Shown here in pieces: positions 1 through 29,296 of a DNA stretch of 29,296 bases (position 1 is its first letter; the number at the start of each line of letters is the position of its first letter). This DNA comes from a virus: the IMG/VR virus record IMGVR_UViG_3300047440_000822, positions 1 to 29,296 of that record. One strand, given 5' to 3'. The notes under the pieces were generated by a model, which did no database searches, was not told where the DNA came from, and saw only the letters and a program-made list of their open reading frames with translations. The position numbers were made by a program, and so were the translations under genes.

Positions 1-1
1 G

Positions 2-184
2 AAGTCCTCCCGCGGCGACTCGGTCCCCGGCGCCGACGAGCACCGCGACGTGGCGCTGTGCCGCGCGATCCAGCGGCGCCGGCGCATCTCGTCCGACCAC
101 GACCACGTGTGCGGGCTCGACCGGGGGCACGGGTCGACGCACCAGTGCAACCGCTGCCGGCCCGGGAAGCGGCACCGGTGGTGA
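2..184 (+). CDS. C-terminal fragment of an unknown Cys/His-rich protein
   Basis: The gene runs in from the left edge and stops at TGA 182-184, leaving 60 codons. The visible tail is basic and ends in a region with the pattern C-G-L-D-x-G-H...H-Q-C-x-x-C followed by RPGKRHRW, which looks like a small zinc-binding knuckle. The downstream GTG start overlaps the stop (GTGA), as is usual in this genome. Codon third positions are nearly all G or C in this frame, which supports it as coding. The family is not recognised and the N-terminus is missing, so no function is proposed. Confidence 0.5.
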   Translation, partial: KSSRGDSVPGADEHRDVALCRAIQRRRRISSDHDHVCGLDRGHGSTHQCNRCRPGKRHRW

Positions 185-276
185 TCGCGGCGCATCACCC
201 GTCCAGCGCCCTGGCGCCCCTGCGCGTTCTGGTCTTGCTGTTGATTGTCTGGCTGATTGTAAGGCGGAGGAGATAG
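181..276 (+). CDS. Tiny single-pass membrane peptide
   Basis: The 31-codon frame starts at GTG 181, overlapping the upstream stop as GTGA; GTG 178 is an equally possible start. It encodes a short polar head, one hydrophobic segment rich in Leu, Val and Ile (about residues 15-27), and a tail of four arginines, which predicts N-out/C-in topology. A Shine-Dalgarno for the next gene (GGAGGAGA) overlaps its end. Its size is like many phage accessory membrane peptides. It could be a lysis or envelope-modifying peptide, but nothing in the sequence proves that. Confidence 0.45.
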   Translation: MIAAHHPSSALAPLRVLVLLLIVWLIVRRRR

Positions 277-277
277 C

Positions 278-859
278 ATGTACTCGCAGCGCGACGAGGA
301 GAAGGTGATCCTGGGCTACTTCGGAAATTTCGCCGGGCGGTTCCTGGAGGTCGGGGCCTACGACGGCCTCACGGCGTCGAACACGCTGGCGCTGGTCGAG
401 CGCGGCTGGTCGGGCGTGATGGTCGAGCCCGCGCCCGTCTACTTCATGAAGCTGCTCGACCGCCACGCGGCGAACCCTCGCCTCGCGCTCGTGAACGCGG
501 CGCTCGGCGCGGCGGACGAGTTCCGCCCGTTCCACTACACGGAGCGCGGCGGGATCTCGACCTTCGACGACGCCTGCCGCGACGCGTGGAAGGACGCCTG
601 CGGGGACTACCGCGACTACCTGGTCCCGGTCGTCGCGGCCGCGCGCTTCTTCGCGGCGTTCCCGGGGCCGTACGACTTCGTCTCGGTCGACGCCGAGGGC
701 CTCGACCTGGAGATCGTCCGGGCGCTGCCGCTCGCCGGCGTGCGCCTGGCCTGCGTCGAGACGGGGCGCGACGAGCCGGCGATCGCGGCGCTTCTGGCCG
801 CGGCCGGGCTCCGGAAGATCCACCAGACAGCGGAGAACGGGCTCTTCGCGCGAGATTAA
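278..859 (+). CDS. FkbM-family SAM-dependent methyltransferase
   Basis: This 193-residue protein matches the FkbM-type (Methyltransf_21) Rossmann methyltransferases. Residues 23-30 read LEVGAYDG, the glycine-rich SAM-binding loop; VMVEPAP follows at the end of the second strand (acidic residue for the ribose), and FVSVDAEGLDLEI near residue 138 is the family's characteristic D-x-E-G motif. Family members methylate hydroxyls on sugars or polyketides, so in a phage it could modify a glycan on the virion, on nucleic acid, or on the host surface. The start ATG 278 has a GGAGGAGATAGC ribosome site. A CgeB-like glycosyltransferase at the right end of the window would be a natural partner, but that link is inference. 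Confidence 0.85.
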   Translation: MYSQRDEEKVILGYFGNFAGRFLEVGAYDGLTASNTLALVERGWSGVMVEPAPVYFMKLLDRHAANPRLALVNAALGAADEFRPFHYTERGGISTFDDACRDAWKDACGDYRDYLVPVVAAARFFAAFPGPYDFVSVDAEGLDLEIVRALPLAGVRLACVETGRDEPAIAALLAAAGLRKIHQTAENGLFARD

Positions 860-865
860 AAGTTT

Positions 866-982
866 CCGGGTTCGAAGCCCGGCCGTGCGGGGGGAGCACG
901 GGAGACCGGCCGGTAGCCGGCGCGGGGGTTTGAGTCCCCCATCTCTCACGGCGGCGAAGTGATTGCACGCCCTCCGCCGCCG
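866..982 (+). other. Cluster of tRNA-arm-like hairpins in a 144-nt gene-free stretch
   Basis: Five perfect stem-loops are stacked here: 866-870/878-882 with loop TTCGAAG (matches a T-loop apart from its last base); 883-888/896-901 with a 7-nt G-rich loop; 906-910/916-920 with a 5-nt loop; 924-928/936-940 with loop TTTGAGT; and 949-956/975-982 (8 bp). After the fourth hairpin comes ATCTCTCA, reminiscent of a tRNA acceptor 3' strand plus discriminator, but I could not find a fully complementary 5' strand. GCGAGAT at 850-856 pairs with one mismatch, but the intervening D-arm is too short. No canonical tRNA can be drawn. It may be a degraded or divergent class II tRNA, a structured leader, or an mRNA processing site. 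Confidence 0.4.
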
Positions 983-1003
983 AGTTCTAAGAAGGAGAAG
1001 CTG

Positions 1004-1150
1004 ATGACGAAAAAAAGTTTCGAGCTGAAGTTCTGGCATGTGCTGGCCGCGTGGCTGATCCTGACGATCCTCCTGACGTTCGCGCTCATGCCGGTCGAGC
1101 GCGCCATCGCGCCGCACGTCAAGAAGATTCTGGAGCACTTCGAAAAATGA
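1004..1150 (+). CDS. Small membrane protein, 48 aa
   Basis: The start ATG 1004 was chosen over an upstream GTG because it has a strong ribosome site (AAGGAGAAGCTG). The product has a basic N-terminus (MTKKSFELKFW), one hydrophobic segment at about residues 12-29 (LAAWLILTILLTFAL core) and an amphipathic charged C-terminal helix. It overlaps the next gene by ATGA. It is the first gene after the hairpin cluster and heads the accessory operon. The family is not recognised. Confidence 0.65.
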   Translation: MTKKSFELKFWHVLAAWLILTILLTFALMPVERAIAPHVKKILEHFEK

Positions 1151-1359
1151 AGAAGCTCAAGAAGATCCTGGAGGCCGCGTTCGCCGGCGCGCCGTTCCCG
1201 ATCGCGAACGCGGACCTGGTCGCCGGCGCGGCGATGCTCGAGGTCCTGGCGCAGGTCGCGCGGGCGATCGCCGCGGAGACGAGTCCAGCGCCGCCGGCGT
1301 TCGACGACGCGGCGTTCTTCAGGAGCTGCGGCGTCACGCCGCCGGGGGAGGAAAGATGA
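1147..1359 (+). CDS. Unknown 70-aa protein
   Basis: It starts at ATG 1147 in an ATGA overlap with the membrane peptide before it and ends in an ATGA overlap with the next gene, so translation is probably coupled. The N-terminus is a basic amphipathic helix (MKKLKKILEAAF), followed by an Ala-rich helical stretch and a short tail with one Cys. No family is recognised. Confidence 0.6.
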   Translation: MKKLKKILEAAFAGAPFPIANADLVAGAAMLEVLAQVARAIAAETSPAPPAFDDAAFFRSCGVTPPGEER

Positions 1360-1754
1360 CCACGGTCTACGTCCTGACGAGAAGCCCGAACATCCTGCGC
1401 GTCTACCTGCGGCTGGACGACGCGCAGAGGTTCTTTCCCGGGAGGTGGGAGCCGGAGCACAACGGTCCGATCCGGGCCCCTGAGGTGTGGCGCCTCGGCG
1501 ATGCGTCCATCCGCGCGCTTCCCCTGCTCTTGGATGATCCGCGTTCCGGCGAGCTCGTGCGGGTCATCCGCGTCGACAATTTCGACCGCGGCGGGGAGCA
1601 GCCCGGGTGCGACGACCAGCTGGTCGCCACCGTGCGCGGGCCCGCGATCGCGGCGCAGGTCGCCGCGCTGCTGAACGAGGGCGCCAGCGTCTCCGCGCCC
1701 TACCTTTACAAGGCCGTGGACCGGGACTACAAGCTGCGGAGGTTCGAGCCGTGA
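1356..1754 (+). CDS. Unknown conserved-looking 132-aa protein
   Basis: A soluble alpha/beta-looking product that begins MTTVYVLTRSPNILRVY. It contains an acidic segment RVIRVDNFDRGG and a GCDDQLVATVRG strand, and ends in basic YKLRRFEP. It is linked to both neighbours by 4-nt overlaps (ATGA upstream, GTGA downstream). No catalytic motif is visible and I do not recognise the family. Confidence 0.65.
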   Translation: MTTVYVLTRSPNILRVYLRLDDAQRFFPGRWEPEHNGPIRAPEVWRLGDASIRALPLLLDDPRSGELVRVIRVDNFDRGGEQPGCDDQLVATVRGPAIAAQVAALLNEGASVSAPYLYKAVDRDYKLRRFEP

Positions 1755-2257
1755 TCCTCCCCGTCACCGATACCGGGATCCGCCCCGCCGGCCGGCCCGA
1801 CCGGTGCTTCTACTGCCAGGTGCCCGCGGAGGCCGGGAAACCGACCGACCACAAGGCCGATTGCGTCTGCCGCGGCCGCACCGTGGCGGTCGAGCTCAAG
1901 ACCTGGCTCGTGGTCGAGGTGCCCGCGGCCTGGGACGAGGAGCAGATCCGGTTTCATCTCAACGACTCGAGCCACTGCGCCGGGAACGAGATCGGGCAGC
2001 TCGCCGAGGAGGAGAACCGCGTCGAAGGCGAGTGCTGCAGCTGCTTCCGCACCGAGATGAAGTTCCTGCGCGAGGCCACGGCGGACGACCAGGCGCGGAC
2101 GCGGTGGAAGAGCCCGGACGACGAGGAGACGGAGCGCCGCGCGAGGGCCGAGGAGCTCGTGGAGAAGTACAGCCGGGAGATGTTCACCGGCGGCGCCGGC
2201 GAGGGCACGAGGCTTTCGCTGGCCCGGTTCGCGCGCTGGCTGGACGGGAGGGTCTGA
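1751..2257 (+). CDS. Cys-rich putative zinc-binding phage protein
   Basis: This 168-residue protein starts at GTG 1751 (GTGA overlap). It carries a CFYC knuckle at residues 19-22, then HKADCVC near 34-40, a conserved-looking strand VAVELKTWLVVEVP, the block FHLNDSSHCAGN and a further C-C-x-C cluster near residue 95. The layout of knuckle, DCVC, then a 'W-D...I-x-F-H-x-N-[DE]-S-S-x-C' block resembles a hypothetical family I associate with small accessory operons of tailed phages. A structural zinc site is likely. No enzyme motif is seen and function is unknown. Confidence 0.75.
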   Translation: MILPVTDTGIRPAGRPDRCFYCQVPAEAGKPTDHKADCVCRGRTVAVELKTWLVVEVPAAWDEEQIRFHLNDSSHCAGNEIGQLAEEENRVEGECCSCFRTEMKFLREATADDQARTRWKSPDDEETERRARAEELVEKYSREMFTGGAGEGTRLSLARFARWLDGRV

Positions 2258-2421
2258 TGGCGATCGACGACATCCCGGAGGACCGCTGCGGGGACCCGTG
2301 CCCGGCGGACCACGCCTGCCCGGGGTGCGCGCCGTATTGGCGCCGCATGGTCGACGAAGGCCTATGGGACCCGGACAAGTCGGAGTGGACGGAGAAGGCG
2401 ATCAGGGAGGCGACCAAGTGA
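2257..2421 (+). CDS. Small Cys-rich protein, 54 aa
   Basis: It starts at ATG 2257 sharing one base with the upstream stop (TGATG). The first half contains DRCGDPCPADHACPGCAPYW, four cysteines plus a histidine in 15 residues, compatible with a zinc ribbon or knuckle; the second half is a charged helix. It ends in a GTGA overlap with the next gene. The family is not recognised. Confidence 0.65.
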   Translation: MAIDDIPEDRCGDPCPADHACPGCAPYWRRMVDEGLWDPDKSEWTEKAIREATK

Positions 2422-2735
2422 CGGACGACGATCAGGGTTGGCAGCCCGCGCGGTTTCCGACGGTGGCGGAGTACCTGCGCCGCCACCCGAACATCACAGA
2501 GGCAGACCTCCAGCCCTGGCGGCGGGGCGCCTCGGGCCTGACCGTGCGCGTGCGCCCGCTGCCGCCCGGCCGGATCCGCGCCTTCGCCGCGCTGCACCGG
2601 CTGGCGGGCGGCTGCGGAGCGGCCGTGTTCCTGCAGGTCCACCCGGAGGACGCGGCGGGCATCATGGCCGGGTTCCCGGAGGCCGCGCGGGCCGAAAGCT
2701 GCGCGATCTGCGAGCACGACGCGCTGACGGACTAG
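2418..2735 (+). CDS. Unknown 105-aa protein
   Basis: It starts at GTG 2418 in a GTGA overlap. The N-terminal part (ARFPTVAEYLRRHPNITEADL) looks helical, followed by a strand TVRVRPLPPGRIRAF and a C-terminal CAICEHD segment. No family is recognised. It is separated by 12 nt, containing AGGAGGAAAAC, from the next gene. Confidence 0.6.
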   Translation: MTDDDQGWQPARFPTVAEYLRRHPNITEADLQPWRRGASGLTVRVRPLPPGRIRAFAALHRLAGGCGAAVFLQVHPEDAAGIMAGFPEAARAESCAICEHDALTD

Positions 2736-2747
2736 GAGGAGGAAAAC

Positions 2748-3086
2748 ATGATCGTGGACAAGACGTTCCTGGGCTTCACCGACACGGCGTACAACTGGAC
2801 CGCGTTCTGCCTGCTCGCCGCGTTCTGCCTGCTGGCGGTCCTGAGCTGGGCCGTCAGGCTCGCGCGGAGAATGAAGAAGGCCGCGCCGGACGATCCGATC
2901 GCCCCGGAAAAGAAGAAGATCGTCACCGTCACGCTGTTCACTCCCGTGAACGAGATCCGCGCGTTCCCGCACGTCGACGATGACACGGTCCTGGCGGACG
3001 ACGACGGCTCGGTCAACTTCACGACCGCGGACGGGCGCGAGGTCTGGTCGACACTGCCGTACCTGATCGAGGAGGAGAGGCCATGA
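2748..3086 (+). CDS. Membrane-anchored 112-aa protein
   Basis: ATG 2748 follows a very strong ribosome site (AGGAGGAAAAC). A hydrophobic segment (FCLLAAFCLLAVLSWAV, about residues 20-36) is followed by a basic stop-transfer patch (RLARRMKKA) and a soluble cytoplasmic domain of about 65 residues with VTVTLFTPVNEI and an acidic VDDDTVLADDDGS loop. This predicts a single-pass protein. No family is recognised. Confidence 0.65.
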   Translation: MIVDKTFLGFTDTAYNWTAFCLLAAFCLLAVLSWAVRLARRMKKAAPDDPIAPEKKKIVTVTLFTPVNEIRAFPHVDDDTVLADDDGSVNFTTADGREVWSTLPYLIEEERP

Positions 3087-3328
3087 AGCTGATGTTCAAG
3101 CTGTTGAAGCGGAACCACGAGGCCGCGGCGAGGAAGCTGGCGCGGTGGGTCGCGCGCGATCTTCCGGTCGGCACGCCGGTGATCTTCAAGAACCGCGGCG
3201 GCCGGACCCCGTGCGTCATCCACGCCGCGCCCCGCTGGTGGTCGGCCCCGTCGCGCCTTACGGTGAAGACCGACCGGCGCGGCACCGTGCTCAGCGCGGA
3301 GTACGAAGACCTGGAGAAGAGACGATGA
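3083..3328 (+). CDS. Basic 81-aa unknown protein
   Basis: It starts at ATG 3083 in an ATGA overlap and ends in another at 3325. The product is strongly basic, with an N-terminal amphipathic helix (MKLMFKLLKRNHEAAARK), then strands VGTPVIFKNRGG and RLTVKTDRRGTVLSAEY that resemble a small beta-barrel such as an SH3-like fold. Nucleic-acid binding is possible from charge alone. The family is not recognised. Confidence 0.55.
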   Translation: MKLMFKLLKRNHEAAARKLARWVARDLPVGTPVIFKNRGGRTPCVIHAAPRWWSAPSRLTVKTDRRGTVLSAEYEDLEKRR

Positions 3329-4014
3329 GCGAGACCTACAAGGACCTCGAGACGCGACTCCGCGGCCGCAGCCTCGTCACGGCGGACCCGAAGATCCGCG
3401 CTGCGATCGACGAGATCGCCGACGAACTGCGCGCGTGCCGCAGGTCGGTATTCGCGCCGCGCTACTCGCAAACGGACCTCGACGCCGCGATGTCGAAGGC
3501 CGCGTCGAGCGGCGCCTACCAGATGCGCGCGACGCTTGCGAGGCTGAAGTGCGCCGGTTGCCGCGAGGGAGACGTCCCCCGTCAGGTTAAGGACGAAAAA
3601 CATCCCACCTGGGCGAAGATTCTTTGGCACTACGCAGAAACCGACCGCGCCGCGATGTGCCCGGCGCGCGACATTCTCGAGACCCTGCTCTCCGACGTTG
3701 ACTCCGGGCTCGACCAGCCGCTCTCCGCCGCGGTCGAGGGCCAACAGCTCGTGATCCGCGTCGGCGCCGCGACCCTCGCCTTCGCGTTCGAGCACTCCGA
3801 TGACGCGATGAACCTCTTCGGCCCGGGAGCCGACGGCCGCCGCAGGTACCGCGTCGCCGACAAGCTGAAGTTCGCGCGCGCCGTCGTCGATGCGATGAAC
3901 GACGAGACCGCGGGCGGCGACACGTTCCTGCAGGCGTTCGTCGAGCAGCAGTTCCGCTCGGCCGCCGAGGACGGGAACGGCGGGACGGAGCAAATTCTAA
4001 GGACGAAACTGTGA
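3325..4014 (+). CDS. Unknown 229-aa protein with a Cys knuckle
   Basis: It starts at ATG 3325 (ATGA overlap). The N-terminal half is helical (DPKIRAAIDEIADELRACRRS). A central CAGC...H...H...C segment (about residues 76-111) could bind zinc, and the C-terminal half is helical with AVVDAMNDETAGGDTF. It overlaps the next gene by GTGA. No family is recognised. Confidence 0.65.
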   Translation: MSETYKDLETRLRGRSLVTADPKIRAAIDEIADELRACRRSVFAPRYSQTDLDAAMSKAASSGAYQMRATLARLKCAGCREGDVPRQVKDEKHPTWAKILWHYAETDRAAMCPARDILETLLSDVDSGLDQPLSAAVEGQQLVIRVGAATLAFAFEHSDDAMNLFGPGADGRRRYRVADKLKFARAVVDAMNDETAGGDTFLQAFVEQQFRSAAEDGNGGTEQILRTKL

Positions 4015-4337
4015 GCGTCGTCACCAACCTGATCTTCGCGCACCACCACGAGGACGAAAGGCTGATCACGCAGGTCCACGGCTGGTTCGAGAAGCACGCC
4101 TACACCGAAGGCGCGAGGCTGATCGACGTCAACGAGGCGCCGCTGAGGTCCTGGCGCGCCTTCGAGCAGCCGACGCTGGTGGGGGCTTTCAACCACCTCG
4201 ATCTCGGGAATTTTTTCCTGTTCGTCATCTCGCTGCCGTGGGCCGAGCCGGAGAACGTGCAGATCATCGTGAAAGAGGAAGACGACTCGCGCTACCGGAT
4301 CCTGACGCTGGTCGACGAGGAGGACAAGAATGCTTAA
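4011..4337 (+). CDS. Conserved phage hypothetical protein, 108 aa
   Basis: It starts at GTG 4011 (GTGA overlap). The pattern of an N-terminal acidic/basic helix (HEDERLITQVHGWFE), a central GAFNHLDLGNFFLFVISLPW and the strand VQIIVKEEDDSRYRIL resembles small hypothetical proteins I have seen in many tailed phages, where a similar 'AFN-LDL...PW-P--VQ---KE' signature occurs. Function is unknown. It overlaps the next gene by 8 nt; that gene's ribosome site (GAGGAGGA) lies inside this one. Confidence 0.65.
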   Translation: MSVVTNLIFAHHHEDERLITQVHGWFEKHAYTEGARLIDVNEAPLRSWRAFEQPTLVGAFNHLDLGNFFLFVISLPWAEPENVQIIVKEEDDSRYRILTLVDEEDKNA

Positions 4338-4572
4338 GTGGCTTAAGGTCCTATTCAGGCCGAGGGCGCGGACGCTGCGCGAGCTCGGCTACCCGTCGCA
4401 CGAGGAGCTCGCGTCGGTCGGGCTGACCGGCGCGCAGTTCTTTCGGCGCTACGTCCAGCCGTACGAGCCGCGGGGCGATCGGAGCCCGGAGGACATGGCG
4501 CGGATCATCCTCGGCCGGTTCCACCAGGACCATCCGAAGCTGGCGCCGACGAATTGGAGCATGAGGCCATGA
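4330..4572 (+). CDS. Unknown 80-aa protein
   Basis: ATG 4330 follows GAGGAGGACAAG inside the preceding gene. The product is basic at the N-terminus (MLKWLKVLFRPRARTLREL) and contains RSPEDMARIILGRFHQDHP, a helical segment. It is coupled to the SLOG-like gene by ATGA. No family is recognised. Confidence 0.6.
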   Translation: MLKWLKVLFRPRARTLRELGYPSHEELASVGLTGAQFFRRYVQPYEPRGDRSPEDMARIILGRFHQDHPKLAPTNWSMRP

Positions 4573-4994
4573 AGAACTCGATCGGCTTCACCGGGACGCA
4601 GCGCGGCCTGACCGCGGCGCAGAAGGACCGCCTCCGCGCGCGGCTCGAGGTCAGGCGCGCCCAGGGATTCACCCGGCTCCACGCGGGCGACTGCGTCGGC
4701 GCCGACTGGCAGGCCGCGACGATCGCGAACCTGCTCCACTACGACGTGATCTCGCACCCGCCGTCGATCCCCGACAAGCGGGCGTTCTTCGACTGCTATG
4801 CCGAGGAGCGACCCGAGAAGCCCTACCTCGAGCGCAACCGCAACATCGTGCGGGAGTCCGCCGAGCTGATCGCCTGCCCCAAGGAGCGCCGCGAGGTCCT
4901 GCGGTCGGGCACCTGGGCCACGGTGCGATTCGCGCGGAGAACGAAGAAGCCCGTCACGGTCTTCTACCCGGACGGGTCCACGGAGGCCATGTGA
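4569..4994 (+). CDS. SLOG/DprA-like nucleotide-binding protein
   Basis: This 141-residue protein has the signature of SLOG-superfamily (SMF/DprA-LOG, DUF2493-like) Rossmann proteins: an opening strand GFTGTQRGLTAAQ, then HAGDCVGADWQAATIA (glycine-rich nucleotide loop), a C-terminal RNRNIVRESAELIACP block, and SGTWATVRFARRTKKPVTVF, which in the family closes the fold with a G-T/S-G-T helix and strand. Such proteins bind nucleotides or nucleotide-derived ligands; some act as sensors in bacterial conflict systems. ATG 4569 was preferred over an upstream in-frame ATG at 4554 because it sits in the usual ATGA overlap. Substrate and role in this phage are unknown. Confidence 0.75.
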   Translation: MKNSIGFTGTQRGLTAAQKDRLRARLEVRRAQGFTRLHAGDCVGADWQAATIANLLHYDVISHPPSIPDKRAFFDCYAEERPEKPYLERNRNIVRESAELIACPKERREVLRSGTWATVRFARRTKKPVTVFYPDGSTEAM

Positions 4995-5467
4995 CGAAGC
5001 CGACCGTGCGTGAGGTACTGAACTGCAAGCTTTGCCGCGAGATGCCCGTACCCAGCGGGACCGCGCGGCGCTGCGCGTTCGACGGCGCCGGCGAGTTCGA
5101 CCCTGACAATTGGAGCTGCGAGACGCTCTCTGCTTTGCGCCAGGCCGCAGGCGAAAGCTGGGAGCTGAAGCGCGACGACCCGAAGAGCTTCTTCCTCCGG
5201 TACGACGACACCAGCTACGCGGCGCTCATCGTCAATGAGCACCCGCAGGACGTGGTGATGCACGGCGCCGGCAAAAGCCGGTATGGCCCGTGGCGCGGCG
5301 GGGGAATGATCGCCATGATCTGGTACAAGCACCGCGGCACCGTCGACATCTGCATCCGCGTTGACCCGCGCAACGGCGGGATGTACCCGGACGCCGCAAG
5401 GCCGTTGACGCTGATCGAGGCCGAGGCCGCGATCGAGAACCTCAAACTCGTTGGGAGAATCAAATGA
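4991..5467 (+). CDS. Unknown 158-aa protein
   Basis: It starts at GTG 4991 (GTGA overlap). The N-terminus has CKLCREMP and two further cysteines (about residues 28 and 43), a possible zinc site. The rest alternates strands and loops (SFFLRYDDTSYAALIV, GMIAMIWYKHRGTVDICI) ending in a helix. No family is recognised. It ends in an ATGA overlap. Confidence 0.6.
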   Translation: MTKPTVREVLNCKLCREMPVPSGTARRCAFDGAGEFDPDNWSCETLSALRQAAGESWELKRDDPKSFFLRYDDTSYAALIVNEHPQDVVMHGAGKSRYGPWRGGGMIAMIWYKHRGTVDICIRVDPRNGGMYPDAARPLTLIEAEAAIENLKLVGRIK

Positions 5468-5673
5468 TCGACGACGAAATGATCGCCTGGATCGACCAGG
5501 CCAGCTACGAGCAGCTGCTGCGGCGGTGGCGCGAGGCCACGGCCGGCGACCCGTTCTTCCGCGGCGCCATCGGCGCGCGCTTCCAGGCCGCGATGAGGGC
5601 CCGGCGCGCCGAGGCCGGCGAGGCCGGGCACGTCCGCGCCAGCAAGGCGATCGGATGGGGAGGAACGTCATGA
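5464..5673 (+). CDS. Small helical protein, 69 aa
   Basis: It starts at ATG 5464 in an ATGA overlap. The sequence MIDDEMIAWIDQASYEQLL and the following RRWREATAGDPFFRG pattern suggest a small helical bundle; similar short 'I-x-x-M-x-Y-x-x-L-L-x-x-W-R' proteins occur in phage accessory operons. The function is unknown. It is coupled to the membrane peptide at 5670. Confidence 0.55.
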   Translation: MIDDEMIAWIDQASYEQLLRRWREATAGDPFFRGAIGARFQAAMRARRAEAGEAGHVRASKAIGWGGTS

Positions 5674-5858
5674 TCACCGTAAAATACCTGCTGTGGGCCG
5701 CCGCGATCGCCGCGTGGGTCATCATCTGCGTTCTCGGAAACATCGAGGAGGACCGCGAGGACAAACGCGTCGGAAAACGAATGGCCGAGCTCGTCGCCGA
5801 GGGGAGATCCGACGAGGCGATGCTGCTGTTCAGGGTCAGAACGGGGATCTGGAAATGA
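5670..5858 (+). CDS. Small membrane protein, 62 aa
   Basis: It starts at ATG 5670 (ATGA overlap; GGGGAGGAACGTC ribosome site). A single hydrophobic helix (residues 6-24, YLLWAAAIAAWVIICVLG) is followed by a charged cytoplasmic helix (EEDREDKRVGKRMAELV). No family is recognised. Confidence 0.55.
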   Translation: MITVKYLLWAAAIAAWVIICVLGNIEEDREDKRVGKRMAELVAEGRSDEAMLLFRVRTGIWK

Positions 5859-5887
5859 CGACGCGAAGCTGAGCGAAGGAGCCGAGC

Positions 5888-6334
5888 ATGATCAAAACGA
5901 TGAAGAGAAACTGGTTCCTGTACGCCGGGATGGCGCTGTTCGTCGCGGCCTCCGTGCTGAAGGCCGTCGCGACGCCGCCGGACCCCGCGTCCCAGCGGAA
6001 GACCCCGGCGGCCGAGGCGCGGCCCTGCCCCGCCGGGGAGCGCCTGACCGTGACGCCCGCCGGCGCCGCGCGCTGCGCCGCCGCGCCCGAACGCGTCCCG
6101 CCCTTCTTCGTCAAGGACGCGTGGGACCCGGCGCGTCCCGACCTGGCCAGGATGTTCCCTCCGCTGACGGTCACGTGCGCGCCGCCGCTCGCGCCCTTCG
6201 CCGTCACGGTCCCCGGCGCCGCCGGGCACTGGGAGACCTGCGCGAGGAACCGGCTCGGCGCGCTCACGAGCCTCGCCCCCACGTCCTGGACGAAGCGGGA
6301 GTGGGACGACGCGCGGGGGGAGGGGAGAAAATGA
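5888..6334 (+). CDS. Putative exported or membrane-anchored Cys-containing protein
   Basis: ATG 5888 follows GAAGGAGCCGAGC. A basic N-terminus (MIKTMKRN) and hydrophobic stretch (residues 9-29) form a signal anchor, followed by a Pro/Ala-rich domain with four cysteines in the exported part (CPAGE, RCAAA, TCAPP, TCARN), compatible with disulfides in the periplasm. No family is recognised. An envelope-acting accessory protein is an inference from topology only. Confidence 0.55.
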   Translation: MIKTMKRNWFLYAGMALFVAASVLKAVATPPDPASQRKTPAAEARPCPAGERLTVTPAGAARCAAAPERVPPFFVKDAWDPARPDLARMFPPLTVTCAPPLAPFAVTVPGAAGHWETCARNRLGALTSLAPTSWTKREWDDARGEGRK

Positions 6335-6990
6335 TGACCATCGCGGAGAAGCTCGCGCAGGCCCGCAGGCAGCTCAGGGCGATCGACGACGGCCGCGAGC
6401 CCGTTCAGTCCGTCGTCGTCAACCTCGAGCTGCTGCGGTTCCTGCTGGACGCCGCCGCGCCGCGGGGCGGCAAGGACTACTGCCGGTGCGAACTTCCGTA
6501 TCAGGGAACGCGTCGTTCAGACGCGCCCGACGCCTGCGAGAGGTGCGGAAAAGTCATTCACCCGGGCTTCGACGTGTTGACGCATCCTAGAAACCCCGCC
6601 GCATCGCAGCCCGAAGCATCGGAAATCGTTGGCGAAGAATTGAAAGGCGAAATTTTACGTGCCGCGAAGCGAGCTTGCACCGGACAAATTCTGGAAGGCA
6701 TGCGCCCAAAGCCTTTGCTGGATTGCATCATAGACGAGTTTACGCCGCTATTCGCAAAGTTTGACACCAGCGCCCCTCGCGTGCAGGAACGACCGGAGGA
6801 AGGGGCTGCGCTGAGTGTGGAAGCATTTAAAGTCTGGCTACGCGAGTGGATGAAATCACACGGAATGACGGATGAAGTGTTCGGCCTAGTCGATATTCCG
6901 AAAGCGTATCAATTGCATCAGGATTACGTTGCTAAAATCGCCGCCGCATCGCCGCCCGAAGCATCGGCGATAAGGAAGGTGGGACGATGA
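6331..6990 (+). CDS. Chimeric 219-aa protein spanning a GC-content boundary
   Basis: It starts at ATG 6331 overlapping the upstream stop. The first 50 or so residues (helical MMTIAEKLAQARRQLRAIDD) are encoded in the GC-rich style of the flanking genome. From about nt 6490 onward codon use shifts abruptly to A/T-ending codons and stays so through the following genes. A C-x-C...C-x-x-C pattern (CRCELPY...CERCGKVIH) suggests a zinc ribbon at the junction. Two 24-bp near-identical direct repeats lie in frame at 6599-6622 and 6944-6967. The gene therefore looks like a fusion of resident 5' and imported 3' parts. Function is unknown. Confidence 0.6.
   Translation: MMTIAEKLAQARRQLRAIDDGREPVQSVVVNLELLRFLLDAAAPRGGKDYCRCELPYQGTRRSDAPDACERCGKVIHPGFDVLTHPRNPAASQPEASEIVGEELKGEILRAAKRACTGQILEGMRPKPLLDCIIDEFTPLFAKFDTSAPRVQERPEEGAALSVEAFKVWLREWMKSHGMTDEVFGLVDIPKAYQLHQDYVAKIAAASPPEASAIRKVGR
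6599..6622 (+). repeat. 24-bp direct repeat, copy 1
   Basis: CCGCATCGCAGCCCGAAGCA plus TCGG recurs at 6944-6967 with a single mismatch, 345 nt downstream and in the same reading frame. It encodes a P-E-A-S segment in both places. The shorter core GAAGCATCG appears again near 8448. Confidence 0.55.
6944..6967 (+). repeat. 24-bp direct repeat, copy 2
   Basis: This is the second copy, differing from 6599-6622 at one base (C for A at position 10). It lies just before the stop of the chimeric gene. The pair could mediate recombination that loses or swaps the 320-bp segment between them. Confidence 0.55.
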
Positions 6991-7130
6991 GCGACCCTAG
7001 AACTTGGGTGTGGGGAGCGAGGACGCGCTGTACTTTTGAGGATGACAAAGGACGCTGCACAAAACGCACACGCCTCAGACTCGCTAACAAAAATCTACCA
7101 CGATGCAGGAAACACGGAGGCCAGCCATGA
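6987..7130 (+). CDS. Small basic Cys protein, 47 aa
   Basis: It starts at ATG 6987 (ATGA overlap with the chimeric gene) and ends at 7130, overlapping the next ATG by ATGA. The product begins MSDPRTWVWGARTRC and has cysteines at three positions plus a terminal RCRKHGGQP, a pattern typical of very small zinc-finger-like phage proteins. Its codon use is that of the lower-GC island. No family is recognised. Confidence 0.5.
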   Translation: MSDPRTWVWGARTRCTFEDDKGRCTKRTRLRLANKNLPRCRKHGGQP

Positions 7131-7483
7131 GCGACCGATACGACGAACTAGCACAAGAGTGGAGATTTGAAATTATCCACTACGAGTCGAGTGATGAGAG
7201 TGCGGCTTCTTTCGCAACGAGAACTGCTACGCACTTTCGTAAAGCCGCCGCATCGTCGCTACCGAGTCCAGTGGTAGAGCGGTTGCGCGAGGCGCTGCGA
7301 TGGGCGAGAACTGTAGTTGGCGTACAGCGTCACATGAATAATTTTATCTGCGACGGATGCAACGCTCGAATCGAGGCGGATAAGGACGGCTACAATCGAA
7401 TGAAACTCCAACATAAACCGGGATGCAAGCTGGTGGAACTCGACTCCCTGCTCGCCTCGCCAGCCAGTGAGGAGGAGAAATGA
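7127..7483 (+). CDS. Unknown 118-aa protein with a CxxC knuckle
   Basis: It starts at ATG 7127 (ATGA overlap). The N-terminal half is acidic and helical. The central VVERLREALRWARTVV helix and a following FICDGCNARIEADKDG plus HKPGC form a probable C2HC zinc site. It ends in SPASEEEK, echoing P-E-A-S tails of neighbours. It is a lower-GC island gene. Function is unknown. Confidence 0.6.
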   Translation: MSDRYDELAQEWRFEIIHYESSDESAASFATRTATHFRKAAASSLPSPVVERLREALRWARTVVGVQRHMNNFICDGCNARIEADKDGYNRMKLQHKPGCKLVELDSLLASPASEEEK

Positions 7484-7617
7484 ACTATCCACGGCCTATG
7501 TGCGACGAAAGCCGATGCCCTCAGTGTGGTGCTCAGTGTGACCGCAAACAAGACCATGAAGGGCAGCATCACTGCATAAATTGTGGATGTCAGTGGTCGA
7601 GCGATGATGACGATTGA
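7480..7617 (+). CDS. Mini zinc-ribbon protein, 45 aa
   Basis: ATG 7480 overlaps the upstream stop (ATGA) and is preceded by GAGGAGGAGAA. The product has CPQCGAQC at residues 13-20 and CINCGCQW near the end, a classic two-knuckle zinc ribbon, with an acidic DDDD tail. Such minimal ribbons often bind nucleic acids or stabilise a partner, but no specific role can be read from sequence. Confidence 0.6.
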   Translation: MNYPRPMCDESRCPQCGAQCDRKQDHEGQHHCINCGCQWSSDDDD

Positions 7618-7659
7618 GCGTGTCTCGTCGCCAGCCAGTGCTTCGCCACAGGAAAAAAT

Positions 7660-7845
7660 ATGAGCTGGTCTGACCTAAAACAGACGGGGTGTTCTTGCGA
7701 GCATTGCGTTACGGAAGCCATTTGGTGGGACAGATGGTTGTTTTTAGCGACCGCATGGTTATTGCAGGATTCTTTTTCTTACAGCTTCTATTTTCATATT
7801 CGCCGTGCCTCATCGCCTACGAGCCGCGTCGAGGGGCCGAAGTAG
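7660..7845 (+). CDS. Small Cys-containing hydrophobic protein, 61 aa
   Basis: ATG 7660 is preceded by AGGAAAAAAT, a weak but acceptable ribosome site. The product has a CSCEHC cluster at residues 11-16, then a hydrophobic, aromatic stretch (WLFLATAWLLQDSFSYSFYF) that may be membrane-associated, and ends in a polar tail. The stop is TAG 7843-7845. It is a lower-GC island gene and no family is recognised. It could be spurious. Confidence 0.4.
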   Translation: MSWSDLKQTGCSCEHCVTEAIWWDRWLFLATAWLLQDSFSYSFYFHIRRASSPTSRVEGPK

Positions 7846-7885
7846 CTTGAACGCGCTGGACGCGAAAGAGGAAAGGAATAACTGA

Positions 7886-8197
7886 ATGATTCACCGATTG
7901 ATTCTGTTGTTTGCAGGACACTTTTTATGCGATTTCCCGTTACAGGGCGATTTTCTTGCGAAGGGCAAAAATCCGTACGTCCCCCTTCCGGGCGTGCCGT
8001 GGCAATGGTGTATGTTAGCTCACACAGCGATTCACGCGGGAATGGTTTATTTGGTGACGAGAAATCCGTGGCTCGCGCTCGCAGAGATTGTGATTCACTG
8101 GGCGACGGACGATATGAAATGCGCGGGATGGTTCGGATTTACCGTTGACCAATGCGTCCATTTGGCATGTAAGTCTGCGTGGGCTGTAATTGGATGA
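7886..8197 (+). CDS. DUF3307-family membrane protein
   Basis: This 103-residue protein has the DUF3307 pattern: a hydrophobic N-terminus followed by GHFLCDFPLQGDFLAKGK (conserved H..-D-F-x-L-Q), a second block LAHTAIHAGMVYL, and a third with IHWATDDMK. Conserved His and Asp residues lie in or near predicted membrane helices. The family is found in phages, plasmids and bacteria, with unknown function. ATG 7886 follows GAGGAAAGGAATAACTGA, a good ribosome site. It lies in the lower-GC island. Confidence 0.75.
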   Translation: MIHRLILLFAGHFLCDFPLQGDFLAKGKNPYVPLPGVPWQWCMLAHTAIHAGMVYLVTRNPWLALAEIVIHWATDDMKCAGWFGFTVDQCVHLACKSAWAVIG

Positions 8198-8256
8198 CTC
8201 TAATCGCGCAATCGGCGCAGCAGATTTCATCCGTGCAGTTCGAGGAGGTAACTAGA

Positions 8257-8433
8257 ATGGCGAAGCGAAAGTGCGTTTGGATTATTGAGTACGAGTGTGG
8301 AGAGAATCGCTGGCTAATTCACGACCCTAAGCCGATAGCCTATGCAAATAAAGAGGCTGCGGAAGCAGATGCGGAACGAAGGGGAAGAAAGTTTCCAACG
8401 CGATACCGAGCGACAAGATTTGTTTGCAGTTGA
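8257..8433 (+). CDS. Unknown 58-aa protein
   Basis: ATG 8257 was chosen because CGAGGAGGT lies 7 nt upstream; an in-frame ATG at 8194 (ATGA overlap with the DUF3307 gene) would add 21 residues and is the alternative. The product (MAKRKCVWIIEYECGENRW start) looks like a small beta-rich domain followed by a helix of alternating charges. No family is recognised. Confidence 0.55.
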   Translation: MAKRKCVWIIEYECGENRWLIHDPKPIAYANKEAAEADAERRGRKFPTRYRATRFVCS

Positions 8434-8483
8434 CGTGGCCGTTGGATGCGAAGCATCGAAACCGGAGGCGAGGGAGGAGCGAC

Positions 8484-8732
8484 ATGGCGAACAGAGAGTT
8501 GAATCCTGAGTTGTGTGGACACAAGAATTGTAGGATGCGAGCACATGCAAATGGGAGTGGGTATTGTGGTCGAAAGTGTCGGAAGGCCGCAGAACGGTTA
8601 GCCGCTCTCACGCCGGAGCAACGTCAACGCAGGGAATATCGCCGACAGGAACGAGCTTACAATCAGCTACGAGATGCTGGACTTGGCGGTGGAGTCTATT
8701 GCGATTCGTCGTGCAATTCTAAAGCCGTGTGA
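8484..8732 (+). CDS. Small zinc-finger-like protein, 82 aa
   Basis: ATG 8484 follows GGGAGGAGCGAC; an upstream in-frame start at 8424 lacks a ribosome site. The pattern C-x4-C-x11-C-x3-C (residues about 10-30, within ELCGHKNCRMRAHANGSGYC) suggests a zinc site, followed by a long basic helix (RQRREYRRQERAYNQL) and a CDSSC tail. Nucleic-acid binding is plausible. It is the last gene of the lower-GC island. Confidence 0.6.
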   Translation: MANRELNPELCGHKNCRMRAHANGSGYCGRKCRKAAERLAALTPEQRQRREYRRQERAYNQLRDAGLGGGVYCDSSCNSKAV

Positions 8733-8761
8733 GCCGAAGGCTCGACCGGAGGAGTGAATGA

Positions 8762-8905
8762 GTCGGCCTGAGGCGCGACCTGCGCGCCCGCGTCCTCGCC
8801 GGGGCCAAGCTCGAGAACGCGCTGCCGGAGCCGGGCGATCGCACGGCCGCGATCCGGCGGCTGTGGGCGGCGGCCGACGGAACGGCCGCGAAGGAGGCGT
8901 CATGA
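8762..8905 (+). pseudogene. 5'-truncated gene remnant at the right edge of the low-GC island
   Basis: Frame 8762-8905 has G or C at nearly every third codon position and reads like a real helical protein (GLRRDLRARVLAGAKLENAL, then AIRRLWAAADG), ending in an ATGA overlap with the next gene. It has no ATG, GTG or TTG start: an in-frame TGA sits at 8759, three bases upstream. The ATG at 8758 is in another frame, whose third positions look random. GC-rich sequence resumes exactly here, so I read this as the 3' end of a resident gene whose 5' part was replaced. A CTG start at 8768 is the alternative. Confidence 0.5.
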
Positions 8906-9144
8906 CGTTGAGGAAAATGGCGAAGGAAAGCGAGCTGAAGGACAAGTGCGGGGCGTGGAACGCGGCGCACCCGATCGGGACCGAGGTCCGGTTCCACCCG
9001 GTGATCGGCGGGCCGCCCGAGCGCACGCACCACACCGAGAGCGAGGCGTTCGTGCTCGGCGGGCACACGGCCGTGATCTTCCTCGCCGGCCGGCGCGGGT
9101 GCGTCGCGCTCGACGCGGTCAGCCTCGCCGAGAACTCGAGTTAA
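8902..9144 (+). CDS. Small conserved-looking protein, 80 aa
   Basis: ATG 8902 is chosen for the ATGA overlap and upstream AAGGAGGCGTC ribosome site; the open frame continues upstream to 8758 but that part is out of phase with the remnant gene. The product (core AWNAAHPIGTEVRFHPVIGG, then RTHHTESEAFVLGGHTAVIF) resembles a small beta-barrel, like phage proteins predicted to modulate binding of a partner. No named family is claimed. Confidence 0.65.
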   Translation: MTLRKMAKESELKDKCGAWNAAHPIGTEVRFHPVIGGPPERTHHTESEAFVLGGHTAVIFLAGRRGCVALDAVSLAENSS

Positions 9145-9246
9145 TTTTCCGGCATACAAATGGAAAAATCGCATGTAAAATTGCAGAATCGTGACCAGGA
9201 CATCTAACCCGGCGCCCGCGCGGCGCCCGACCGAGGCCCGCCCCCG
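9145..9246 (+). promoter_or_regulatory. Short AT-rich leader upstream of the primase gene
   Basis: Between the small gene and the primase-helicase start, about 45 nt (9145-9190) are markedly A/T-rich in an otherwise GC-rich region, including AATTTTCCGGCATACAAATG and GCATGTAAAATTGCAG. This is where a promoter or operator for the replication gene would be expected, and it is one of only two AT-rich gaps in the window. I cannot assign convincing -35 and -10 boxes. Confidence 0.3.
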
Positions 9247-11580
9247 ATGACCAAGGAAAGCTCCGAGTACGCGAAGTTCGACCCCGCGCGGCAGGGGAAC
9301 ATCCCGGCCGAGCTGAAGGCCCAGCGGCGCTGGGTCGCCTGGCGCCTGCTGCGCCGCGACGCCGACAAGCCGGCCAAGGTGCCGGTGAACCCGCACGACG
9401 GGCGCGAGGCGAGCGTCACGAACCCCAGGACCTGGGGCACGTTCGCCGAGGCCCTCGCGCGCTTCGAGGGCGACCCCGTCCGGCTGCACGGCGTCGGCTT
9501 CGTCTTCGCGGCCGGCGACGGGCTCACGGGCGTCGACATCGACGACTGCCGGAACCCGGAGACCGGCGAGCTCGGGCCGTGGGCCGGCGAGATCCTCGAG
9601 CAGCTCTCGAGCTACACCGAGGTGTCGCCGTCCGGCACCGGCGTCAAGGTCGTCCTCCGCGCCGACGTCCCCGGCACGGCCTCGCGCCGCAACAAGATCG
9701 AGATGTACTCGCACTCGCGCTACTTCACCATCACCGGCGACCGGCTCGCGGCGCTGCCGCCGGCGGTCGAGGCCCGCCAGGGCCCGCTCGCCGACCTCTA
9801 CCGCGAGGTCTTCGGCGCCGCGGCCGCGCCGGCCGCGGAGGCCCCGGCCGCGCCGGCCGACCCGCAGGCCGCCGGCAAGGACGCGCGCGTGCGCGCGATC
9901 GGCGACGACGAGCTGCTCGACCGCATGGTCCGCGCCGCCAACGGCGCGAAGTTCTCGCGGCTGTGGGCCGGGAGCACCGAGGACCACGCCGGCGACCAGA
10001 GCCGCGCCGACGCCAGCCTGTGCGCCATCCTCGTCTACTGGAGCCGCGCCGACGCCGCGCGCGTCGACCGCCTCTTCCGGCGGTCGGGCCTCTTCCGCAA
10101 GAAGTGGGACGAGCGCCGCGGCGACCGGACCTACGGCGAGCGCACGCTCGCCAACGCCGTGTCCAGCGCCGCGGCGCTGTGGGACCCGGACCGCGAGGCC
10201 GCCGTCGCCGACCACAACGACCTCGCCAACGCCAACCTGTTCGAGGAGCTCGCCGAGGGAAGGTTCCGGCACGCGGGCGCCCTGAAGACCTGGCTCGCCT
10301 GGAACGGCGTGCACTGGGACCGCGAGGCCGCCGTCGAGCTGCAGCGCGCGCTCGAGGGCGTGGCCGCGGAGGTCAAGCGCCGCGCGGAGCTGGTGCCGGA
10401 CCAGCAGGCCAGGACGCGCGAGCTGAAGTGGGCCGTCACCTGCGGCGAGACGTGGCGCTACGCCAGCCTCGAGAAGATGCTCACGTGGCGGCTCGACGTG
10501 CGCCTGGAGCTCCTCGACAAGCGGCCGATGCTGCTCGCCTGCGGGAACGGCGTCGTGGACCTCGCGGCCGGGTCGTTCGCGCCGGGCCGGCCCGATGACT
10601 GGCTCACGCGCGCCACGGACGTGATGTACGTGCCGAGGGCGAAGTGCCCGCGGTGGGACAAGTTCATGGACGAGATCATGCTCGGCGACAAGGAGATGGT
10701 CGCGTACCTTTGGCGCGTGCTCGGCTACTGCCTCACCGGCGACACGAGCGAGCGGGCGTTCTTCCTGCTGCACGGGCACGGCCGGAACGGGAAGTCCACG
10801 TTCATGGAGGTGCTGCACGCGATGCTGTCGCCCGGCGGCCGCGGCTACGCGCAGAAGGCGCGGTTCACAACCTTCCTGCAGAAGGGGCAGGTCAACGGCG
10901 GCGCGAACGACGACGTGGCCCACCTCGCGGGCGCGCGGCTCGTAGTCGCGGCCGAGAGCTCGGGCCGCGCGCCGCTCGACGTGCCGCTCGTCAAGGAGCT
11001 CACCGGCTCCGACACGATCAGAGCGCGCCACCTGTACGGGCGCGAGTTCGAGTTCAGGCCGAGCTTCAAGCTGTTCCTCGTCACGAACCAGGTGCCGCCG
11101 ATCCACGAGTCGACGTACGCGCTGTGGGACCGCCTGCACTACATACCGTTCAACTACCGCGTGCCGGACAAGGACGTCGACGCGCGCCTGCCGATCGCGC
11201 TAATGGGCGAGCTCGAGGGGATCCTCGCGAAGGCCGTGGCCGCGTGCCGCGAGTGGCTCGCGGACGGGCTGCAGCCGCCGGCGAAGGTGCTCAAGGCGCG
11301 CGAGGCGCTGCAGGAGGCCAACGACATGGTCGGTGAGTTCATCAGGGAGTGCTGCGAGCAGAGGGACGGCGCGCGGCAGGCGCACCCCGAGCTGTACTCG
11401 GTCTTCAACGGCTGGTCGAAGCGCGCCGGGCTCAAGACCCCGCCGACCTCGAAGCACCTCGCCGACGCGCTCGAGACGCGCGGCTGGGAGTTCCGGCGCG
11501 GCGCCGGCAACGTCCGGACGTGGCAGAACTGGGAGCTCAAGGCCGGCCAGAAGGACTTCGGACTTGACGGGCCGATCTAG
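9247..11580 (+). CDS. D5-type primase-helicase (PrimPol-like N-terminus plus SF3 helicase)
   Basis: This 777-residue replication protein combines two domains. The N-terminal part has the signature of phage PrimPol/bifunctional primase-like domains: WVAWRL near residue 30, GVDIDDC around residues 97-101 (metal-binding acidic pair), SPSGTGVKVVLR, and IEMYSHSRYFTITG. A D5_N-like linker precedes an SF3/D5 helicase: Walker A GHGRNGKST (G510-K516), Walker B-like LVVAAE ending at E570, and the sensor LVTNQVPP with N614, then WDRLHYIPFNYRVPD. It would prime and unwind phage DNA. The ATG 9247 has no clear Shine-Dalgarno. An AT-rich dyad region lies directly downstream. The gene ends at TAG 11578-11580. 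Confidence 0.92.
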   Translation: MTKESSEYAKFDPARQGNIPAELKAQRRWVAWRLLRRDADKPAKVPVNPHDGREASVTNPRTWGTFAEALARFEGDPVRLHGVGFVFAAGDGLTGVDIDDCRNPETGELGPWAGEILEQLSSYTEVSPSGTGVKVVLRADVPGTASRRNKIEMYSHSRYFTITGDRLAALPPAVEARQGPLADLYREVFGAAAAPAAEAPAAPADPQAAGKDARVRAIGDDELLDRMVRAANGAKFSRLWAGSTEDHAGDQSRADASLCAILVYWSRADAARVDRLFRRSGLFRKKWDERRGDRTYGERTLANAVSSAAALWDPDREAAVADHNDLANANLFEELAEGRFRHAGALKTWLAWNGVHWDREAAVELQRALEGVAAEVKRRAELVPDQQARTRELKWAVTCGETWRYASLEKMLTWRLDVRLELLDKRPMLLACGNGVVDLAAGSFAPGRPDDWLTRATDVMYVPRAKCPRWDKFMDEIMLGDKEMVAYLWRVLGYCLTGDTSERAFFLLHGHGRNGKSTFMEVLHAMLSPGGRGYAQKARFTTFLQKGQVNGGANDDVAHLAGARLVVAAESSGRAPLDVPLVKELTGSDTIRARHLYGREFEFRPSFKLFLVTNQVPPIHESTYALWDRLHYIPFNYRVPDKDVDARLPIALMGELEGILAKAVAACREWLADGLQPPAKVLKAREALQEANDMVGEFIRECCEQRDGARQAHPELYSVFNGWSKRAGLKTPPTSKHLADALETRGWEFRRGAGNVRTWQNWELKAGQKDFGLDGPI

Positions 11581-11855
11581 ACACGGCCCGCAGACCGGCC
11601 GGGGCGATCGCGCGTTTTTTAACTGCCTTTTTCCCGTAAGTCCTTTGTTTGCAGCAAATACAATTTTTCATAGTTAAAAAAACATGCGCTTTATTATTTG
11701 CACGTATACGAGAGCGAGTATAAGAAATAATATATAACGGCATGTTTTTTTAACAATTTAACTTTCTCGTTTTTTTCTCATTTTCCTGTTTACATCCGGC
11801 CGGCACTGTGCGCTTAATAGCGCTGTCCGAAAATTTAGGAGTCGCGATCGCCCCC
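11581..11855 (+). other. AT-rich intergenic region, candidate replication origin
   Basis: This is the longest gap without a supported gene. It opens with a GC-rich stretch followed by a T-run (CGCGTTTTTTAAC near 11611-11623) that could end primase transcription. The next 150 nt are strongly A/T-rich, unlike anywhere else in the window, and contain nested inverted repeats. Its place directly after the primase-helicase gene and before the terminase genes fits an origin, a terminator/promoter junction, or both. Confidence 0.45.
11673..11754. repeat. 15-bp perfect inverted repeat with nested dyads
   Basis: GTTAAAAAAACATGC at 11673-11687 is exactly complementary to GCATGTTTTTTTAAC at 11740-11754. 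Inside the 52-nt spacer are a second inverted pair (TATTATTT near 11691 and AAATAATA near 11726) and the 8-bp palindrome CGTATACG at 11703-11710. A related GTTTTTTAAC occurs at about 11614. The spacing is too long for a simple Rho-independent terminator. Nested dyads in AT-rich DNA are typical of initiator or repressor binding regions. Confidence 0.6.
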
Positions 11856-12341
11856 GTGACGAAAGCTCCTCAAAACACGAACGACAAGAGGAAGACCCAT
11901 GATTCTCTTGGCCGTCGCCTGCCAAAGAAGCACTCCCGCCCCAATTCGAATCCTCTTCGTGGAAAAGACAGTCCCCTCTCGGCGGCCGGCGCTCCGTATC
12001 GGTGGCAGAAGGGAAAGTCGGGGAACCCGGGCGGCCGGCCGCGCAACGTCATCAGCGACGCGATCCGCGCGGTGCTCGCCGAGGAAGACCCCGAGCTCCG
12101 CGTGACCAACGCGGAGGTCATCGCGCGCGGGCTCGTGGAAGACGCGAAGGGAACGGGCATGTCGCCGGCGCAGCGCGTCGAGGCCGGCGTCGACCCGCGC
12201 GTCGCGCTCATGGCCTCGGATATGGTGCTCGATCGCACCGAGGGAAAGCCCGCGCAGTCGATGATCCTGTCGGGCGGAGAAAATCCTATCAAAGTTCAGA
12301 TGGAGGAAGTGCGTGGCAAGCTGTTCTCCAAGCTTGGTTGA
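11856..12341 (+). CDS. DUF5681-like protein, probable small terminase subunit
   Basis: The 161-residue product has a basic, disordered N-terminus and the hallmark WQKGKSGNPGGRPR (DUF5681-type, basic DNA-binding motif), followed by two helices (AIRAVLAEEDPELRV, ALMASDMVLDRTEGKPAQ). Proteins of this type commonly precede the large terminase in phages and are treated as putative small subunits that recognise packaging DNA. The GTG 11856 start is uncertain: TTAGGAG lies 13 nt upstream. GTG 11808 in the same frame would add 16 residues but has no ribosome site. It overlaps the large terminase gene by 29 nt. Confidence 0.65.
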   Translation: MTKAPQNTNDKRKTHDSLGRRLPKKHSRPNSNPLRGKDSPLSAAGAPYRWQKGKSGNPGGRPRNVISDAIRAVLAEEDPELRVTNAEVIARGLVEDAKGTGMSPAQRVEAGVDPRVALMASDMVLDRTEGKPAQSMILSGGENPIKVQMEEVRGKLFSKLG

Positions 12342-13956
12342 GAATCTCCCGCCGGTCTCGCTCGCGGACCAGTTCCGCGCGCTGACGGCGGAGGAGCGGC
12401 AGCGCCGCCTCTCGCTGCTCTCCGACGCGGAGGCGCAGGCCCTCTACTACGACTGGAAGTTCTGGGCGCGGCCGGCGCAGCTCACGCCCGCCGGCGAGTG
12501 GTACGCGTGGCTCGTGATGGCGGGGCGCGGCTTCGGCAAGACGCGGGTCGGCGCGGAGACGGTGCGGGAGTGGGTGCGGGACTTCGCGATCGTGAACCTC
12601 ATCGGCCCGACGGTCGACGACGCGCGCGACGTGATGATCGAGGGCGAGTCGGGGATCCTCGCGATCTGCCCGCCGGACGAGCGGCCCGAGTACAAGAAGT
12701 CCTCGCGGCAGCTCGCGTGGCCGAACGGCGCGAAGAGCCTGATTTTCACCGCGGACGAGCCCGAGCGCCTGCGCGGCAAGCAGCACGAGAAGCTGTGGTG
12801 CGACGAGGTCGGCGCGTGGCGCTACCAGGAGTCGTGGGACCAGGCGATGTTCGGGCTGCGGCTCGGCGCCAGGCCCCAGGCCGTCGTCACGACGACGCCG
12901 AAGCCGCTGCAGCTGATCCGCGACCTCATCAAGGACAAGTCGACCTTCATCACCCGGGGCTCGACCTACGAGAACCGCGCGAACCTCGCGCCGGCCTTCT
13001 TCGCGAAGATCATTACGAAGTACGAGGGCACGCGGCTCGGCCGGCAGGAGCTGAACGCGGAGCTGCTCGCCGACAACCCCGGCGCGCTGTGGCAGCGAAG
13101 CCAGATCGACAAGTGCCGCGTCGTCCGGCTTCCGCTCGACGTGGAGCGCAGCGTGTACGCGCTCGACCCGGCGACGACCTCGACCGAGGAGTCCGACGAG
13201 TGGGGCATCATTGGCGCGGCGCGCGACAAGCAGAACCCCCCGCACTTCTACATCTTCGACGACCGCTCCGAGATTCTCACCCCCGACGCGGCGTGCAAGC
13301 GCGCGGTCGCGGGCTACCACCTCAACAAGTCCGACCGCATCGTCGGCGAGGCGAACAACGGCGGCGACATGATCGAGGCGCTTCTGCGGCACGTGGACCT
13401 GAACGTGAGCTACCGGAAGGTGACGGCCTCGCGCGGTAAGGTCGTGCGGGCCGAGCCGATCGCGGCGCTGTACGAGCAGGGGCGGGTGCACCACGTCGGG
13501 ATGTTCGCCGCGCTGGAAGACCAGATGTGCGACTACAACCCGGCGACGGTGCAGAAAAGCCCGGATCGAATGGACGCGGCGGTGTGGGCGCTGACCGAGC
13601 TCAGCGAGGGAATGTACACGCTGGGGGTCTTGGAGTACGCGAAGCAGGGCGGGCCGGACGCGGAGACGGGTGCCGCCGCGAAGGCGAACGGAGCGAAGCC
13701 GCCGGACCCCCGCGGCTCGGTGCCCATCACCGCGCCGGAGTCCTCCGGAAAAGTCTGCCCGGCCTGCGGGTCGGGTCTCATAAACCCGATCGCGGGCGGC
13801 CAGCTGCGCTGCAACGCCTGCGCGCACCAGTTCGGCGACGCGGTGGTCGCGGTGCCGGCGGGGCCGGGGCGCGCGAACGGGAACGCGGGGCACGGCGCGA
13901 ACGGGCACGGCGCGTTGAGCCCGGCGAGCGGGCGGAAGTTCGGGGACCCGCGATGA
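12313..13956 (+). CDS. terL: Terminase large subunit
   Basis: This 547-residue packaging motor has an N-terminal ATPase and a C-terminal RNase H-like nuclease. Walker A is AGRGFGKT (K76); Walker B is LWCDEVG (D164, E165), followed by the coupling motif TTTPKP. Nuclease acidic motifs are ALDPATT (D285), GEANNGGD (E346, D352) and SPDRMDAAVWALTEL (D418, D421). It translocates DNA into the prohead at the portal and cuts concatemers. GTG 12313 has TGGAGGAAGTGC upstream. Unusually, the C-terminus extends past the nuclease into a CPACGSG (C482, C485) and CNACAH (C500, C503) zinc ribbon and a Gly/Asn/His-rich tail, which most large terminases lack. Confidence 0.95.
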   Translation: MASCSPSLVENLPPVSLADQFRALTAEERQRRLSLLSDAEAQALYYDWKFWARPAQLTPAGEWYAWLVMAGRGFGKTRVGAETVREWVRDFAIVNLIGPTVDDARDVMIEGESGILAICPPDERPEYKKSSRQLAWPNGAKSLIFTADEPERLRGKQHEKLWCDEVGAWRYQESWDQAMFGLRLGARPQAVVTTTPKPLQLIRDLIKDKSTFITRGSTYENRANLAPAFFAKIITKYEGTRLGRQELNAELLADNPGALWQRSQIDKCRVVRLPLDVERSVYALDPATTSTEESDEWGIIGAARDKQNPPHFYIFDDRSEILTPDAACKRAVAGYHLNKSDRIVGEANNGGDMIEALLRHVDLNVSYRKVTASRGKVVRAEPIAALYEQGRVHHVGMFAALEDQMCDYNPATVQKSPDRMDAAVWALTELSEGMYTLGVLEYAKQGGPDAETGAAAKANGAKPPDPRGSVPITAPESSGKVCPACGSGLINPIAGGQLRCNACAHQFGDAVVAVPAGPGRANGNAGHGANGHGALSPASGRKFGDPR

Positions 13957-14039
13957 GGGCCTACCTCGTCCTCGCGCTGCCGTGCCTGCTGTTCGTCCTC
14001 GTGGTGTGGCGCGTCGCGCGGTCGCGGAGGGTCTCGTGA
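13953..14039 (+). CDS. Tiny membrane peptide, 28 aa
   Basis: ATG 13953 overlaps the terminase stop (ATGA) and the frame ends at TGA 14037-14039 in a GTGA overlap with the next gene. The product is one hydrophobic helix (LVLALPCLLFVLVVW) with arginines after it, so it would insert as a single pass. Both junctions match the translational coupling used across the window, which is the main reason to call it. Confidence 0.45.
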   Translation: MRAYLVLALPCLLFVLVVWRVARSRRVS

Positions 14040-14377
14040 ACCTCGGGCCGGGCGGCCTCTATCTCAAGCCCGAGGGCTTCGCCTTCTGGCAGAGGCTCGG
14101 TGAGGTGAAGGACGTGGAGTTCCACGCGCCGGCCAACAAGGTGATGGCGCGCTACAACCCGATCGTCCTGCGCGAGACCGAGGAGCTCTCGGTCATCGAG
14201 CAGCTGAGGATGTACTGCGAGCACTACGGGCCGCTGAAGATTCAGTTCAACGCGTACGTCGCGCCGGGCCAGGTGTGGTTCAACGAGGGTGTCTTCATCA
14301 TGAACGAGGCCTGGGCCAAGGCGCAGTTCTCGACGTTCGACGCGGCGCTGCTGAAGAGCATGGGGGTGAAGCCGTGA
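14036..14377 (+). CDS. Unknown 113-aa protein
   Basis: It starts at GTG 14036 (GTGA overlap). It is a mixed alpha/beta product: LYLKPEGFAFWQRLGEV, a VEFHAPANKVMARY strand pair, and a C-terminal FIMNEAWAKAQFSTFDAALL helix. It lies between terminase and sigma-like factor. No family is recognised. Confidence 0.6.
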   Translation: MNLGPGGLYLKPEGFAFWQRLGEVKDVEFHAPANKVMARYNPIVLRETEELSVIEQLRMYCEHYGPLKIQFNAYVAPGQVWFNEGVFIMNEAWAKAQFSTFDAALLKSMGVKP

Positions 14378-14523
14378 CCAGGCGCTCCGCGTGCGGTCAT
14401 CGTTCGTCGAAGTTCATCGGCGGCGAATGCCTGTCGTGCGGTCGCGCGGTGAAATTCGAGATTGTCATTCTTATAGTTATGATTCTGATGGGAATCTTCC
14501 ATGGAAGGCTGGGCGGCCTGTGA
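14374..14523 (+). CDS. Small Cys knuckle plus membrane helix protein, 49 aa
   Basis: It starts at GTG 14374 (GTGA overlap) and ends in a GTGA overlap with the sigma-like gene. An N-terminal CGHRSSKFIGGECLSCG (C-x-H...C-x-x-C) zinc knuckle is followed by a hydrophobic helix (FEIVILIVMILMGIF). This knuckle-plus-anchor layout recurs at 17731. No family is recognised. Confidence 0.5.
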   Translation: MTRRSACGHRSSKFIGGECLSCGRAVKFEIVILIVMILMGIFHGRLGGL

Positions 14524-15032
14524 CGGATTTCGCCGAGCGGCTCGACGCCCTCCGCCCGCGGCTGCGGAACACGCTGCGGCGCCATGGGTGCCGCGACTAC
14601 TTCCTCGACGACGCGGTGCAGCAGGGGGTCATGCAGGCGTGGCGCCGGCGCGGCACGTTCCGCGGCGAGGCGGCGCTCGCGACTTGGGCGACCCGCGTGA
14701 CGCTGAACGAGTTCTTCATGATGGCGCGCGGGAGCAAGATGAGCCGCAACACGCGGAACATGAACGAGGCGGACGAGCTCCGGGCGGCGAGCGAGCCGGA
14801 CCCGGCGCCGTCGCCGCTCGACCTGGCCGTCGCCGGCGAGGCGCGCCGCCGCCTGGTGCGCGCGATCGCGCGGCTGCCGCTCGGGCAGCGGTCGATCCTG
14901 GCGCGTCAGCTGCTGGTCGACGAGACGTACAAGGAGCTCGCGGCGAGCTTCGGCACGACCGAGTCGAACATGAAGAGCCAGGCGTTCAAGGGGCGCGCGA
15001 AGGTGCGCCGGATGCTGGAGGCACGGGCGTGA
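14520..15032 (+). CDS. Sigma-70-like RNA polymerase sigma factor (ECF-type)
   Basis: This 170-residue protein has the two-domain layout of small sigma factors. Region 2 is seen in YFLDDAVQQGVMQAWRRRGT, then ALATWATRVTLNEFFMMAR (about residues 27-77). Region 4 covers LVRAIARLPLGQRSIL, ELAASFGTTESNMKSQAFKG and RAKVRRML (about 119-166), a helix-turn-helix with the usual S-x-x-x-K-S/R recognition helix. It would direct host RNA polymerase to its own promoters, perhaps the phage late genes. GTG 14520 is in a GTGA overlap. A sigma-like gene between terminase and portal suggests a late transcription switch; the target promoters are not identifiable by eye. Confidence 0.82.
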   Translation: MTDFAERLDALRPRLRNTLRRHGCRDYFLDDAVQQGVMQAWRRRGTFRGEAALATWATRVTLNEFFMMARGSKMSRNTRNMNEADELRAASEPDPAPSPLDLAVAGEARRRLVRAIARLPLGQRSILARQLLVDETYKELAASFGTTESNMKSQAFKGRAKVRRMLEARA

Positions 15033-15289
15033 GGAACTTGACGTTCCAGTCCGGCGACTGCGGGTATCCGGGTCCGCTAAGTCCCGCGCTCGAGCGATCG
15101 GAGCGAGACCGCTTCAGAATACTGGAAGCGCGCGTCCTGCTGTTCGCGGCGCGCAACCGCATATCGCCCGGCGAGACTACCTTGGTGCAGGTGATGACCG
15201 GGTCCGGGCCGAAGCTTTTCCCGCAGTGGCGGCCGGCGGTGGAGTCGATCATGTCCCTGAACATCGACCTGTCGAAGGAGATAAATTGA
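15029..15289 (+). CDS. Unknown 86-aa protein
   Basis: It starts at GTG 15029, overlapping the sigma gene stop (GTGA). The product begins MRNLTFQSGDCGYPGPLSPA and continues with a helical ERDRFRILEARVLLFAARN segment. Its stop overlaps a TTG start (TTGA). Being directly coupled to a sigma-like gene, it could be its partner or anti-sigma, but no motif supports this. Confidence 0.55.
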   Translation: MRNLTFQSGDCGYPGPLSPALERSERDRFRILEARVLLFAARNRISPGETTLVQVMTGSGPKLFPQWRPAVESIMSLNIDLSKEIN

Positions 15290-15483
15290 GGCGGATCGAG
15301 ATCAGGACGGCCGACGCCGCGTGGCTGGCCGAGGTCGTGGTGAGGGAGATCCCCCGCGTCGGGGAGGTCGTCTTGCTCGCGGACCCGGAGCGGACGTTCA
15401 AGGTGATCGGGGTACGGCACGACCTGCGGCAGAACGCGGTGGGAAACCACCTGGTCACGGTGCTGGCGGAGGAGGCGAAGTGA
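15286..15483 (+). CDS. Small beta-rich protein, 65 aa, TTG start
   Basis: TTG 15286 is preceded by AAGGAGATAAA and overlaps the upstream stop (TTGA). The product alternates short strands: IEIRTADAAWLAEVVV, GEVVLLADPERTFKVIGV, HLVTVLAEE. This resembles a small SH3-like or beta-barrel domain, a shape common in phage accessory proteins. The family is not recognised. Confidence 0.55.
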   Translation: MRRIEIRTADAAWLAEVVVREIPRVGEVVLLADPERTFKVIGVRHDLRQNAVGNHLVTVLAEEAK

Positions 15484-15734
15484 AACGACGAAGCTTCATC
15501 TCATCGGTGCTCGCGTCGATCGCGGCTGTGCCATTCCTGCGCGCGGAGAAAGCGCTCGCATTCGCGGCGCCGCGGAAGATGAACATGATGCTGGTCGGAA
15601 CCGGCTCCGTGTACGGCGTCTCGCCGTTCGCGGCCGCGAACCAAAAAATACGGCTCGCGCTCGCGCGTCAAAATTTTCAACTGAAGTATTACTGCGAAGG
15701 GGCTGTTCCTGGAGCTAAGGAGGCAACCGCGTGA
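15480..15734 (+). CDS. Putative exported protein with twin-arginine-like leader, 84 aa
   Basis: It starts at GTG 15480 (GTGA overlap). The N-terminus KRRSFISSVLASIAAVPFL has a twin-arginine motif (R-R-S-F-I), a hydrophobic core and an A-x-A-like site before mature residues, the layout of a Tat signal peptide. The mature part is short and contains MNMMLVGTGSVYGVSPFAAA. The next gene has a clearly similar leader. Tat-type leaders are rare in phages; the mature function is unknown. Confidence 0.6.
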   Translation: MKRRSFISSVLASIAAVPFLRAEKALAFAAPRKMNMMLVGTGSVYGVSPFAAANQKIRLALARQNFQLKYYCEGAVPGAKEATA

Positions 15735-16195
15735 GGCGTCGCTCTTTCATCTCGGCCCTGGTTGTCGCGGTCGCGTCGCTCGCGTTCCTGAAGGCGGAGA
15801 CCGCGGCGGGGCTGCTGGAAGGGCCGGCGGACGAGAACGAGCTGACGATCAGCTACGCCTACGAGATCGGTCGCGGCGGGTTCCTGGACGAGCCGTTCGT
15901 CGTCACGGTGAACGGCGAGGCGATGAAGTACGGCGAGGACTTCACCGTGAAGGACGGAACGTTCACGTTCAACATTCCGCGCGACGTCAGGCGGGTGAAC
16001 GCGAACGGGGCGGTCTCCGGAAGGAGCGGGTCCTCCATAAAGGTGACCGATTCGCGCGGCCTCGCGCCGCTGGACCAGGCCGAGGTCTCCGATTCGAACC
16101 GGACGCGCTGGGTCGACGCGCGGCCACGGCGGTCTTTGGAGGAGCGTTACGCGGGACGGTATCCGACTCCGAAGTTCGGGGAGAAACAGGCGTGA
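15731..16195 (+). CDS. Putative exported protein with twin-arginine-like leader, 154 aa
   Basis: It starts at GTG 15731 (GTGA overlap), with leader RRRSFISALVVAVASLAFLK, matching the preceding gene's leader at R-R-S-F-I-S and the hydrophobic core. The mature part has a beta-sandwich look: NELTISYAYEIGRGGF, PFVVTVNGEAMKYGEDFTV, GTFTFNIPRDV. It resembles short tail-fibre or adhesin-like repeats ('V-x-V-N-G-x-x...Y-G-x-D-F-T-V'), then a basic tail. It may be exported, or the leader may be a virion targeting segment. Confidence 0.6.
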   Translation: MRRRSFISALVVAVASLAFLKAETAAGLLEGPADENELTISYAYEIGRGGFLDEPFVVTVNGEAMKYGEDFTVKDGTFTFNIPRDVRRVNANGAVSGRSGSSIKVTDSRGLAPLDQAEVSDSNRTRWVDARPRRSLEERYAGRYPTPKFGEKQA

Positions 16196-16338
16196 CGGTA
16201 CGCTTCACCTTCGAGAGCGCATTCGCCTGCCGCCAGAGCCTCTGGCTCCTGCGCGCGCTCGCCGCGATCGGGCACGAGGCGAGGCTGAACGCGTGGAGCC
16301 GGTCGTTCATGTTCGAGACCGGCTGGAGGATGTTTTGA
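16192..16338 (+). CDS. Unknown 48-aa protein
   Basis: It starts at GTG 16192 (GTGA overlap) and ends at TGA 16336-16338, overlapping the TTG of the next gene. The product (MTVRFTFESAFACRQSLWLL start) looks like a short strand followed by helices and has G/C-rich third codon positions. No family is recognised. Confidence 0.5.
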   Translation: MTVRFTFESAFACRQSLWLLRALAAIGHEARLNAWSRSFMFETGWRMF

Positions 16339-16997
16339 TCTTCAAGACCCCCTATGACTTCGCGAAGGAGCTCGCCGGCCGCGAGTCGCCGCACTCGTTC
16401 GACATGGACAAGGAGAAGGCCGCGGCGGCGCTGCGGGCGCTCGCCGGCCGGATCGAGAAGGACGAAGTCACGCTGCAGGCCGGCGGCGTCTACCGCCAGT
16501 CGAAGGTCGGCGAGTTCAGCATGACGGCGCTCCTGGTCGAGTACAGCGAGCGCGGGGAGGCGGTCGTCGCGCTGCACGGGCCGGGCGACAGCCTGCCGGT
16601 GGCGGTGGCGGTGGCGATCCCGGGCAGCGTGGTCGAGAATGCGACCTGCGAATACGATTTGGACGGAAGCCCCTGCGCCGCTGGGATCATCCCGTCGAAG
16701 GATTCCTACACCGGTTGGGAACACAAGAGCAAGGCCGCGTGGGGACACTTCGCCACGGACAAGAAGATCTCCGGCGACCAGTCGGGCCAGTTCCTGCCGT
16801 GTTCCGTTTGCCTGCGCGAGCCCGACGCCAACGAGGATCACTTCAAGATCGCGGGGCACAAGTACCAGGCGCTGATCGCGTTTGGGTCCCCGATCGATCG
16901 CCGCTGCCTGGTCCCCTGCGCCGCGTGCGGCAAGACGACATTAAACCCGTGGTGTCCGACACACGTCGTCACCTACGAGAACGGAAGCCGAGTTTGA
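16335..16997 (+). CDS. Unknown 220-aa protein with two zinc knuckles
   Basis: TTG 16335 is preceded by TGGAGGATG and overlaps the upstream stop; a GTG at 16293 would add 14 residues. The N-terminal 90 residues form an alpha/beta region (KEKAAAALRALAGRIEKDEV, then FSMTALLVEYSERGEAVVAL). The C-terminal half contains C-S-V-C near residue 158, nearby His residues, and a CAACGKTTLNPWCPTH motif, two likely zinc sites. No catalytic motif or family is recognised. Confidence 0.6.
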   Translation: MIFKTPYDFAKELAGRESPHSFDMDKEKAAAALRALAGRIEKDEVTLQAGGVYRQSKVGEFSMTALLVEYSERGEAVVALHGPGDSLPVAVAVAIPGSVVENATCEYDLDGSPCAAGIIPSKDSYTGWEHKSKAAWGHFATDKKISGDQSGQFLPCSVCLREPDANEDHFKIAGHKYQALIAFGSPIDRRCLVPCAACGKTTLNPWCPTHVVTYENGSRV

Positions 16998-17734
16998 GCG
17001 CCTCCCCCCAGCCCGTCGTCCGCAAGCCGCACGTGGCGCAGCGCCGCGACGTGCGCGCGCGGCTCGAGCGCGACGCGGTCCGCGTCGCGGAGGCGGACGC
17101 AAGCCGGCCCTGTTCCCGCGACGGCTGCGCGTCGACCATGCTCGTCTGCCCGACGATGTGGCCCATCGCGGTGGTCGCCGTCGTCTGCTTCGCCTGCGGC
17201 CGGGTGCGGGAGTACAAGGCGGCGCCGATGATCCTTTCGCCGCTCGAGGCGGCGCGGATGTACAAGAACCGCGGATTCGTCACGAAGCGCGGCGTGTCGC
17301 ACGACGCGGACACGAAGACGTGCCCGGCGTCGGACCTCGAGACGCTGGTCGAGCTGATCGTGATGGGGCGAGACGCGGGGATGAACCCGCGCGAGATCGC
17401 CGACTCGACCGGCACGACGATCCACTACGTTGACAACATCCTGCAGCTCGTCGGCGAGAACGCGAAATGCCTGGTCGCGGCGAAGGAAGAAGAAAAAGCG
17501 CCGAGGGCGAAGCGGGACCTGTCGCGCCGCCCCGAGCTCGCGGGCGCGGGGCTGACGCCCCGCGAGGGAGAGGTCCTGGCGCTGGTGACGAAGAAACTGT
17601 CCAACGCGGCGATCGCCGAGCGGCTGTTCATCTCGCCGTTCACCGTGCGCCACCACGTGGGGCGCCTGCTCGCGAAGCTGCGGGCGGGCTCGCGCCGCGA
17701 GTTGTGGGCGCCGCGTGCGGAGGTCGTGCAGTGA
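16994..17734 (+). CDS. LuxR/GerE-type HTH transcriptional regulator
   Basis: TTG 16994 overlaps the upstream stop (TTGA), giving 246 residues. The C-terminal domain is a GerE-like helix-turn-helix: LTPREGEVLALVTKKLSNAA (from L187), IAERLFISPFTVRHHVGRLL, then KLRAGSRREL, matching the L-T-x-R-E...V-L...G-x-S-N/K-x-x-I-A...S-x-x-T-V-x-x-H-x pattern. A middle segment (from M130: NPREIADSTGTTIHYVDNIL) looks like a second HTH. The N-terminus has cysteines in CSRDGC...CPTM...CFACG, a possible zinc-sensing module. No response-regulator receiver or autoinducer domain is seen. It probably regulates phage transcription, with the sigma-like factor 2 kb upstream. Confidence 0.8.
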   Translation: MSASPQPVVRKPHVAQRRDVRARLERDAVRVAEADASRPCSRDGCASTMLVCPTMWPIAVVAVVCFACGRVREYKAAPMILSPLEAARMYKNRGFVTKRGVSHDADTKTCPASDLETLVELIVMGRDAGMNPREIADSTGTTIHYVDNILQLVGENAKCLVAAKEEEKAPRAKRDLSRRPELAGAGLTPREGEVLALVTKKLSNAAIAERLFISPFTVRHHVGRLLAKLRAGSRRELWAPRAEVVQ

Positions 17735-18069
17735 CCCCTTGGCTCGTCATCTTCGCGATCGCGGCGGTCTGCGGCTTCGCCGGCTGGGTGTTTAGCCCGG
17801 CGCGTCCGGCGGCGGTGAGGATCCCGAAGCGCGATCCGAACGCCCCGTGCCCGGTGTGCGGCGACACGAACGGCCGGCTCCTGGCGGTGGCGGAGAAAAC
17901 GAACGACGCGAAGTCGAAGGTGCTGCTGCAGCGGGAGTGCCAGTCTTGCGGTGCGCGGTCGTACGAGCTCCCGGTCGTGAGGGATCTCACGGTCGAGAAG
18001 GCCTGGCCGGCCCGCGCGGACTTCCGGAGCAGCCTGACGAACGTCACGCCGCTGCGGAGGAAGGCTTGA
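17731..18069 (+). CDS. Membrane-anchored zinc-ribbon protein, 112 aa
   Basis: It starts at GTG 17731 (GTGA overlap). A hydrophobic N-terminal helix (WLVIFAIAAVCGFAGWVF) anchors the protein; the rest carries CPVCGD (near residue 40) and CQSCGAR (near 71), a two-knuckle zinc ribbon, and a basic C-terminus. It repeats the knuckle-plus-anchor theme of the 14374 gene, in reversed order. Function is unknown. Confidence 0.6.
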   Translation: MTPWLVIFAIAAVCGFAGWVFSPARPAAVRIPKRDPNAPCPVCGDTNGRLLAVAEKTNDAKSKVLLQRECQSCGARSYELPVVRDLTVEKAWPARADFRSSLTNVTPLRRKA

Positions 18070-18137
18070 CCTGGGTCGTCGTCTTAGGATTTTTGTTGAA
18101 CTACGCTCTGCAAATCTCGCTCCACAGGAGAACGCTC

Positions 18138-18437
18138 ATGACAGTCAAGGACAATCTGGACGCGATCGTCGCGCAGCTGAAGCAGAAGCTCCAGGACGCG
18201 CAGGACGCGGCGAAGGCGAACGCGGACGCGGTCACCGCCGAGCTCGGCCGCGTCAACGACACGATCGCGGCGCTGAAGACGGCGCAGCAGGGCGGCTCGG
18301 TCTCCGACGCCGACCTGCAGGCGGCGATCGACTCGCTCTCCCCGGTGGCGGACGGGCTGGGCGCGGTGGTGACGAACCTCGGCGCGACGACCGCGGCCGC
18401 GGCGGCGGAAGACCCGGCTCCCACGCCGGGCGCCTAG
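18138..18437 (+). CDS. Small coiled-coil protein, 99 aa
   Basis: ATG 18138 has a strong ribosome site (CACAGGAGAACGC). The product is a long Ala/Gln/Asp-rich amphipathic helix (DNLDAIVAQLKQKLQDAQDA, then ELGRVNDTIAALKTAQ) ending in a flexible Ala/Pro tail, typical of small phage structural or chaperone-like coiled coils. The frame stays open upstream to a TTG at 18066 that overlaps the previous stop (TTGA) and would add a hydrophobic segment (TWVVVLGFLLNYALQI); both starts may be used. Confidence 0.6.
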   Translation: MTVKDNLDAIVAQLKQKLQDAQDAAKANADAVTAELGRVNDTIAALKTAQQGGSVSDADLQAAIDSLSPVADGLGAVVTNLGATTAAAAAEDPAPTPGA

Positions 18438-18455
18438 ACAGACTTTCAACCGAGA

Positions 18456-18481
18456 GCGAGACGGCCTGTCACGCGTCTCGC
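18456..18481 (+). terminator. 8-bp stem-loop between coiled-coil gene and next gene
   Basis: GCGAGACG (18456-18463) pairs perfectly with CGTCTCGC (18474-18481) around a 10-nt loop, followed by the pyrimidine-rich CTCAATCTTCTCC. There is no run of four or more T, so it is at best a weak terminator; an mRNA-stabilising or processing hairpin is the alternative. Confidence 0.35.
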
Positions 18482-18513
18482 CTCAATCTTCTCCTCATGA
18501 AAGGACTTGCGCG

Positions 18514-18693
18514 ATGAGCGGAAACGACGCGAGGCTGCTGCACTCGACCGGGGTGGACGACGCGAGCCAGTTCGAGAAGGCGCCGGAGACGGTCGAGGAG
18601 TTTCTGGAGAAGTACTCGGAGGACATTCCGAAGGAAGCTTTGGAGAAAGAGACAAAAACTAAATTGTCCGCCCAGCCCGCGGGGAAAGCGTAG
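18514..18693 (+). CDS. Small acidic protein before the portal gene, 59 aa
   Basis: ATG 18514 is preceded by AAAGGACTTGCGCG. The product (MSGNDARLLHSTGVDDASQF start) is acidic in the middle (VEEFLEKYSEDIPKEALE) and ends in a Lys/Ala tail, with TAG at 18691. Interestingly it contains KYSEDIPKE, which resembles the start of the repeated KYSEDE motif of the head proteins but lacks the RDEQGRW part. No family is recognised. Confidence 0.55.
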   Translation: MSGNDARLLHSTGVDDASQFEKAPETVEEFLEKYSEDIPKEALEKETKTKLSAQPAGKA

Positions 18694-18705
18694 CGACCTA
18701 AAAAC

Positions 18706-20931
18706 TTGGCCAGCCCGAACAATTCGATTGTCATCCGCCCGCTGACGCAGCTGGCGTCGCTGTTCTCCGACAAGAAGCCGGCGTTCGAGGCCCCGGCGGG
18801 CTACATCGAGGGCGTCGACGCCGCGAAGTGGCCGTCGCCGCTGCAGCCCGTCGCGCCGATGGGCCCCGCCGGCACCGAGCCGAAGGCCTTCCAGTTCTAC
18901 GAGGGGCAGAACCTGCAGTGGACGCCGCGCTTCGACGCGGAGTACTCCGCCGCGGACCTCAAGGCGCTCGCCACCTACCCGCTCGTCCGCATCTGCATCG
19001 AGAACGTGAAGGACGTGATCTGCGACATGCCGTGGCAGATCCGGCCGCGCCCGACGCCGGGCGAGTCGATCAAGGAGAACGCGAAGCGCGCGGCCGGCGA
19101 CAAGGCGATCCTGAAGGCGACGCGCTTCCTCGAGCGCCCCGACGGCCAGCACACGTGGGACGAGTGGCTGCGCCCGTGGCTCGACGACCTCATCGTGATC
19201 GACGCGCCCACGGTCCTGGTGCGCCGCAACTTCGGCAAGGGCACGCGGCCCGGCGGCGACGGCGACCTCCGCGAGCTGCGCGTCCTGCGCGGCGACTCGA
19301 TCTCCGTGTACATCGACCAGAACGGCTGGAGCCCGAACCCGCCGTCGATCGCGTACGCCCAAAACTGGTGGGGCCTGCCGCTCGTGGACATGACGCGCGA
19401 CCAGTGCCTGTACCGCCCGCGGAACATCGCGCCGCGCAACACGGTGGCGTCGCAGCTCTACGGCTACTCCCCGGTCGAGCAGCTCGCGCCGGAGCTGCAG
19501 ATCGGGATCGCCCGTCTCGCGTTCGTCCTCGCCTACTACAAGGACGGCTCGGTGCCGGGGGTCGTGCAGGTCGCGCCGAAGGGGACGACGCCGGAGCAGA
19601 TCAAGGAGGCGGCGCAGTGGATCAACTCGGACATCGCGGGGAACCTCGCGAAGCGCCGGCAGTGGAACATCATCCAGGGCTTCCAGGAGGACGGGAAGGC
19701 CGAGCAGATCATCATGACGAAGGAGCCGCTGCTCGCCGACCTCTACGACGAGAAGCACATCCGCGAGGTGGCGTTCGGCATCGGCGTCAGCCCGCAGCGG
19801 CTGATGAAGTCGATGAACCGCGCGTCGGCGGAGCAGTCGGACGACGCGGCGGAGACCGAGGGCACGCGGCCGTACGTGCGGTCGGTGCGCGGCCTCATGA
19901 ACCACGTGCTGCAGGTGGTGATGGGGCTCGAGGAGTACGAGTTCGTCATCGACCCGGTCAAAGAGCTGGACATGGCGAAGCAGGCCGAGGCGCTGACGGC
20001 GAAGGTCGGCAAGGCGCTGATGACGCCGAACGAGGGCCGCGAGGCGCTGGGCCTCGACCGCGACCCGACGCCCGAGGCCGACAAGCTCGGCGTGATCACA
20101 GGCACGGGCTTCGTGACGCTCGAGCAGACGGCGCAGGCGGCGAACACCGCGGCGCAGGCCGCAGTTCAACCGGGAGGGAAAGATGGCGGTGATAACGCGC
20201 CGGTGGGTAAGCCGGGAGGAGCTGGAAAGGGAGCGGACGCGGGAAAGTCCGCGCGCTCGAAACCTAATGGACATGATCCAGCGGAGGATCATCGCGTACC
20301 GCGACCAGTTAACTCGCTCGGGTTCGCCGCGGGAGCCGCGCCCGTAGCGCCTCCGGCGGTCGGCAAGTACTCCGAGGACGAGGCGCGCGACGAGCAGGGG
20401 CGGTGGACAGAGGGCGGAGAATCTTCGGCTGATGAGAAGGAGAAGTTGAGTAAAGCATTATGGAGCTGGCAGTCGGGCAGCGATGATGAAGGGGCAAAGG
20501 CCGAGCATTACATCCAATCGGGCGAGCCGGAAGGCAGCGAGATCGTGAAGGGCATCCGGAACGAGACCTTCGGCGTGACGGCCTGGCGCGGCATGTTCGT
20601 TGAGAACGACGACGCGATCCTTAAGCTGAAGACGGGGGACACGCTGCAGCTGATGCCGAGCTCGTTCAGCGATGACCGTAAAGTAGCCGCAAAGTTTTCA
20701 ACGGGTGAGACGCTCGGGATGGAGGGCGAAAAGGGCTGGGGTGGGGTCATATTGCGCGTTAACAAGACCGCTGATGGGGCCGAGCCGCACGGCATCATGG
20801 TCGGCGACCGCGGTCATCCGGCTTGGCGGCAAGAAAATGAGATCATCACCGGCGGTCAGTTCACCGTGACGCGCGTCAACAAGTCGAAGAAGGCTACAAC
20901 GCTTTTTATCTCGCAGAAGGGGATATTCTGA
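18706..20931 (+). CDS. Portal protein fused to a C-terminal ADP-ribosyltransferase-like domain
   Basis: TTG 18706 begins a 741-residue protein. Residues 1-490 are a phage portal (LKALATYPLVRICIENVKDV, NTVASQLYGYSPVEQL, VAFGIGVSPQRLMKSMNRAS), the dodecameric DNA channel at the head vertex. After a Gly/Ala/Pro-rich linker (about 490-553) comes KYSEDEARDEQGRW (K554), then an ART-like domain: AWRGM (R628), MPSSFSD (S652-S655), strands GVILRVNK, and RQENEIIT with E710-x-E712. These are the R, S-T-S-like and E-x-E motifs of arginine-type ADP-ribosyltransferases, in the right order and spacing. The portal call is firm; activity of the ART part is inferred. A second gene overlaps the linker in another frame. 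Confidence 0.9.
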   Translation: MASPNNSIVIRPLTQLASLFSDKKPAFEAPAGYIEGVDAAKWPSPLQPVAPMGPAGTEPKAFQFYEGQNLQWTPRFDAEYSAADLKALATYPLVRICIENVKDVICDMPWQIRPRPTPGESIKENAKRAAGDKAILKATRFLERPDGQHTWDEWLRPWLDDLIVIDAPTVLVRRNFGKGTRPGGDGDLRELRVLRGDSISVYIDQNGWSPNPPSIAYAQNWWGLPLVDMTRDQCLYRPRNIAPRNTVASQLYGYSPVEQLAPELQIGIARLAFVLAYYKDGSVPGVVQVAPKGTTPEQIKEAAQWINSDIAGNLAKRRQWNIIQGFQEDGKAEQIIMTKEPLLADLYDEKHIREVAFGIGVSPQRLMKSMNRASAEQSDDAAETEGTRPYVRSVRGLMNHVLQVVMGLEEYEFVIDPVKELDMAKQAEALTAKVGKALMTPNEGREALGLDRDPTPEADKLGVITGTGFVTLEQTAQAANTAAQAAVQPGGKDGGDNAPVGKPGGAGKGADAGKSARSKPNGHDPAEDHRVPRPVNSLGFAAGAAPVAPPAVGKYSEDEARDEQGRWTEGGESSADEKEKLSKALWSWQSGSDDEGAKAEHYIQSGEPEGSEIVKGIRNETFGVTAWRGMFVENDDAILKLKTGDTLQLMPSSFSDDRKVAAKFSTGETLGMEGEKGWGGVILRVNKTADGAEPHGIMVGDRGHPAWRQENEIITGGQFTVTRVNKSKKATTLFISQKGIF
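20183..20347 (+). CDS. Out-of-frame 54-aa gene overlapping the portal linker
   Basis: Within the portal gene's linker, ATG 20183 follows GGGAGGGAAAG and opens a 54-codon frame ending at TAG 20345-20347. It encodes a very basic helical product (MAVITRRWVSREELERERTR, then ARNLMDMIQRRIIAYRDQLT). Third codon positions are mostly G or C in this frame, while the portal frame here is closer to random and encodes low-complexity Gly/Ala/Pro sequence. This suggests the small frame is the older coding sequence, with the portal frame extended across it. It may also be fortuitous. Confidence 0.45.
   Translation: MAVITRRWVSREELERERTRESPRARNLMDMIQRRIIAYRDQLTRSGSPREPRP
20365..20406 (+). repeat. KYS-motif copy 1 (in portal)
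   Basis: This encodes KYSEDEARDEQGRW at the junction between the portal linker and the ART-like domain. The DNA differs from copy 2 at two positions in 42. Confidence 0.8.
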
Positions 20932-20933
20932 CC

Positions 20934-23852
20934 GTGCAGATTGTCGAGTACAACTCGGAGCTGTTGACGGTGCCATTCGACCCGCAGCGGATGACGCGCG
21001 GGAAGACGGAGAAGCTCGCCAAGTACTCGGAGGACGAGGCGCGCGACGAGCAGGGACGGTGGAGCTCTTCCGGCGGCTCCGGCGAGAACCGCCAGTTTCT
21101 CGACATCGTCGCCGAAGACCACGGGGCGAAGGTTGACTCGAGCGGCGTGACGGGCTCATTCGAACTGAAGCGCGACGAGACGTTCTACCGCGCGGAGGCC
21201 AATCCCGATCGCGCGCGGCGCTCTGGGTTGAAGGCGAGCCTGCCGCCGGAGGTAGCGGAGGGCGCCGACAAGGAAGATCACAAGGCCCTGACCGGCGTGT
21301 ACCTCACCGATAAGGAGACGGCGACCGCGTACTTGAACGGACGCCTCGATGGCAAGGGCGAGGTGATCGCGGTCCATCTTCCGGAGGGGACGAGAATCTA
21401 CCAGGACCCCGTGGACGACGAGGCGATCTTCGTGCGGGAGAGCCTTCCATCGCACGCGGTCGAGGGCGGCAGGCAGATGAGGGTATTCAAGCTCTCCCAC
21501 GGCGACGCGCGGACGATCATCCACCCGGGGCGCCTAGCGCCGACGTCGATCCTGGCGAAGCACCGGCTCGAGAAGATCCTGGCCAACGCCTTCGGCAAGA
21601 TGCGCCGGAAGACGGTGCGCGCGCTGCGGCGCGAGGCGGGGATCGCGGCGAAGGCGCTGCTCTCCAAGCAGCGCAAGTTTGACTCCGTGCAGTTCAATCT
21701 CGACGAGGCGGACGCAAAGAAGGTCCTCGCGATCGCGGTCGACGAGCAGGACTGGGACCCGAAGGGACGCGACCTCGAGCCGCACGCCACGGTGCTGTTC
21801 GGCTTTGACGGCGCGACGTTCGACCAGGTCGAGGCGCTCACGCGCGGCACGGGTGACTGCCCCGCGGAGCTCGGCGAGCTGTTCTGCTTCCCGGCCGGAG
21901 ACCACGGGTCGCCGCTGGTGATCCGGTTGAAGTCGCCGGAGCTGGTCGCGCTGCACGACAGGCTGTCCGCGCTGCCGCACACGGACACGCACGATGAATA
22001 CATCCCGCACGTCTGCGTCGGCTATCTTAAGCCCGAGGCGGCGGAGAAGTATGTCGGTAAAGACTATGCGGGCCAGGGTGAGACGATCGTCCTCAAGGAT
22101 CTGATCTTCTCGCTGCGCGACAAGACGCGCTTGTCGTTGGAGAAGGCGCTCGAGTATCTGAAGTATAGTGAAGATCAAGCAAGAGATGAGAATGGAAGAT
22201 TTGCGTCTGAAGAAGACTCTGAGGGACGCGCAAAAACAATTTTGTACCATGGAACTACCGAAGAGGTAGCAAAAAAGATTTTTGATGAAGGATTAGACGC
22301 TTCAAGAGCTCCTGGGGGAACCTTTGCCACTGATTCCAAGCTTAGCGCGTTGGGGTACGCGAAGGGAGGAGCAAAATTTGAAGCTATTGAACGGGGAATG
22401 TCGAAGGAAGATCGTAACAATCAATTAATCGGATTGGTGATCATAAAAGACCCCGAAAAAGCGGGGTTCAAGTATCTTCAAGGAGCCCCGGGATATTATT
22501 CTTCTACTAGCAATGTTTCTCCTAACTTTGTAGATCGTGTTGAATTTTATAGATATGGAGATATATCGTCTTCAAATCCAAAACCAGCAAAAATTATTTC
22601 TAAAAATGCGTCAAAAAATAGTGTGGAAATTTACGTTCCAATTTTACTGAAAGAAAGTAAGACTGAGAAATTTACGAAGGCACTCGACGACGCGACGCAG
22701 CAGATCCTCGACTCGCTCGCCGCGGAGTGGGAGGCGCTGGCGAAGGCCGCCGTCCTGCCGCTGACCGACGCGTCGACCGCGGGCGCCGACGCCGGCGCGC
22801 TGCAGCTCGACATCACCGGCGACGACATGCTCGGCCGGGTCAACACCGTGGCCCGGGAGTGGGCCGCGGACCGCGCCGCGGAGCTGGTCGGCATGCGGTT
22901 CACGGATGACGGCGACCTGGTTCCGAACCCCGACGCGCGCTGGGCGATCTCCGATACGACGCGGGAGAGGTTGCGCGACGCGATCGCGCGGGTCTTCGCG
23001 GAGGAGCAGCCGACGCTGAAGGACATCGAGGACGCGATCGCGGACGCGGGGATCTTCGACGACAACCGCGCGACGATGATCGCCCGGACCGAGGTCAGCC
23101 GGGCGCAGGCGCAGGGGAACCTCGACGCCTGGAAGACGAGCGGGATGGTCGAAGAGGTCAACTGGGTCCTGTCCGACGATCACGATGACGATGATATCTG
23201 CAATGAGAACGAAGAGGAGAGCCCGTACGCGCTGGGCGAGGTGCCGGAGTTCCCGGCGCACCCCAACTGCATGTGCGGGCTGACGCTCGGCCGGCTGAAG
23301 GGCGAGCCGGAGGACGCGGAGAAGGTGCTGAAATACTCGGATGACGAGGATCGCGACGAAAATGGACGTTGGACCGGTGGTGCCACGCACGGAACGTCGG
23401 TGTCCGCGGCGAAGAAGATCATGAAGGAAGGAATTAAATCAGGAAAAGTTTTAGGAAATGGGCAGCTCGGCTCTGCCTATGTCTCGCGCGACCCCGTGGT
23501 GGCGTTGTCGTTCGCGAAAGAAGCTGGGATGAACGAGTACACGCGGCTTTATCCTAACGCGCGCGTCGCTGAGCTTGACAGCAAAGCGAAGGCCGCTCTC
23601 GTGGTTCTCAAGCCTGGCGTAGAAAATAATTGGACACAGGAGCCCGATCGCCAGATTTTTAGGACCGAGAAGACGATTCCGGCTTCTAAGATTGATCGTG
23701 TGGAGATTTATTCGGTGAAGTCGATCAAGGATAGCATTGGCACGGGAAGTCTTCCGACCCCGGAAAAAATTATTCGCAAGGACGCTTCATCATCTGAGGA
23801 AGACACATTTTACATCGCGGCAATCTTTGAAGAGAATGCGGAGGAGAGCTAG
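20934..23852 (+). CDS. MuF-type head morphogenesis protein with three ART-like domains and a 2H phosphoesterase domain
   Basis: GTG 20934 starts a 972-residue mosaic. Order: short N-terminus; KYS motif (K30); ART-like 1 with FYRAE (R86), TGVYLTDKETA (T120-) and DDEAIFVRES (E163-E169); a helix LEKILANAFGKMRRKTVRAL typical of the MuF N-terminus; a 2H phosphoesterase with PHATV (H284, T286) and PHVCV (H359, C361); KYS motif (K410); ART-like 2 with LYHGTT (H439), GTFATD (F464), DRVEFY; then the MuF core with MIARTEVSRAQAQ (R718-E720) and PAHPNCMCG (H776-C781); KYS motif (K800); ART-like 3 with HGTS (H819), AYVSRD (Y849), FRTEKTIP (E912). MuF proteins bind the portal inside the head. The 22165-22675 segment is clearly A/T-richer, a sign of recent acquisition. 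Confidence 0.88.
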   Translation: MQIVEYNSELLTVPFDPQRMTRGKTEKLAKYSEDEARDEQGRWSSSGGSGENRQFLDIVAEDHGAKVDSSGVTGSFELKRDETFYRAEANPDRARRSGLKASLPPEVAEGADKEDHKALTGVYLTDKETATAYLNGRLDGKGEVIAVHLPEGTRIYQDPVDDEAIFVRESLPSHAVEGGRQMRVFKLSHGDARTIIHPGRLAPTSILAKHRLEKILANAFGKMRRKTVRALRREAGIAAKALLSKQRKFDSVQFNLDEADAKKVLAIAVDEQDWDPKGRDLEPHATVLFGFDGATFDQVEALTRGTGDCPAELGELFCFPAGDHGSPLVIRLKSPELVALHDRLSALPHTDTHDEYIPHVCVGYLKPEAAEKYVGKDYAGQGETIVLKDLIFSLRDKTRLSLEKALEYLKYSEDQARDENGRFASEEDSEGRAKTILYHGTTEEVAKKIFDEGLDASRAPGGTFATDSKLSALGYAKGGAKFEAIERGMSKEDRNNQLIGLVIIKDPEKAGFKYLQGAPGYYSSTSNVSPNFVDRVEFYRYGDISSSNPKPAKIISKNASKNSVEIYVPILLKESKTEKFTKALDDATQQILDSLAAEWEALAKAAVLPLTDASTAGADAGALQLDITGDDMLGRVNTVAREWAADRAAELVGMRFTDDGDLVPNPDARWAISDTTRERLRDAIARVFAEEQPTLKDIEDAIADAGIFDDNRATMIARTEVSRAQAQGNLDAWKTSGMVEEVNWVLSDDHDDDDICNENEEESPYALGEVPEFPAHPNCMCGLTLGRLKGEPEDAEKVLKYSDDEDRDENGRWTGGATHGTSVSAAKKIMKEGIKSGKVLGNGQLGSAYVSRDPVVALSFAKEAGMNEYTRLYPNARVAELDSKAKAALVVLKPGVENNWTQEPDRQIFRTEKTIPASKIDRVEIYSVKSIKDSIGTGSLPTPEKIIRKDASSSEEDTFYIAAIFEENAEES
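21021..21062 (+). repeat. KYS-motif copy 2 (MuF protein N-terminus)
   Basis: This encodes KYSEDEARDEQGRW, identical in protein to copy 1 and 40 of 42 identical in DNA. It precedes ART-like domain 1. Confidence 0.8.
22161..22202 (+). repeat. KYS-motif copy 3 (MuF protein, middle)
   Basis: This encodes KYSEDQARDENGRF. It marks the start of the A/T-rich segment carrying ART-like domain 2, directly after the 2H domain. Its first 11 bases (AAGTATAGTGA) are identical to copy 5. Confidence 0.75.
23331..23372 (+). repeat. KYS-motif copy 4 (MuF protein C-terminus)
   Basis: This encodes KYSDDEDRDENGRW between the MuF core and ART-like domain 3. Confidence 0.75.
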
Positions 23853-23853
23853 C

Positions 23854-25815
23854 ATGCCATACTCGACCGTAGATCAGGTTCCGTCCTACGTGCCGGCGGG
23901 AAAGCGCGCGCAGTGGATGGCCGTCTGGAACTCGGCGCGCAAGGCCGCGCTGAAGGACGGGATGCCGGACAAGGACGCGGAGGCGAAGGCGTTCCGCGAG
24001 GCCAACGGCGTCGCCGGGCCCGGGTCGGAGAAGATCACGAAGTATAGTGACGACCAAGAACGCGATGATCATGGACGTTGGACCGAGGCAGCTTCAACCA
24101 AGAAAGATCATCGTGATGCTATGAAGTGGCACGACGCGAAAGCGGCGGAGGAAGAAGCTGCAGGACATCCGGTGACGGCAGATTACCACCGTGAAGCTGC
24201 AGGAAAACATCAATATGCGGTCAGCATGGCAGGGAAAAATGGTCCTGGTGTTGACCCGGATCATTCAAAATCAGCAAATCGATCTTCAAAAGAAGCTAAC
24301 CGGGCTTCTCAGTACGCGGCAAGACAAGATAAAGAAAAATCATCAGGAGGTGAAATGAAGAAGACCGAGGTGCCGGACAACGAGAAGCAGAGCCAGGTCG
24401 GGGTCGGCTACGAGAACCCGAGCTCCCGGCCGGGCGCGACGTGCGCCGGCTGCGTCCACTTCATCTCGCCCGACCGCTGCGAGCACGTGCAGGGCCCGAT
24501 CGCCGCGGCGGCGTGGTGCCTGAAATTCATCAAGTGCGCTGAGGAGGAAAAGACCGTGACGACGACGCTCAAGAAGTTCATCCCGTTCGCGAAGGTGGAC
24601 AACTCGATCGACCCCGCGACCAAGCTGCCGCGCCGCGAGGTGTGGGGCATCGTCACCGCCGAGGTCCCCGACAAGGAGGACGAGGTCTGCGACTACGCGA
24701 AGTCAAAGCCGTTCTACCAGGCGGTGATCGACGAGATGTCCAAGGCCACGGACGGCAGGAACATGTTCCCGCTGCGCGAGATGCACGGGCTCTCCGCCGC
24801 GGGCAAGTGCATTGGCTTCGAGTTCCGCGACGCCGACCGCGAGATCTTCATGGGCTTCAAGGTCGTCGACGACCAGGCCTGGAAGAAGGTCGACGAGGGC
24901 GTGTACACGGGCTTCAGCCAGGGCGGGTCGCTCGTCGGCGCGCTGGCGCCGGACCCGGTCTTCGAGGGCTGCATGCGCTACACGGCGAACCCGAGCGAGG
25001 TGTCGCTGGTCGACAACCCGTGCCTCGCGGCCGCGCACTTCGCGTACGTGAAGGCGGACGGCTCGGTCGAGCTGCGTAAGTTCAAGCGGACGGAGGTCGC
25101 GCCGACGTCTACGCGGCTCGAGAAGCTGGAAAAAGAAGTTGCGGATCTTCGTAAGGCGACGGGCACGGCCCCGCTCACGAAGACGGTCGACGGCGAGGCG
25201 CTCGCCGCGGACGCGTTCGCGATCGCCGGCGACGCGAAGAAAGTTTCCACGTGGCGGCTGCCGCTCAGGTTCGCGACGAAGCAGAAGTCGGCGGCCTACG
25301 TGGCGCGCGCCGCGCTGCTCGTCAAGTTCAGCCCGAGGCTGTTCACGGACGCGGAGGCGAAGCAGGCCCTGAAGGCGATCGCGACGGCCGCGGACTGGGC
25401 GGGGGTGGACCCGCTGGCCGTCGTCCTCGAGTTCATCAAGGTGGGCGACCTCCTGCGCGGCGGGCTGCGCAAGCGCGTCAACAAGCTGGCGAAGACCCGG
25501 GACCCGGGCCACCGGCTGAGCTTCGTGGACGCGGACCTCGGGAAGATGTCGATCGTCGCGCAGCGCCCGGCGAACGCGCAGGCGGACCTGGAGAAGGGCA
25601 TGTACGAGGTCGGGCAGCTCGCCTGCCTCGTGCAGCAGCTCTCGTACCTCGTCTACGCCGCGGTGTACGAGCGCGAGCAGGAGCAGGACGGGTCGCTTCT
25701 CCCGCAGGACCTGACGGAGAACGTCGACGCGCTGCTCGACACGCTCGTCGCGATGCTCGCCGAGGAGGCGGGCGAGCTCAGCGAGGAGCTGAACTCGCGG
25801 GCCCACGGCGCCTAG
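23854..25815 (+). CDS. XkdF-like prohead protease with ChaB-like, helical and HiPIP-like modules fused in front
   Basis: ATG 23854 (GGAGGAGAGCTAGC site) gives 653 residues. Residues 1-55 resemble a ChaB domain (VPSYVPAGKRAQWMAVWNSA). A KYS motif (K63) leads to an A/T-richer helical module rich in His and Ala (to about 165). Then comes a HiPIP-like cluster C197-x2-C200-x8-C209-x12-C222. From about 235 the XkdF-like serine protease follows: REVWGIVTAEVPDKEDEV, MHG (H311), GVYTGFSQGG (S355), PSEVSLVDNPC. The C-terminal third is helical and may act as scaffold. The protease would mature the prohead. Strong internal ribosome sites before M168 and V235 suggest separate shorter products. Confidence 0.85.
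   Translation: MPYSTVDQVPSYVPAGKRAQWMAVWNSARKAALKDGMPDKDAEAKAFREANGVAGPGSEKITKYSDDQERDDHGRWTEAASTKKDHRDAMKWHDAKAAEEEAAGHPVTADYHREAAGKHQYAVSMAGKNGPGVDPDHSKSANRSSKEANRASQYAARQDKEKSSGGEMKKTEVPDNEKQSQVGVGYENPSSRPGATCAGCVHFISPDRCEHVQGPIAAAAWCLKFIKCAEEEKTVTTTLKKFIPFAKVDNSIDPATKLPRREVWGIVTAEVPDKEDEVCDYAKSKPFYQAVIDEMSKATDGRNMFPLREMHGLSAAGKCIGFEFRDADREIFMGFKVVDDQAWKKVDEGVYTGFSQGGSLVGALAPDPVFEGCMRYTANPSEVSLVDNPCLAAAHFAYVKADGSVELRKFKRTEVAPTSTRLEKLEKEVADLRKATGTAPLTKTVDGEALAADAFAIAGDAKKVSTWRLPLRFATKQKSAAYVARAALLVKFSPRLFTDAEAKQALKAIATAADWAGVDPLAVVLEFIKVGDLLRGGLRKRVNKLAKTRDPGHRLSFVDADLGKMSIVAQRPANAQADLEKGMYEVGQLACLVQQLSYLVYAAVYEREQEQDGSLLPQDLTENVDALLDTLVAMLAEEAGELSEELNSRAHGA
24040..24081 (+). repeat. KYS-motif copy 5 (protease N-terminal region)
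   Basis: This encodes KYSDDQERDDHGRW. It opens the A/T-richer helical module between the ChaB-like part and the internal start at 24355. Confidence 0.75.
24346..24357 (+). promoter_or_regulatory. Internal Shine-Dalgarno and ATG inside the protease gene
   Basis: AGGAGGTGAA precedes ATG 24355, close to a perfect anti-16S match with 5-nt spacing, in frame with the protease (residue 168, MKKTEVPDNEKQ). It would yield a 486-residue product lacking the ChaB-like and KYS modules. Confidence 0.55.
24542..24558 (+). promoter_or_regulatory. Second internal Shine-Dalgarno and GTG inside the protease gene
   Basis: AGGAGG at 24542-24547 lies 8 nt before GTG 24556, in frame (residue 235, VTTTLKKFIPFAKVD), exactly where an XkdF-like protease would normally begin. 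This could be the original protease start, now embedded in a longer frame. Confidence 0.45.
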
Positions 25816-25842
25816 GATTTTTCACGCAGTCGGAAGGATTCA

Positions 25843-25866
25843 CCCGCCGATCGGTCGCGCGGCGGG
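25843..25866 (+). other. 7-bp GC-rich hairpin before the scaffold gene
   Basis: CCCGCCG (25843-25849) pairs with CGGCGGG (25860-25866) around a 10-nt loop in the 76-nt gap between the protease and the next gene. No T-run follows, so it is more likely an mRNA structure or processing site than a terminator. Confidence 0.35.
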
Positions 25867-25891
25867 ATTCGGAAGCGAAGGAGAAACAACG

Positions 25892-26530
25892 ATGAAGATT
25901 CAACTCGAAGACCTCGTGAAGGCGCACTCGGGCCTCGCGAGCCACTTCACGAAGGCGGCGGAGTTCCACGCCGCGGCGCACGACCTGCACAAGGCCCACG
26001 CCGCGTTCGCGAAGGCCACCGCCGACGGCATGGAGGACGGCGACGTCCACAAGGGCTACTTCACGAAGGCCGCCGGCCACCACGAGGCGCACGCCGCGCT
26101 CCACAAGGGCATGGCGGAGCACTCCGCCGGCATGGCCGCGGGCATGAACACCAAGGCCAAGGAAGTGGACCCGAACGACAAGGACGCCGTCGCGAAGGCC
26201 GCGCGGGAAGAGGCCGAGGCCAAGGCCGCGCTCGAGGCCGCCGCGGGCGGGACCGAGTCGGCGCTCGACAAGCTGATGACGGAGACCGTCGCGCGCGTCA
26301 CGAAGAAGGCGCTCGAGGCCTTCGAGAGCGATCCGGCGATCGCCGCGCGCATTCAGGAGGGCGTGTTGAGCCGCGTGAACGCGGTGTTGGGAAGCACGAT
26401 CGTCCCGACCAAGGTGAAGGGCGCGTTCGAGACGGCGCCGACGCTGATCAGGCGTCCCGGCCAGCCGGACCCGTCCGCCGCGGAGGTCGAGAAGGTCGAC
26501 GCGTCGCTCCAGGACCTGGTGCAGGCGTAG
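25892..26530 (+). CDS. Probable scaffold or capsid-assembly protein, His/Ala-rich
   Basis: ATG 25892 follows GAAGGAGAAACAACG, giving 212 residues. The N-terminal half is an amphipathic helical region with regularly spaced histidines (LASHFTKAAEFHAAAHDLHK and GHHEAHAALHKGMAEHSAG), the middle is Ala/Glu/Lys-rich, and the C-terminus is a helix plus proline tail. Position between protease and major capsid gene, low complexity and helical content fit a scaffolding protein or delta-like domain. The His spacing might bind metal. No family is firmly recognised. Confidence 0.6.
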   Translation: MKIQLEDLVKAHSGLASHFTKAAEFHAAAHDLHKAHAAFAKATADGMEDGDVHKGYFTKAAGHHEAHAALHKGMAEHSAGMAAGMNTKAKEVDPNDKDAVAKAAREEAEAKAALEAAAGGTESALDKLMTETVARVTKKALEAFESDPAIAARIQEGVLSRVNAVLGSTIVPTKVKGAFETAPTLIRRPGQPDPSAAEVEKVDASLQDLVQA

Positions 26531-26549
26531 CTCGCAGCGGTTTTGACCC

Positions 26550-26564
26550 GCGCGCCGGACGCGC
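26550..26564 (+). other. GC-rich hairpin before the capsid gene
   Basis: GCGCG (26550-26554) pairs with CGCGC (26560-26564) around a 5-nt loop, in the 70-nt gap before the capsid gene. AATTTT follows 7 nt later. It could attenuate transcription or set mRNA ends; evidence is weak. Confidence 0.3.
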
Positions 26565-26600
26565 CGCGGAAATTTTGGCAGCACAGGAGCTGAGAACAAA

Positions 26601-28262
26601 ATGAAGATTCCACAGGAGCTATACGCCTACGCCACGCTCGAGAGCCGCGGGCAGATCGCGAAGGCGCTGCAGGACAAGGGGGTCGAGAGCCTCGTCAAGG
26701 CGGCTCGCGCCATCCCGCCGAAGGAGTGGTCGCTGGACCATCCACTCGTCAAGAAGGCGGGCCGCACCCTCGTCAAGGCCGGCGTCACCACGTCGCTCGG
26801 CTTCAACTTCTTCGACCTGCGCGGCCCCGCGCTGATGATCTTCCCGCTGCTCACCCCGTTCATCCAGATGATCGGGCGGCAGGGCAAGGTCAACGCGGGC
26901 GTCGGCACGGCGGCGCACTGGAAGGCCACGCGCAACCCGAACTCGAACTACACCTACGCCGGCGTCCAGGAAGGGCAGCGCAACGCGACGGCGACCCCGG
27001 ACGAGATCGACTACCTGGCGACGTACAAGGAGCTCGGCATGGAGGGCGGCGAGACCTTCACCGCGCAGTACGCGGGCGAGGGGTACACCGACAACCTGGC
27101 CGACGAGCACTTCCGCAACCTGGCGCGCCTCCGGCTCCAGGAGGAGATGATCACCCTCTGGGGCAACTCCGGCGTCGCCACCGGCAACAACGGCTTCGCC
27201 CTCGGGCAGGCCACCACACCGACGCTCACGCTCGGCGCGGGCACGAGCCCGTTCGGGAACGCCGCCAACGTGTACGTCGCGGTGGTCGCGATCACCGGCA
27301 TGGGCGTCAACCCCGGCGGGCAGGCCGGCTACGCCGCGCCGCCGACGGTCGCGGGCGGGCTCACCACGAGCTACACCCGCACGAACGCCGACGGCACGAC
27401 CATGAACGTCAGCGCCGGCGTCAGCGCGATCTCGAACGTCTCGGCCGCGCAGCTCACGAACACGACCGCGCAGCAGGTGAACGCGTCGATCCCCGCGATG
27501 AAGGGCGCCGTGGCCTACGCGTGGTACGTCGGCGTCAACGCCAACTCCACGATCGGGACCCTGAAGCTGGTCGCGATCACCGCGTGGCCGTCGGTCACGC
27601 TGAAGACGCTGCCGGCGGTGGGGGCGCAGGCCGGGAACGCGGCGGGCCTCTCCGTCGACAACTCGTTCCAGCCCACGGACTTCGACGGGCTCGGCTCGTA
27701 CTCCTTCACCAAGGGGAACTGGACGGACATGAACGGCGGCTCGTTCACCCCGCAGGGCAACGGCCAGGTGGCGGAGATCGAGTCCGACCTCGCCTTCCTC
27801 TGGGACAACTACCAGGCGCAGCCGGACGCGATCTGGTGCTCGGCGGACGTGCGCGCCGCGCTCGAGTCGGCGATCATCTTCTCGTCGACCGGGCAGAACT
27901 CGTTCATCTTCCAGTACGACCGGGCGACGCAGGACTCCGGCCTGCTGGGCGGGTTCATCGTCAGCGCCTACAAGTCGAAGTACTCGATCAGCCCGACGGG
28001 CGGCGTGGCGATCCCCATCCGGATCCACCCGATGTTCCCGGCCGGCACGCTCGTGTACGACATCAACACGAACCCCTACCCGCACTCCAAGGTCCCGGCG
28101 GTGCGGCAGTTCCTCATGCAGCGCGACTACTACTCGATCGAGTGGCCGATCGTCACGCGCATGTGGACGTTCGGCACGTACGTCCACGAGGTGCTCGCGC
28201 ACTACATGCCGTGGATCACGGCGATCCGGACCGGCGTCGGCCCGTTCGTCAAGCCGGCCTAA
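26601..28262 (+). CDS. Major capsid protein (HK97-fold) with an inserted beta-sandwich domain
   Basis: ATG 26601 follows CACAGGAGCTGAGAACAAA, a strong ribosome site, giving 553 residues. The N-terminal helix region is followed by LVKAGVTTSLGFNFFDLRGP, then GRQGKVNAGVGTAAHWKATR and an E-loop-like region, and a C-terminal part with DAIWCSADVRAALES, GFIVSAYKSKY, LVYDINTNPYPHSKVPAV and RDYYSIEWPIVTRMW, typical of HK97-like capsids. Between about residues 200 and 345 lies a Thr/Ala/Val-rich stretch with short strands (NVYVAVVAITGMGVNPGGQA, TTSYTRTNADGTTMNV, AYAWYVGVN) that looks like an Ig/FN3-like insertion, probably displayed on the outer capsid surface. Position and size support the call. Confidence 0.88.
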   Translation: MKIPQELYAYATLESRGQIAKALQDKGVESLVKAARAIPPKEWSLDHPLVKKAGRTLVKAGVTTSLGFNFFDLRGPALMIFPLLTPFIQMIGRQGKVNAGVGTAAHWKATRNPNSNYTYAGVQEGQRNATATPDEIDYLATYKELGMEGGETFTAQYAGEGYTDNLADEHFRNLARLRLQEEMITLWGNSGVATGNNGFALGQATTPTLTLGAGTSPFGNAANVYVAVVAITGMGVNPGGQAGYAAPPTVAGGLTTSYTRTNADGTTMNVSAGVSAISNVSAAQLTNTTAQQVNASIPAMKGAVAYAWYVGVNANSTIGTLKLVAITAWPSVTLKTLPAVGAQAGNAAGLSVDNSFQPTDFDGLGSYSFTKGNWTDMNGGSFTPQGNGQVAEIESDLAFLWDNYQAQPDAIWCSADVRAALESAIIFSSTGQNSFIFQYDRATQDSGLLGGFIVSAYKSKYSISPTGGVAIPIRIHPMFPAGTLVYDINTNPYPHSKVPAVRQFLMQRDYYSIEWPIVTRMWTFGTYVHEVLAHYMPWITAIRTGVGPFVKPA

Positions 28263-28269
28263 CCCGTTC

Positions 28270-28286
28270 CGCCGCCTAGCGCGGCG
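28270..28286 (+). other. 6-bp hairpin just after the capsid gene
   Basis: CGCCGC (28270-28275) pairs with GCGGCG (28281-28286) around CTAGC. It lies 7 nt past the capsid stop and has no T-run after it. Confidence 0.35.
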
Positions 28287-28306
28287 CTCACGTGCGGTGA
28301 AGGGGG

Positions 28307-28337
28307 CTGCGCATCCTGAAAAACGCAGATAATTTTT
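28307..28337 (+). terminator. Possible weak intrinsic terminator after the capsid gene
   Basis: CTGCG (28307-28311) pairs with CGCAG (28324-28328) around a 12-nt loop, followed by ATAATTTTT. The short stem and long loop make it weak, but a terminator after the capsid gene is expected, and this is the only T-run in the gap. Confidence 0.35.
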
Positions 28338-28377
28338 CGATGGCCGCGGCAGGAGCGTCCGGCCGGAAAGAGGAAAG

Positions 28378-29296
28378 ATGAAGATCGCGGTGATGTACCC
28401 GAAGAACCCGTTCGCGAGCTGGTACACGCTTGGGGGCTACCGGAAGACGCTCGAGGCGATGGGCCACGAGGTCGTGGCCGTCGAGTTCCCCGGGAACAAC
28501 GTCGCGGACGTCGAGCGGCTGCAGAAGCTCGCGCCGACGGCGGAGGAGCTGGGCGCCTGCGACCTGGTGCTGTCGACGTTCCACGAGTACGTCGTGCCCT
28601 GGCTGATGCCGGTCTACGGCCGCGAGGCCTGGGACCGGGTGATGGAGAAGGTCCCGGTGGTCGCGCGCTTCGACGAGTCGATGGACCGCCACGACCTGGG
28701 GCTGAACCCCGCGCGCGTCGAGGAGCTGAAGGCCTGGGCGCACGCGTGGAGCTTTCCCGCGGCGCAGGACGCGAAGCGGTACGGCGGCGCCTGGCACCCG
28801 TTCGGCGCCGACACGGAGATGTTCAGGCCCTACTGCCGGTGCGCGGAGCCGAAGGTGCTGGTGTCGCGCGATCGCGGCGCGTGGTGCGAGGCCTGCGGAA
28901 ATTCGCTGAACTTCAAAAACGGAAAGAACCAGTCCGGGAAGTACCGCATCGGCTTCGTCGGGTCGTTCTACGAGATGCGCGCGAAGTACCTGCGCGCGCT
29001 CGCGCCGCTGCTGCCCGACGACCTGACGTTCCACGCGGGTCCGTGCTTCGTGCAGGACCTGGACGGGGTCGCGGCCGAGGCGTCGACGTTCCTCCTGGCC
29101 GAGAACTACGCGAAGCTGAAGATCTTCTTCTGCCTGCCGCCGATGAGCCGCCTGCTGGTCGCGAAGGTGTTCGAGGTGATGGCGACGGGCACGTTCCTCA
29201 TGTACCCGCGCCTGCCCGGCGACGCCGGCGAGAACCTGGAGATCTTCCAGGACGGGGTGCACCTCGCGTACTACGAGCCGGGGAACCTGAAGAGGA
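28378..29296 (+). CDS. CgeB-like glycosyltransferase, truncated by the window end
   Basis: ATG 28378 follows AGAGGAAAG. The 306 visible residues show a GT-B Rossmann start (MKIAVMYPKNPFASWYTLGG), a second half beginning RIGFVGSFYEMRAKYLRALA, and LLVAKVFEVMATGTFLMYPR followed by EIFQDGVHLAYYEP. The last block matches the C-terminal glycosyltransferase signature (K-x-F-E-x-M-A-x-G...F-x-D-G-x-H-L-x-x-Y) of CgeB/Glyco_trans_1_2 proteins, which transfer a sugar from a nucleotide sugar. Unusually a CRCAEP...CEACG zinc ribbon (about residues 153-183) is inserted between the two Rossmann halves. Lying right after the capsid gene, it may glycosylate virion proteins, or alter host surface glycans. The 3' end is outside the window. 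Confidence 0.82.
   Translation, partial: MKIAVMYPKNPFASWYTLGGYRKTLEAMGHEVVAVEFPGNNVADVERLQKLAPTAEELGACDLVLSTFHEYVVPWLMPVYGREAWDRVMEKVPVVARFDESMDRHDLGLNPARVEELKAWAHAWSFPAAQDAKRYGGAWHPFGADTEMFRPYCRCAEPKVLVSRDRGAWCEACGNSLNFKNGKNQSGKYRIGFVGSFYEMRAKYLRALAPLLPDDLTFHAGPCFVQDLDGVAAEASTFLLAENYAKLKIFFCLPPMSRLLVAKVFEVMATGTFLMYPRLPGDAGENLEIFQDGVHLAYYEPGNLKR

Follow-up and report, generated by a model that had tools for sequence, protein, structure and literature searches.

A peptide of 14 residues, of the type K-Y-S-[ED]-D-x-x-R-D-[ED]-x-G-R-[WF], marks accessory proteins that many uncultivated bacterial viruses fuse to their head proteins or encode next to them, and it is probably an address or processing tag for head-carried proteins. 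Our point of departure is a stretch of viral DNA of 29,296 nucleotides (IMG/VR record IMGVR_UViG_3300047440_000822; its whole length is hereafter called the window), in which a six-frame pattern scan finds exactly five copies, all on the plus strand and in the frame of their genes, and no sixth copy. The motif profile, the rows of which include near-identical relatives of the window, scores the five at E = 5e-15 to 9e-13 in the 29-kb record. An earlier note on this DNA had assigned the copies to consecutive genes, one to the portal, three to the MuF protein and one to the protease, each followed by an accessory module; the scan returns the same coordinates in frame, and the accessory modules are borne out for all five. 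The copy number, which had been thought striking, is not exceptional: the motif profile finds 8 or more copies in 8 of the 48 records searched, and as many as 15 in one record.

Motif copies and accessory modules in the window

The head genes of the window run in the order terminase, portal, MuF-family protein, protease-like protein, a small protein and a 553-aa protein. The last of these, with a relative encoded in 10 of 15 related loci that we examined, is probably the major capsid protein, a label inferred without a PHROG name. The portal gene (18706–20931, TTG start; plus strand, as are all features below) is recognized by PF04860 (E 7.7e-18, residues 94–449) and by PHROG portal matches (8e-47). 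Copy P1 (KYSEDEARDEQGRW, 20365–20406), detected by the pattern scan and the motif profile, stands directly ahead of a C-terminal accessory module (20407–20928) without a Pfam match. With an ART profile built from tagged cargo, the module on its own gives E 0.07–0.13 and the entire ORF gives 2.4. To the eye, the module has a residue order like that of an R-S-E type ART, a likeness that we treat as unproven. The predicted structures are of low confidence (mean pLDDT 49.7 for the AF2 model of the portal module and 39.5 for the other), and with these models, that of the portal module included, Foldseek gave no match at E ≤ 0.001. Sequence searches of the PDB returned nothing significant, with best E of 1.4 and 0.07.

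The muf gene (20934–23852) lies directly downstream of the portal gene. Its product, which carries three motif copies, matches PHROG head-morphogenesis families down to 1e-13 and Pfam MuF at 20.4 bits, under the cut-off of 29.6. Copy M1 (KYSEDEARDEQGRW, 21021–21062), identical to P1 at 40 of 42 bases, precedes module 1 (21063–21545). Beyond it lies a 2H phosphoesterase domain (21747–22052; PF13563, 30.8 bits against a cut-off of 27), so that the MuF-family chain also holds an enzyme-like domain; at the sequence level, we regard one 2H phosphoesterase in this protein as a solid assignment. The domain is like Acb1 and other 2H phosphoesterases in its 2H match and in the two H-x-[TC] motifs of the protein, but unlike Acb1 in that the Pfam Acb1 family (PF23474), its second match, scores 25.8 bits with the segment, just under the cut-off of 27, and 22.0 with the whole protein. 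Copy M2 (KYSEDQARDENGRF, 22161–22202, GC3 0.14) is followed by the AT-rich module 2 (22203–22682), which is weakly ART-PolyVal-like (PF18760 at E 0.003; E 0.002–0.003 across searches, under the cut-off). The MuF domain itself (22941–23315, residues 670–794) was located by PHROG matches, and its region is 44% identical to that of a related locus, L148. After it come copy M3 (KYSDDEDRDENGRW, 23331–23372; motif scan and profile) and module 3 (23373–23849), the likeness of which to module 2 is seen with phmmer (E 2e-7 among six modules, 0.006–0.015 among all open frames) and in an alignment of 34% identity that includes the motif. Both module 2 and its look-alike, module 3, are possible ARTs, but neither reaches a cut-off.

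The next gene (23854–25815, ATG start assumed) is head-maturation-protease-like: its relatives match the PHROG head maturation protease phrog_9427 at down to 3e-15, the window protein itself only at 0.009–0.013. A TTG upstream, at 23737, is a possible alternative start. Copy Pr (KYSDDQERDDHGRW, 24040–24081; pattern scan and motif profile) is followed, ahead of the protease domain, by a module of low GC3 (24082–24354) that had been described as helical. The 'ART-like domains' claimed for the window are a weak lead: module 2 has its weak match (E 0.002–0.003), module 3 its resemblance to module 2 and the portal module E 0.07–2.4, and module 1, which had also been called an ART, has no match in the Pfam and ART-profile searches. 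With the portal core, the portal module, module 2 and module 3 as queries, a search for related loci returned only two near-identical contigs of the same phage, and the window's own cassettes were thus not seen elsewhere.

Relatives with portal and MuF chains too short to accommodate such modules lack the motif. In L148, portal and MuF form a single motif-free chain of 817 aa, 53% and 44% identical to their counterparts in the window, and its MuF part ends at a stop codon where the window continues into M3 and module 3. The motif is likewise missing from the single chains of L160, L161 and L162 (758, 758 and 741 aa) and from the two of L163 (398 plus 347 aa). Portal plus MuF amounts to 741–817 aa in L148 and L160–L163 versus 1713 aa in the window, and the short chains of L160–L163 leave no space for modules. 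Such motif-free backbones indicate that the motif tracks the accessory domains and not head function. We rejected the possibility that the motif belongs to the portal or MuF fold as a structural element, given relatives at 29–53% (portal) and 34–44% (MuF) identity without it. One weak variant, WSEEDHPRDEKGEF (13 bits), stands in the portal chain of locus L158 with some 140 residues behind it, and the InPase domain of the L158 portal has no motif ahead of it; in L154, the stretch matching the post-portal part of L158 is a separate frame behind the portal. For three further loci, L164–L166, the match is to the protease alone or, at a distance, to the portal.

Base composition bears on the origin of the modules. 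GC3 is 0.91–0.96 in the structural parts, 0.86 in module 1, 0.74 in the portal module, 0.60 in module 3, 0.50 in the stretch before the protease domain and 0.31 in module 2. The best change-points, at 22164, 23331 and 24043, coincide to within one codon with the motif starts of M2, M3 and Pr (22161, 23331 and 24040; LLR 15.6–32.8), and right-hand edges lie at 22683 and 24355. Three of the five copies thus start at a change-point, as against a background in which 18 of the 1766 in-frame positions tested are no more than one codon from a change-point with an LLR of at least 6. The 1766 positions include M2 and M3; Pr and M1 lie too close to their gene starts to be counted. The coincidence implies that motif and module were apparently imported together, so that three modules of the window seem to have arrived jointly with their motif, and it indicates that motif and domain can travel as one cassette. 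P1 and M1 have no change-point at the motif, and the strongest fall in the portal gene is at 20161, 68 codons before P1. Outside the window the same test is weak, with 8 of 92 sites versus 100 of 4000 controls positive (within 5 codons, LLR 3 or more), three of the eight sites being the window's own copies in L025, a contig of this phage. When each locus is represented by its first copy, GC3 drops after the motif in 39 of 58 cases (p 0.006 in a one-sided sign test), and shifts of 0.15 or more comprise 15 falls and 2 rises; taken across the other loci, the signal is weak.

Conservation and surroundings of the motif

A degenerate DNA pattern of the motif occurs in 97 IMG/VR stretches and its reversed codon order in 1. 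Since the pattern demanded certain residues, the columns it fixes are unusable as evidence of conservation, and we counted those fixed by neither the DNA pattern nor the filter. Among 130 distinct instances, column −1 is K or R in 95, column +4 is Q or E in all 130, column +5 is P, E or A in 120, and column +13, after the aromatic residue, is T, G, A or S in 127; glycine occupies each of columns +15 and +16 in 95, often as Gly-Gly. At +2 and +8, E and D interchange. Loci L001, L104 and L106 are excluded from the counts of instances and segments, and segments sharing the same 40 residues are counted once. The 97-to-1 ratio and the conservation of the free columns led us to discard chance or a compositional artefact as the source of the motif.

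The peptide, and not the DNA, is what is conserved. Codon differences between copies within a genome are synonymous in 552 cases versus 179 non-synonymous (the pairs are non-independent), with ratios of 178:12 among the eight copies of L004 and 34:0 in L055; the near-identical window loci L011, L025 and L078 were left out of this count and of the blastp clusters. At identical residues codons differ at a rate of 0.430, versus 0.485 expected from codon usage, and this near-saturation implies that most copies are old at the DNA level. Copies also share a dialect: among 440 pairs from 26 genomes, motif identity within a genome is 0.688 versus 0.559 ± 0.008 when copies are shuffled among genomes. 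The pairs were restricted to copies whose downstream segments have no blastp match, in genomes with at least 3 copies, with at least 16 residues before the motif and 28 after it, and duplicate loci were removed from this test as from the blastp-cluster and outside-window change-point tests. The excess is greatest at −1, +5, +8, +9, +2, +4 and +12. Flank similarity within a genome is also raised (0.121 vs 0.075; 0.228 vs 0.184), so descent by duplication may explain part of the dialect; the remaining excess is a hint of a partner that would read the motif in trans.

To characterize the neighbouring domains, motif-bearing open frames were cut at the motif and each side, in segments of up to 320 aa, was searched against Pfam at E ≤ 0.01; a segment may count in several families. 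In the 81 segments before the motif, among the best 25 of 29 families, MuF is found in 9, portal families in 7, 3, 2 and 1, the prohead protease S78 in 4, XkdF in 1, 2H in 7, zeta toxin in 2 and ART in 1. The 127 segments after it match 32 families, the largest in 12 segments. The best 25 of these include the ADP-ribosyltransferase exoenzyme PF03496 (12), GNAT (6), ART-PolyVal (4), ART (4), zeta toxin (3), inorganic pyrophosphatase (2), Fic (2), papain-fold toxin (2), Nudix (1) and S78 protease (1). Among the best 25 of 63 PHROG families after the motif are Alt-like and other RNA polymerase ADP-ribosyltransferases and DarB-like antirestriction proteins, together with head maturation proteases (8, 2, 2 and 2 segments) and minor head proteins (3 and 2). 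Structural domains thus also lie behind the motif, as in the protease of the window, and the order of head domain followed by cargo is a tendency. Blastp links many of the segments, with single-linkage clusters of 33 and 18, which counts against cargo with nothing but the tag in common. The modular system proposed in the earlier note is upheld in respect of the junction: the motif separates a head protein, or a brief leader, from an accessory domain that is often effector-like.

The 235 copies are distributed over 154 open frames. No more than 60 residues separate 62 of them from the start; another 169 are internal, and 4 form C-terminal tails. Between the motif and the next copy or the end of the frame, 202 have 60–450 residues. 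Thirty-two of the near-start copies are the sole copies in complete frames of less than 420 aa, that is, in stand-alone genes. Seven frames, none of which is cut off by the end of its contig, have the motif 2–12 residues from the first possible start; these frames open at the first start codon after a stop, so that no earlier usual start codon is possible. Near-start examples include MLKYSEDQ, MSYSDDEL and MLTKYSDDE. In record G036, a leader of about 30 aa and the motif are common to four small genes, with 5 of 6 pairs scoring higher than all 300 shuffles; the rest of these proteins shows no mutual resemblance, as 0 of 6 pairs exceed 200 shuffles.

Head genes are close to many of these copies. 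The comparison covered 32 records that are at least 25 kb long and have a portal or MuF match. Of the 108 copies listed for them, 69 are no farther than 5 kb from such a match and 39 are farther away, versus 27.9 ± 8.0 close ones (largest 53) in 500 rotations of the copies round the record; since portal and MuF genes can be carriers, the closeness is partly by construction. A prevalence in non-structural proteins had been named as evidence against a cargo system, and it was found in part, in the near-start and stand-alone copies; yet the listed copies cluster near portal and MuF.

The KYSEDQ-like form coexists in single records with an HPR form, for example YDESEHPRDESGRW (G009) and WDEEKHPRDDHGRW (G020), and also with KYSEDQARVPAGSPGGGQ (G008). 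A prophage region of Rhodoblastus acidophilus has both forms, some 3.6 kb apart. The HPR form is present in Gordonia phage GodonK, near the start of gp67, which follows the portal gene, and in a prophage of Helicobacter pametensis, where it has a portal piece on one side and an LPD3 domain on the other; as a tblastn query it matches 5 phage records at E 2–8, and the 2 inspected both carry it beside the portal. For the exact form, tblastn gave no clear match among 50,697 phage records of isolated phages (best E 2 and 9), and no motif match in plasmids. In a control with the database size set near the original, the same two queries recover 105 and 103 of 118 motif loci, a yield that may differ under other settings. 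A scan of genome contigs gave 8 stretches, of which L104 and L106 were dropped as chance, L102 has a divergent form only, and in L099 and L100 the profile did not confirm the motif. A host protein family as the main source was rejected: the A3 profile occurs in 4 of 297 genomes of the Rhodoblastus order, a Rhodoblastus genome included, and the HPR variant in 1 of 398 genomes of the phylum, the same Rhodoblastus genome. A further form, 'RVPAG...GGQ[WF]', has no phage-record match by tblastn and occurs in 0 of the 398 genomes of that phylum.

Possible roles of the peptide

What could such a peptide do at so many junctions? We give an even chance to the view that it is a head-cargo tag, read in trans, that would load unrelated proteins for delivery with the DNA. 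Recognition in trans during prohead assembly would fall to one of the phage's own head proteins, be it scaffold, protease, portal or capsid protein, and unrelated tagged proteins would thereby be loaded into the head. The cargo would perhaps be trimmed free there and, delivered with the DNA, would modify or disarm the host, as the internal proteins of T4 do. A tag read during assembly, with or without trimming, is favoured by the conserved peptide, the unrelated cargo, the near-start copies and the common leader of G036. Portal and MuF get to the head anyway, so the tag would be unnecessary for domains fused to them, and since the motif follows several portal families, a single conserved partner is not obvious.

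Proteolysis offers another account, in which the motif lies at or close to a cleavage site of the head protease, and cutting releases the next domain from its carrier in the prohead with no docking involved. The many internal copies, followed by a Gly/Ser-rich stretch, fit such a maturation-protease site, as does the T4 tag, which 'permits proteolytic processing' according to the title of a reference in PMC3012670. We consider it unlikely, though deserving of some weight: the seven frames with the motif 2–12 residues from the first possible start have no carrier to free, and a strict site would not obviously allow the interchange of E and D at +2 and +8. Because cutting releases nothing where the tag is nearly at the first residue, docking or targeting appears somewhat preferable to pure proteolytic release. 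The stretch behind the motif, a flexible linker of Gly, Ser and Thr (Gly 20% and Ser 11% of the next 25 residues), with unrelated domains on either side, could also belong to a plain hinge or spacer, soluble and flexible and in need of no specific recognition. This seems rather improbable in view of the mostly synonymous changes, the genome dialects and the conservation of columns that the search left free; nor is a hinge needed by copies near the first residue.

The motif might also act as DNA, a short homology that promotes domain shuffling among head genes. Composition edges fall on the motif in three window modules, and P1 and M1 are nearly the same in bases, as such a recombination aid would predict. 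DNA identity among copies, with genome means of 0.62–0.88 and 0.55 in the lowest pair of the window, together with the mostly synonymous change, speaks against it, and we regard it as very improbable and already disfavoured. For the same predominance of synonymous change, a DNA-level repeat was rejected. To return to the tag read in trans, we put forward more tentatively the idea of a transferable address code, with lineage dialects read by a head protein, under which effector cassettes from other genomes could be joined to nearly any head gene, or exist as genes of their own, without losing their loading and delivery.

Known head-packaged proteins and the meaning of the tag

The T4 capsid targeting sequence (CTS) is described in the relevant text of PMC3012670 as a short tag that is the sole common part of diverse defence proteins packaged in the head. 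The four small genes of G036, with a common leader and motif and differing remainders, are like this system. Unlike the CTS, the present tag also resides inside portal, MuF and protease chains, in up to 15 copies per record and with several portal families, and the list of tblastn matches of the motif among the 50,697 phage records contains no T4 record, which suggests that it is not of the CTS family.

Fusions of ART, 2H and Nudix domains to MuF, portal or a capsid-processing peptidase have been reported, and their packaging and injection proposed, in accounts of polymorphic toxins and polyvalent proteins (Iyer 2017, 2022; Jamet 2017; PMC5512222, PMC9503650, PMC5576092). The window is like these systems in that its MuF chain, directly after the portal, carries a 2H domain. 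It differs in the shared peptide before the effectors, which goes unmentioned in the relevant passages of PMC5576092, PMC5512222 and PMC9503650; in their main texts the word 'linker' occurs 0 times. A text search of 5.39 million open papers, with subscription papers, figures and supplements outside its scope, found no description of a shared motif. Effector fusions to portal, MuF and protease are thus already known; the searches found no account of a common tag, which is apparently undescribed.

To our knowledge, the set of injected proteins has been established for few phages. If the proposed role is true, the injected effectors of uncultivated phages would be listable from sequence alone, unannotated domains and stand-alone genes included, and the tag would offer a handle for loading chosen proteins into phage heads. 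How effectors fused to head genes, or encoded beside them, are sorted and freed would then become a question that experiments could answer.

Forms and number of the motif

The use of both KYSEDQARDDHGRF and KYSEDQARVPAGSPGGGQ within one genome, that of record G008 (locus L121), suggests that a longer turn can take the place of the central part of the 14-residue motif. Fifteen matches to the motif are spread over ~24 kb of record G009 (L119-L120), where the variant HPR form predominates; no PF04860 portal match is present in this record.

Portal and MuF genes

The portal of locus L158 (L158:745-3489) bears an inorganic-pyrophosphatase domain (PF18823); the motif is absent ahead of this domain, and a tagged stretch comes downstream of it. 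Portal and the head-morphogenesis protein MuF are encoded by two separate genes in the window, whereas in L148, a relative of this backbone lacking the motif, they form a single chain of 817 aa (L148:1774-4224), as they likewise do in the motif-free relatives L160-L162. The window also contains a sigma-factor-like gene near the terminase (14391-15032; PHROG phrog_1740, E 3e-16).

Tagged proteins beyond the portal

Immediately 3' of the portal gene, Gordonia phage GodonK encodes gp67 (L139:4935-9374), a protein of 1479 aa in which a leader, together with the variant tag WNEALHPRGADGRW, makes up the N-terminal end. Four small genes of record G036 (L129:2842-7417) have in common a leader of ~30 aa followed by the motif, and their remainders show no match among one another. 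These four genes are candidates for a packaged set of small proteins.
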